Below, in pieces: positions 1-64,000 of a stretch of DNA of 64,000 bases. Made by a program: the position numbers and the translations under genes. How positions within the stretch are numbered: the stretch's first letter is position 1; each line of letters starts with the position of its first letter. The notes below the pieces were generated by a model that saw only the letters and a list, made by a program, of their open reading frames with translations, had not been told where the DNA came from and made no database searches. The stretch is from Paramacrobiotus metropolitanus (lineage: Eukaryota; Tardigrada; Eutardigrada; Parachela; Macrobiotidae), in assembly GCF_019649055.1 (NCBI RefSeq), contig NW_026570329.1, forward strand, positions 124,001 through 188,000, read 5' to 3'.

Positions 1-227
1 GGTCAACTAATACACTAGAACAATAGGTTGAGCTACGTCATCGAAGCGCGGTCACGTCGAAATGGCAAGTCGCGGTCAAAGTTCTCTGCTGGGGATTTCT
101 AAGAAGTCAACACTCGGAGTCGCGGTCATGACTCGCGTAGAAGATGTAGTAAAGCCTAAGCCTTAGTAGTAGGGGTAGAAGTAGTAAAGTAGTACCGATG
201 TGTACTAAGGGACGCCAGTACACGTCA
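1..227 (-). repeat. 3' LTR (partial, cut by window start) of a minus-strand LTR retroelement
   Basis: Bases 1-227 match 11440-11666 over the whole length, with one difference that I can see (GCGTAGAAG here, GCGTGGAAG in the right copy). The window starts inside this LTR, so about 763 bases of it should lie to the left. The outer boundary of the visible part is the CA at 226-227, directly followed by the polypurine tract of the element. Near-identity of the two LTRs means a recent insertion. Confidence 0.93.
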
Positions 228-238
228 CCCCCGCAAAC
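228..238 (-). other. Polypurine tract next to the 3' LTR
   Basis: Read on the minus strand this is GTTTGCGGGGG, immediately followed by the LTR start TGACGTG. A purine-rich tract abutting the 3' LTR is the standard plus-strand priming site of LTR elements. The same 14 bases including TGA recur at 7575-7588. Confidence 0.7.
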
Positions 239-599
239 GAGATTTCTCTGGATCGTAGTGGAACAAAAGTGAAGCTCTGCGGAACGGCGTGGAACGAAGA
301 GGAAGGAACATAGGGACATAGGAAAAAGTAACATCTGCTCCATCCGCATAGTGCGTGCAACATCTAGCACTATCGCCACATTCCATCCCGACTATCCGGT
401 GCCATCAAAAGATAAGTAACATCGCTCGGTCCGGTAAGTTGTAAGTGAGTTTGAGTGTTATAGGTCATCGGATCCTGGAGCGTAACTGGCAGTCCGGAAG
501 TCCAAGGAGGTGGAAAGGCGGAAGGCAGGAACGTCCATGAGATCCAAGGTGTTATCGTATTAAAAGATGTTGAAAAAGATGTTGTTTAAGCATTAAGTG

Positions 600-3500
600 C
601 TTTAAGACTGATCATTTAAATGTTATTCCGTATTGAAAGTGGATGTATGAGACGACTGACAACCGTTATACTACGAATAACCAATAAAAATTAGAGGATT
701 AAAAGACTAACTGCAACAAGGAAAGTTATATCTGCGCTAAGCCGTGAAACGTGGTAGAAAGCGAACAAACAGACATTATACTACGAAAGCTAGTTAAAAA
801 GATAAAAGTTACTAATCATACAGCACTGATAAGGAAGACTAGTTTAGACTAAGTTCAGACGATACGCAATGCAAAACGCTTAGACTGACAACACACTACA
901 GAAATTAACAAAAACTGAAAATTCTAAAGCTGCTGATTCTGATAAAGTGTAAAATCTGTGCATCATTCTATTCTACAAAGCACTCAACTGCAGTTCTGCG
1001 TAAATGGACAAGGAGACACTACACTACGACTGTTAACAAAAATACAAGTTCTACTGGACATGCTGCGAAAGCTTATCTGCTAATTCAATGCTGTCTGTAC
1101 GTGAAAGCAAAGCTGATTGATGGACTGAAAGTCATAACACTACGAAAATTAACAAAAACTAAAACCGACTGCTATACTGCTGCTGAAAATGAAGAGTAAA
1201 TCTGCACTTAAGATGCAATGATAAAAGATCTACAAGCGATTAAAGCCGAAACACTACGATAAGCCACAAAATTAAAGACTGTTGAAAATCATACTGCAAA
1301 GGTAATATCAAAAAACAAGGTGAAAAGTTCAAAATTTAAACACAACAAAGTTATTACTAATTATAGACGATATAGAAACTGTCTGGATTTGCTGGATCTT
1401 AAGCCGTCTAACTACGAACATTGAACGAAAAAGAAGTTTTACTGCTACATGCACCAAAATCTGAGTCTTATAAGCTTATAACTGGATGATGAGAAACACA
1501 CACTAAAGCCGAAATTCTACGCTGATTCACAAAAATAAAGTTCTACCGCCAACATACTGCAAATACACTGGTTTTAACTGCTACAGAAGATTAAGAAGAC
1601 ATCGATATGGACATAAAGACCGCTAAGCTACGAAATTCGACAAAAATACTGAGATTCGACTACAAACTGCACAAACTAAAGGTTTTAGAAAAGCCTTAAA
1701 TAATCCTGCAACACTGCCGTCATAAAGCTCATATACTACGAAATCTCGACAAAAAGATAATTCCTACGAAACTGGCCATCTGCATTAGCTCTAACATACT
1801 GTTGATTAAAGAAAACCGTAGACCGTCGCGCTGACTCAACATGCCGATAAACTACGAGAATTACTAAAAATACTACTGAGATGCTAAATACCGCAAGTAA
1901 GGATTTATATAAGACTTTCCACACATCCATCTGTATAGACAACACAAAGCCGATCAACTACAAACTACCGATACCGAAGTTGCTCACTATGCACATACCG
2001 CATATATAGTTATCTGAAGGTGTTAAAAGTTTTAAGGGCCACGGGGGGCGCCAACACTTATTATGGTTTTAAGATGTTGTTAAGATATATAAGATGTTAT
2101 TATGGTGTTACAAAAAAGGAAATTTCAACTACTGCATATTGACTTTTAAGGAATCTTGCTCAATGCTCAATTTTATCTACACCCACAAGCCGAACTACTA
2201 CGAAGTACTGCAAAAACTAAAATCGAAATTCTCATACCGCATAAAGTTATTAGGAAAGGTTCTGGTACGATTTCCTTGCATACACGAACACTACTCTACG
2301 ATACTCCGATACTGCTAATAATTACCGCTAACATGCCGCAAAAGGTAAAGAGGTACTGAAAAATTCTACATTCATGAAAATTAGAGCGAATATCACATAT
2401 GCTGGAGTGAGCTTTTAATGACCGCCGATACAGTGATATAAAACCATTAAACTACGAAGTTCAACAAAAAATTAATACCGAAAATCACATGCTGCACTGC
2501 TAATAACGACACCTTGATCTAACTTGTTGAAATTCCATTTGAATCACTGAACTACGAGTTACCTATACTGAGATAAAAATTACTGCATATTCTGCGAATT
2601 ACTGCTAAGCTACACTGATTATTAATTGGGTTATTGGGATGCAACTAAATAGTGTGGACTGGTGACATCGATAAGCGCTAACACTATTACCGCATATCGT
2701 TGATGTTGTTATCGTTATAAGCAAAAATACTGAGCTATTTACCCCAAAAAGTTATTTCAAAATTCTACTGACAAAGTTCTATTTTTCCGAGCTATCAACA
2801 AGATTCGCGTAATACTGGAAACAACTGTTGATTTAAACCGCTACAACCGGAGGAGCACCGTTCTCATAGAGCCACTCTACTACGAACAATCACGAAAATT
2901 ACTACCGCCAATCTCATGCTGCAACCATAATTATTTCTGAAACGGGATTGGGAGGGTGGGAACGCACAAAAATACTACACCGCTATCAATTTCCGAGAAA
3001 AAAGGAAAATTCAACTGCTTACTGATATTATTCACAAAGCTGGAACAAATTCATTGGTCAAAATCACCTACGTTCAGACCGTACATCACACTACGAATTC
3101 CTACACTGACAAAGTTAACACTGCTCATACTGCAAAAATGATACTAAAAACTGAAGTTTTACCGAATATTCTGCAACCAATACTATTGCTGCTCAATACA
3201 CTCAAAATGACCACTTGTGTGTTATAAGCTGTCGCTCACACTACGATATCACCGCACAAATACAAGTTCAAAATTCCACACCGCAAACCGATACTGCGTA
3301 AGTTCATAATGCAAAAAGGTTAATTCTGAAACAATGATCACTAACTGCATTTTATCTGACAGATTACACTGAATATCCATACTGCCATAATACTACATAA
3401 TTTAACAAAAACTTAATTTCAAAACCGCATATCGCATATTACTGTTAAGTAATCTCTTAGCTGAAGTGAGTCAATTGATGAACTACAGAGCTAGAATGCC

Positions 3501-4150
3501 GCTACTGCATCTGCCGAAAATACTACAAGGCCTTCACACTACGAAATTCCACGAAAAATAAAACCCAAATTCTCATACCGCAATGTTAATAAATCTATGG
3601 CACACCCAAAATTGACAGAAGAGTGTAAATGCCGACCGCTACCGAAACATTCTTAGTCTTACTAGCCGTAATTCTACGAGAATCCACAAAAAAGTAAAGT
3701 TCAAACTACACACCGCAAAATCAAATTTCTGAAATAGTACTGTAATACTTCAACACGCTGACGTATATACACTGCTAGGCTACACGAACTCATATCATTA
3801 CTCAACAGCCCATTTACTACGAAGTTATCCGAAAAATTAAATTTCCAATTACATGCTGCAAAATCATATTTCACAAGCTATAGTAATACTGAGTAATAGC
3901 ACCCGTTAATACCGCTAACATTGCCCATAAACTGTGATCACTGAGCCAATGCACTACGAAATTACTCATCTGCTAAAATCTTACCATATCATACCGCACA
4001 GCTAAAATACGATGGAAAATGTCCTATAACTCCAAAATTACTGCTCCAATTACTTCCGTTACTGCCATCTTCACACTTCCATACTTCATACTTCATCCAT
4101 ACACCGAACGTTTATTCAACACACGACCGAAGTGAGAACTAAAACTTGTC
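600..4150. repeat. Degenerate tandem repeat array inside the LTR element (unit roughly 100-150 bp)
   Basis: A core reading ACTACGAAATT, then a few bases, then ACAAAAATAAA, followed by runs like CATACTGC or TACCGC, recurs about two dozen times. Examples start near 671, 781, 1021, 1139, 1251, 1411, 1631, 1733, 1849, 2450, 2877, 3090, 3240, 3537, 3672, 3818 and 3950. Copies are diverged, spacing varies and no ORF above about 110 codons crosses the array. It occupies the place where pol should be. It ends just downstream of the last Gag-like ORF. Confidence 0.7.
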
Positions 4151-4268
4151 TTCCGCTAACGAATATACAGCAAAAATTGAGAACATATAAACGCGAAAAG
4201 AAATTGACAATACACCGCAAAATCATGACCAAAGATGCCAACACAGAGAGTTACAAACCGTGACATCA

Positions 4269-5192
4269 TCACTGAGGTTTACAGGCTGACTGCAAAGAAT
4301 TATCAACGGAATTATTACGACGATGAGCTCTAGGATCAGGAGCGACAAGGTTATCTGAAGACTGAACACGAAGACGACTGCGCTGCACATCAGGATATGA
4401 GGAACGCGACTGTAAACCAGATAAATCGTTACGTTTAGCATCCGCCGCCATACGAGCTCGCTCTGCCGACTGTTTACGACGTTCTTCCTCTGCGTTACGC
4501 TGAAAGATATCCGAAGGATTGATTGAAGGATATTGAGGTCTTCCGTCACCATTCATAGGAACATACGCGATACCAGGAACCACAATTGAAGGTTCATTCA
4601 CCACAGCATTCTGAGAAGGTTCTGCCGCAACATTTCCGCCATACATCGCATTCTGAACATTGTTCGCAACTTGAGCCACAACTTCAGGATTCACCACATT
4701 GCCAACCGCCACAGGATTCTGATCATTCACACCAACAACACCATTAGCATTACCGACATTCTGACCTTGCTGCTGAGGAACAATGTTCTCTTCGTTAATG
4801 TCCATTTCCTCATTCGCTACAGGCTGATTCAACTGTAAAGCCGCCATATTCTGCTGGACAACTTCCGCATTCTGAGCTTGCCAACCAGGATTATTCACAA
4901 CAGGCATAACCGCTCCAACAATAGGTACATTCTCCGGTACAACCAACTGAACACCGTTAACACCGTTTCCGCCATTATTTGCCATAGGATACTGAGGATT
5001 GCGCTGCCACTGCTGAGCATTGTTCTGATATCCGTTATAACCTCTTCCACGATAACCACCACGAGAATAAGGACGATAATAATTCATACGCCGATTATTG
5101 CCACGACCACGATAATTTCCGCGATTACCATACTGATGACCGTTACTACACAAAGCATCTACCATATAATTAAAAGCTGCATTAAGATCCAT
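4269..5192 (-). CDS. LTR-element ORF3: low-complexity RG/NQ-rich protein, 307 aa
   Basis: The protein starts MDLNAAF at an ATG at 5192; the frame is open further up to 5288, but without an ATG. Residues about 25-75 are full of RG and GYRGRG-type repeats with Y and N, like the nucleic-acid-binding part of the Gag ORF just upstream. The middle (about 80-220) is rich in N, V, Q and A, and the C-terminal 90 residues are charged and Arg/Ser rich. I see no zinc knuckle, protease, RT, RNase H or integrase motif. It lies 275 bases downstream of ORF2, where a pol gene would be expected. A diverged Gag/nucleocapsid-like partner is possible; the function is unknown. Confidence 0.65.
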   Translation of the reverse strand: MDLNAAFNYMVDALCSNGHQYGNRGNYRGRGNNRRMNYYRPYSRGGYRGRGYNGYQNNAQQWQRNPQYPMANNGGNGVNGVQLVVPENVPIVGAVMPVVNNPGWQAQNAEVVQQNMAALQLNQPVANEEMDINEENIVPQQQGQNVGNANGVVGVNDQNPVAVGNVVNPEVVAQVANNVQNAMYGGNVAAEPSQNAVVNEPSIVVPGIAYVPMNGDGRPQYPSINPSDIFQRNAEEERRKQSAERARMAADAKRNDLSGLQSRSSYPDVQRSRLRVQSSDNLVAPDPRAHRRNNSVDNSLQSACKPQ

Positions 5193-5466
5193 AACTACCA
5201 AGCAAAAGTGACCAGGAAATAAATGAAAAGGTCGCAAAATAATCACCAAATAAAAATCAAAAGCGAATTCAAAGTTTTCAAACCACACACTGAATTCTGA
5301 CTGCGAAACTCCAACCGCATTAGCGCTAACACGCTCACGAGTTTAATGACTGAACAACCATACATCCGCAATTCGTACTTGCATCACACAGATTACACTG
5401 ATCAACGAATAAAAAGTGAAATACGTCACTGTACAACAATACCGATCTGTACAACGAAGGTAAAAA

Positions 5467-7578
5467 CTAGAAAAAGTATCGCGAAAAATACTGCCACAAA
5501 AATACTACCGTTCCTGTAATAGTAATTAAAGTCGACAGAGGTTCAACTGCGTGCTGACCATTATATGCCGTATTAACCAACATACCCTTAACATGACTCG
5601 GACATTGAAAAATATGCAAGTCTAACTTCTTCGCTAACCAAAAAGGAATTATCGAAATACTCGATCCAGTATCGATCATGACCTTAACCTGTTTGTAATT
5701 CACGTCAATCGTACAATACCACGCCTGCGCGTCTAACGTCGGCTTATGAATTACCAATTCTGACGCTGGATACTTCGACATATCGATAACTTCTGTAGTG
5801 TTACACTGCGCTGGTTTCTTCTGCCATATATACTCGAATTCAATCACATTTACCTGCGCACCATAACGTCGCAATATTTCTATGGTAGGTTCAATCAGAC
5901 GAGGATACGCTAAGGGTCGCTGACATGCTGACGCTGCATGCAAATCATGACACTTATAGCAAATTTCCCTACCATTCGACAATCTCCACTTGTCTCTCTG
6001 AATTTGACTCTCATTGAACTGACCATTATTCTGCTGCTGATCATTTCGAATATCATTCGAAAAATTTCCGCCATTATTTCCAAAATTACTACCACCGTTA
6101 AACCGAGGACGAAAATTTCCATTACCATTATTTCCATTAAAACCGCCGCGATTAAAATTATTACCATTCTGAAATCTCGGTCTAAAATTATTTTGTCCGC
6201 GAAAATTATTCATAGGCGCCATTTGCCTAAAATTACCCTGATTCTGAAAATTCTGCGAATTCATCAAATTCTGATTATTCTGCAAAGGCTGAAAATTCTG
6301 AACTGGCTGACCGCTATTTACCGGAGCCATCGCCATACTACCTGGCTGTTGCGCTATCTGAACGAAAGACTGCTGATCTGAGATCTGCACTGGATTCGAC
6401 ATCTGAACTGGATTCGACATCTGAACTGGAGCATACACTGGTTGCTGTACTGAAGACAACACAGGCTGCTGCAAAACTACCGGATTCTGATAAACTGGTG
6501 GGACCATCTGAACAGGCTGACCACTCCAGTTACCGCCATTATTATTACCGAAATTACCATACTGACGTGTATAATTTCCACGCCCTGAATACTGACCACG
6601 GAAGGAATTACCTCTCACTGAATAATTACCGCGACTTCCATAGTTACCACGGCCACCTCTGAAAGTGCCGCTAAATCCGCTGAAACCATTGTTACCGCTT
6701 GCACTTACACGCTGAGTTTCAGGAGACTTTTTCTCACCACCGAGAATATTCCGAAGTTTTTCCAACTCTCTCATGTGCTTAATTAATTCGTACGGATCAG
6801 TAATATTCATGATAAATAAATGCCTGTACCAATCTGGCTTATTACTTTTCAAGCCTTCAAGCAGAATGCTAGTTTTCTCAATATCGCCTAATTCCAAGTC
6901 ATTAAACCACTTAATAAAACTATCCGCATAGTTATCAACTGTATCTTCGTCTCGAAAAATTCTTGCCGTCATTTCCCTACGTATATCTGCCGGAGACGTC
7001 GCAATATTAAAATGTTCAAGAATTTCTTTCTTATAAAAATTTTCCCAATCGCGATTTGGTTTATCGCGAAGTAAACCTTGGAACCATAATACTGCGTTAC
7101 CTTTCAATGCACCAACAACTTGCCTGCACGTATCGTTGTCACTCCATCCATTCGACAATCGACACTGATCAACTTGCGTGAGCCAATGTTCAATCGAACC
7201 TGACTTCCGCTTACCTTCGTACGGTTGTAATTTCATCACATTACTCGGCTTGCTGGAGTTTGCATTCTTCATTGCCTCCGCCATAATTTTGATCACACCA
7301 AGCCAATCTGGATTCGCATTCTGCTGTGCAGCCAAACCACCGACTGGCGCTGCATTCAAATCTTCCATATCGACATTACCGTCATCCTCGATACCGTTAT
7401 TTACCGGTATTTCAACATTAATCAAGGGAACATGCCCTACGTTAACCGCCTGCGTATGCCGCCTATCTTGCGACTGATGCCTAACACGAGATGCTGCCGA
7501 ACGAGGCTGATCCGATCTCGGTTCGTTTAACTGACCACTGTCATTACGCGAAACTAAAGGAACTCGGAGAGTTTTCAC
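5467..7578 (-). CDS. gag: LTR-element ORF2: Gag with zinc knuckle and a truncated aspartic protease
   Basis: The 703-codon frame holds a retrotransposon Gag domain at residues about 110-275 (motifs KLQPYEG, IEHWLTQVDQC, WENFYKKEILEHFN). An RG/NQ-rich stretch follows to about 520, then a zinc knuckle CYKCHDLHAASAC (CX2CX3HX4C, one residue shorter than the usual CX2CX4HX4C). The C-terminus contains the retropepsin active-site motif IDTGSSISIIP, but the frame ends about 55 residues later, before the second conserved protease motif, so the protease is incomplete. The first codon of the frame is not ATG (GTG at 7578), and the frame overlaps ORF1 in a +1 relation, suggesting expression by frameshifting from ORF1. 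The Gag family points to Ty3/gypsy-like elements. Confidence 0.88.
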   Translation of the reverse strand: MKTLRVPLVSRNDSGQLNEPRSDQPRSAASRVRHQSQDRRHTQAVNVGHVPLINVEIPVNNGIEDDGNVDMEDLNAAPVGGLAAQQNANPDWLGVIKIMAEAMKNANSSKPSNVMKLQPYEGKRKSGSIEHWLTQVDQCRLSNGWSDNDTCRQVVGALKGNAVLWFQGLLRDKPNRDWENFYKKEILEHFNIATSPADIRREMTARIFRDEDTVDNYADSFIKWFNDLELGDIEKTSILLEGLKSNKPDWYRHLFIMNITDPYELIKHMRELEKLRNILGGEKKSPETQRVSASGNNGFSGFSGTFRGGRGNYGSRGNYSVRGNSFRGQYSGRGNYTRQYGNFGNNNGGNWSGQPVQMVPPVYQNPVVLQQPVLSSVQQPVYAPVQMSNPVQMSNPVQISDQQSFVQIAQQPGSMAMAPVNSGQPVQNFQPLQNNQNLMNSQNFQNQGNFRQMAPMNNFRGQNNFRPRFQNGNNFNRGGFNGNNGNGNFRPRFNGGSNFGNNGGNFSNDIRNDQQQNNGQFNESQIQRDKWRLSNGREICYKCHDLHAASACQRPLAYPRLIEPTIEILRRYGAQVNVIEFEYIWQKKPAQCNTTEVIDMSKYPASELVIHKPTLDAQAWYCTIDVNYKQVKVMIDTGSSISIIPFWLAKKLDLHIFQCPSHVKGMLVNTAYNGQHAVEPLSTLITITGTVVFLWQYFSRYFF

Positions 7579-9631
7579 CCCCGCAAACTTGATTGCTGCT
7601 GCTACCGCCTAAGTTATTCGCATAAAACTGACTGCTTCCGCTACCATGATTATTCACGTTACCGCCCGGTACAAAACCCTGAGACTGACCTGACATCTGT
7701 GCAGTATTACTGAAAGCCGGTGGCTGATTAAAAGCCAAATTACCCGTACCTACACGAACTTCAGGTTCAAAATTCCACTCTCTTTCATGCGAAATCTGAT
7801 TACCTTTCAATTCTTCTGCTTCAACTCGCAATTTTTCCATACGCTGCATTAAATCAAGAATTTCGGAATCTTTACCGTCAATTCTGACACCCACTGAATG
7901 AATTAGTTTCTCTTTCTCTTCAAGCGTTGCATTAAGCTTACGTTCCCTACTCAAAGCTGATTTCAAATCTTTTTCCGCGACTAATTTTGCATTACGTTCC
8001 AAGTTACAATTAACTTTTAACTGCTCAATTTCCAAGAGCAATTTCTTCTCATTTTCTTTGAAAACAGCTAAAGCCTGCAAATTACTCGAACCAAGCGGTT
8101 TTGACGCTTCTGCCTTAACTTTCTGCAAATGTTCATTTACTGACCGCAACTGAGCACTAAGCTCCTGATTTTCCAAAATTAGCTTCGACGACTGAGAATC
8201 TTCCTCCTCAAGATCGCGAATGCGTTTTTCATTCACCTGACACTTACTTGAAAGTGCACGGACATTTTTCTCATGTTCTGCATTACTTGCCTGAACTGCC
8301 GTTAGCTGCTGCCTTAAAGCCGAAATATCACCGTGTAATTTATTTTTCAATTTATCGTCTTTAGACAAAATTTCATTCAACCGATTAATCTCATCGCTAT
8401 TTTGCAATTGCCTAAGACACAATGCAACATAGTTTTTCGTACACCGGATCATAGTACCCAATGAATCACGAGTGACTGCTAACGCCTCTTGCTCCGATTT
8501 AGAAGCTTTCAACTTAGCGTCCACCTCACTTACTTCTTGCGCAAATTCCTGATTTAAAGGATCAAAATCATTTTCAAAAATGAAATGCCGCAAATCTGAC
8601 TGAAGAGGATGCAAAAGATTATTCGCATTTTCATCGAAAGGAATATCTTCATCCAACAATGACTTTTCACAATTAAACGCCGAATTATTTTCATCATCTG
8701 AATTTTCAGAAAAAGGAGTTCCTTCTCTCATCGTAATGTTACCAAGGAAATTACTGCCAACCGTATTATTATTCTGATCATTGCTCATAGCAAACACGCG
8801 TTCATCGCTCACTTGAGCCGCTGCACTACGTTCCCTCGCCATATTGGACGGAGTCGCGAAATTCCCTACCGCTACCGAATTCAAATTTTCAACCACATTT
8901 CCAACTACTTCTGCATTCTGCACATTTACCGACTGCCCTACTAAATGTGGATTTACCAGTTGCGACATCACCGATCTCCTCGGATCCACCACTTGATCTG
9001 GATTTACCACTGACGGAATTACCTGTTTCCCAGGATTAACCGTACCAACTGACTGACTTGAAATCAACTGCATACTGGACAGAGTCATGCCATTTTTCTG
9101 TGCACTCGAAGCCGAACTATCTTCCAAGTCCAACAACGACTCACTTACCGCATTCCCAGAATTCTCAATAATTACCGAGGCGTTTAACGGCCCATCTGAC
9201 ATAACTATGGTATCCCGAGATTTCTTACCATTACCTGACTCCTTTCTTTGCTGAACTTCTGCCTCGTACGCAGTGACATTCAAAGTCGCCCATTCTTTTG
9301 CTGCTTTAAACTCTGCTTCTGACATATTCAAATAAGCTGACGGGATAGACCGTTCGTGCGAGAACCAAGTGCTATAGTAACTCGGAGCTCTTACCAACGT
9401 TGAATTTTTGTCTTCCCAGTCAACCCATTGTTGACTGCAGTACGCGCTCTTTTTCTCCGGAGGTTCTAACCCTACTGCCCTATACATTAAGCCAAGGGGA
9501 ACTTTCTTCGGAAACTGAAAACGAGTGTCAAACCCGCTTTCCACCGCTTTCGACTGCAATCTATCTGATTCAACTTTTCTCAATGGCCAAAAGCCATCTC
9601 GTTTCACAGTTAATTCTGCTAATTCTGACAT
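7544..9631 (-). CDS. LTR-element ORF1: 695-aa coiled-coil protein upstream of Gag
   Basis: It starts at an ATG at 9631, about 1 kb after the primer binding site. Residues about 1-110 are globular and Trp/Tyr containing. Residues 110-300 are S/N/V-rich and probably disordered. Residues about 350-610 are strongly heptad-like (long runs of E, K, L, Q, with stretches such as LRKVEAEELKGNQ-like order), which I read as a long coiled coil. The last 70 residues are G/N/S/F-rich. It overlaps ORF2 by 35 nt in a different frame. I do not recognise a family. By position it is an N-terminal Gag extension or a structural partner. Confidence 0.75.
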   Translation of the reverse strand: MSELAELTVKRDGFWPLRKVESDRLQSKAVESGFDTRFQFPKKVPLGLMYRAVGLEPPEKKSAYCSQQWVDWEDKNSTLVRAPSYYSTWFSHERSIPSAYLNMSEAEFKAAKEWATLNVTAYEAEVQQRKESGNGKKSRDTIVMSDGPLNASVIIENSGNAVSESLLDLEDSSASSAQKNGMTLSSMQLISSQSVGTVNPGKQVIPSVVNPDQVVDPRRSVMSQLVNPHLVGQSVNVQNAEVVGNVVENLNSVAVGNFATPSNMARERSAAAQVSDERVFAMSNDQNNNTVGSNFLGNITMREGTPFSENSDDENNSAFNCEKSLLDEDIPFDENANNLLHPLQSDLRHFIFENDFDPLNQEFAQEVSEVDAKLKASKSEQEALAVTRDSLGTMIRCTKNYVALCLRQLQNSDEINRLNEILSKDDKLKNKLHGDISALRQQLTAVQASNAEHEKNVRALSSKCQVNEKRIRDLEEEDSQSSKLILENQELSAQLRSVNEHLQKVKAEASKPLGSSNLQALAVFKENEKKLLLEIEQLKVNCNLERNAKLVAEKDLKSALSRERKLNATLEEKEKLIHSVGVRIDGKDSEILDLMQRMEKLRVEAEELKGNQISHEREWNFEPEVRVGTGNLAFNQPPAFSNTAQMSGQSQGFVPGGNVNNHGSGSSQFYANNLGGSSSNQVCGGENSPSSFSFA
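7575..7588 (-). other. Internal copy of the polypurine tract (central-PPT candidate) in the ORF1/ORF2 overlap
   Basis: The 14 bases GTTTGCGGGGGTGA (minus strand) are identical to the junction of polypurine tract and LTR at 225-238. The run of five G also lies in the window where ORF1 must shift to ORF2. Chance occurrence of a given 14-mer in 12 kb is well below 1 in 1000. Confidence 0.5.
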
Positions 9632-10658
9632 TTTATTTGCAATGCAACCGCGACTAACCTTACCAATTACAACTGGATTCAGAAAGTGAAAGTTACACTG
9701 TTCCCGTTGATTGACGAATCAACCAACTCGTATGACCCACGGCTCTTGACAGAAATACACGTGCGCTACTCAAAGCTGTGACTCCTGACAACACCGTTTC
9801 GTTAGGACGACGCTGACTCAATACCAACTTCCGCGGTACCGAAACAACACGTCCGAAAATCTCGTTGTTACAGCATGCACTCAAGCATGCGTAAACAACT
9901 CGTATTTATCTCGTTGCTACAACACGCACTCAAGCATGTGTAAACAACTCGTATTTACAGTTGACCTTTAAGGTTTCAACTGTTATTTCGTATTTTACCC
10001 GCTAATTACGACACTGTGACTGATTTCCAGTTAACAGTGACACTGCGTTTCACAACAAGAGACAGCTATATCTGCTCTGTTGATTACCGAAAATTTTCCA
10101 AAATCGTAGTACGATGGCTACTCCGCTAACTCGGATACGCCATATTTACAAAAATTCGACATTTTTACGAAGATTCAATATTAAAGAACGGCTAAAAATA
10201 CACTGCGAATTTTCGCACGTTTGACTTACAATTCCACTCAGCTAATCCTGCTGGTTCTGCCGTTCAAATTCACGTAGTCTTTCTGGCTTGCCCGGTTCAG
10301 AAAAGAAAATGAAATGAAAGGAAATTTTGACCTCGAATGGTCTTACGGTGCTTTTTCAATCATAGACACGTAAAGTGCCGCATACACGAACAGTTTTCAA
10401 GTGCCTATACTGTTCTCAGTCCGTATTGTCACCCAAAATATATATCGCTAAGTGCGAATCAATCTATACATCAATCAAACCGGGGGACTCGGTTACCCTA
10501 GGTCAGAACTGGAACGCAGACCTCCTGCACCACACTAGTGGCTCCTAACGGACTTTCTTAAATGTGGGCTCTCTCGAGTTGACCACCAACCATCCTGCAC
10601 CATCAATTTAATTGTACTATCAAATTAAATTAAACTTTCTGCTCCATCGGGAAAGTTT
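9632..10658 (-). other. Leader region of the LTR element
   Basis: About 1 kb lies between the primer binding site and the first ATG of ORF1. It has only short ORFs (for example 63 codons at 9693-9884) that I do not trust. A short duplicated phrase around 9860-9955 (AACTCGTATTTA with CTCAAGCATG) is the only structure noticed. Confidence 0.5.
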
Positions 10659-10676
10659 GAACCACGGTGGGCGCCA
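10659..10676 (-). other. Primer binding site
   Basis: On the minus strand, TGGCGCCCACCGTGGTTC begins directly after the LTR terminal CA. A TGG start is expected for pairing with the CCA end of a tRNA. I cannot say which tRNA without a search. This site fixes the inner end of the 5' LTR. Confidence 0.75.
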
Positions 10677-11666
10677 TGTCGTGCAATAAGGAAAAAGTAA
10701 AAATAAAAATAAAGAGGTTGCACGGTGGAAATATGCACTTCCCGGACCACGACCAGTCGGAGGAATAGAGCGACTCTTAATCTCAACTTCTTATGTATTT
10801 CATGGAGCGAAAGTTAAGGATGTTGATGTACAAGTATGAGATGATATGCAAGGATGAAGAAGAGGATCCGGAACTCGAAAGCCTGCTGAAAGAGAAGACA
10901 CGAAAGGAAACACAAGGGATGCGTGAAGTTATACGTTACCTGTCCGACGCTAGATGGTAGCCGAAGCGTATGAGTATGACAAATCCATCAACCTGGCGCT
11001 ACAGGGCATGAAGATCGAAGAGACCGAAAGGTCACGGCAAACAAGTGGGATCAAGTGGGTAGCCTGTTACGTCACGAGACTATCCGAAGATGATAATGCA
11101 CGTCGACGAAGTAGAGGAATGACCCCTGACAATAGGTGAAAGGTCACCCAGAGGTCAGTTTGAACAGCCTCACTTGGAAAGAGAAGACCAGAGCAAAAGC
11201 CTGAAGTTAATCAGATCGAGTAACAAGACTCTACTTTTGTTGGGATTACAACTCTTGACATTTGTGTGGGCGACGAGCGCCTTATATAGCCCTGGGCACT
11301 CGCAGGTGCTGGCTCTTCGTACGCGCAGGTACGGGTCTGAGAACAATAGGGATTTAGAGTCTAACCAATAAGAGACATCTAAGGACACGTGGACTAATCA
11401 CACCGCTGCACAACTACACGTGGACAAATGAGAACATGAGGTCAACTAATACACTAGAACAATAGGTTGAGCTACGTCATCGAAGCGCGGTCACGTCGAA
11501 ATGGCAAGTCGCGGTCAAAGTTCTCTGCTGGGGATTTCTAAGAAGTCAACACTCGGAGTCGCGGTCATGACTCGCGTGGAAGATGTAGTAAAGCCTAAGC
11601 CTTAGTAGTAGGGGTAGAAGTAGTAAAGTAGTACCGATGTGTACTAAGGGACGCCAGTACACGTCA
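10677..11666 (-). repeat. 5' LTR of the minus-strand retroelement, 990 bp
   Basis: Read on either strand it begins TG and ends CA (TGTCGTGC... to ...ACACGTCA). The inner edge is set by the primer binding site and the outer edge by the end of identity with bases 1-227. The first host bases to the right are GTAGT; the left target copy lies outside the window, so the target duplication cannot be checked. Confidence 0.9.
11281..11288 (-). promoter_or_regulatory. TATA box in the 5' LTR
   Basis: The minus strand reads GGGCTATATAAGG, a good TATA box about 380 bases into the LTR. It would place transcription start near 11255 and leave an R-U5 of about 580 bases before the primer binding site. Confidence 0.5.
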
Positions 11667-11790
11667 GTAGTTTCCGTGTCAGTTCAGCGGTTGCGCCTTG
11701 CGATGATGATGGGGTACGTTTGGATTCCGCTAGGCACTTTGGAATTATCTGCACGGAAACATTCTTTATGCGGCCAACACACACCGTTCT

Positions 11791-11919
11791 TTATTCTTTT
11801 GCCCCGGGAGATCCAGCGCTGCCCATGAAGTAGATGACCACAGCGATCACCACAAACCAAACGCATGTGGCGATAATTCCCGCAGCCAGTTTGTGACGTC
11901 GGTCCTCTTCACGGTCCAT
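11791..11919 (-). CDS. Micro-membrane protein A, 42 aa, one transmembrane span
   Basis: This short ATG-to-stop frame encodes an acidic start (MDREEDRRHK) followed by a 20-residue hydrophobic span (GIIATCVWFVVIAVVIYFMG) and a short tail. A second ORF of exactly the same length and layout lies 862 bp further right (12653-12781), with MDHEED at the start and GIIAAC...YFLGG in the span. The shared residues argue that both are real and paralogous. It sits just outside the retroelement. The family is unknown; I infer a type III or type II small membrane protein. Confidence 0.55.
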   Translation of the reverse strand: MDREEDRRHKLAAGIIATCVWFVVIAVVIYFMGSAGSPGAKE

Positions 11920-12652
11920 ACTGGAGGCGGCGCGCTAAATTTTTGCGAATGTAAATTTGCACCCTTGCCAAAGCGGTTTGATCAATCGAAAGGTCAACTT
12001 TTACGTTTAGTAACTGCAATGATTAGCCGCCAGAAGTCTCGTAGTTGCTATTAATTCAAACGTAAGAGTACACCAGTACACTTATAAATGTAATTTTATG
12101 CATAGAACCACATAGTATCCGTAAATCGGCTTTGCTGAATTAGAGCCATCTGTAGAGCATTCTTATCAAACGATTGCATGTCCTACGCTAATCCGTCAAC
12201 AAGAATAGAAAGTGGACTTCGGTTTAGAATTTGTATCACACACCGCTTGGGTGAGATTGTAAATAAAATTGCAGTGCCGATCCAAAACCAGCTCGGCATT
12301 TGTATCAATCAAGAGAGTTCGGCATCACTCACGATAAAAACGAGCTGAAACTTCACAATAAAACGTTGAAATATTGATTATAGGCCGGAAATGCGGCTGA
12401 AGATATTGCATGTTCCGATCACAAGAAGCGAATGCCAGTTATCCCCGTATTAAGATGGTTGTGTTGTTAAACGGCGAACAGGTACCGTGTTAGCGATTAA
12501 ATAAGAAGACAAATAACGGCGCCACTCTGCCGGCAAGAAAGCCAGTGGATCAAGGAGTTTTGCATCATGCCGTCTTGTTCACCAATTAAAGACATACGTT
12601 ATATTCTGTTGTAGTGTGGTCAGTATTCCTTTCCACCAAGGATCGATCCCCA

Positions 12653-12781
12653 CTAACTGGCTAATGGGTACTCGGTGCCGCCCAAGAAGTAGAGTATTAT
12701 AGCGATCATGGCGAAACAAGTGCACGCTGCGATAATGCCTGTAATCAGTATACTACGTGTATCATCTTCCTCATGATCCAT
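12653..12781 (-). CDS. Micro-membrane protein B, 42 aa, paralogue of the neighbouring micro-ORF
   Basis: The ATG at 12781 gives MDHEEDDTRS, then one membrane span (ITGIIAACTCFAMIAIILYF) and GGTEYPLAS. It aligns without gaps to the ORF at 11791-11919 (MD-EED, GIIA-C, IA--IYF-G identical). The flanking DNA is not obviously duplicated, so similarity at protein level suggests selection. I recognise no domain. Confidence 0.58.
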   Translation of the reverse strand: MDHEEDDTRSILITGIIAACTCFAMIAIILYFLGGTEYPLAS

Positions 12782-13177
12782 GGTCGTAAATGGCACCATA
12801 TCGAGTAAATGTGACGACTTTGTAACGAAAATTATGCACACATCGGTAATTTTTCAAGGGTGAAACACGTGATTCATATGGCAGAAAAAACAACTCCGGA
12901 AAGGTCACGCGGACCACAATACTACCGTGAACGATGGAGGCGATGTTCGGAAATGAGCACCGTCCGAATCCCTTTCACGAGTCTAAGTTAGAACGACTGT
13001 CTATCAAAATTTAAAAGCAACTGCAGAAAATATGAGCGGGATCTTGGATTGCGTCTTGGTAGCTATTACAGTTCCTCGCAATCAGCACGTACCAGGGCGT
13101 CCTTCAAGTGTCTTGCTTATATTGTAAAAAAAGAACGTCTGACTTACCCGCACTTCACGCTCCCGATCCAGCCGAAA

Positions 13178-13429
13178 TCAAGAGGCATGGATGGCGTAAT
13201 AGGCACGTAGAAGAAAGCGCGCCCACCTTGTCTGCGCAAGGTGGCAGTCTACTGTACCAATACAGATTTCTGAATCCTGATACACACTAGTCCAGAAGTT
13301 AATGAAGGCAGTTGGAACAAGGTTTGTGCTCGCTATTAGTGTGTATACAGTCACCGAATAGTAAGTAACAATTAATAACAGGATGCAGACCCTGTTATTA
13401 ATAATAAGTCCCGTTACATTAGTAGGCAT
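13178..13429 (-). CDS. Possible small membrane protein, 83 aa
   Basis: The frame has a hydrophobic stretch (VCILLLIVTYYSVTVYTLIA) near the start and no recognisable domain. It lies between the micro-membrane ORFs on the same strand. It lacks their acidic N-terminus, so membership is doubtful and it may be spurious. Confidence 0.2.
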   Translation of the reverse strand: MPTNVTGLIINNRVCILLLIVTYYSVTVYTLIASTNLVPTAFINFWTSVYQDSEICIGTVDCHLAQTRWARFLLRAYYAIHAS

Positions 13430-14050
13430 TGCATTTAATTTCCACTGTTCGATGTAATGTTTTCAGCCAAACACTTCTACGACTGCTCAATCCGTACCAA
13501 AAGCAGAATGCTCATTATACTGTACAAGTGCAAAAATCACGGCAGATTTACCTCAGCAGATAGTCTTATTCCATTTCAAAAACCAATGCTTATTCATCGA
13601 CAGTTTCTGAATCCTGTTCCGTTAAACAGTTAAACAGAATACCAGCATCAATGGTAGTAAACATAGCATACGTGTGAAGTTCACCGATTTTTAAGAAACA
13701 ATCAGGACATTTTGTGCCGGCATCGGTGATACCGTATAACCGCCCGCTTCTTGATGTGCCGCCCTTTACGGAGGATTTTGGGCATTCCGTGGGTGCTGCG
13801 ACCGGAACGGCGACGCCCGCTCACGAGCAGAACTTTCGCACCGGCAGTCTCGACGGTTCGGCTCAGCTACACACCGCGTGTTACCATTAGGATGTAAGTA
13901 GAAGTGCCTTTGGACAATTTTACATGAGCGCGATAAGGCACCACAACGAATTAGTACACCAATGGAAATGCACACTTGCATCCTGATTGCACGCAAATGA
14001 GTCCGAGCAGCTTTACTATGCGAATCGCTGGATATGTATACAGCGGCGCA

Positions 14051-14155
14051 TCAGCCAAGGGACGAAATCATGTCCACGATAAGGAAAACGCCCACGAGGG
14101 CGACGCAGCTGCTGGTTATTATGGTCATAATCAAAGTCTGCTCGTCGTTCTCCAT
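14051..14155 (-). CDS. Micro-membrane protein C, 34 aa
   Basis: MENDEQ is followed by a single hydrophobic span (LIMTIITSSCVALVGVFLIV) and DMISSLG. It has the acidic-start-then-span layout of the two 42-aa ORFs to its left, on the same strand. Sequence identity to them is low, so shared origin is inferred from layout and clustering only. Confidence 0.35.
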   Translation of the reverse strand: MENDEQTLIMTIITSSCVALVGVFLIVDMISSLG

Positions 14156-14658
14156 AATAAATGGGAAACATCGCGTAATTTAAAAAGAATGCAGTTTTTA
14201 ATAAATTTTACAGCTGCACAGGGAACCGATGCAGCGGCGCTTAATCAAAGCACAGTTCAGTGGCTGTGCATAACTTTACGGCCACAAGACTGCCAAGTTG
14301 AGGTAAGTACAGTAATATTCGGGTTTGGGAAAAACGCGGTCGCTTTGAAAGGTTATAAACGCAGGCTTCTGTTGTTAAGCGCGCGAAGTAAACTCTTGGA
14401 ATCCGAGTAGTTCTTAATAATAAGCAGCGATAAAAAGTGACTGTGCAATATGGTAGGTATCGTAATTGTAGATACACAATTGCTATTGTAGTTATTAAAA
14501 CCATGCTCTTAAAGCATCTCCCCTGGAATTGCTTATGCAGCGCGCCCAGGGAGCAGACGACTGTTCAGGTTGGAAAAGAATGCGAGGTCCCGAATCAGCT
14601 CTGATTACGATTATCAGAACCGAGAAACTCAAGTTTACAGTGCGGCCAGATCGCAGGC

Positions 14659-14760
14659 CTAATTTATTAGAACATCGTCCCGTACGAACGGCAGCAGAAC
14701 CAAAACTAAAATCAGGCTTAGAAACAGAATGGGCAGCATCCGATAAATGTGTCTAGTCAT
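14659..14760 (-). CDS. Micro-membrane protein D, 33 aa
   Basis: MTRHIYRM precedes a strongly hydrophobic span (LPILFLSLILVLVLLPFV), ending RDDVLIN. It is on the same strand as the other micro-ORFs and about 200 bp downstream of the kelch-like gene's stop codon. It has a basic rather than acidic start. This could be a real micropeptide or chance. Confidence 0.28.
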   Translation of the reverse strand: MTRHIYRMLPILFLSLILVLVLLPFVRDDVLIN

Positions 14761-14956
14761 GCAACGCGCATAGTAAGCAAGTCAATACAAGTAGTCTTAC
14801 ATGCTTAGACCACATTCATCCGCTTTTTGATTGTAGATAAACAGAAGTTAGAACACCTGTACACTAAAACAGAACCTTCGTTCGGAATGGCGAAACAATG
14901 GCGAAGCAGATGGAAAAAATTATTGGACAATGAACGGATAAATGGTCAGCATGACA

Positions 14957-17468
14957 CTAGTCACGGTCGTCGGGTATGAACCGCTGCATGTTCTTCCAGG
15001 CGATGGTCCGCGGCACGACGGCACAGTGCATGTCGCACTGCGGTGAAAATGCCGGCTCACACTCTAACCAGCGGTTAGTATTTGTGTAGTAGCACTCCGT
15101 CTGGAGATGTCCGCCCCAAGCTCCAATAAAACCTGCCAGAGCGTACAGCTTTTCCTCCAGCCATACCAGCCCCATCTTCGACCTCCCAGTTTTCATGGAC
15201 CCTGATTAAGGAATAACGGTAAAAGAATATGCTATATCAAGGTAGGTATTATGAATAGGTAATAACAAGACGGCAACACAGGCAAGCTCACACTCACCTT
15301 TAATCTGCCATAGGTTTGTCTGGACGTTGTATGCTTCCACACAGCGGCCACCCCCGTCAAAGTAGCCCTTGGTAACCGCATTGTATGTCAAGTCAGAGGC
15401 ACAACCACCTATCGGTAAAATAAAAATTATTTCACTCATGGCATCTGTCGTGATATCGGCATCTTCGTCCGACCGCAACTCACCCACAACATAGATGAGC
15501 CCATCAGGGCCAACACATGCCCGGCAATCATAGCGCGCTGTCGGCATAGGCGCCAGGTTCTCCCAGACGTCGCGTGCCGGGTCGTAGCAGTACGCCGCTG
15601 TTGTCGCACAATAACGTTTGCTGCGCGAAGACCATCTCCTTCCTCCAAACAAATACAGCCGGCCGTCGTGCGCCACACTCGCGCTAGCACGCAGCTTTAT
15701 CGGCATTTTTGCCTTAGCGGTCAACTGGCGGACTTCATCATCGAAAGCATACAACTCGCGATCGCCACCCATCATGTAGATACGATCACCAATAGCGGTC
15801 AGCCAGGCGTTGCTGACAGGAAACTCTCCCCCGTCCGTCCACCGATCCTCGTCCACAGCATAAACGAACAGGCGGCAGGATTCCAGATCATCCTCTTCCG
15901 CCAACACGCAGATTCGCAGCCGACCATCCTTCACCACATACACCATGGGACCGCTCCAGCTGCTTGGCGGAACTGCACACGGTACGCTGCACTTGCTGTC
16001 CGTCAACGGATCAAGACGATACAATTCCACAGTGTCCATTTTCTCCGTTCTCTTCGTCTGCTTGTTGTAGCCCCATAAGAAAACGATTACAGGCTCTGCA
16101 AGTTGACAGTGAATACTTTATACACTCAAAGCAGTACAATCGAGCACTGATTATTACAAAATATGTACAGTAAAACATTCGTTCGATGAAACATTCGTTC
16201 GATCTGCGAACAGTCTACGTACACTTCGCTAAAAACACGTCGTGCGTTCAATATTTTTAGGATGAATAACTTTAACTCCATAACCTTTCCAAAGTACTTA
16301 TTTAAAAAATTTTCAAGTACTGTATCGACGCAAAATTACGAAGCAGTTGTCAGACTCGCTGCGCAACGCGGGGCATTGAGGTCGAAGGGGCCGCAAAAAC
16401 GACAACCCCACACTTGGGCTGAGGGGTTCCAAGCAGTTTTTCTTATCCATACGAAGATACCATAACAAAATAAACAAGTACTCGAACTCACCCTTACGGT
16501 AGGAGTCACGGTACCGGTGCGCCACATTAGCTGCCGCAAACAAAGTTTGCTGAACGTGTTGCCCGGCGGGGGTGTCGGGCAGCGAAGCCCGATATTCGGC
16601 GGTCAGATAAGGCAAACGGATGCATTTCCCCAGTCCCACAGCGAACCGGGATCGCTGCGGCAGGGAGTGACCCAACCAGCGAACAACAGCCGCGGCCACC
16701 TGCTCCTCCTTCTCCACGTTCAGTTTGTTGGAGACGACAAACTGCTTCAACTGTAATAACAAGCAAATACAGAATCGTACCGTTAAGTTCGTTAACTGAA
16801 GTCCAAACATTACAAGGACATACCTCAGCAGCATCCAGGTCGAGAAAATCGTGCGAATAACTGATCTTGACGAAATTCTCAAGGGCAAAGACCAGACACG
16901 CTTCAGCAACACGTTTGTCAGACAGTTGCCGCGTTCCCCGGAAGATCGTCAACCAGTTAGCCAAGTCCATGTTCTTCAGCAGAAAATCCGTGCACACTTG
17001 CACAATCTGTCCCATTTCCAGCAGATCCGCTGCCTGCAGAAGAAGGAGCGCGTTGCTCATGTTGCCGATGGAGACCTTGCAGGAATACATGTAATCGATC
17101 AACCTACAACCCAACATTAAATTCAAAAAAGCATCATCAGAATAATAACAATCGCTCACTCACTGTTTCACGATAGCGTGGGAAACATTGGGCAGATGGA
17201 TGGTTGCTTGTTGTGAGCCACCTGGGGAACGAAGCATTGTTCGGAACCAACCGCTGCGCGCCATCAGCACGTTTCGGTGACAGGGAATCGACTTGATCCG
17301 TTTTGTTGGGTCCTCCGCACCTCGTACCGATATGTCGTAGAAATCGTGACGGGATTCCTGCAGTCCGGCGAAGAACTCGGACCCGTCGAGTTCCCGCGAA
17401 GGCGCATTATCGGACCGTCGCGCCCGTTTGCGGGGAGGTTGGGAGGTACTCAAGGCCCCTTCCGCCAT
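14957..17468 (-). CDS. Kelch-like BTB-BACK-kelch protein (KLHL family), 628 aa, 5 exons
   Basis: Joined exons are 17468-17164, 17103-16824, 16750-16492, 16095-15298 and 15201-14957, all in phase (1887 nt). Residues about 35-140 form a BTB/POZ domain (motifs CHRNVLMARSGWFRTML and LIDYMYSCKV). Residues about 140-275 are a BACK domain (AADLLEMGQIVQVCTDFLLKN, then LKQFVVSNKLNVEKEEQV with VVRWL). The rest has kelch blades with GG-Y-W patterns (MMGGDRELYAFDD, YLFGGRRW, CYDPARDVWENLAPMPTARYD). KLHL proteins are usually substrate adaptors for Cullin-3 ubiquitin ligases; that role is family knowledge. The kelch section has one irregular acidic insert (ELRSDEDADITTDAM). No frame breaks are seen. Confidence 0.9.
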
Positions 17469-18687
17469 GATTACGATTTAGGTCTAAAAATTCAAATCCC
17501 GGGTGCTGACAGTAAAAAAGAACGCACCAGCAAGAACAACAAACACTAACGCAGAACGTGAGATAACGAATGAATGTCTACTGAACCCTGCCAAACATTA
17601 CAGGAGCTCTTGACCGGGTTGGATGGTTTGCCTTCGCACTGGCATGTGAGCACATGCTGCAGCCCAATCAGGAGCTAGCAATGGCGAACACGGTGAGTCA
17701 ACGCCTCAGCAGCGCAGAGGTGAGTACACGTGAGCACCGAGTTGACTGTACAGCCTGTACTATTCCAGCATCAGCATGATTGTGGCGTTCGACCAAACGA
17801 TGCACATCTAATCTAAAACGATGAGAGCACGTACACGGTACAAGGCGGAGCTTTGGCGGCTGGGGACAGTGCGGAGCCTATCAAATAGATATCTGGGCGA
17901 GTGGCGGAATAGTTTGCCTTTTTATCACAGTCTAGCCGGCCAAACGGAAATAAAAAAGGCAATATATTCCACCGGTCGACTTAGGAAGAAACAGCAACGG
18001 TTATTTGGCGTAGTATCCAGCGAAATAGTCAGAAGCTATAAATCAAACGACCGCAGTGCGGCAAAACAGGGAAGTAGCAAAATAGCCGCTTCGTTGAACC
18101 ATCTTTTTCGGCTTACTGTACTTTATAATTTCTTTTAAATGGCAGCAAACTTGAAAAATTGATTGAGTGGGATTTATCAGCTATTCCGCTATCCCACTAC
18201 AGTATAGGCACAACTTGACAGTATAGTTCGGCAAAAACTGGCAGCATCGCATTACACACGAAAGCAGTTCTAGTACACAAGCGATCGGGTAAACCGTGAA
18301 CTGAGGCAGTTACACGATGCTAGCGATACGCTGTGGAAATGGAATGCCAGGGAAACGTGCTGTCCGCAAAGCGCGAGAATGTTTTAAACGTCAGAGAATT
18401 TAATACCAGAATCGAGACAACAGAATGGTTACAGAAGAACTCATCAGACCGCTCGTAAGGCAAACGAAGTTTACGAACAGAGAGAAGGGGGAAACTGATA
18501 AAGTCAGACTTAAGTATAAAACATTGTTCAGGGTTCACAATGACATCTACACTGGGAAGAGGCGAGTACAAAATCAAACACAATCGAAAGAAGCAAAGCA
18601 CACATCAGCATCGCTTACACCGCAAGCCGCACTCTACCGCATTCAGTTGAGAGGTTAAACGCTCCCTTTTGTTGGTCCGATGGCTGG
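17469..18687. other. Intergenic, no supported gene
   Basis: The longest frame is 105 codons on the plus strand at 17821-18138, basic and without recognisable domains or good context; I do not call it. Bases upstream of 17468 are the likely promoter of the kelch-like gene, but I see no clear TATA box. Confidence 0.4.
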
Positions 18688-19101
18688 TCAACAGACACGC
18701 GAAAAGCGGGACCATTGGACGAAGAATTGCCACCGAGAAGGTTTTTGCATTCTGGCTATAGAGCAATCCAACAGCTGCTTCCATGAAAGTGTATTCTGTA
18801 ATCGTCCTCGCTCATCTTCCCAGGGCAGCTTGCGGACTTTAATAATGTTACGACCGTTATGGTCGATTTCGTCCATTACCTCGGGGGTTGTCACCTCGTC
18901 CACGGCCTCGGTGGTATTGGCAATCGGGTAGTCTTCGTCGGCTATCGGATCGGTTGTATTGGATCGGTTAAACAGCCAATAGTCTTCGTCTGCTGCCGGC
19001 ACGGCATCATCGGCAACGGTGTCGTCAACTGAAAGGTCGTCACTGCCAGAATCCGGCGCATCCTCACCTTCACTCGTGCTACTCGTAGATGTGGTAGGCA
19101 T
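18688..19101 (-). CDS. Acidic, probably disordered protein, 137 aa
   Basis: The first good ATG is at 19101 (MPTTSTSSTSEGEDAPDSG). The first 90 residues are rich in D, E, S and T with repeats of ADEDY and IAD/IAN-type phrases (AADEDYWLFNR, IADEDYPIANTT). The C-terminal 45 residues are basic and aromatic. There is no signal peptide or domain that I recognise. Skewed composition and length make it likely coding, but it could be one exon of a longer gene. Confidence 0.45.
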   Translation of the reverse strand: MPTTSTSSTSEGEDAPDSGSDDLSVDDTVADDAVPAADEDYWLFNRSNTTDPIADEDYPIANTTEAVDEVTTPEVMDEIDHNGRNIIKVRKLPWEDERGRLQNTLSWKQLLDCSIARMQKPSRWQFFVQWSRFSRVC

Positions 19102-20635
19102 GATGGTCGCTGTTCTCCTCCTCACTACAGCAATAATAAATTGATTTAAATTTGACAATTGCAGTTAATTTCCACGCGTTATACGGACACGCTTATAACC
19201 TGCTCGAAAATCGAACTAAACACTTTTAAAGCTAACGCATATTTCACGCACACGTACGTGCTACGCACCTGGTGAGCCGAGAAATGGCGCAGCACAGCAT
19301 GATAGCAGCAGCAAGCATTCGACAGTACCGGACATTTCTCATCTGTCAGCTGAAATCTTATGCGGTCTCCTTTCCCTTTATACCGTTTTAACGGGCAAAT
19401 AGTAAATATTAGAGTAAAGTCTCAGTAAACACATCCTTAGAAGGCATTTAATTTGAGCGCCTCAGAAAGCCTTACTTAGAAAGAATCTTGACATTTTAAA
19501 CGCCTGCTGAATTTCTTCATGCTTCATTGCGTACGTCGAAGAAGGCGCAAATAGAAGGCACGACTACACTACTATTCACAGCAATCAATTACTTCCTTGT
19601 TTAAACGGCGAAAGATAATTACAACAGCGGCAGTAGTACCCTCAACCGCATCCGGCAAAGTGCTGGTATAGCATGAGAACCGGTTTCCTTTGCACACTTT
19701 TAAATAACTTTACGATGCGAATATTCCAATGATTGCGCGGTGGTGAATGCATTTCCTGATGTCAAAGAACGTCAACAATCTTTACGGCACTCGCACAAAA
19801 TTTTACCAGCCGCGATGCTATTAAAGAAAAGTTTTGACCAGTGCGTGTATTCCCTTCGTGGAAAACTAACCGGTCATTCGACCAATGACCGGTTAATTTT
19901 CCGATTTATATAATAGGTAACTGCAATTTGTAAATTTATTAAATAGGTCATCAATGGCATTACCCGAATCTTATTCAACACTTCCGAGGAGGATTAAGCC
20001 TTTCTTTCCCGTACTGTATTAATTTTGCTAATTTGTTTTATTTGAACAGTCAGAACTTTGTTGTATTGATTTGTCTGAATACAGGATTCTTGCTAGTTTC
20101 TCTTAATGCTGTTGCCATAAATTCTACAGAAAAAGCGCTATGATGGGAATAAAAATACACTTGCATTTGCTATGCAGATTGATAATTTACTGCAGTTACT
20201 CTGCAGAAGAAAAGTGTTGTTATGTGTTTTACCGATTATTCCTTTACGAAGATGTTTGTGGGCCTTCTAAACATCCCGTAGTGGTGAAGAAAGTGAATAA
20301 GCAGTTATAAGGAAAAATAAGAATGTTGCCTTGAATTTCTGAAGAAAGAAAAGGATAGGTATGCGTCTTTTCCATTGCATAGATGCACAAACACAAACAA
20401 GCACTGCAGCCGGTGTTTCCGCTTATCCAGCAAAAAAGGCGTTCCATTTGCATAGAAATGCTACATGTCTTAAAATAATCAGAAAACAAGAAGCATACCA
20501 TGAGCAAACGATTTTGTATGCAGTGTTATACGTATACCTTCCGCGTATCTCGTTTATTGAGTTTTTTAAGCAACACCCGATCACTCTCCAAAATTAACAG
20601 CAATCAGAGTATTCCCATTGCAGTCAGTCTTGAGC
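19102..20635. other. Intergenic region with one strong hairpin
   Basis: No supported gene. The hairpin at 19860-19902 is listed separately. The downstream part (20.2-20.6 kb) only has short overlapping frames and probably serves as the upstream region of the esterase-like gene. Confidence 0.4.
19860..19902. repeat. Inverted repeat (hairpin), about 18-bp arms, 5-base loop
   Basis: Left arm GGAAAACTAACCGGTCATT pairs with right arm AATGACCGGTTAATTTTCC around the loop CGACC, with one mismatch. No coding context. It could be a tiny foldback remnant. Confidence 0.7.
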
Positions 20636-23358
20636 ATGGCTCTCGCCACGCGCAACGTGCTACCGGCGTTTGCTGTACTTGTACTGCTAAACAAATTTAC
20701 ACTGATTGCCTCTGAACCAGGAACCATTCAGCTTACTCCAGCGATAACGTTAAAGGGAGAAGCCTGTTGTTCGACTGGAGATAGCAATGGATACGTGTAT
20801 TATGGAATACGCTACGCTACCGCCCGACGTTTTGAGGTAGCGCAATTTCCTAAAAGCATTTTGCGCGGGGATTTATAACATTAATGGTTGCAGCATTCTA
20901 TGGCGAATGAGAACTACTCGTATTTGCGCAATACCACCCGGCCCAAACGCGGACCCGTGTGTCCGCAAACTTCCCCAGAAGCGGATGGAAACGTTGTATC
21001 CGAAGACTGTCTTTACCTGGACGTTTATGTTCCGCCGATAAACCCACGTGAACGTCCAAAATTTCCTGTACTGATGTTTATTTATGGCGGGGGATTACAA
21101 GGTCCCACATGATTGTGTATGACATACTTGAACTTCACAGCCAAATACTTGACTCGTGTAGAGGGCTCCAAGGACACATACAGTCCATCGTCGCTGGTGG
21201 CTTACATCAACGCCATCGTAGTGTTTATCGATTACCGTGTTGGTGCTTTTGGTTAGTTTTTGCACACAAGCAGTTTTCCTGGAGCTCCTAATAAAGTATA
21301 ATATTTTAGGTTTCCTGAGTACCGGCGATGCAACCGCCTCCGGAAATTATGGGCTGGGCGACTGTAAAGTAGCGGTTAAGTGGATCCAGAAGCACATCGG
21401 GAAGTTCGGCGGGGACCCTGCTGCATTGACGGTGTTCGGGGAAAGCGCGGGAGCGGCACTAACATCGGCACTCATTGTCGGTCGTGATCAATCGATTCGA
21501 AGTAAACGTCCACCTGGTTTCAAAGATCTCCGTAATGCCTATTTTGTGTGTTAGACTCACTGCGCGCGGTGGCGCTGTTAAGCGGTAGCATCACGACCGA
21601 CATCCTTTATGACCGCGAACCGAAAGAGACGGCTATGGGCGTGGCCCAGAAAGCCGGTTGCCCGACGGAAAGTTCCGCAGTTATGATCGGGTGCCTGAAG
21701 CAGTTGCCAGTTGAGGACCTTTTGCGTTATTCGCCACAAATTTCTGATAGGCCGGTAAAAGAAGTTAAAATTTGAGTTGTCAGCAGTGTACAGACTTTCT
21801 TTATTAGACGATGCCGTTTGGATTTGCGGTGGACGGTGAACACATTCCGGATATTCCAATTCGAGCGTTAAAAGCAGCTGCCGCTTTGTCGGCTCCAGCC
21901 CCTCACATTCTAACAGGATATCTGCGGGAAGACTCATCATATCTCTTGCAAAGTAAATAGTTTAAAGAACTATATTCTCGCCCGGTTTTAAAACTGTTGG
22001 GTTTCAAAACTATTGTATACTGATGTTTTCAAAACTACTGTATATTGATGTAAAATTGTCATGCGTTTATTTCAAATACCGTAGCTTTTTACGAGTTTTG
22101 CTTGTAAGTACGTCCTTTTACTGTTTTCTTCACCCTATTCTTGTAAAGTACATGCATGTTGTACAGGGGCATGCATACAACTGGTAAAGACTACGAGTAC
22201 AATACATTTACACGCATAATATAGATAGAAGTTTAATCGAATATCGTGTTATTTGGGCGAAACACGGGAACGAGGCCATTAAGTAATGCCGTTACGAACC
22301 AATCGCTTCGTTTGCCATCGATTACTTTCTATATAAAAGGTTATGCAATCGCAGCTCTGGACCTGATGAACCTGAATGTGTTGTTCTGTTGGCAGGTGTT
22401 GAACCTGATTTAGTCGACCCGAGCAAGCCTTTAACGGTGGACCAGCTGCGGGATGTTGTGGGTAAACGCTATCTTCCGCTCAAAGATGGCGGCTTGGCCA
22501 ATTGCTCCTCATTAGACACTACCGTTGTCACGCGGATTCTCCAACAATACAACATCACCGACTCCAACAACCGAGACGACACTCTCTGGAAATTTTTCCA
22601 TGTAACCCAGTTATGGAAATGCGCGTGTAGATTTTTGTCGCACTCTTAGCCGATAGCTGTACAATTCACGATAACATTTTTCAGTTCTCTACTCTAAGCA
22701 ATAATAGGCGGACGAAAGAGAAGTATTATCCTAAATTAGGAACATAACTTGATTATTCACTTTGTTCAGCTGGCCACGGACGCACAGTTTGGTCACCAAG
22801 CGGTCCAGGAAGCGCTGCTGTATGCCAGCAGTGCGGGCACCAGCCAAGTATACCGCGTTGATTACAATCCTGGAATGGGCATGGGTAAGAAAATATTTTT
22901 TTCTGGCTTCCATCAATTTCCTAAACGTAATGTTTCAACGAAATATGGCCCCGTTTCATAATATACTGAAAAACGAGGGATAGTGAGAAACAGTTTGTTT
23001 TTCAAATTAATTCTCTAGGGCCGGCCTGATCGTGACCTTTAAGAACTGATTATAGCTGACATTTTCAAAGGTTATTATTTCAGGGGCTTTTCATACTATG
23101 GACATTTTACACATGTTCAGTCCTATTCCACAAGTAAATCTAACTTTCGACGAGCAACATCTTAGAAGTTTTCGGGAGATGCTGCGCTAATTGGTCCATA
23201 ATGGGTACATTTGGTATTAGTACACAAAATATTGTAACAAAGGTTTCCAAATGCTTTACAGAAAAATGAATGGACCAAATTTTCGCGCACCCGGTAAATA
23301 CCTGCAGATGAACCAAGATGGAGAATGGTTGACAGTCGGCAACAATGACCTCCTGTAG
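20636..23358 (+). CDS. Carboxylesterase/cholinesterase-fold protein, multi-exon, 3' end uncertain
   Basis: The ATG at 20636 begins a signal-peptide-like N-terminus. Exon 1 ends at 20836 (ARRFE) and joins 20894 (HSMANENY). Family motifs follow in order: SEDCLYLDVYVPP with MFIYGGG (oxyanion region), VFIDYRVGAFG, GNYGLGDCKVAVKWIQKHIGKFGGDP, the nucleophile elbow FGESAG, VALLSGS, GFAVDGEHIPD, ATDAQFGHQAVQEALLYASS and VYRVDYNP, then GHFTH. At least nine exons are needed; one intron (around 21101-21139) would be under 45 bases and the last exon is ambiguous between frames, so partial decay is possible. The serine of the triad is present. A catalytic esterase of the secretory pathway is more likely than a neuroligin-type non-enzyme. 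Confidence 0.72.
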
Positions 23359-24577
23359 ATGCTTCAGTTTTGGGAAGAGGTGGCCATGAATCCGTGCGGA
23401 AATAGCGATAGTTTCAGTGCGCAGATTGTTAGCTCTTTTGTCAATTTAATTACGTATGTAATAAGCGCTTTTAAAAATACATGAGGTAAGAGAAGCTTTT
23501 TATTTTTTCCCCACTTCATCATCTTACTGGAACACGGGCAATACTACAAAGTACTGCGCTTTTTTACTCTGATGATGCTGCTGACTGCTGCATTAATTAA
23601 TGAGTTTTGTCTCAAATGAGTGAAAGGACGTTACGTGCACTGAGTATACTCTTCTATCGGAAATGTCTTCGTAAGTGGTAAAATACAGTAATTAGAATTT
23701 TTAAATAACAGTTGACCATTTGCCAAGAATTCAAGACAAAAGTAAATGGTGTATGCGTCAAGAAAATTCTTGGCGCAGGCAAACTGCGTCATTTTGATGT
23801 GGAGATACATTTTCTAACTTGCGGCATCGCAATTCTTGCAAAACAAGTGATGTCTGGGCCGACTATGCGGATTACTTATTAGTGATATTACATACCATTG
23901 CCGTGGTTTTCGTACCTATTGGAGTAATCATTTGCAAAACGCGCGAAATTGCTGTTGGCTATTGCAACAAGATATACCACGACTACTGCAAGTACAGAGT
24001 ATAAGGCGCATGCTTATGATTGGCTGAATTGCGGTCACTAGTGAAGTAGTGATCACAAGGTCCGCTGAATGACGCTACCCTATGTAGAACAACAGCCTGG
24101 CCCTTTTTGTGGGAATATTCTGCCGTGTGGCGAGCAAGTGACGTCACAATGCAACGCATATGCAATGTGATACAGTAGCCATCTGCTTGAACATGCCAAA
24201 GACGTGACTTGGTGCGTAGATAGACCGTTTCAATTACCGCTTTTCCCTTGGTTCGCTGCAGAAAGTGCCGCTAAACGTGACAAAAGTTCCGGAATTTAAT
24301 AAAATATCTATCATCAGGATCACGTAACTGTCTCTTATCCATGACATATTTTTCGGCGTTTAATCCAGATTTTCCGTGCAACATCAGCGACTGGCTGGAT
24401 TTCATTTCCTCCTTGGCTGGCTTGAGTCCGCCGTATTTCAGCAGAGGCAGCTATAAATTATGAGCTCAGACAGGTGTGGTTGGCTGTGATATACGTAAGA
24501 ATTAGCTGTTTTGCGTAGATCCTTTGATTAAACTTTTTGCTTTCCTTTGGATTATCTTGAAGCGAGTTGGCTTTGCA
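23359..24577. other. Intergenic, no supported gene
   Basis: Only short frames of about 60 codons. Possible 3' end of the esterase-like gene near the start of this stretch. Confidence 0.35.
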
Positions 24578-25515
24578 ATGATGCGTTTTTCATGGTGGTG
24601 GCTGGTTAGCATAATATATCACTTTGGACAGAACTGCGTCCACGCACTTCCGGTAAACAGGGACGATACTACAACTGCACTGATGATGTTGGGTAATGCT
24701 CTTAATCGGGAACGTTCCGCGCCACCAGGTAAGATATATGCCGGCAACTTAATTTCACCCGTTCTGTAACCGTCACTGTCGCATTTTGCAGATCTTGTGC
24801 AGCACGGATTACAGGATTGCCGAGGCCGGTTTTGCCAGTTCCTTTCTGCCCGTTTACTCCACAAGGTGCTTTGCAAAAAAGTTGTTGCATGCGATATATC
24901 TCGTAATGCAGTGATTAGATAAATAATTCGTTACTATGACCATTTCGTCTACAACCTGCCAGCTGCGGCAATAGTGCTGGAGCAGTAAATTGATAGCAGT
25001 TAGACTCGTACAATGTACCATTACAAGGACATTATTCCGTTTACACTGGTCAGCCAGACAAGCAGACTAGCTCACCACAATTTTAAGAGTAAAGCCAATG
25101 TTCGTTTTCGTCTCATGATTAAATCTTTCAGGATGTTTTAAGAACATCGTTTTTTTTCCGCTGCAAAGCCAATAAATAGTATGCATTTCGCTTTAACCGT
25201 TGTTCGTTGTAGCGCTTTGACAATGTCATGCTCCCACCGCGTCGTGCCCAGACCGTTCTCGGTAACCGGCGGCGCTGGCGGCTGGCAAAGCCCCTGCCTG
25301 CAACATCTGTAGCGCCACCCCCGTCCGTATCGCCACTGTTGTCCTCGGACTTCTACCCGCATCGACCGGCCGGCATGAATCTGTTCAGCCTCTTCAATCT
25401 CCCCGTTCACAACTACGAGGCGCACAAATGGGAAGCCCCGCCCGATAGAACCCCCATAATGCCGGCGTGGGCTGCGTTGCTGCTGGATCTCTTTTCCGGG
25501 GCGCATCCGGACTAG
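24578..25515 (+). CDS. Small secreted protein or prohormone-like protein, 175 aa, 3 exons
   Basis: Exons 24578-24728, 24792-24865 and 25213-25515 join in phase (528 nt). The N-terminus MMRFSWWWLVSIIYHFGQNCVHA looks like a signal peptide with cleavage before LPVNRDD. Exon 2 gives a two-cysteine motif DCRGRFCQF. A Lys-Arg pair arises at the exon 2/3 junction (HKRFDNV), and PPRRAQ and NRRRWR add further basic cleavage sites. The third exon is Pro-rich and ends PAWAALLLDLFSGAHPD. The exon 2 donor (AAG|GTGCTT) is weak. I do not recognise a family; a processed peptide precursor is an inference from signal peptide, paired basic residues and the short Cys loop. Confidence 0.45.
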
Positions 25516-27804
25516 ATCGTCACTGCGGACGCGGATTCGGTTGGACGTGGTCGAAGCTGTATAAACCTCAATATACAGACATGTAAAGCGGTACTCGAAT
25601 TTGCACAAAACGTATTGTTTTTCTTTCTCGTTGGGTGTCCGCATTGAATCGTTTCTTAGTTGCTTGTTTGACCTGGTTCTGCTTCACTTTAAGAAGGTTA
25701 TGAGAAGTTATGAGAGACGAAGTTTATGAGAAACATTACAAATAATTAGAGTTATTAGACGTAGGTTCTGACAATGAAGGCGGTATAATTATGCTAAGTT
25801 GTGATAGAGCTCTGCATCTGTTAAACTGTGATTTTTCGTGTGTATGCCAAGTGTTTTAGCTGCTGTCGCTCGCTTTTCATAGTTTGTAAATTGTCCATAG
25901 AAGTATATCTTAAAATCTCCGTAAAACTACAGTGCTATACACAATTTCATTCGCGCTTTAATAACTGATCGATCCGCATTTCATAAATGCCACTTTTCAG
26001 GCGCAGTTAAGCCATATGCTGGCACATATGTTCAAACTTAGCTTTACAATGTAGTAAAAAGTTTTAGTATCTTCGCTGTGTGAAAACGCTGCAAAAGTAT
26101 TTCGCCACACAACCAGCCGAACTGGGTTCATAAAGTTCATAAATAACACAAACGCACCATATACCATGCAGTAGTGGCAAGTGGTGACCTTTCACGATGC
26201 TGCTTACATGCACACAAACTGGTCACAGTGGTGGCAAGCTTCGCAGCGACATAAAGATGGTATTAAAAAATTAGGCAAGGAGACGAGAAAGACCATCGCT
26301 ATATGGCAACGTGTGTATATGATTGCATTGTAGGCAAAAACCTGTTGCAGTTGGAGCTTAACGCCGTGCTATGAGAAACTTAAACGCTCTCTTGATGGTG
26401 TTGAGTCGTTGACGATGTCGGCCAAGGCAAGTTTCTGTAGCCTGGCACAAAATTTCACCTGAACTAAATGGTGCAACTTTCGTGGCAAGTACGGTGCACC
26501 TGCGTCTCGTAGTGTACTGAGAATGTTACTGAATGTGCTGCCCACTTGGCAGATGTAATGTAACCTTTAGTGTTTGCGCGACTTCGCAAAGTTCCGTCTG
26601 GTATTACAGTGCAGTGTGCACACTTATCGATATCATTCGTATGCAACACTTATAGTATACGTATGCAACGTTCTCATGAAATCACGACCGTAAATACCAA
26701 AATAACAACATCCTTACACAATTTACGTACCAAGCGTTACAAGGGCGATTGGCTCGGTGTCTATGAAAACGCTGGACTTTTACTCTGTTGATTAGCGCTC
26801 CACTCTCCAGTTATGTGCTCTTGCCAAAATGTTATGATATTTCACCCGCTGGTGGTGTGACGGTGAGCGGTGAGACTCATACTCGTATCCCCTGACGAAA
26901 TGTGTCTATAATAAATCTTTTGATGCCATTATCTCCGAAATGCCACATGTCCTAATTTTACCTGGCTGTACATGTATACGGTTCTGTAGTGAGTGCGTCT
27001 TTTAGACGTAATCGAACCACGTGCGAGACGCATGATTTTAATACATTTTCCAATTTAAGTATTCTGAAAAAGTATTGCATGACATAATGATTAGTTACTG
27101 ACGTAGCAAAGTAAATTCCAACATGCAGATACAAGCGACGCAGTATTTCCGGATCTTGATGAAGCCTCCTCGGGGGTATCACCAGCATGCACCTTTTAAC
27201 GCTTATACTAGTTAATGAAGTACACAACTGTCAACTTACGTAGATTGACAATTTGACACAGAAAGCAACGACATGTGTTCCTCCATAAAGACACTCATGT
27301 GAATGATATAACATATTAATAAATATTTTATGCAGTTACAAAGTACTTAAGTTGCCGCAAAATGAGTAACTGAAACAGGGCGTAAGGTGTGCGTTGCAGC
27401 AGCTTGGCTGTGAAACTGAGAATCCAAATGGCTCATACGATTCTCTCCAAAGGAATCGAAGCCGGTAAATTCTTCTGCTCGCACTAACAGCTGGTGTGAC
27501 GGTTGCTTCATCCAGCTTCTATGAGTAGAAGTGTGACATGAAGGGAATTACTATTATTATAATAACGTCTGGGAACTTGTGCAGATGCAACCATAATCTC
27601 GTAATCATCATGACACTGTAAAAAACTGTATGACGTCGTACAACGGTTAGTAGAGGATGACAGCGAACACTGAACACATTCTCTTCATTTCGACAACACC
27701 TGTTAAGCGGAAGCCAGATCATTTGTTTCCTAAATTATACTTACGTACTACTACTTTGTTAATCGTAGTCTACAGTTAAGCAACAGCAACACGTTACCTT
27801 ATCG
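25516..27804. other. Intergenic, no supported gene
   Basis: Frames are all under 100 codons with no domain features on either strand. The region is moderately AT-rich and I found no long repeat in it. Confidence 0.4.
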
Positions 27805-28338
27805 TTACCAAGTCGACCAAAACAGCCACTTTTTGCTTTTGTTCACTGCGTCGTCCAGTGACACACCCGTAGCGTTTTTAAGCGGCATCTTTACGGTAGT
27901 AACCTCTGGCTGAATCACCACCGTCTCTGTGGCTCCCAGCGCATTAGTCGACACCATCCCCACGGTATCCATCAACATGGTAGCCGGGCCATCCGAATTG
28001 CGTTTGCCACCCCAAGCGAAGTATCGCCTCCCGCGGAATTTAGCCTTCGGGGAGGGATAGGCAGCCGCCCAGTCGTGCGCTGCACGCTTCTCACTATAGA
28101 CGTGCAACGGCTTCAGGATCATGACTTTTGGTGCCAGAGCGTGGAAGGGCGGTGGTAGCAGCGTCGGTCGGAACAGAGATTCATCGGCCGGCCGTCGCAC
28201 CCCTTCCTCGTGCTCGTAAATGGGAGCGGCTCTGGCAGCGTGCTCCAACATGGGAATGGCCATCAAAGCGGCGGCAGAGACCGCCGCCAGAACCAACAGG
28301 GCCACGATGATCATCGTTGCCACTTCGTGGGAAACCAT
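27805..28338 (-). CDS. Neuropeptide-precursor-like protein with a kinin-like peptide, 177 aa
   Basis: The single frame starts MVSHEVATMIIVALLVLAAV, a hydrophobic N-terminus of signal-peptide or membrane-anchor type ending around residue 30. In the middle lies GRR-YFAWG-GKR: dibasic cleavage on both sides plus a Gly amide donor would release YFAWG-amide. Insect and mollusc kinins end in FXXWG-amide, so YFAWG fits that pattern with Tyr replacing Phe. Other basic sites (SEKRAA, SKKWLFW) occur, but the peptide is present once, unlike typical multi-copy kinin precursors. The rest is Pro/Ala-rich with no domain. The peptide assignment is inference; the ORF itself is credible. Confidence 0.5.
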   Translation of the reverse strand: MVSHEVATMIIVALLVLAAVSAAALMAIPMLEHAARAAPIYEHEEGVRRPADESLFRPTLLPPPFHALAPKVMILKPLHVYSEKRAAHDWAAAYPSPKAKFRGRRYFAWGGKRNSDGPATMLMDTVGMVSTNALGATETVVIQPEVTTVKMPLKNATGVSLDDAVNKSKKWLFWSTW

Positions 28339-30599
28339 GTCTGCCTACCCGGTAATGTCGCAAATTCTGAAAATACAGAAACCGTTCAACCGAGTTCATT
28401 TGCGATTAGCCAAAACCGCTAAAAGCGTCTTGTCATGCTGCGCGCGTCAGTACATATTTTACACCTTATCAGCACAATTTAAAATGGTCAACTCAATCTA
28501 TGTACGTACATGGTAAAGGTCACCAGTGGATCCTTTCCCCAGCGATGTATCTGAATGTTACATGCAGCTTCTACAAATTTAATTCAGAAACGAGATGCAA
28601 TAAGTGGTTATTCACAGTCAACGGAAAAGGTCAGATCTTATTAACGCGCCAGAGATTTCTCTGGCAGACACATTCATAAAAACACCGTGCGACGACACAT
28701 TTTCAGTTCATAAAGATTTACTGTTACATGTACTTCCAGTTTCGTCTACATATATTGCTTGTTCGTCGGCTGCCAGTTTCTAATTACATGCCGTCTTAGG
28801 CTGAGGAAGGCCAGGAATTCTAATTACTGAATTTAAATTAAGAAGCGTCTACCTCACCCTAAGGTCATCATATTACCGTGCGGTCTGTTAACTCCATTAG
28901 TCACTTTCCAGTTTTCATAACGGAGGTACAACCGTATTGTTTCATTTCCTGTTTTTCAGTATTTTTCATGCTTCCACCATTCCACGGGTAGTCGCTATAT
29001 CGATAACTAACGTGACATGTACAGAGTACAATAATTAATTAGTTTCTCTGGGAAACTACTGTATAAATAAGCGCCGTTAATAATATTTCTCCAAAACATA
29101 TCTGTATTGTAGTTAATAGGTCCGTTAACAGAACCCTGCATCCTGGCGTAGAGTTCGTACTTAATTGATGTACTTGACGTAATGATATCAACGTTGGGAA
29201 AGCGGTCATCGGAAGAAGCTCCATAACTGAGAACCCAGTAACTGTATAAGTACTGTCCAGTCTGATTGGGCCGTTATACCTGTTTCTATGTAGTAGATTC
29301 CGCGTTAGATTGGAATATCAAAATTAAACAGAAAAAGCTTTTTACGAATACGTATAGGAGGGTAAAGATACTGCTTTTATTTACAAAATACGAGAAAAAC
29401 AGAACGCCGAGGACTGTTTACAGTAATTACTGTACATTCAACATCCATCACCCATGGCCAGCCATTTTTGGCGCCTAATTTTTGTCCTAACAATCTCCTC
29501 TGTCTTGCAACACGGGTTTCTAACTTCAGACTCGATAGGTCTATAAAAACGTCCACTTTAAAGTCGCAAATGGTAATCAGTTTGCAGATCGCCAACTACT
29601 AACTAATAAGAAAATTAAAAAGACAATCTTTAATGTTTATGTTTTTACAATTCTGCATTTCTGTATTTCCATAATATCTTATGCATCAGGATAGCTCTCC
29701 AATAGAGGTTCATTCAGAAGGAAATTTTAAACAGTCGAACAGCTCACATATGCAAGGATTCAACTTTTTTTGCCAAGTACGGTCTTTTATGCAGCAATCA
29801 AAATATCAGCTATCCTATGAAAATTGGTAAACAAGCTGCATGGTGAGCTTTATATTCGGTAAGACGGGTAGGCCATCAGCAAATTTTTGCGCAGTACTGT
29901 ACTGTACTGCCTGCAGCCAAACAGCTTTCAGAATTTTCAATTCGGAAGTTAACAGTCATAGGGTATAGGGACATAGGGTGCTTACCAGTCAGTCGTTCAA
30001 AGTACTCGTTCGAATGATATCACGATCAAACAAACTGTTACAAACACACCTAACATGGTGCAATTTAGGTATCGACGTGATTTAAGTGCTCTGAATCATC
30101 CTATCAGAAACGGTTTAACATATGTTTATGTACGTACGTAGTACTTATTCGAACAGGATCTGGCCATAATAAAACGTAGCTCGTAAAAATTTTATTAAAC
30201 ACTGCGTCTGTTACGTACGTCTGTAGTCTGTACGCTGTAAAGTATCATTCGAAGATCATTTCTGATAACTGATGCTAATCGATAAGTCCTGTTCGCAAAC
30301 TATCCTCAAACAGTTGTGTACATATTGTAAAGTAGGGCCGATGCGATAAACTTCCTAGAGAACCCAAATCATGCTATTAGTCCCTAAACGTCTAAGATTC
30401 ATTTGAAATTCTCGACTGTTGATATCTTCGGGATCCAGCAACTTCACTGAAACGACGAGCATAACCTAAGGTTCAAAGGAAACTCTACATAAGCACGGAA
30501 ATTTTATTGCTGTTCGGATACAGTAAGAACCTGATTACTCGATTATTTTCTAGGTGAGGTACCTTTGATAACAATTTTGTTTTGTTCAAATCAAAGAAA
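28339..30599. other. Intergenic, no supported gene
   Basis: No frame above about 100 codons and no family motif. The region is AT-rich with several short homopolymer runs. The right end is upstream sequence of the four-span gene. Confidence 0.4.
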
Positions 30600-31380
30600 A
30601 TGCACACCGATCCCGTTCCCAAACGGGAACTGGTCAGTTGGAGATTGTTCATCTTTGGTTTACTGGCGATATTCTGCGGATTGGGACTAATACTCCTGGA
30701 AATTGTCAGTAAGGCTGCATCCAGATCAATATTATTGTCCATAAATGTACATTTATTATAAATGTACAGAATTAAGTACATAAATGTATTTCCAGCTGCC
30801 TTTAAACTCGGATGGTCAGCAGCATATCTCCATGCCTTGGCTGTTCGGGCCTTTACCGGCTTGCTTTACATTGTAGCAGGTACTGCGGAAATCTGCGCTT
30901 GTCGCTCCGTGAATATTGAGGACAGGGAACAAAGTCGGCAAGCCTTATTCCTATTCGACAGCATGGCACGACAGTCTGTCACCTGCACTGCACTTTCGAG
31001 CGTCCTTGGCATCGTTAGGGCTGTTCGTGGTCGTTATGACCTTGGAGCCGTATTACCCTCTGGGATGGCACTGCTGGGCTATCCAATGTCCGGATACCGT
31101 TGCCAGCCTCGCGACGCTTAGGACGGCATTTATAGTCTGCATTGTCGGGATTGCGCTTGTCTGTTCGTTAATCGAGTGCCTTTTAACATATAAGTATGCG
31201 AAAAAGTCTACCAGTACAAGTATTGTCGATTCTGATGACGAACCGTTGCTGGGATCTCAAGAAGATCTGACGGCCGGGGACATTGTGAAAAAGATTGTGG
31301 AGACAGCAGGAAAATTAGTCACTGCCAGTGACGAGCAACGTCAGATGGTTTTTGCAACAAATGCCAGCGGATACTGCTAA
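30600..31380 (+). CDS. Four-transmembrane protein, 203 aa, 3 exons
   Basis: Exons 30600-30708, 30796-30879 and 30962-31380 close in phase (612 nt) with good splice sites (A|GTAAGG, TTTCCAG, GCAG|GTACTG, TTCGACAG). Four hydrophobic spans are visible: WRLFIFGLLAIFCGLGLILLE, AVRAFTGLLYIVAA, LASLGLFVVVMTLEPYY and AFIVCIVGIALVCSLIECLL. Both ends are polar, and the C-terminal 65 residues carry an acidic DSDDEPLLGS motif resembling a dileucine sorting signal. The layout resembles MS4A or MARVEL tetraspan families, but no diagnostic motif is present, so I leave it unnamed. Confidence 0.65.
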
Positions 31381-33119
31381 CAATTACGGACAACAATACC
31401 ACCAGCAGTTATTTGCGCAAATATAGTTCAGTGATCAATGATCCTCATTGAGTGATAAACATTCAGTGGTACTTACGGTTAGGTTGGTTAAGCACAACTG
31501 TCATTCTTTTTGGTAATATGGATGTTTTGGGCTTTTGGAAATGTTTGACTGATCTTATACGTATGTAAAATTATCTTCTGCTTGTTCTCAGTGAATTTTC
31601 GGTTGATTAAATAAGTTTTGCACATGCTGAACTTTAGATAGGTGCCGATAAAGGGCGACGAGTAATTGCATAAATTTTTGTGTATCTGTAATTGCACATT
31701 TGTTAGAACCGAGCGGCTTTTTTTCCGTATTCGCGTATTTCGTGTTTACTCTACTTTACTTGCCCCGCTTTTTGTTCAACATTGCCATTGCAGATTGCTG
31801 TAGAACAGAATGTATAATGTAAGTACATAAATAATCTTGCAAACTCTTATATCAGTATCGCGATCACACAGCAGCGCTGTTATTTGTATTGTTATCAACT
31901 TTCATAAATACTGTACGTTGTTAACTTTCCGGACAGAAATTTGCGTGAAGTAAACAAGGTACTGAGAGAGTTCGGGTTATTTGAACCTATTTCCGGCGTT
32001 TTCCAAGCTGATAGACCGGGAACGGTGCACTGTATAATGATTTTCACGAATGTGATGTTAAGTGTACCGGTACGTATTCTTTTATGCTTCCTTAATTCTC
32101 CTTCTCTTCCTTCGTTCTTCCCGCATTCTTGTATACGGCAACATGTACGAACTGACATTAAAGTTTGCAAAGACCGTTCATAACTTATCAAAACGTATTC
32201 TGTCTAGCAGTATACAGTTTTAAGTTGCAAAACCGTATTTCGGCGGACACTGGCAGGTTCGGCTTGCTTTACCTAGCAATATTAGGAGGGTTTTTATACA
32301 GCAAAACGTGACAGAGCGGATGTCCGGAAAATTGTTATTTTTCTGCTCATCACTGATTATTCCGCTACGTATTACTCTCCTGATTATTACGATATTAGTT
32401 AGTTAACATTTCGACGCAGAATAACAGCCGGGCTGGTGGGAGATTGAATCATACTATTTTACATCCGTCAGTCTTGTCGTTGATTATTCGACAGTTAATG
32501 AAGAAACAAACAGCGGAAATTACTAGATTTTACGGAAAAATGCACTCGTTTGTTGAAAACTGTTCCATGTTGGAAATAATGTGTCGAACTAGATTTCGGT
32601 TAGTGGCTATTTAGTAAGCTTTTATTTATTCCAAATATCGTTACCAGTGCATCCCCAATGCAGAGCACTTACTGTTGAAGCATTTTGAAAGTATTATTAC
32701 CTACTGTATTAGTAAAACAAAACTATAAATACTTCTAAAAATATTAGTTCATTGACTATTGATCGTACAGATACACTGTCATCAGTAACAGCAGCTCTCA
32801 GTAACTGTCCAGACAAGAAAGGCCATGGTCGAAAGCACGACAAAGAATTAATGCGCTTTAACCATAGAGCTTATATTGCCAGCTGTCGGTATTCTTGACC
32901 TTTGTCGGAGAAATGCCAAATGCAATTCAATCACTTCGATTTGAAGGTAGTACCTATTACAGTAGTGTAACACCGTAAATTCTGATCTCATATATTTTAG
33001 TGATTCTATCCATGCACTTTTTACTCTGTAGCAGTTTTTTATAGAAACGGTCGTGACCGCAACAACAGCACGACAATTTTGTAATAAAATGCACTTTGAG
33101 TCTTTCACCATAAGGGCAT
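31381..33119. other. Intergenic; right end duplicates the flank of the protein 4.1 gene
   Basis: No gene seen. From about 32860 on, the DNA is a diverged copy of the stretch 3' of the protein 4.1 gene (about 36670-36900), for example GGAGAAATG-CAAATGCA and TTTTAG-GATT phrases in the same order. Confidence 0.45.
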
Positions 33120-33480
33120 TCTTGACTTTGTCAGCATCAGGATCTCACCGACCCCCACGTCAGCACTAAACCCGGTGGCATCCTGTACGGCACTCTTAAA
33201 GGCTCACTCATCATCGCTGGTGTCGCTGTCGCCGTCGTCCACGCCGGTGACAAATAGCGAGCACTGCCGCGGTTTCTTTCTTCATAACCATTTCTAACTT
33301 GTAAGTACAAACTGAAAATTCCTTAAAATTACAACTAATGCTTACAACGTTAACCAAGGTGGTTGTCGAGATGCTGGATGAATGCTTCTCTTGTAGTACC
33401 TGCACATTGTGGGCACTGGCGCAGACCGCCGCACATGCCTTCGTGTCGTTGTGCCATGCCTTATCAGGCAACTTTAATGC
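33120..33480 (-). pseudogene. Decayed duplicate of the last two exons of the protein 4.1 gene
   Basis: This stretch matches 36905-37290 base by base with many substitutions and small indels (for example TCCTGTACGGCACTCTTAAA here against TCCTGTACGGCTCTCTTAAA there). The exon that encodes KYDDDTKARDAVYASIHDV in the intact gene here reads KAWHNDTKACAAVCASAHNV. The terminal exon has lost its frame. No upstream FERM exons are seen nearby, so this is a partial copy. The flanking 3' DNA was copied too, so it is a genomic duplication and not a processed copy. Confidence 0.7.
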
Positions 33481-33880
33481 AATATTTTTGTTATTTTTCC
33501 TTAACGTAGCCTGTGAATTCGAAATCTATACCTATATAATGGTAGCTGGCTCATATTTTACGGTACAACAGAAGAATTCTACTCATGAAACCGACAATAA
33601 CATCCAGGCTTCAGCATCCAGCAATCCATCTTAACAGCGCTTGCCGCCACCGGGCGATTGCCTGCCGACTGCAGGCTTTGCAGCCAGGCTGAGCCAGCAT
33701 TCGCATTTCGCAGCTCAGCACAGAGGAAACTGTGGAAGACTACGATGCTTGTGTTGTTTCCCTGCGTTTTACCTCCTTTCCGAAATCAAACCGTCAGAAT
33801 CCTGTTTTGGTGTTCATGCTGCTTTAATGTAAAACTTCGGATGTGAGTTCCCGTTGACGAATTGGGCGAATTCTGCAAGC

Positions 33881-35959
33881 ATGTCTCGAAATCCCACATC
33901 ATCCTCCGCTGCAGGGAATCGCGCTGGAATCCTGGCGATCTCGGACGGTATGCAGTACCTTTTATCCTGTGAGGAATTGAGCGACGTGCAGTTCGCGGTG
34001 GGACGGGATTATGGAGCCGTGAGACTCTTTCCAGCTCTCAGGTGAGTCCTCTGGTTCCTTCTTGTGATTTCACTATGCATTTGACATCATGCCTTCATGA
34101 TGAAGGCTTCATCTGTGTGCATCCGTGGTCTGCAGTTTCTTGGTTTCACTTCGCTTGTGAACTGGCAATTTCAGACCCATCCTAAGTGTGCGCAGTGCAG
34201 TCTTCTACACAATGTTCTATGGAAGTATCCCAGAGAACTGCACGGTTCCAATTGAAATTCCGGACATTCTTCCCGAGGCCTTCGGTAACATGATCAGGTG
34301 GGTCTATCTCAACATTTTATCTTTCTACGCAGGGAACACGCTATTGACAAACTCACTGTATAGCTACATTTACACCGATACCGTGAAGAATCTCACTTCG
34401 GATAACGTCTTTCACACTCTGGGCTGCGCGGACAAATATGATTTGCCATTGCTGGTAGCCATGTGCACCGACTTCGTCTTGAATAATCTCAGCATCCGCA
34501 ACTGCCTGGATGTATTGGATAGTGTAGGCTTTCTCGCATCTGTTGCTCAGCAGACATGTGTATACCCGTTACGCTGCGCAGGCGGTTCACTACGCGGTTG
34601 CGGCGCCGGGCATCCTGGAGAGATGTTTCAGCCTGACTGATGAATCAGCGACCAGTGTCTGGAAATCGCAGCAGTTCTGTGAGATTGGAGAAGATGCGCT
34701 ACGCAGCATTCTCCAACGGGATACGCTGACCGCCAACGAAGATACCATTTGTTCGGCGGTTGACAAGTAAGCTGGTTTTTGTAAGCCATAGAAAGCCGAG
34801 TCCGTTGCATGTGCGACTTGCATGTTGTTTTCTGGCAGGTGGGCTGCAGCCATGTGCGCACGAAAAAACCTGGACGCTTCGCCCACCAATCGGCGTGAAA
34901 TACTGGGCCAGACGCTGTTCCTCATCCGATTTCCACTCTTAACCGATGCACAGCTATTGGATGGACCCGTCAAGGTGATGTCTTTGCACCGATGTATACT
35001 GTGTTTCGATAATACATCAAATCATTGAAGAGGAACAATTCAAGCATGCTTTTGCTAGAGTAGTGCTGACTTTTCGATAAGCCATTCTTAGGCTAATCAT
35101 AAAACCGGCGGAATACAGTACGGTCGTTCATGCTCGATCAAATGCCCTATTTTTTCAGAGCGGTTTGTTGCTGCAGTCGGAATTAATGGCCATTTACCAC
35201 TACAAGTATGCCGCCATCAAACCGCAGCTGCCGTTCCCTACGGAGCCTCGTCAAAGTTAGCGCGCTCATGCTTTCGCCGGAAAATTGTATCCATGTTGTA
35301 GTTGTCTGCCTTTTCTAGATGTGCGCGGTGAAGGTGTTATTACCTACACGATTCCGGACGTAAGGAAGCTGCAGGATACATATACGCACAGCAGCGATCC
35401 GATTATAGTCAGAAAAATGCTTTGGTGAGTGGTGGCCGCGGAGAAATAGAAACTAGGAAGGTGGGCGACGGTTAATAACTTCCACGCTAACGATATGTAT
35501 CGTTTCACAGGAGTATCGCGGTGCAGAAGCGAACTGACGGTGGGTCGGCTACCCTCGGCTTCTACCTGCGGTGTTGGGGTTGTCCGGAATTGGCTTCCTG
35601 GAAGTGTCAGGTTAATGGTGAGATGCGCCTGTTGCCGTTGAACGCGGAAACTGCACTGGTTTCTAAACGTATGTATGTTTCTTCATAAGCTTACTGTAAT
35701 CTTTAGACAATTATTTGTAAATTTTGCAGCGATGTCGGACCTGTTCAGCAAGGGTACATTTGGATGGGGATACCCGAAATATATCGCTATGGAGGTGAGA
35801 GTTTTGTGTGGGGAACATTTTGACTGTAGTTTATTTACAATTCTACGTTGTCAGGATTTACTGGATCCGGCAAAAGGCTACGTCAGTCCTGATGACTTTT
35901 CCTTGAAACTCCAAATTCGAATGGCAGTGAGCGTTGATCTTCCTGCTGAAATCGGATAA
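33881..35959 (+). CDS. BTB-BACK protein of the BTBD type with a MATH-like C-terminus, 427 aa, 10 exons
   Basis: Exons: 33881-34041, 34175-34297, 34364-34511, 34582-34766, 34839-34974, 35159-35255, 35319-35424, 35511-35668, 35730-35794, 35855-35959; every junction keeps phase (1284 nt). The BTB domain spans about residues 25-120 (LSDVQFAVG, SAVFYTMFYGS, IEIPDILPEAFGNMI, YIYTDTV). A BACK region resembling BTBD1/2/3/6 follows (CADKYDLPLLVAMC, FCEIGEDALRSILQRDTL, WAAAMC, REILGQTLFLIRFPLLTDAQL). In BTBD relatives a PHR domain would come next. Here the tail has MATH-like phrases (GFYLRCWG, FGWGYPKYIAMEDLLDPAKGYVSPDD). It is probably a Cullin-3 adaptor. It lies between the protein 4.1 gene and its partial duplicate. 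Confidence 0.85.
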
Positions 35960-36896
35960 GCAGCCTGTACCGGTGAACTGTTTAGGGATTTCTCTCCGAT
36001 TACCAAATGGGAATGCTCTATTTAACCTAGTAACCGGTTAAATTGACTAACGGAAGTGGGATGATGTGATTTTTTTAGTATTTATTTTTCTGACTTTATC
36101 TGCCGATTTTTTAATATTTTTTCTGGCGTTATCTGCCGTTCCGTTTCCGTTTTTTTCTGGCGTTATTAATTTAGCCGTTCAAGTTAAAATCAGTAACAGC
36201 AATTCGTTTGGGCCCGTTGAAACGGAAACTTCGAAGTATCTGTGTACACGATTGTATCTGTCGAATCTCGTATAATATACTGTGCGCCGAAGGATAAATT
36301 TATACTCCCAAACAGAAAACATATACATTGTACTGACGTGACATACGTACGGTACATTCAGCCGCAAGTAAACGAAGTGACGAAGATGGTTGAAATGCAT
36401 TATGCCTTCCATACGTATGTTTATATAAACATTCTCCACTAACCTTATTGAGATTTTATAAGCGTGTGCAATGTGCGTACATTTATTAAGGGTCGCGATG
36501 TAAAAACACGATTAGTGTAATTCCAGCAGTAAACTTGACCTCGCTTTATTTGTGCCGCACTGCAGGCTAAAAAGTTTCTGACCGTGTTCGAATCCCTTTT
36601 TAAATGCTTTCATGCTAGTAGAACTATACTGTTTGTATTATTACAGTTATGTGCGTGTTTGTCACAAAGGTCAGACTTTTGGAGTGTTGTTTAACCGTCT
36701 TGGAGAAATGTCAAATGCAGTGCGCTCAATTCTATTAATTTGAAAGTAGTATAATTATATCTGATAGGCGTAATACATTTTAGCGATTGTATCCAATAAT
36801 TCTGTACTCTGTAGTAGCTCTCCATACAAACGGGCATGGTTGAAAACATGGAAATATTGTAATGAAATACACGTTGACGACGGTTGACCATAGAGT
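35960..36896. other. Intergenic; T-rich stretch and 3' flank of the protein 4.1 gene
   Basis: Bases 36066-36180 are T-rich with repeated TTTTTTCTGGCGTTAT-type phrases. From about 36670 the DNA is the 3' flank of the protein 4.1 gene, the source or sister of the 32.9 kb copy. Confidence 0.45.
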
Positions 36897-39800
36897 TTAT
36901 ATGACTAGACTATCGGCATTCTTGACCTTTGTCGGAGTCTGGATCTCGTCGATGACCCGCACGTCAGCACTAAGCCCGGTGGCGTCCTGTACGGCTCTCT
37001 TAAACGCCCACTCGTCATCGGTGGTGTCGCTGCTACCGTCGTCCACTTCGGTGACAAGGCGAGCAGTGTCACTGGTTTCTTTTTTCATATCCATGTCTAA
37101 CTTGTCGGTCTGTACATGTGCGCATGCATTTCTTACAAACTGCAAGATTATTGAGATTACAGCTAATGCTTACAACCACAGTGGTCGTTGGGATTTTGGA
37201 TGTGTGCTTCTTGTGCAGTACATCGTGGATGCTGGCGTAGACGGCGTCCCGCGCTTTCGTATCGTCATCGTACTTGTCCGACACCTTTATCAAAAAGCAT
37301 TCATTTTACGGGTATTTTGAGTATACACAAAGTTTTATAAAAAAGGCGTGGAAAATTGTATTCAAAACTTCAAAAAACAAAATCAGCAAACACCGTGCAC
37401 TAGGAATTTATCGCCTAAACCGTACTCAGAAATGGGTTCGCATGGAGAAACGCTTGTTTGCGCAATATGCGTCCAAACGAAGCAGCTACGTTTTTCAGTT
37501 GTACACGTTGCACTTAATGAAACGATTACGTACGTACATGTGACTGATCCGTTGTCATGATCCGCGTGACAACTGTCCTGGTCGTCGTTGACCCCGAGGT
37601 CCCCGACCCCTTGCCTTCACTTCGTACCACTGCAGTCACCGTTTTCTGTGGAACCATACACAAACCAATGCCATTCAGTAAATTCCTGCAGCGAGTGGTT
37701 AATTTCCATGACCGTTTGGCGTTTTTAGCAACGACAACTATTTGGACGTTGACCTTTGGAACGTAAATTTAATTACCTGGGTTGTTGTATCCGGCTTTGT
37801 CGGCTGCGACATAGTCTGTCGTGGCGTGAAGAATATGCCGTCATCTTCGCTCGACGATCCCTGCATTCGGTACGTTAAACTAACGACTGTATTATTTCCG
37901 ACACAGGTTTATGAACATGTAGATGCCCTACTTTGCGGACAACCGTTGTCGTTGCTCGTTTATTAGGATCCATATTTTCCACTTCCTCCTCTTCCGTAAC
38001 AGTTACCACCGTGCCGGTTATCTTTGGATCCTGCAAAACAAAAGGTCAAGGAACGCTCAATCAAGAACCGTTGCACTGTGACCTTTCGTTTCTCTACGGG
38101 CATTCGGAACGAGCGCCGTCGAAACAGGTCTTCATCGGCCTTGGTCTTGGGAAATCCGCGGAAGAAACTGTGGTGTTCCGTGCTGGTCTTCCACAACCGC
38201 TTGGCGGCTTTTTCACTGACACAAGAGTAGGATTTACGCTCCTGCGCCGCATCTTGTGTCGGGCTGGGACGCGAGCGGACATCGATGTAAAACGTGTGAC
38301 GGCGGTAGGAGAACTTAAGGATATGGTGCCAAGGGTACGTTGCGATTAGTGTGTTGGCTTCGTATTCACGGAGTCCAGACGAAGACACGCCCAGAGAAAT
38401 CAGCCGGTTTTGACCGTTCTGTGCAGTACGTACCGAAAAGTTAGCGGATTCGGTCATAAATTTTCAGCGGTTATCGAAACAAAATAAATTCTAATTTTGC
38501 AGATATTCCCAGCGGAATAATAATAACAATTTGCATTAATATTATAAAAAATACTAATGCATTTAAATATTGCTTGTATCGCCATTTAATTATATGTATG
38601 CAGCAAGAATGCGATGCTTTATCTTGATCACGCCCATACACTATACGATCTCACTTAAACATTTACGGGGCACAATTAAGCGCATTTTTTTAATAAGGCC
38701 AGTGAATCAAATTACAATGGATCGCACTCTGAATAAAAAGTAAGCTGCTAAATTTAAATTGAGTAATATGTCTGATTATTTCGCGTAAAAACCAACGAAA
38801 ATTATACATTTCTATGAGTGTCCTGGAATGGTTGCCTCTCACCTTTACTTCATATTTGGTGACACCGTACAACGGCAGTTTGCGAGCGAATTGCAGATAT
38901 TCGTTCTCGATTTGCTCCAACTTCATACCTCTGCAGAGCACAATTAGAAATTCTGTTAATTTGCTGGCAAATACGTAAATCCATGTGCGGATTGTGGATA
39001 ATGATTTCCCCCTGAGATAGAACTATATATTCTGGCAGCCTGGTTCACGCGTGCCGGTTGCATGCACTAGCCTGGGAAATGTTTGATGCAGCGCCATGAC
39101 GCTGTGCTCCATGCCGGCGTTCTGGATGTCCGATGGCGCGATAGAGGTCCTGGAGGCGTAGTTGCCGTGATGTACCGCCGGGTTAAAGTCACCCAGTTCC
39201 GAAACCACAGTCAGTGCGCCCAGGAACACATACTGCTCGGTGGTTGCCGGTAATCTGCACGCAAAAAAATTCGTACCATGTACAAATATTACTTATTTGA
39301 GCGGATCTGCCTTGCGGAAGCGCCAAGATTCGGCAAAATAAACTGGAAATTTACAGTGCACTCAGGTTAAACTGAAGCTGCCACCATGATTACGCTCACT
39401 TGTTCGTAACGAGGTCTCGGTGAATCTGAAGGAAGATGTGGTACCTGCAAATACAAGTACCCATATGAAATATCTTAAAGTTTATACATGTAACACCCGG
39501 TTACTGTCTTGTCTGCTTTACTTGGTAAGGTCATCTTTCAGGCTTTCCGGTGTCGGTGGGTAAAACTTTAAACGGAATTCGCAGTACCACTCGTCTAGCA
39601 TGATGAAAACAAACTTTTATTTTTTGTTATAAAGAGAGCTCGCGGTTATCAAGCGACGGCATCCCAACAATTTTTGCGTTGGTCATTAGTTTTCATTTTT
39701 CAATAATGTCTCCCATTGCTGGGTCGTCTCACCTTTCAGCTGTTTCTTGAGACTCGCATCCATTTTGAGCCAGTTGGTCTGATGATCTGTGCGATCGGTG

Positions 39801-40154
39801 TACGTTAATCCAAATGCGTTGGTCATTAGTTTTCATTTTTCAATAATGTCTCCCATTGCTGGGTCGTCTCACCTTTCAGCTGTTTCTTGAGACTCGCATC
39901 CATTTTGAGCCAGTTGGTCTGATGATCTGTGCGATCGGTGTACGTTAATCCAAAGTACTCCTTCTCGCGTAGCTGCGATGCTTTACACACTTCGTCGAAT
40001 AGCGCTTGCCCATCGGCATCTTTCTGGAACGTACAGTTTTTTGTTTTTGCTGCCTTTGAAGCGACAACTCGTAATAATGTACGGAATAGAGACATACTGG
40101 TAGGTCGACTTTGATATCCTTTCCGTTAAGTAGGCGCACATTGGCTGACGGCAT
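36897..40154 (-). CDS. Protein 4.1 homologue (FERM, FA and C-terminal domain), 515 aa, 12 exons
   Basis: Exons: 40154-40098, 40023-39873, 39594-39522, 39444-39400, 39254-39072, 38930-38843, 38418-38083, 38030-37932, 37860-37777, 37645-37538, 37284-37174, 37109-36897; all phases agree (1548 nt). The FERM F1 lobe has KDADGQALFDEVC and EYFGLTYTDR. The F1/F2 join has the FERM signature EFRLKFYPP. F2 has ALTVVSELGDFNP and ARKLPLYGV, and F3 has GVSSSGL, WHHILKFSYRRHTFYI and AAKRLWKTSTEHHSFFR. An Arg-rich FA-like segment (RRRSFRMPVEKRK) follows, then T-rich repeats and a 4.1 C-terminal domain. Such proteins link membrane receptors to spectrin-actin and septate junctions. Oddities: a GC donor after exon 5 (CCCAG|GCTAGT) and a 140-bp tandem duplication that doubles the exon 2 donor. 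The usual spectrin-actin binding domain is not recognisable. Confidence 0.88.
39675..39954. repeat. Perfect tandem duplication, 2 x 140 bp, inside the protein 4.1 gene
   Basis: Bases 39675-39814 and 39815-39954 read identically as far as I can compare. The unit covers the 3' two-thirds of exon 2 with its splice donor and the start of intron 2, so the gene has two equal donors (at about 39872 and 39732) but only one acceptor for the exon. Identity implies a very recent event or an assembly artefact. Confidence 0.92.
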
Positions 40155-41200
40155 TTTGGGGGGATTGAGACACAGTATAAAGATAGACTATAATAATTTA
40201 TATAGAGACACAGTACATACAATAGAAAGACTATATAATTAGTCAGTTAAAAAGGATACGAAGGATGCAGTCGCCGTCGGATGGGAATCAAAACGGTGGA
40301 AAGAGGCAAACGTTTGATCAATTAAAACAGTGCAATGCTACTCAGCAGTCGAGTGCGTTGCACCTGTAAAGCACCTTACCAGGAATTCAGAAACTGAAGT
40401 TTTAAGCCAACATTTTGCGGTACACGCAGCTAATATCGCTTTGTAATTATCACCTCATAGACAAGATAATACATGTACTTTATGAGGAGCATGACTAATA
40501 AGTAGCCGTCAATCGCCGATAAGATAATGACTCGAACGTTTTATACGGGGCCGTTTAACTTGTAATAAGGGCCGTGAAGTTGGAAACATTACATGTGCTG
40601 ATAATTAATTTATTATGCAAATTTTGTTTACCGAACATGCTGCAGTACATTTAAAGGTAGTAGAGCAATCCTCTTTACGTCATAGAAATATGCTAGAAAA
40701 GTTGCATTTCTGCATTTTTGCCGTTTCGTGGTGCAGTGATTTACGATTACTACAACTGTAACATAGGTACACGTACACGTTAGTAATACACGTACACGAA
40801 CCATAATTATCATAATTTATTTGCCATTAGATCAAAGTCATCAAACTACCGTACAAGCACACCTGCATTTTCCCGATATCACCCTGCCGATAATAACTTG
40901 TTCCGCTTACAAACAGAAATTCTCGGGGATAGTCGCGAGAATTACTTTATGTGGCGTTAATAAAAATCTAAGCGCGTGAACTTCTGCTGTTTCCGCTTGT
41001 TTCAGCCCACCGGAAGTGCGTCATCGTCACGTGCAGCGTTCGGTCGGTAGAGGGCGCTGTAGCTGTCACGTTCATGCTGAGACATGCTTGCAGATTGTCA
41101 AAACTCCAAACCAGCTCCAACCAGCCGTTGATGCTGAACGCTGCGTATTGCACAGAAGGCCAAAACTGATTGGTACTAGTTATAAAACTTTAAGAATTCC
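40155..41200. other. Intergenic between the protein 4.1 gene and the palindrome region
   Basis: No supported gene. 40620-40860 is AT-rich. No GGAGCTCC occurs here; the first copy is at 41201. I looked for a transposon end (CACTA or similar inverted terminus) and did not find one that I trust. Confidence 0.4.
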
Positions 41201-41839
41201 GGAGCTCCGACAGTTCTAGAATAGTTTCGTTTACTCAGATTGGAATTTTAAGTTTCCCAGATTGTGGACCTATCATCACAAGTCAAGCCGTACGTCATAC
41301 TGGAGTGGCTGCAGCTTGCCACAGTTTATTTGATCGCCAGTTTCCTGACGGCATAGACTTGTGTAAGTGGTTGAGTGGCGTTGTTTTAGTTGGGGTTTTG
41401 CTGCAGGTTGAGACGATCGTGGGACGTTTCTGGAGCATCCGTGTTTGCAGCTGTTTATTCATCGCAATAGACGAGATATTTTTTGGGCTGCTCATCCATT
41501 CGTGCTGTGCCTAGTCAGGTTAGTCGTCTTTTGCAAAAGTTGGTAATATTGGGTTTTTTGCTCATGATCGCATTTCGACTGAACCAGTTTAATTTTACGA
41601 CCTAGTACAATTCTTCGGATGATCACATAATGTGGAAATTAGGAAAATTCGGAGCTCCGATGGTTTTAATGTTGATGTGCGTTAATTTCTTGATGGCTAC
41701 AGGTATTTCGTATCTAGTTTTATGACATTTTTATCTTAAATTGATAAAATCTCCAAACTGATCGACATCGACCGCGGAAGGGTGCTTAAGAATACGATCA
41801 GTCGTACTGACGCTAATCAACTCTCAGGCGACATTCGGT

Positions 41840-44056
41840 ATGGCAGAATCCAGCGAAGCGCTTTGTACGATATCATCGGATCTGAAAATCAGAAGCGAAA
41901 TTCTAAGTTTTTTAATTGCAGAACATGTTTCCGGCTTCAAGCATGGAGCATTTCAGTGCTCATCCGCCCCCAGATCCCAAATATTCGGCCAGGTTCCGCC
42001 GACGATACACCGGAGCCAACTACCATCAGCCGGACCCCGGTATGTAGTGAAAACACATCGGTTTCAGACTTGGATTAGAGAGTTGTAATTTTGTTTCTTA
42101 GGTACACAAGGCCTGGAAGTTCTTACTGCGACGGGAGAAAGCGTGATTTCATTAGAAGGTAAGTTAGTTTCAGTACTGCGTGCGAGATAGCGCTGTTTCG
42201 GTTATCTGCACAGTCAAAATGTTGCCTCTGAATTCGGAATAAATCTTTGTTATTGTTATCGAGATTTCGTAAATTAAATTTAATACGTAGTAAGCGCTGA
42301 AACGGCGATGTTTAGGTTCTTAAACAAAAGTTAAATTATTATTGTTTGTTTCATCTGTCTTGAGATTTTCAATTTGTAGGCGGTCACTACCTGACGCGTG
42401 GAGAACGGTTCGCACGGCGTATTGGCCAATATTACGCGCGAGGAGATTTCGGGCAGAGGAAAACGTTGGCCACGTGTATGTATAATTAAAACTTTGTGTA
42501 TGCTTTTGGTGTGATGTTGATTTAAAAAGTTTCTGATGCTTCTAGCCACGCAGACGTGGAAATTACCACCTGTTCCAGCTGCAAAGATTCCGCAAGCAGT
42601 GTCATTCTATGTCAACGTTGCTGGACTCCACGTCGCTGTTAAGAAGTACTTGTACATTCCTGCAGATCTTGTGCGACGGTTTCCATCTATTGGGAGCTCC
42701 CAGGAAATCGTAGGACGCGGGGTTGAGAAACGTATTTATCTGAGTCATTACCAGATAATTCGTCTGTTGAAAGCTATTTCAAAGTACGTGTATCTGACGT
42801 CGGTCTACTCGTACTATTTTTGTATCGGTTGTTTCGCAGGGTGAACCTACCGACGACCATCGCTTTGCCTGCGGCGTTTACTCCCAATGGATGTATTCCA
42901 AGTGGAACGCAGACCAGGCTGTTGTGTTTATTGAGCTTATTTTCGACGCGGGAGCTCCCGATGCGCTCATCTTAGACTTGTGTCGACCTTGCGGCGTAGC
43001 GTTGAACGGGATTCTGACGTACGCACAATGCAGCAGTGGATGAATGCTTTTCTCACAGCAGCATTCTATAGAGGTCGTCTTGAACTGGCAAAGCAGTTAG
43101 CTATACGCATGGATTTGTATGGAATGGCTGTAAATATCCAGAAAAAACTGGACGAACGTCGTGACTATCATTTCTGGTAATTAAAATTTCAAATTTTAAT
43201 TTTAGATACACCTTTACTTTTTCGGTCAATAAGTTAGTGGAGTTACTGATCATATTTTCTGCAGCGGGCTATGTTATGATGCTTAAAGTAGCAGCCCTTG
43301 AAAGTCAATATTTTACTTTGTATTATTTACTTACAGGGATTACGACGCAGCAGCTACTTTTGTCCGACGGGAGATGCGGGACGACATGAAGATGCAGTTG
43401 AAAATGCGGGAGAAATCAGACACGTATGTATTTACCCAAATTTTATTGGCTTTTATTTTACATCGTGCGAATGAGGAGTATTTTGTATTTTGACAACAAA
43501 AATTAATTTTCATTGTAGACCGCTCACTAACCATCCGTGTGCTTACGCATCAAACCGGTGCAGGGTTACGGGCACTGTTCCATTTATAAATCGTCATATC
43601 AGTATTTGCGCTCGTAAACTGCCGGAAGTCAACTGCATCCCGTGCCGCGATTGTGGATTGCTGTTACCGCCCGGAGCTCCGGATGCACTCCACAATCTGC
43701 GGCACTCAGCGAATTGCGAGCGGCGTACCGTTGTCTGGACCGATGATCTTCTGCATACGGATGTTTTTGAGAAGCCACCGTTCCCTTCCGCTGGGCCGCT
43801 GGGGCAGCTGTATCTGGTGCCGGCTGATAATGTTGACCGACTGGTTTGTCAGGTAAATAGTATATTTTAAGATTATGTTAATAAATTTTAATAGTATGTT
43901 TTTAAAATTAATATTTTTCGTCTTTTTTTACGGTTGCTATTGCATGCACAAAAGTGGGTACAAAATAATTCATGCTTGTTTTGTAGGTGTTCGAGCATTT
44001 GGCTGATTCCGGGTGTAGTTTCATGCTTCGCTTGAGCGAAGTGCGCCGATACTGAA
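41840..44056 (+). CDS. Spliced gene of unknown function in the palindrome region (first plus-strand gene)
   Basis: A likely start is MAESSEALCTIS at 41840 with donor after 42039. Clear later coding blocks are: about 42546-42783 (TWKLPPVPAAKIPQAVSFYV, YIPADLVRRFPS, IYLSHYQIIRLLKAISK), 42840-43180 (FIELIFDAGAPDAL and, in another frame, MQQWMNAFLTAAFYRGRLEL), 43337-43420, 43520-43850 (CRDCGLLLPPGAPDALHN and HSANCERR, a CXXC...H...C zinc-binding pattern, plus LGQLYLVPADNVDRLVCQ) and 43988-44056 (VFEHLADSGCSFML). Most junctions have good GT/AG sites. The block at 42950-43000 changes frame without a plausible intron, so the gene may be broken. Palindromes within exons read GAP or GSS. No family recognised. 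Confidence 0.45.
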
Positions 44057-44349
44057 AAACTGAAAAGAGGAGCTCCTGTTTTTGGTGTAAAGTTAGGTGT
44101 GAGTTTTCATATTTTCTCCCGAGGCAGGACAGCATTATGCCGTTGTGATTGGTTATGCGATAATTCTGTCATTTTTCCTGCTCATTTGACTTTTCTTACT
44201 TGCCCATTTGACTTCTTTTTTGCTTGCTTTCTCACAGTTCCGCGGCTGCGTACTTTTGTTTGCTTGTTCTGCAATTGTTGTTGTGTGACTGTGTCCTGAA
44301 CCTATTTGCTTGTGTGGTAATGAACATTTGTACGAATTCTGTACTTTTC

Positions 44350-45150
44350 AGGGCCATATTTCTTGAAGTGTTGCAGACATGCGCAATTCTAATCGGATGC
44401 GTTTCGATTGCTGCAATATGTGACTTGTTGTAAGAATTGTAACCTTAGTGTCTCTCATGTTCAGTAGTGGCTTTTAAATTTTAACTGTGCTTCTACCTAA
44501 TTATCGCGGCTGTTAGCTTTTGTGGAAGTTGGTATGCCGGTTCGCGGAAGGATACATGAATTCAGTGCCAAATACTACACGGTTAAATCTGACCAAATGT
44601 GGTCATCCGGAGCCTGATTCCTTCGTCATGCTGCGCGATATTCGCGACCCTGGGATGCCGTGGTTGGGGTTTGTTATCGGCCAGACGCTTTCCTCAATAT
44701 GGTACTGGGCTGCTGACCAGGTAAATTATGTGGTAGAATAAAAACTAGGGAATTTATTGTTTTGTATAAATTTTGTAACGTCAGTTCAAGATGTAAGTAA
44801 TGATTGATTTTCGGGCTGTTAATAGAATTAACAATAATATTAATCGCGTTTTGTGTGGTGTAGATGATGGTGCAGCGTGTGCTATCCTCGAAAATTATAT
44901 CGGATGCCCAAGGTGGCTGTATTCTTGCTGGAAATATTTGAGATTGCTGCCATTGTTTATTGTGGTCATGCCCGGTATGATTAGCCGTGTGTTGTGGCCG
45001 GACGAAGTGGGATGCATCAATCCAGACATTTGTGAACGGATTTGCGGGAATTGTGTTGGTTGCAGTAATACTGCATGCCAAAACTCGTGATGCGTCTAAT
45101 GCCGGCGGGACTGCGCGGGTTAATGATAGGTACTTACATAAATGCTGCAC
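44350..45150 (+). pseudogene. Fragment of a sodium/solute cotransporter (SLC5) gene with frameshifts
   Basis: Three exon-like blocks match the middle of SLC5 transporters. Block 1 (about 44352-44430) reads AIFLEVLQTCAILIG. Block 2 (about 44520-44720) carries FVEVG, then in another frame GYMNSVPNTT and PWLGFVIGQTLSSIWYWAADQ. Block 3 (about 44860-45150) carries MVQRVLSSK and QGGCILAG, then in another frame [20 protein letters not shown] with VGCSNTA, then in a third frame [17 protein letters not shown]. Introns with GT ends remain between blocks, so it is genomic and not a processed copy. At least three frame changes make it non-functional. No GGAGCTCC lies between 44076 and 45512, the widest gap in the array. 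Confidence 0.85.
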
Positions 45151-45572
45151 TGGTGAACGATATCTTGTGGCTAGTTAGAAAAATCGTCGGGTTTGCGCTA
45201 CCACCGTAACAGTTTTATTACCAAACTGCGCGCTTTAAACTCGTTAACGTTAGCAGCTTCGTACCGCACGCTAAGTTATAATTATAATTGTTCTGTAACG
45301 TAAATGTTGGTATCCCTGGTGTCCGACTTGTCTGCTATATTCAACAGTGCTTCCAGCTTACAGTGTTTACTATTGATGTGTCGGTACGAGTACATCAATA
45401 AATTTTAGCATTTTTAATCACGTGCGGGCTATATGCATACTTATTGTACTAGTACAGTGCGTTTCGCAGGTAAATCGTTGAACTCTGTAATTAACGTTCT
45501 AATTAAAATCAGGAGCTCCTATATTAAAGAAAATATAGACACTAGATGCACACTAGATTGGCGTTTGAGCCA

Positions 45573-48100
45573 TTATAGAAACAACCAACTCATTACCAGA
45601 TCTGTCTTGAATGAGCATGCCGTTATTGCGAACAGAACCGGTTTTAGAACGGCCAGCTGATTAGAAATTTTGACACAAGTATAATTTTTCTGAAATAAAG
45701 TATTATTCAGGAAACTATCTTTGCTGAACTCGTAATATCTCCATGCTTTCCTCTGGAGAACGGTAGCGATGATGAATGCTGCTCTTCGGTTCACTAAAAT
45801 TATAGCCCGTGCAATGTACGGATTGCCCTTTTGATCCAAAAATACTGAGTCGACGTGGTTTTCTTTTCTTTTATAGGAAGCAATATCCAGGCGCGAACCA
45901 GATTCTGTGATACATCGCTGGTATGTCAACAGCTGAGGAGCTCCTCTTAAAATTCCCAATCCGTGAAGGTAGGCATACACCGGACGATCTGTGGCTTGCA
46001 GTTCTTCGATCGATTTTCCTTTTCCACACAGATATGCCGCTCCCGTGAGCGACTTCAGTTTTATTGCGCTTGCTGGTAAGTTCTTTGTCAAAGACTGACG
46101 CATCCGTTCCACTTCCGGTGTAACGTTGTCTCCAAAGCACGCCATCAAAAAATCAGAAGAAAGTCCAAAGGCAACCTTTCCAGCGATTTCCTTGTGCTGC
46201 TCGTTGGCCCCTTTCAGGTGAGATTTCATCTTTCCTACGTAGTCTTCATGCTCGAAAGCCCAGAATGATGTTGGATGGCCTAATAGATACACGTATTCGA
46301 CCAGATGGCAGCACATTTGGTGCAAATTATACGACATGCTTCTTTTGCCAAAAGTTTGTTGAATTTCTAGGCCAAACTGGATCAGTAGAGCGGAGGTTTC
46401 CAGCAGTCCAGCTTCAGTGATATCCTGACCGAAAAGATACTGTGTGGCGGCAGCAAACTTTGCGTACATGAGGAGCTCCTCTTCCGGCACAATTCCGTGC
46501 AAGCAAGGTAAACTGTAATACAACGTGAAAGCCATGTACATGGAACCTTTCCACTGGCCTATCTCATCTAACGTTTTAGGCTTCCGTAATGTAGACGGCG
46601 GTTGCAGTTTTTCTAGGAAAGAATTAATTTTTTTCCTGTTATCTGGCGTTAACTTCCACGCTGTTCCCTTCAAGCGATACTCCATAAATTTCTCCTCCAA
46701 CCCTTCGAAGCACAAGTGCATAGGCTCTACCGGCATTTGGGCAGGTAAGTTATAATCTGTCAGTTTCATCAGCTCAGACATTCCTTGCAGTCCAATAAAC
46801 TCGTGCAGTTGATCAGGAGCTCCTAAAACTGCTGCACGCGCACGCGCTCGCTCTTTCGTAATCTGAGCATCTCGAAGTTTTGGTAGACGGAATGGCGCCT
46901 GCTTTGAATTTACCATTGGGTAGCATTTTATCGTTCTTTCGTCTACGCCAGGATTCAAAAGAACCCTTTCCCAGCATATTCACAGTGCACGCATCCAAAG
47001 TCAGCCATGAAGGAGCTCATATGCGCAATCGGCCATCGTTCCTGGCTGTCAGCGATATAAGTAAGAACTCTCACAGGCAGTATTTTTTGTTCACCATTTT
47101 CCGTGTAAATAATGCCGTTTTGTTCCAGGTCGAGGAGCTCCTCCATAACTGGATGTAGAAGTGCCTGCTTCCAGTTCGCGGGTTGCTGCCATTTTGTTGA
47201 AACAATTTTTCACTTTTGTTCCATAGTCCTAGAATGTGCGGGGTTGGCCGTTTGTTTTTCACTGGTAAGTGATAGCTTAAAATCCATATATTTGATTTTG
47301 ACGATTTCGCTGTTGCCGCTCCATCGGAAAATAGCGCTATCGGAAGAAATCGTCCAAGCTTTCGGGCATAATTTTTATAAATCTCACCATCTGTAAAAGA
47401 AGTAATGCAATCTTCGTCTTGTGCTGGCACATTGTAGGAGCTCCTAAATTTGGCCGACTGCGCTAACGCTGTTATCCTTGGCTTCAATGGGAAATGCACA
47501 AAGGTAAACAGGCTGAGTGAACCTTTCGGATACTGGCTTTCGCATTTTGGGCAATTGGTAGTTCCTTCGGTCCGCTGTTCTGCGCCAATGTAACTGCCAC
47601 ACAAAGGGCATGCAACATGGAGGTCGTATTTTGGGAACATATTTCTTTTCGAGTCCCGCTTCCAGTTGGTACAACGTTCTGGGGAATTTGGAATTTTCAG
47701 GTAACAATAAAGAAATTAAATTCAGCAACGATTCCTGCGCGTCGTAAGATATGTTAGACTTGTCACAAGTCTTTAAAAATAATCCCAAAAATTGACCAAT
47801 TGTGATTTTAGCAGATGGGACAGGAACACGATCCCAGTCGTCGTGGAGCTCCACGTGGACTTCTTGTGGTTGTTGTTGAAACTCATCATGATCTATAACG
47901 ATAGTATTCTCGGCTGCTAGTGTGCTACCAAATAGATCTACTCGTACCATTTTCGCCAGGTTCTGCCGCAACAGTTTCAATCAACTCTTGCTGATCGGTG
48001 GCATCCACCCCGTCAAGAATTTCTGCCCAGTCGTCGAGGAGCTCCTCACGAACTTGATGGTTTCCTGCGTAGCACATAGCGGTTCAATCACACTTCCGTT
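45573..48100 (-). pseudogene. Tnp2/CACTA-like transposase, frame-broken
   Basis: The longest intact frame is 46958-45573 (461 codons), with MPVEPMHLCFEGLEEKFMEYR, a family hallmark, NLHQMCCHLVEYVYLLG, and SFWAFEHEDYVGKMK followed by HL-GAN. Upstream blocks in other frames give IGQFLGLFLKTCDKS with LLNLISLLLPENS (47800-47680), CPLCGSY with NCPKCESQYPKGSL (47620-47520, zinc-binding), GRFLPIALFSDGAATAKSSK (47360-47300), VLTYIADSQERWPIAHM and FGCVHCEYAGKG (47070-46980). Frame changes near 47930, 47645, 47205 and 46965 are too tight for introns. Seven to eight palindromes lie inside and read EELL, ELL or GAP. The family catalyses cut-and-paste transposition; this copy should be inactive as read. 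Confidence 0.82.
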
Positions 48101-48928
48101 CCAGATATATCAAGTATTAAATTCTTGATGAATTTGAGATTTAATATATCCGGAACAGCTGTGTTACTTGCCGTCGCCGATACCACCATCATCCCGATAA
48201 TCAGCGCCCAAAGCTGCTTCTGGAATTGTGGTTTTCCGTCTGCGGTTCCGGTTGGCATGCTGCCGAATGCCAACTTTACGCCTCCTGCGTTCCATTTCAC
48301 AAGGTAAACGATTTTATAAATCAATTTTAACTTTAAAATAGTCAATGTACAACTAAAAAATAAACAAACCTTCCTTCCAGTTATGATTAAAAATAATTTC
48401 TTAAATGAAGAACAGTTATTTTCACCTCCTTCTCTACGCGGGTGGATGTGGCGTGCCGAAGTTGCGCGCGGAGTCGCGAGCACAGTTTTGAAGGGTTTCT
48501 TTGTGTGCAATATTAGCATATTAATTCCGCTTCCGCTGAGTTTTGAGCGGAAGTCTTACTGGGAACGTTTCCTACCCACCGTTATTTATGAAGTTTTAAA
48601 CTGTATGTTTTGGAAATAACGGCTAGCTTCACGAGTCACCAGTGACATCGATAGCTTTATCCGCGGAGCTCCGTTTTAGTTGTTTCGTTTCAGTTGCTTA
48701 AAATGTTGTTTCTGACTATTTTATTTTTCATGTTGCAGAAACTGAGTTAGATTTTAAAGTACACCATTTTTTGATCGCTTATAAAAATGTGTAGTAAAGT
48801 TACGACTGTTCGGCAGGACCAGAGAATAAAATTTAATGCCTGCGTTTGTCGTTTAGCGGCAAAAGGAGGTAATTCTGTATGCATGCAAAATTCGCCGATA
48901 TTATTTGCATAGCCGCGGATATTTTCAG
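48100..48928. other. Spacer between the divergent transposase and DUF4806-like genes
   Basis: It holds the palindrome at 48665, an imperfect hairpin at about 48092-48152 (GTTCC-GATATAT arms) and short overlapping frames on both strands that I do not call. It likely contains the promoters of the divergent gene pair. Confidence 0.4.
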
Positions 48929-51429
48929 GTGCTGTTATTTCATTGTTCCACGATGGAATTTATCATGTTTCGGGAGCTCCCTTTTCTGATATCAAGTATT
49001 ATTACGCGGCAAAGAATCAGTTTGATGACGACTTTGTTCCGGGCGATAAGTACAAATGCTATTTTCCTGAATCGAAGAAGGACCACGTAGCCGAATTTGT
49101 TGGATGGTTTCCCACGGAAGAGCGAGCCGAAATGCGACTCACCGAGTTGCAGCAGCGGGTAAATATTATTACGAAGTGAATATTATTAATAATTAAAGTG
49201 AATTTTAAGATAAAGTAGTTGACTATACTTTGTGTGTGTGTGACTGTAATTTAAGGACGGCAAAAGTCTGGAGCTCCAGCAAAGCGCCGGGCGACAAAGA
49301 TGACCGACACGGAAATCCACAAGAAGGCGAAGCAGCCGGACGATAAGCAAAGTGGCTGCCAAAACCGCTAACGTTTCAGGAGCGAATGCGACAGAATGGC
49401 GTTGTGCTGGGGAATTTAGCAGGCAAGTTAAGAACCGTGCAATCTGTCGCTTGTTTAATGGAAGTGTAGGAGCTCCTTGCGATACTTTAACTAAAACATT
49501 TAGAAACTAATTTACATATTGTTCCACGCACAGAAAACCGTAGTGGTGGCCATCAACCGAGCACGTCCACAGGTAAACTTTCCTAACCTGTGCAGCTAAT
49601 GTGACTGCATATTTAAAGGGTAGCCATCTCCGCGTAATTTTTTGGCAAGATTTCTGTTCGGTAAAATAGGGATCACCAGCCTGGCATCAAAGGAGCTCCC
49701 GTTGCCAGTGAATCTGCGTGGAAACACACAGCTGCCACACGCTTTGCCGACAACTTCAACCAATGGTAGGATTTGCATTTTGCATCACCATTAATTTTGC
49801 ATAGCATCTGATTTTGCAGATCATTCGAACCGGCCGCTGGAAGAGCCGTCTGCTTCATATACGGAATTGAAACGTCGGAAATTCGCGTGCAAAACTATTT
49901 TAAATAATACAGCTGTTTTAATTTTTCTAGGAATGCAGCCACTGCAGTGTCCAGCGGCAGATGTATCTTTTGATCGTAAAGTTGGAAAGTCGACTGACTT
50001 TTACAATTTATGGGACACATTAAGCACTGGTATTTAAAATCAATTAAACAATTTAAAAAATTTCAAGGAGCTCCTTTTTTTCAGATGGTGCTTGGACAAG
50101 CCAGACTGATTTAGTGGAAAAAATTGCTTTCGATGTTAAACAAGCGGAACTGGATCGCGATGCATCATTCGGTTTAAATTATTTACAATGTCTACGGCTA
50201 ACAAAATGGCATATTACAGAAGTGTGGGAGAACGCTGCTGTCCAACAGCAAAAGGCGCAGGGATTGTCGGAAGAGGATTTATACGTGGCATCTGACACGG
50301 AGATTTTTCGCGCCCTGGCCATGGCGGAAATTCCGGTGGTTGAAGATGGGCCGACTCGCAACACCGCCATCGTCACGTTTCCACAAGCCGCTTTGATGGG
50401 AGCTCCTGTATGAAAACCATCTCGTATAACACGTTTGCTTTTAATTACAGCTGTGCATATTAGTGATATTACTGATTTCTGATTTTTAGCCGACGGGACT
50501 GCTAATAGCTCAGATGTGAAAGTGCCCACTGTACTCGTGAAGAACACAGCGGATATGCGTAAGTAATTAACTGAACACACCAGCGCTATTACTTTTCTTG
50601 TTAGCTGCTGCTTTGATATTTTTTAATCAACATTTTGTGACTTTTATGTTATTTTTGTAGTGAAAAAGGAGTTCCATGTTGTCCAGCTGCCGCAAATTTC
50701 AGACAACGCCGATTTGTTGGAGGAAGGGTTTCCAGTTAAATTCAAAGATCACCGTTGGAAATGGCCAGAAATAGGAGCTCCTGTTACGGCTGATGAAGGT
50801 GCGTTTCATCTCCTCCGTTTTGAAGTAGACTGCTATTTTTGTTGATTATTGCGATCGTTTAAAAACGTTTTACAGAATACTATATTCCTCTGCGCACCTC
50901 AGAGCGGGAATTTCATCTAAAGAATCCTCCGAGGGTGAATCGTTCTGCAATTACTCTGCGCGACCAGTTGTCTCCATGGTTTTTCCAGTTGGGAGGTCCC
51001 GGAAAGAAACACCTGGACGTCGCCTTTCCTGCCGTTTTTGTGGACGATGATAGCCATTTTTTAGAGGCTCAGTTTCTTAATCGAAAGATCACCGCAGAGA
51101 AGTTTTCGTGGTACTTGATGTCGCGAATGATGGGAGGAGCTCCTGGCCTCATTCGTTTGGCGACGCTGTACGAAATGCACAAACAAACTGCCACTAACAA
51201 GCGGCAGTATAACTTCTACGAAAGAGTTTTGGGAATTGACTTCTTCCGTTCTGTTGACAGTAAGTGCTTGTGCGACTCCTACTACGAATTTGTGTAAAGT
51301 AATGATTTTTATGAAAATTTATTTTAATTAAGTAAATCTGTTTCCTTTTCAGAAAAGACTCGGGATTTAATTCGCGCTATGGTGCCCACTAATTCGGTGG
51401 CGCTGAAGCAGCTGCTCGCGCTGCAGTAA
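48929..51429 (+). CDS. DUF4806-like accessory protein of the palindrome element, multi-exon
   Basis: Coding blocks with good splice sites: 48929-49158 (FHDGIYHVSGAP, DKYKCYFPESKKDHVAEFVG), about 50085-50406 (VEKIAFDVKQAELDRDASFG, ITEVWENAAVQQQ), about 50490-50560, about 50662-50798 (KKEFHVVQLPQISDNADLLE, HRWKWPEIGAPVTADE), about 50876-51258 (EYYIPLRTSEREFHLK, FPAVFVDDDSHFLEAQFLN, KFSWYLMSRMMGGAPGLI) and 51353-51429 (TRDLIRAMVPTNSVALKQLL, stop TAA). The order of a KCYFP-type N-terminal block and a C-terminal FP...L..YL...GG block is what I know from DUF4806 proteins; this is a pattern match by memory. After the stop the same frame continues for 43 codons to a second stop at 51555. Middle exons (49255-50030) are uncertain. 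Confidence 0.5.
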
Positions 51430-51567
51430 TTAAAGGCCTCCGGAAATCCCAAATCCATGCAGTCCCACTTTGGCCATAAGTTTGCCAACTGGATGGATAA
51501 GTTCAAGAACAACACGAAAGAAAAGAGCTGTGGACCGCGCATTTTTCTAACCATCTAAAGGAGCTCC

Positions 51568-53162
51568 TATTGTGGTGGTATTTGTTGCTATTAAAATAAA
51601 ATTTTGTTCCGTTACTTCGATGCCTGCGCATTATTGATATTTCTTCTGTTTACGTATTTCTGTTACCGGCGGTTACGATTTTATGCTGTTTATATGCTGA
51701 GCGTTGGTCTTATGATTGGTCGGTTTGTGCGTGCGCGGTACGGGCTGCTATGCCGTTTGAATGCTACGATAAAGTTACTGAATTTGGCGATTGGAGCATT
51801 TATTTCAAACCCAGCCAATAACTAGCTAGCAGTATGACGTCATTACACACGCCTGCCAACCACATAACTATTTCTGATTGGTTTATTTCTAACCATATAG
51901 GAATCGGATAAAACACGCGATGCACCAATGCGAGAGCGGACATAGTAAACAGTCCCGTTGATATGTGGAGTCATATTCTCGCAACGAGCTACGATCTCAC
52001 TTTTTTCGGCAGGGTCAATATTAAGTATGAGATAGTTGCAAACTTTACTAACCAATAACGTTTAATCAAATTTGTAGCAGTATAGTGTGTGGTTGAGCCA
52101 GAAAAAAAGTCAAATAAATCCAAGAAGGCTGTTAACCATAATAAAAGCGGTTTTTATGCACTTTTTGTGTTCGTTTGTCCAATAACAAACTTTGTGTTGG
52201 TTTGTTGACAAGTTTTGATATATTAGCAATACTAATTTTATGTGATAGATGTGATTTTATGTGATAGATGAAGACAACAACAATCAGAATCAGTTCATCG
52301 TTAGTTTTATATATAACGTTATGTAGTACCAATTAAAAATGAATTATTATATCGTAAAGCTTATAATTATACGGTAGTATCTGTATAATATTATTATAAA
52401 TAAATATAGGTATAAAGGTCTGCGATTCCTTAAGTATTTATTATTTAATCTGATTACCAGCGCTGAACAATTGTAGAAAAATTATTCCACATATCTAATA
52501 CATATAGCTTGCTGTCACTGCTATTGTACCTTACCCCCAATCTGAATCTCTGAATCTTTTGACGTGCGTGCCGGTTGTACGTAATCCATCCTCTACTTCC
52601 GGTCAAACTGATATGTACCTATACTGTACACTACATGTACATTCATCTTGCAAACGTTAAGCGACACATCTCGGCACAATAATTGATGTATTTTAACAAA
52701 TCTAGGTGCGCTCCTTTTGGATTAAATGTTCAGCTATGCATTCACCAAACATTTTGGAAGCCAAATAAAATAAAATTTTTTTATAAATACCACTGAGTTT
52801 GCAACATTTTGGCGCGCAGTGTACGGGCATTTCAGTACACCTGCTCTGACATAAATGCACCCGCCTTCGGCTTCCGTTGCCCGTGTGTGAATGAAACGAA
52901 GGCCATGCATGATCTGCGCGTGTTCGTTTCAATGTAGATTCATTACATGGTTTAACTGTTAACAGGTTACAACTTGAAATTGTTAAAATTTTTTAAACTT
53001 CTCATTCTGTTTAATTTTTTGCGAGTTATTTTCCTGAAAAGCTCACAGTTCAGTGAGTGTTTAACGATAAAGCGTTCCTTATCGCATACATCCACGTGTC
53101 TGTGACTGTCCATCTGTTGGATCTTGAAGTGGCAAGTTGGCCGCACTAAATTTTCGTCCACC
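51568..53162. other. Intergenic between the palindrome region and CTP synthase
   Basis: No supported gene and no GGAGCTCC. Bases 52130-52450 are very AT-rich with a short direct repeat (TTTTATGTGATAGATG twice near 52240). The last 150 bases are the leader of the CTP synthase gene. Confidence 0.45.
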
Positions 53163-56100
53163 ATGAAGTACATTCTGGTGACGGGCGGTGTGATCAGCGG
53201 CGTAGGGAAGGGCGTCCTGGCCTCCAGCCTGGGCGCCATCCTCAAGGGCTGCGGCTTCCGCGTCACAGCCATCAAAATCGATCCCTACATCAACATCGAC
53301 GCGGGGACCTTCTCCCCGTACGAACACGGTACGAGGTACCCAGGAACCCATCCCATAGGTTCCCTGCCTTCTCTGTGTGCTTTATCGCCTTCCCTGTGTT
53401 GCAGGCGAAGTGTTTGTGCTGGATGACGGCGGGGAAGTGGATCTGGATCTGGGGAATTACGAGCGCTTCATGGAGGTGGAGCTGGGTAAGGACAACAACA
53501 TCACCACGGGGAAGATCTACAAGGCCGTCATTAAGAAGGAGCGCAAGGGCGGCTATCTGGGCGAGACGGTGCAGATTGTCCCCCACCTGACCAACGCCAT
53601 CCAGGAGTGGGTGGAGCGGGTGGCCCGCATCCCCGTGCCTGATACGCGGGGGGAGAAGGAGCCTCTCCAGGAACCGCAAATCTGCGTCGTCGAGGTAAGC
53701 TGTAAACTCGTTGGTTGTTATATTTTATTGTTAAAACCATGATTAAAATTTTCAAACCTTTTCCCGATAATATTACGAAACCTTGCAACAGTTTGCATTT
53801 GGAAATCGTTCTGCATTTCTGAACGGATCAGCCCATTTTTGGGGGATTTTATCCCTGTTTCGGTGTGCGTTTGGATGGAAACTTGCTGGATTTTGACTGA
53901 GCCATTTCCTATTCTTATTTAACGTTTTATTTACTATTTTATTTACTTTTATTTATTTTTATCATTTTATTTATCTGGGCATTGCCATTTTGGTTACTTT
54001 TTGAAACTGACTCGTTTCTTTGTGATTTCTTTTATATAAGTTATAAGTACAATATTTTTATTCATTTTATGAATCCTTTTGGGTTGCAGTAGCCGTAGCG
54101 TAATTAATTCATTGTTTGCTGTTTGAGTCGACTTCCGATAATTTTTCTTGAAATTTCCAACGCAGTTCTCTGCGTTTTTGCTAGCTTTTTTTGTTATTGT
54201 TTTGCGAAGTGGGAACGAGGAATCGTTATGCGTAGAAGAAGTGTGAGTGCGAAATGATAATATTATTACTTACTTGTTAATCTCGTATGCTAGTGTAATC
54301 TAGTGGAGAATCGTAGTGTACTGGCGGCAGTGAAAGTGATCAAGAAATCAAGAATACGCAAAGCGCAATATCAGCTGTACAAAATTTTGGTAATTTTGAA
54401 AGTAGTTTTTCTGAATGCAGTAGGATGGTCTTTTTTGGTGGTGAGTGGGATGTGTCCGTGCAGAGTTCGGATTGCCATATGAAAGTTTAAAAACACTCAA
54501 GTTTAAAGTTTGTTGGAGTTGAAACACTGTATGTAATTCATGAGCACGAGAATTATAGAGATGTACTATATTGATAATTGTTATAACACATTGTCAGTAT
54601 AATATTTTAAGTTTATTATATTGTTATGATTTATTACTAGTACGAGAATAATACATTATAATTTATCACTCTTACACTACACTGAAGCGCTCGGAGTGTT
54701 AAACGGGGATAACCTTTAATAAGTATCGGAATCGGATACAAACTCAGTAGTCAGTGCCAAAAACAAAATAATTGCTTATTAAAGTGTTAAATTCATAGGA
54801 AATTGTAGTGTAATGACTGAAGTGGTAACTTGCATCGACGTGATAAGCGGGAATGTTGGTTGCAAAATTATAATTATATTGTGAATTATAAATTTGAAAT
54901 TACCGTGCCAATTTTTTTAATAATTTGGGGGCAATTCTCCGGAAATGATGGAGGGTCGCGTTTTTTACGAGTATTTTATTCCGAATAAATAACGATGGGT
55001 AAATTTGTTGTTAAACTGTAAAGCCTTGTCGATTTTGCGTAAAACATGTATTGATGTACGTTATAATTTGGATGTCTGATATAATTTTTTACTTGAAGAA
55101 ATAATGAAATGTTTGTAGCTTGGTGGAACGATCGGTGACATCGAAGGTATGCCGTTCGCGGAAGCCTTTCGTCAGTTTCACAATCGCATTGGAAAAGAGA
55201 ATTTCTGTGTGGTCCACGTCAGTCTGGTGCCTCAAGTAAGTTTGTGAATATGTACAAAATGACTGCATTTAAATGTTGGCTCAGAAGTTATTTATTTCCC
55301 TACGGTATTATTGCTAGAAATTAGGAAACACTGATATTTCCAGTTTAAGGAAACGGTTACGAACAGATACATGCTATGTAGTAGTAGTATGTACTACCGA
55401 TGATGTTGACGAAATGCGGCCTGCGTTGATTAACGTTAGACTTATCCAGATTAATATTAGACTTACAAATTTTTTTAACACGTATGTTAGATTTTTAATG
55501 TCTTGCTAACTATTAGATCTTTATTATTGGTTTTTAATAGATAAGATTTTTATTATTTTTAATATTTTACTATTGGATTTTTATTACTGGTTTTTATTGT
55601 ATTGAACTTCTTACGAAAATGTGGGTGGGTTGAATTTTTTCAGCCATATTTTCCAGACGAATTTATTGCTTTCTTGCGTTTTTGTGGTAATAATGATGTT
55701 GTTCTTTTCCTGGTAGATCGGCACCGACGGCGAGCAGAAGACGAAGCCGACGCAGATGAGCGTGATGGAGCTGCGGAAACTGGGCTTGGCGCCGGATCTC
55801 ATCTGCTGCCGCTCCATCAATCCCCTGGAACAGTCAGTCCGCAAGAAAGTCTCCGGCACCTGTGATGTCACACCGGAGCAAGTAATCATTATTGATTCCG
55901 CTTTAACTGGGCAGAAGTTTTATTAAATCAGTTATTTAACGACAGTAATATTTCACTGACAATATGTATTATTACGATATTTTAGCAGAATTTTTGAAAC
56001 AGTTTTATGAAAAAAAAAGTGAATTAAGCTGCCAGTTTTACATATTTACATAGATAAACAGTGGCGTCATTCTGATATCGTTGCCTTAAAATTTGCGAGA

Positions 56101-59028
56101 CGTTTATGCAAAGAAATGCACTTTTGTGTCATAATATTTCGGCAATGAATAGCAGGGATGGTCGCGGTTTTGGGATTTGTTTTCGAAAATTTTTTTAAAA
56201 AAGTTTTCACGTCTGCCGCTGAAATTCATTAGTTACGAAGTCAGTTATTTAATTACTGGTGAATTTAGTCCTCGTTGTCCGTAAAAAGGATCATGGCAAA
56301 CATTGATGGGAGGTGTTTTCGGCAGGTGATCAGCGTGCACGACTGCAAATCCCTGTACCACGTCCCCTCGCTGCTGCAGGAGCAGAACGTCATCCAGATC
56401 CTGTGTGAACGCCTGCAGATGGACATTCCCATCCACCCCAGCAACGGTGTGGCGAAATGGAACAACCTGGCCAAAACGTACGTGAAATAATTGGAGAAAT
56501 TAATGGAGTTAATGTTGATGGCGATTGGTGTTAAACAGCATTGAAGAGGCCACGGTGGAAGTGAAGATCGCCATGGTGGGCAAGTACACCAAACTCAAGG
56601 ACTCCTACATGTCCGTTAATAAAGCCCTGGAGCATGCCGCCTTGTTCTGCAAACGCAAACTCGTCATTAAGGTAATACAGGTTTTCTTCTATTTATTTTG
56701 TAAAATTGCGTGTACTTATATCTATATTTTGATTTGTTGTTGATAACGTTAATACTTTTTGTAAAATTAACGTTATTTTGTTGTGTTTAACTTATTTTTT
56801 CTTATGGTTCGTATATCTTTGCTCGGTTGTTTGCGCTTGCGTTTTCTGTTGAAAGGAGGGGATTTTTCTCCACATTCCAGTTTTCGCATTGCATCAATAT
56901 TATTTTGTACAATTGTACAGAATTGTCGTTAATGTTAGCGTAATGTTGCAGTATATTGATGCAACCAATCTGGAGGAAGAGTCGAAACACTCCAAAGATC
57001 CTGCGAAGCAGGAGCAGTACGCACAGGCTTGGAGTGTGTTGAAAGAGTGCGGGTAGGCATGGACTGCATTCTGAAGGGATCGTTGAGGTTTTGATTGCCG
57101 TATTATTGTAGGGGTCTGTTGGTGCCGGGCGGATTCGGTACACGCGGCATCCAAGGAAAAGTGGACGCCATCCAGTGGGCGCGCACCAACCGTGTCCCGT
57201 TCTTAGGTCAGCAGCGGCATGTCCGCGTAATTAAGTTCAACGCCGTTGAACGTTAAAAATGCAGTATATATAAATTTACTTGAATTTACTTGTAATTTGC
57301 CACTGCTATAAAATAGAATGAAACTGTTCTCGTACTTGTGTTCTGACTTGTAAAGTGTAGAGTCATAGTTGTATTATATACGTCTACAACCGATAAAAAA
57401 TACATGTGATAAAAATGTGTAGATTGGATTCGTGAAAATAGTACTGTACTGCTGTCAGTAAAAACATACAGAAGTAGGGAAATAGATTATATAAAAATAT
57501 GTCGACTTCTTCAGGTGTATGCTTGGGATACCAGTGCGCGACCATTGAATTTGCTCGCCATGTTCTGCAACTGGAGAACGCCGACTCCACTGAGTTTGAC
57601 CCCATCACCAAAGATCCTGTGGTATGTCAACCGGCCTAATAATGCCGCAATTTTCTAACAATCGTTATCTTTTTGTACTATTAATTTTATGGAATTTATT
57701 ATTCAGCCAAGGAGAAATGAAAACTATGAAAGTTATTGTCGTATGACTCCTCATGTTTATTGTCAGCTCTATGGGAGATGGTAGTGTGGTGGCTGTTAGA
57801 CGTGTCATTTATGTAATGTCTATTCGGCAGCTGTTGTCAACATGCTTGTATTCCTTGGAATACTTTTAATTTTTTTTTTAAATGTTTGGGCTGTGGAGTT
57901 GTAGGTTATGGTTAAAAATGTGCGGAGCATCGATCGATTTTTTCCCCGCTGGTTTCAGGTGATTGAAATGCCGGAGCACAATCCTGGCAAAATGGGAGGC
58001 ACTATGCGTTTGGGGAAGCGGACAACTATTTTCTGCGAGGAGGATTCCGTCATCAGTAAGCAGTCACTGAATAAATTGCGACTTCAACGCTCTTGCCGTT
58101 TTTCACTGCTCTTTGCGGTTTTGTTGAAATTTTTGTTTTCAAAATTTTCCTGTCTGAGAATTCTGTGAATGCAGTTTGAAACCGAGGTGATCAAGTGTAC
58201 AAAAATCTATTTTCATATGTTGTAGTGTATTATGTATTTCCTTTTCAATATTATCTTCATTTCCTACTGGTGTCGTTGTTATTTACGAATATTATTGTGG
58301 TTGTCACCTTTATTTGTTGGATTTTCATTTGGTATTGATTTTATATTTTTTATTTGTTTATTTTCTGTTATTGTATTATTATTCTTACCTTCATTTGTTT
58401 ACCTTTGCTAAAGATTTTTTTATATTTTTCATTTATTGTTTGTTATTTATAGGTACTATTGTTTACATTCAGTGGGTGCTCGTTTGCTGTTCATTTTATT
58501 CGTTATTGTTCTACTGATTTTTTATTCTTGTGCATTAATAATTTTGTTAATATGTTGCTTAATAATAATTTTGTTAATTTGTTTGTAGAACGCCTGTATG
58601 GTAACGAAACAACCGTGGAGGAACGCCACCGTCACCGCTACGAAGTCAACCCGGCGTACATTGACCGGTTGGAAGAGCGCGGAATGCGCTTCGTGGGCAA
58701 AGACGACACCGGCAAGCGCATGGAGATCATGGAACTGGAGGGTCACCCGTACTTTGTCGGCGTGCAGTTCCACCCCGAGTACCTCTCCCGCCCCCACAAA
58801 CCCTCACCGCCCTACGTCGGCCTCCTGCTGGCGGCCAGCGGACAGCTGAAGACCCACCTCCCGGACCTGGAGAAGGCGCAGCGGAAAGTGGTGAACGGGG
58901 TCCCGGAGGTGTCTCAACCGATGGTCAACGGGAAGAAGGAGGTGGAGGCGGTTCCTGTGTGCAACGGGAAGAAGATGCCCGTGCTGGAGGACGGCGGAGG
59001 GGATGCCGGACGGGTCAATGGGTTTTGA
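53163..59028 (+). CDS. CTPS: CTP synthase (glutamine-hydrolysing), 620 aa, 11 exons
   Basis: Exons: 53163-53328, 53405-53694, 55119-55235, 55717-55881, 56326-56477, 56539-56671, 56952-57052, 57112-57206, 57515-57621, 57959-58055, 58589-59028; 1863 nt in phase throughout. It makes CTP from UTP, ATP and glutamine in the cytosol. The synthetase domain opens with [20 protein letters not shown] (P-loop-like) and has [42 protein letters not shown] and [11 protein letters not shown]. The glutaminase domain has PGGFGTRG, the nucleophile Cys in [30 protein letters not shown] and the catalytic HPE pair in [12 protein letters not shown]. The tail after residue about 575 is acidic, low complexity and unlike vertebrate tails in sequence. 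The large intron 2 (1.4 kb) is AT-rich. The gene is intact and single copy here. Confidence 0.97.
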
Positions 59029-59263
59029 GGGGCGTTTTGGAGGGATTGATTTCGGGGGCTTCCGTTTTGTTGGGTTCTGTTAGTGTTTTTAGTTCAGGTT
59101 CGGGTTTGTTGTTGTGGGAGAATCTGTTGGTTTCCTTTTCGGCCTTATTGTTAGAACGACAAGGTAGTTGCGTTGCCGCGTTTGATAGCGTTCGATCCTC
59201 TGGGTTCCGTTACCTAATTTTACTATATATATTCGTTGATTTAATATTACAGTAATATAATAT

Positions 59264-59269
59264 AATAAA
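59264..59269 (+). terminator. CTPS: Polyadenylation signal AATAAA of the CTP synthase gene
   Basis: AATAAA lies about 235 bases after the stop codon within ATATAATAAATAC, followed by a T-containing stretch. It is the first canonical signal downstream. Confidence 0.5.
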
Positions 59270-60032
59270 TACATTATTCGTGCGTCTGAATTTCCTTAAA
59301 CAAGTCGCCCTATTGTGCAGCAAACAAGAAATGTAGCATAGGGAATAAACAGCATGAAGGAAAGGTTATTCACCTTGGAGTATACACCAGGGCTGGAAGT
59401 GTGATCCAAGAAAAGTTGTTCTTTCAACCCTAACATTGAAAAATAGTTTATAATTACGTACTGTATTCAGCTTGCTGATCAAGCTGAGTAATCTATAAAG
59501 ATTTTGGGAGACCCTGAACACTATTACAGTACAGTATGTATTTAGGCTTTATAGTGATTTATTATTATTATAGTGCTTTATAATTTTTTAAAGTTTGTTT
59601 ATAACAAATTAACTGTTTTAAAACTTATTGATACTAAATACACGTAATTGTTAAAAGATTGTTTTGATGTATCCCGTACAACACATTAATGATTAACGTA
59701 CGTAGCGGTACAATGCAATTGCACACAATGTGTTGTACAATACCTGAGGCATCGCATGTTTTTACGATTAGTACAGTACTCGTATATTATTCCATCGTCG
59801 GCAATTTGACTGCAAATCACTATAATTGACAACGGCACAATCAGGCGTGCCGAGGGTATACGAGGCGTAGCGTGCCTAGCCATTGTCATTTCAGTTGAGA
59901 CAGTAGCGCGAGGCATATGGGACTGCTTTACAAGCATATGAAAACTCTATTCGGAATCAGATCAAACAACTTCTTTTAATGCCGTTTTCCTTTTAATGTC
60001 GTTTACTATAACATCTAAATAAAGTTATAAAT
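59270..60032. other. Intergenic, AT-rich, no supported gene
   Basis: Contains TTTATAATTTTTTAAAG-type low complexity around 59560-59640. No ORF of interest. Confidence 0.4.
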
Positions 60033-60641
60033 ACTTCCATACGAGGCGTGTGTCCCTTACTTAGATAAGGGCACATTTACCTTACCATACTTAGATAACT
60101 GTGCCCGTGTTGTGCACTCAATTTGCAGCGCTGTCAACCACCCAGAGATGGCAACGCTAGGGCGAATTTCAAAATGTGTTGATTCAGCCGTTGATAACTT
60201 CAGGTGCTCACATCTCGTGAATGTAGGAACAAAACTGTTCAAGCAATATCTCAAAGATGCAGAAAAAATTAACAAGATTTTTGATACCAAGTAATATAGG
60301 ATCTAGAGCAACTGAAACAAGTTGTAGCCTTTTGAGTTTCTCGTAGACACACTATAGGATCTCTTCGTGGACCCTTCAACGTAATACTTACTATGCTAAG
60401 TCTATGGGAACAGAAATGCCTCTGATTTATTTCAGTCGCTCTAAATCCTGACTTGCTTGGTATCAAAAACTTGTGAATTTTCCACATCTTTGAGATATTG
60501 CTAAACAGTTTGTTCCCACATCCGAGATATGAGCAGTTATCAACGGCTGATTCAACAGATACCAAATTCTCCTGACGTTGCCATCTTTGGGTGGTTGACA
60601 GCGCTGCACTGTAGCACAGTTATCTTAGTATGGTAAGGTAA

Positions 60642-60653
60642 ATGTGCTCTATC
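60642..60653. repeat. Target-site duplication, left copy (ATGTGCTCTATC)
   Basis: The 12-mer here is identical to 61942-61953 and lies exactly where the right hairpin arm is interrupted and resumed. Confidence 0.8.
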
Positions 60654-61878
60654 AGCCAAATAAAAAGACTGACGGAATCCCTAGGTGTTTTACCGGCGCA
60701 TCAGTCTCTGTTTTTACTCAGAAATAGCATGTCCCTGCCGCGACTAATGTATATTCTCAGGTCAGCGCCTTGCTACAAATACTCAGAGAAGCTAAGAGAG
60801 TTTGACGCTGTGATTAAGTCCAAGGCTGAAGAAATTACAAATGTCAAAATGGATGATGCTACGTACGCGCAAGCTTCTCTGCCGGTCAAATCAGGAGGGC
60901 TAGGCTTACCGAAAGCGGAAGAAATTTCAACACCAGCATACCTTTCTTCACTTTATGCCACTGACGAGCTAGTTAATAGCATTGTGCCCGATGACTGCCC
61001 TGATGACCGACTTGACGTAGAACATCAGTGGGAAGAATTAACAAGAAAATCCGCCCCGGCGATAGGGGATCGAAGCAATCAACGCTTGTGGTCAGACATG
61101 TTGACTATCAGGAAACTGGAAGCCTTGAGGGAGAACGCCGACGTTATCGCATCTGCTCGCTTGTTGGCTGTCTCCACTAAGGATGCCAGTGCCTGGTTGT
61201 TGGCTTTGCCTGTTGCTAGCCTTGGCACGCTTTTAGACGATACTGGACTACGAGTCGCAGTCGCTTTACGTACTGGGAGCTCCGATTTGTAAGCAGCACA
61301 AGTGTCGATGCGGTGAAACAGTTGACGCCTTAAGGTTTGCATGGTTTGTCATGTTTAAAAGTCAGGAGATTCAGGCGTCACGCAAGCCTGAACAGCCTTA
61401 TTCAGCGCAGCTTGGGATCGGCAAAGTCCCGACTATTTTGGAGCCTCCTGGACTGTGCAGGTCAAATGGGAAGCGCCCAGACGGTTTGTCTCTTTTCCCT
61501 TGGAAGAACGGTCTTCCTTTGATTTGGGATGTGACGGTGTGCGACACATTTGCTATATCGTACATCGCCGGCTCATCAGAAACAGCGGGTTCGGCAGCAG
61601 AAGACGCGGAAGAACGAAAGAGGCGCAATTACGAGGAATTGACTGATCGTTATTTTTTCCAACCGGTGTCCTTGGAGACTATGGGAAGTTGCGGCGCCAG
61701 TACCCGTCAGTTCATAAATGAAGTTGGCCGACGCATAAAGATCAAACAGGAGAAGTGCGCGCTACCGATTTTTTTGTGGCAGCGTATTAGTGTTGAAATT
61801 CAGCGTGGAAATGCCGCTTCTGTCCTCGGAACTGTTGGTTGTTCAAAAGAGCTTGAAGAGTTGTTTTACTTGTTCTAG
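60654..61878 (+). pseudogene. C-terminal part of a retrotransposon reverse transcriptase polyprotein, one frameshift
   Basis: Frame 1 (to 61292) has LTESLGVLPAHQSLFLLRNS, LPRLMYILRSAPC, YAQASLPVKSGGLGLP and AWLLALPVASLGTLLDDTGL, typical of the region after the RT palm in LINE-like ORFs. Around 61275 the reading shifts by one base. The second frame then has GAPICKQHKCRCGETVDAL (Cys/His cluster), VPTILEPPGLCRSNGKRPDG, LPLIWDVTVCDTFAISYIAG and RISVEIQRGNAASVLGT to a stop at 61878. The PDG...WDVT order resembles a PD-(D/E)XK nuclease core. It is inactive as read. Confidence 0.75.
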
Positions 61879-61941
61879 CTATTCGATATTTGAGTTTAAG
61901 TGTAAATGGCATTTGCTTGTACAAGTTTAAAATAAAGGAAT
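60654..61941 (+). mobile_element. 5'-truncated non-LTR retrotransposon fragment, 1288 bp
   Basis: It is flanked by the 12-bp duplication and ends GTTTAAAATAAAGGAAT, an AATAAA-containing 3' end. The coding strand is plus. It lacks most of the reverse transcriptase and everything upstream, as expected for abortive target-primed reverse transcription. Insertion into the hairpin arm dates it as younger than the foldback element. Confidence 0.8.
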
Positions 61942-61953
61942 ATGTGCTCTATC
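61942..61953. repeat. Target-site duplication, right copy (ATGTGCTCTATC)
   Basis: Identical to 60642-60653; immediately after it the hairpin arm of the host element continues (TAAGCAAGGGACACACGCC). Confidence 0.8.
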
Positions 61954-61988
61954 TAAGCAAGGGACACACGCCTCGTATATATGGAAGT

Positions 61989-64000
61989 GATCTAACCATG
62001 CTTTGCGCTGACATTGTGCAAATCTGCTTAAGAGTTCAACGTCGAAGTTTATCTGCAGTTGTGACTTGTGCGATGCTTGCAGATTGTGAAATTGAAAAGC
62101 TCATATTTTCGAATTGTGCTTACAGTGAGTATGTCCCAGTAAATTTTTTAAACAGTCTGTGAATTAACGACAGTTGTTTTAGTTTATGGAATGCTTGTAT
62201 TAGTTAATTTGACTTTAACTGAGATTATCCAAAACGCGCGCTAAGTAAAAATTTATTTTCGATTTTAAGACGGGCATGTGTTGTCTGGGATATCTTCAGA
62301 ATGTATTTATAAATAATTCAGATAATGTTATAGAGCACTGCAATGGTAGCTACTACTATTAGTTATGTATATACTTTTTATTATTTAAAACGAAACATCT
62401 AGCAGCGAAATTGCTGATAATAAATCGCGGTGCGAACATTTCACAATACCAAAGTGAACTATATGATACTATAAGATAATATGAGTTAAAGTTTTTACAA
62501 AATCGACAACGTTATTGTTTTTGCTTGCGAATTGGGGCACGGCAACGATCTGGTTCAACTTCTCAGAACTAGTTCATTTTTGTGTAAAATTTAAAAAATG
62601 AATGTTAAATCGTAGAAAAGTGCTAATATATAAGTCGTAAGTTGTAATTTGTAAGCGTAACAGAGTCAGAGTTAAAACATACGATATACTGTGATTCGTT
62701 GGTAAAAACTTGTCATAAATCGTTTTTCACAATCGTTGTAACGACAAGTAAACAACGCTCACACTTCACAAGTTCTGTACAAGAGCAACTCGAAAGCCAT
62801 TCAAGTACAGCGAAGTCGCCGCCTTGGTTACGTGTATATGGCAAGAGCTATAACTTGGGACACGGTTTACTTTTGCAGAAAACGGAGTGTGACATTTTAC
62901 TGGTATAGCTAAAATTGTTAAGATTAGTTTAGTTTTGTAGTAATTTCTGTGCTGAAAAACTCCTCTTTGACCGTACTTTGAAAAAACAAACAGAAGAGTG
63001 AATGCGCGTAGAAATGTGAACTGCACTGGTGTTTTTCCCATAGACGCATATGCTTAACCTTGCGAAGCGTCTCATCCGAAATGACACAATAGAGCCGAAA
63101 TCACACCTCATTAGCGATTGTGCCGTTGTCAATTATCTTCCAGAATGATACGTACTGTACTCTTTTGCTTTATTACAAGCATCAATGTACTTGTAGAAGT
63201 CCACTGTCCTTGTGAAAATGAATAATTTGGAGATGATGAGTTCACAACTGTACCGCCCTCGCAGGGATAAAAACTGGATTTGCAACCAATAGAAAGTTAT
63301 GAACAAATGTTTGCCAAATATCATTTGTCTAGAGGTAGCAGCGTCGACCAATCAAATAATCTAGTCCCACCCTCTTAGTTTAAACAGCATCGGTACGTAC
63401 ACATCCCGGTTGAACAAGTGCAACGGACTGAAAGTTCTGTGTAGTGCGTCTGTGTGAGCGGCGAGCGCGATGCATGTCTGCTCCATTCCGCTCTCCCTTG
63501 TACAATACGACGCTGCACTCGCACTCTGCCGTGCGGATGGATCGCTGGCGCTGGATAGGCCAGCCCCCTTGACACAATATGGAGTATGGACGGCCGTATT
63601 CCTGGAATGACGCCGTCGTGTCACGGCCTGCTGCCTGCATGCCAGCACACAGCGTGGAGCAGATCAAACAGCACTCATGCATCAGCCAGGCACGAACCAC
63701 ATGCAACAGGTTCCTCTGCGTTTCCGAGATTGCTATGGTTATTGCTAGAGAGTATAACTTATACTCTCTCTTCCACAGTCCCATTTTGATTTCCGTTCTT
63801 GTTGTAACATATCCAGGCATCATTGAGCCATCTTGTCACCATCATTAGAGTGTTGTTGATCCAGTGTTACTGAAAGGGGAAAACCCGTACATCGGGCAGA
63901 AAAACCAGGTATGAGGAAACTGGAAAGTTAATGTTCTGGGAAAGTGAAAGCCAACCCGGATTCTGTTCTTCCCGTGTCTGGGTCCATAAAAATTTTTATA
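61989..64000. other. Intergenic, no supported gene; one perfect short palindrome
   Basis: Overlapping frames on the minus strand at 63361-63823 (95 and 147 codons) have no domain features and overlap frames of the opposite strand; I do not call them. A gene may start or end beyond the window. Confidence 0.4.
63747..63769. repeat. Perfect 11-bp inverted repeat with one-base centre
   Basis: AGAGAGTATAA, then C, then TTATACTCTCT. No surrounding arms extend it beyond the 11 bp. Confidence 0.85.

Follow-up and report, generated by a model that had tools for sequence, protein, structure and literature searches.

Which genetic unit does a dense block of short palindromes in the genome of a tardigrade, apparently Paramacrobiotus metropolitanus, belong to, and what might such palindromes do? 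In the 64,000 bp of DNA analysed here (the window), GGAGCTCC occurs 26 times, with 24 occurrences at positions 41201-51567 and the other two at positions 21281 and 61276. This bears out an earlier sequence-only reading, which had counted 24 copies in 10,367 bp and two elsewhere; 100 dinucleotide-preserving shuffles of the window gave a mean of 0.26 and a maximum of 1. No other 8-mer palindrome of the block comes close in frequency (24 copies of GGAGCTCC, 3 of the runner-up). The genome (169.8 Mb) has 1,470 occurrences of GGAGCTCC, compared with 907 of the backward-read control, thus it is the density and not the word that is specific to the element, at one site per 464 bp versus one per 115 kb genome-wide. 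The even distribution across the genome that would have spoken against a mobile-element signature is therefore not what we see (1,470 in 169.8 Mb versus 24 in 11.1 kb).

The natural unit at this locus is a transposon that exceeds the palindromic block by 319 bp on the left and 447 bp on the right (Table 1). Three other copies of this element, here called family A, were found: the near-identical C278, C22, and C19, which is the most diverged at 82% identity. Target site duplications were exact in two of the four copies (TCA/TCA and AAC/AAC) and imperfect in the other two. A Pfam scan of the family A ORFs returned no match, PF02992 included; the transposase is related to family B and to other loci of the genome, PF02992 is present in 11 of 18 database relatives of family B, and through this relatedness family A can be placed with the Tnp2-type (PF02992) transposases. 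The earlier proposal that the block is mobile and encodes a Tnp2-like transposase is thus supported by bounded homologous copies and related transposases, and the further enriched blocks that it named as support are present as C278, C22 and C19. A DUF4806-like gene had also been suggested, and here Pfam scans of the element ORFs, of the accessory exons once joined and of the accessory protein as annotated gave no such match.

Table 1. Features of the family A transposon copy in the window, including its 24 palindromes.
Feature	Position	Strand	Remarks
Complete Tnp2-type transposon copy (family A), 11,133 bp	40882..52014		homology to C278, C22 and C19 copies begins and ends exactly there
Target site duplication TCA, left	40879..40881
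Target site duplication TCA, right	52015..52017
Terminal inverted repeat CCCTGCCGA	40882..40890	+
Terminal inverted repeat TCGGCAGGG	52006..52014	-
Tnp2-like transposase coding region, several ORF pieces	45573..47980	-	from ORFs and relatives; family B homologues with PF02992
Transposase ORF pieces	45573-46979, 46955-47209, 47071-47715, 47444-47980	-
Accessory gene, several exons, approximate boundaries	48788..51429	+	annotated relative P0019 (LOC129586759)
Accessory exons, examples	48929-49159, 50085-50404, 50661-50798, 50876-51259	+
Palindrome 1	41201..41208		outer pair C/G
Palindrome 2	41651..41658		outer pair C/G
Palindrome 3	42693..42700		outer pair G/C
Palindrome 4	42951..42958		outer pair G/C
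Palindrome 5	43673..43680		outer pair C/G
Palindrome 6	44069..44076		outer pair A/T
Palindrome 7	45512..45519		outer pair A/T
Palindrome 8	45937..45944		A/T; inside transposase ORF, codes GAP
Palindrome 9	46472..46479		A/T; inside transposase ORF, codes EEL
Palindrome 10	46816..46823		A/T; inside transposase ORF, codes GAP
Palindrome 11	47134..47141		A/T; inside transposase ORF, codes EEL
Palindrome 12	47437..47444		A/T; inside ORF piece 47071-47715, codes RSS
Palindrome 13	47845..47852		T/A in window, C278 and C19; A/T in C22 (paired change)
Palindrome 14	48038..48045		outer pair A/T
Palindrome 15	48665..48672		outer pair C/G
Palindrome 16	48973..48980		G/C; inside accessory exon
Palindrome 17	49270..49277		outer pair T/A
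Palindrome 18	49469..49476		outer pair A/T
Palindrome 19	49692..49699		outer bases unpaired in window (A/C); A/T in C19
Palindrome 20	50067..50074		A/T; inside intron
Palindrome 21	50399..50406		outer bases unpaired in window (G/T); G/C in C278 and C22
Palindrome 22	50774..50781		A/T; inside accessory exon
Palindrome 23	51136..51143		A/T; inside accessory exon
Palindrome 24	51560..51567		outer pair A/T

The family A site is nearer to a 10 bp palindrome than to an 8-mer. The bases flanking the 8-mer (±1) are complementary at 22 of 24 sites (a second tally gave 22 of 23, with 8.5 expected from base frequencies), and the 22 outer pairs are of four kinds (A/T 13, C/G 4, G/C 3 and T/A 2); complementarity is 12/24 at ±2 and at chance level (5-7/24) from ±3 to ±5. 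The sites are nearly all-or-none, with just four one-mismatch versions of GGAGCTCC in the 11.2 kb of the C278 copy. They run through the whole body of the element, from about 320 bp of the left end to 447 bp of the right, and at least six of the 24 lie within transposase ORF pieces. Neither codon usage nor one repeat family explains the pattern, as was rightly said at the outset: sites occur in three reading frames, and a tandem-repeat search of 40000-53000 found one short repeat, a 42 bp stretch.

Alignment of the copies, a check proposed in the earlier reading, showed that palindromes persist while their surroundings change. In C19, 17 of 20 aligned sites are intact versus 22.4% of 7,526 other 8-mers, and in C22 all 24 are intact versus 79% of other 8-mers. 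The 4.6 kb inserted into C22 holds none of its 24 sites, and the unaligned 42 kb of C19 holds one of 17, at the expected position of an orthologous site. A 20 kb insert within the C19 copy carries TTTCGAAA words of its own, mostly beside ORF starts. Orthologous sites of families B and C occur in three reading frames, and in the related group D the sites orthologous to those of B and C are eroded, partly through synonymous change. Among codons for the same residue the third base is kept in 22 of 25 cases inside sites versus 284 of 506 outside (P 0.0014), and by this comparison the sites are shown to be protected at synonymous positions. Their spacing is even, clearly so in family B (coefficients of variation of 0.25 and 0.26 in two copies, with none of 20,000 random placements equally regular) and weakly in family A (P 0.01-0.02).

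Examination of 18 related transposase loci revealed iterated dyads of other letters in 11, for example TGNNN-GTCGAC-N'N'N'CA and GCGA-NN-TCGC, and no iterated dyad in seven, including group D with its intact ORFs. The comparison of these loci, all from one genome and with relatives beyond C11 left out of one relative set, shows each Tnp2-type family that has sites apparently using its own two-fold symmetric word. The iterated palindrome noted at the outset is real, and GGAGCTCC alone was too narrow a description, since related transposons of the genome have family-specific dyads of several other kinds. The exact 16-mer TGGCTGTCGACAGCCA has 30 genomic occurrences and TGGATGTCGACATCCA has 31, with no occurrence of either backward-read control, and many of these occurrences sit in elements of about 2.4 kb with a longest ORF of 79-120 aa; sites are thus retained in relatives without long ORFs. 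Six short relatives were picked by their motifs and the remaining loci by transposase similarity, so the perfection of sites in the short relatives is biased upward. The family B relatives have CCCTCGTCA as inverted ends, and two of the three with both ends found carry a TAT/TAT target duplication. P-values of the k-mer scan are nominal; a control gapped-dyad scan of 52 non-element windows (3.6 kb each) gave four beyond 1e-10, of which three fall in two tandem arrays and the fourth, AAGTCGACTT at C19:195.2-195.7 kb, is a tandem array only in part and may be another element.

These comparisons show family-specific enrichment, presence in exons (in three frames), introns and non-coding relatives, and absence from nested insertions; the best explanation appears to be that the sites belong to the transposon as DNA and not to its genes. 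We consider it about an even chance (a probability of roughly 0.5) that the palindromes are body-wide cis sites for a two-fold symmetric, probably element-encoded DNA-binding protein that organises the element for mobilisation. A dimeric protein, most likely encoded by the element and with the accessory gene as first candidate, would occupy the sites, which recur at intervals of a few hundred bases along the full length of the element such that no element DNA lies far from one. The bound protein would coat, open or fold the element and so make mobilisation possible, and short non-autonomous relatives would be mobilised in trans. The benefit may be access in silent chromatin, as with VANC for VANDAL elements, or direct organisation of DNA for transposition; we lean to the former since the sites are spaced along the entire body instead of being kept to the ends. 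Points against this explanation are the seven of 18 related loci that do without sites, the weak regularity of the family A spacing, and the fruitless searches for a reader protein described next.

Searches of Pfam and PDB sequences and a fold search (model too poor to count, pLDDT 51.6) matched the accessory proteins to nothing, BEN family included. By eye, with no database support, the end of the B and C accessory protein resembles a BEN module; a profile of this module found no family A counterpart, although family A has sites. BEN-domain proteins such as Insensitive and NAC1 are described, in the parts of the sources available, as homodimers on palindromes of about 6-10 bp with insulator or chromatin roles (PMC6911014, PMC7764960). 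The absence of an element-encoded reader from the Pfam searches would fit a host factor reading the sites instead, as a silencing mark or a captured activator. We regard this as very unlikely given that each family has a different word, that the family A word is at background density elsewhere in the genome, and that a silencing mark would lack protection in active lineages.

A second question is why the arms of each site match each other. In C57 the bases at ±1, ±2 and ±3 of GTCGAC pair at 18, 19 and 18 of 19 sites, where base frequencies predict 6.6-7.4, and pairing reaches chance from ±6; in C249 the ±1 bases pair at 9 of 12 sites (4.4 expected). The variable arm bases thus differ from site to site, yet are complementary within each site, and paired changes were seen at orthologous sites (47845, one B site, and two of four B/C sites at ±1). 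Such pairing is not what simple additive binding of a dimer would lead one to expect, which counts against the explanation preferred above. Self-complementarity itself could be the function, with the site acting as a hairpin or cruciform whose centre is the loop and whose arms need only pair: this would account for the excess pairing in C57, family A and C249 and for the paired changes, and the B 16-mers fold as single-stranded DNA hairpins of -3.5 to -6.9 kcal/mol. However, hairpins of the family A 10-mers are barely stable (0 to -0.6 kcal/mol), the centre of the family E word GGAAATCC is non-palindromic with scarcely any paired flanks, and a cruciform of 16 bp would not normally be expected to extrude without help, which together make this reading distinctly unlikely. 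G-T pairs are nearly absent from the paired arms, so pairing as RNA is disfavoured.

The pattern resembles in appearance the cyanobacterial palindrome HIP1, with which it had been compared; the available portion of PMC4390886 describes HIP1 as a short palindrome present every few hundred to thousand bases in coding and non-coding DNA, with alternative words in some genomes and extensions that likewise stay palindromic. The analogy holds only that far: by the same account HIP1 spans whole bacterial genomes and is linked to methyltransferases, whereas the dyads, in a single animal genome, belong to certain transposon families alone. Pfam scans of the main ORFs of the element found no methyltransferase. 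A mutational by-product of the kind proposed for HIP1, in which methylase- or hairpin-guided repair bias builds and maintains palindromes of no function, has in its favour that HIP1 extensions are palindromic too. We think it extremely improbable here, since only some element families have the sites, nested DNA and close relatives lack them, one-sided mismatches remain uncorrected in copies, and arms hold their site-specific letters even where the flanks have diverged.

Other parallels lie among plant transposons, which the dyads resemble in principle and differ from in anatomy. The inverted ends of CACTA/EnSpm elements begin with CACTA or CACTG, in contrast to the CCCT... termini of the tardigrade elements (CCCTGCCGA in A and CCCTCGTCA in B relatives), and a 3 bp target duplication, another mark of that superfamily, is exact in only part of the tardigrade copies. 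According to the available sections of PMC2613891, plant CACTA (En/Spm) elements likewise combine a Tnp2-type transposase with an accessory gene, and TNPA-type proteins bind subterminal repeats whose motif differs between families; the motif is confined there to the terminal few hundred bases, whereas the tardigrade dyad is body-wide and includes exons. The transposition machinery might then use the sites directly, with a TnpA-like protein or the transposase folding the 8-11 kb element to bring its ends together, the role of TNPA at the subterminal repeats of plant CACTA elements. The transposase class is the same, the plant families have specific motifs and dissimilar binding proteins (PMC2613891, in the same sections), and sites persist in the short non-autonomous relatives, for which mobilisation is the sole requirement; but the sites are spread body-wide with no clustering near the ends, and group D apparently moves or has moved without them, and we hold this version to be rather unlikely. 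The VANDAL/VANC system of Arabidopsis, which belongs to another transposon superfamily, is described in the available part of PMC5735166 as having a short family-specific motif that is dense in one TE family and at background elsewhere, and that acts like a self-recognition code diverging between related families. VANC motifs are, on that description, asymmetric, in the same orientation, non-coding and tandem-spread, whereas the tardigrade dyads occupy coding as well as non-coding DNA and are not associated with tandem repeats.

The family-specific mirror-image words of these elements point to what may be a self-marking or DNA-organising system. Tentatively, and with a good deal of doubt, we suggest a new self-recognition code in eukaryotic mobile DNA, made of body-wide 'address' palindromes with a family-specific word and arms selected to match each other and not a fixed consensus; recognition would be by enforced symmetry, through a cruciform-like or obligately symmetric complex, marking every few hundred bases as the element's own. 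If the code is real, animal DNA transposons can inscribe a family-specific code at even intervals across their own genes and hand it on to non-autonomous relatives, and since it can be read from sequence it lets one predict the machinery to which an element belongs. It supplies ready ligands for a hunt for the reader protein (GGAGCTCC and the 16-mer TGNNNGTCGAC), group D without sites offers a natural experiment on what the code buys, and the strict pairing of variable arm bases may bring to light an unusual way of recognising DNA.

The 8-bp palindrome GGAGCTCC occurs 26 times in the window, with 24 of these copies in 41201-51567, against a mean of 0.26 and a maximum of 1 in 100 dinucleotide shuffles; the single block of 24 perfect copies described in the sequence-only reading was thus recovered on recounting. 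The block lies inside a Tnp2-type DNA transposon (family A) that has a transposase gene, in which the sites translate as GAP, EEL/VEL or RSS, and an accessory gene. The genome searched comprised 169.8 Mb in 533 contigs (C plus number), the window being C109:124001-188000. An annotated Paramacrobiotus metropolitanus protein apparently encoded on C22 (LOC129586759) is 91% identical to the joined accessory exons of family A, and two further proteins of this species, one apparently on C19, match the accessory gene of family B, a related transposon family. To the right of the family A transposon, at a distance of approximately 1 kb, are ORFs that resemble CTP synthase by eye (window 53106-53742).

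A transposase search identified three further family A copies: those on C278 and C22 are close, whereas the C19 copy is old and interrupted; all four genome-wide occurrences of the family A left end are in the C109, C278, C22 and C19 copies. Identity of aligned bases to the C109 copy was 99.9% for C278, 97.0% for C22 and 82.0% for C19, the last calculated from 7,878 of the 11,133 bases. GGAGCTCC was intact at 23/24, 24/24 and 17/20 aligned sites, respectively, versus 98.4%, 79.1% and 22.4% of other 8-mers, so that in C19 the palindromes have stayed while their surroundings diverged, as the earlier reading had proposed to check. The C22 copy has 4.6 kb of inserted DNA that contains none of its 24 sites, and the one site out of 17 in the C19 copy that is outside aligned DNA lies where an orthologous site is expected. 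One-mismatch versions are rare (four in the C278 copy), and nine of the 12 GGAGCTCC pairs spaced 180-210 bases apart genome-wide belong to the four family A copies (one pair for the control word read backward). Most differences between the C109 and C278 copies are single-base gaps, a pattern that points to assembly indel errors and calls for caution in judging the reading frames of family A genes. We also noted an insert of about 20 kb in the C19 copy (C19:146400-166600, L002-L004) with inverted ends and many ORFs, which looks Polinton-like by eye; it contains 14 copies of TTTCGAAA, mostly close to ORF starts and including four pairs 59-62 bp apart, and this word looks like a promoter element.

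Iterated dyads were found in 11 of 18 related transposase loci, comprising 17 more distant matches from the transposase search and C11 from another search (see table). In family B, GTCGAC occurs 19 times in C57 (17 in perfect palindromes 16 bp or longer), 17 times in C19 (16) and 21 times in C116 (15). In family C, C46 has 16 within 5.7 kb with arms of 4-7, leaving out two more past a 3.4-kb gap, and C214 and C105 have 10 in 3.45 kb. The family E word or its complement is present 12 times in C87 and 13 times in C168 (nominal P 6e-19 and 1e-20), and the family F dyad seven times in C9:2015k and 12 times in C249. No dyad enrichment was found in C38, C117 or C27, nor in the group D relatives (C11, C76, C320 and C9:195k), whose protein is ~40% identical to those of B and C, with intact ORFs in C11 (759 aa) and C76 (749 aa); the lowest 8-mer P among loci without a dyad, 6e-9, came from a microsatellite. 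Five copies of AAGTCGACTT and one of AAGTTAACTT within 0.5 kb at L007:7205-7700 (C19:195.2-195.7 kb), only in part a tandem array, possibly mark another element with a dyad. Tandem arrays of 21-bp and 31-bp units lie at L005:3962-4716 and L001:6967-8309, respectively.

Locations and characteristic motifs of the transposon families and their accessory-protein module
Feature	Location	Length	Motif or termini	Remark
Family A transposon	window 40882-52014	11,133 bp		ends set by homology with other copies
Family A termini			CCCTGCCGA and TCGGCAGGG	TCA flanking both sides
Family B	C57, C19:1008k, C122, C116		T-G-NNN-GTCGAC-N'N'N'-C-A	consensus
Family C	C46, C214, C105		GTCGAC-centred	
Family E	C87, C168		GGAAATCC or its complement	
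Family F	C9:2015k, C249		GCGA-NN-TCGC	
Accessory-protein end module, families B and C	L043:1301-1591 (-), L045:7418-7723 (+), L044:3-134 (-)		VELFPGSGxYLPxxxFxNF...	

The B and C transposase genes have GTCGAC in common at four orthologous places covering all three frames. At these places it remains in 3 of 13 group D sequence cells, with changes such as GTC GAC to GTT GAT that keep the residues, and we infer that group D lost its sites as opposed to never having had any. Selection acts on the DNA of the sites: in same-residue codons of C19 and C116 (B) the third base is kept in 22/25 cases within palindromes versus 284/506 elsewhere (P 0.0014). Four B pieces were also aligned, that of C116 being 69% identical to the rest, and 32 of the 35 site copies in this alignment are perfect 16-bp palindromes.

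Short relatives were also found. TGGCTGTCGACAGCCA and TGGATGTCGACATCCA occur 30 and 31 times genome-wide (backward controls 0 and 0), and TGNNNGTCGACNNNCA at least 363 times (backward control 236). Six of the TGNNNGTCGACNNNCA clusters (L047-L052) were picked by motif, a choice that biases site perfection upward and from which the genome counts of TGGCTGTCGACAGCCA and TGGATGTCGACATCCA are free. Their longest ORFs are 79-120 aa; three, with both ends found, measure 2.3-2.4 kb and have ~290 bp of left end in common with family B (92% to C57). Site columns identical to L048 numbered 62/64 in L052, 54/64 in L050 and 55/64 in L051, and identity outside the sites was 72%, 50% and 55%, respectively; the fourth site is missing from L050 and L051.

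Symmetry extends beyond the central words. Taking all GTCGAC of B elements, paired or not, the flanks at +-1, +-2 and +-3 pair in 18, 19 and 18 of 19 sites in C57, 17/17 at each position in C19, and 18, 17 and 17 of 21 in C116, against 6-8 expected from base frequencies; from +-6 outward there is no pairing. An excess of T...G at +-6 in B (L020, L022, L045; C57 5/19, C116 6/21) largely reflects the same orthologous sites and may be without meaning. Pairing at +-1 was 22/23 (C278) and 17/17 (C19) in family A, 16/16 in family C (14/16 at +-2) and 9/12 in C249 (family F); family E did not show this symmetry (9/25 at +-1). Arm letters vary among sites, each site's own letters are constant across copies, and paired replacements occurred at site 47845 (A), one B site and two of four B/C sites. 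Continuing repair that copies one arm onto the other is countered by the one-sided mismatches present in many copies. The near absence of G-T pairs from paired arms favours DNA over RNA. DNA hairpin energies were -3.5 to -6.9 kcal/mol for five B examples and 0 to -0.6 for three from A; hairpins would be stable for B, not for A.

The sites are also evenly spaced in B, with mean gaps of 428 and 454 bp (CV 0.25-0.26; none of 20,000 random placements as regular), and weakly so in A, with a CV of 0.62-0.65 (P 0.01-0.02). In A, C57 and L048, ~320-390 bp separate the left end from the first site.

A family-specific iterated motif is a known principle. Plant CACTA elements have such repeats, bound by TNPA-type proteins, but in the subterminal few hundred bases (PMC2613891), whereas the tardigrade dyads are body-wide. 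Arabidopsis VANC proteins bind YAGTATTAY and related motifs, which in VANDAL elements are dense, in a single orientation and in non-coding parts (PMC5735166), and the HIP1 palindrome of bacteria is genome-wide (PMC4390886). The accessible text of a tardigrade repeat survey lists CMC elements and does not mention such motifs (PMC11071193). In the open-licence literature we found no transposon described as having family-specific dyads throughout its body; as far as our searches of it go, the body-wide symmetric code is new.

The first candidate for a putative reader protein is the accessory gene. By eye, its end module in B and C recalls the BEN domain, known members of which bind palindromes as homodimers (PMC6911014); Pfam, PDB and fold searches gave no support for this likeness, and a profile of the module matched in B and C only, with none in D or A. 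The dyad points to a two-fold symmetric reader, the presence of sites everywhere, including exons and relatives without ORFs, indicates that what is read is the element DNA itself, and the even spacing suggests coverage. From these three features we propose that the sites may be nucleation points for a dimeric protein, which would coat or open the element DNA and so enable its mobilisation.
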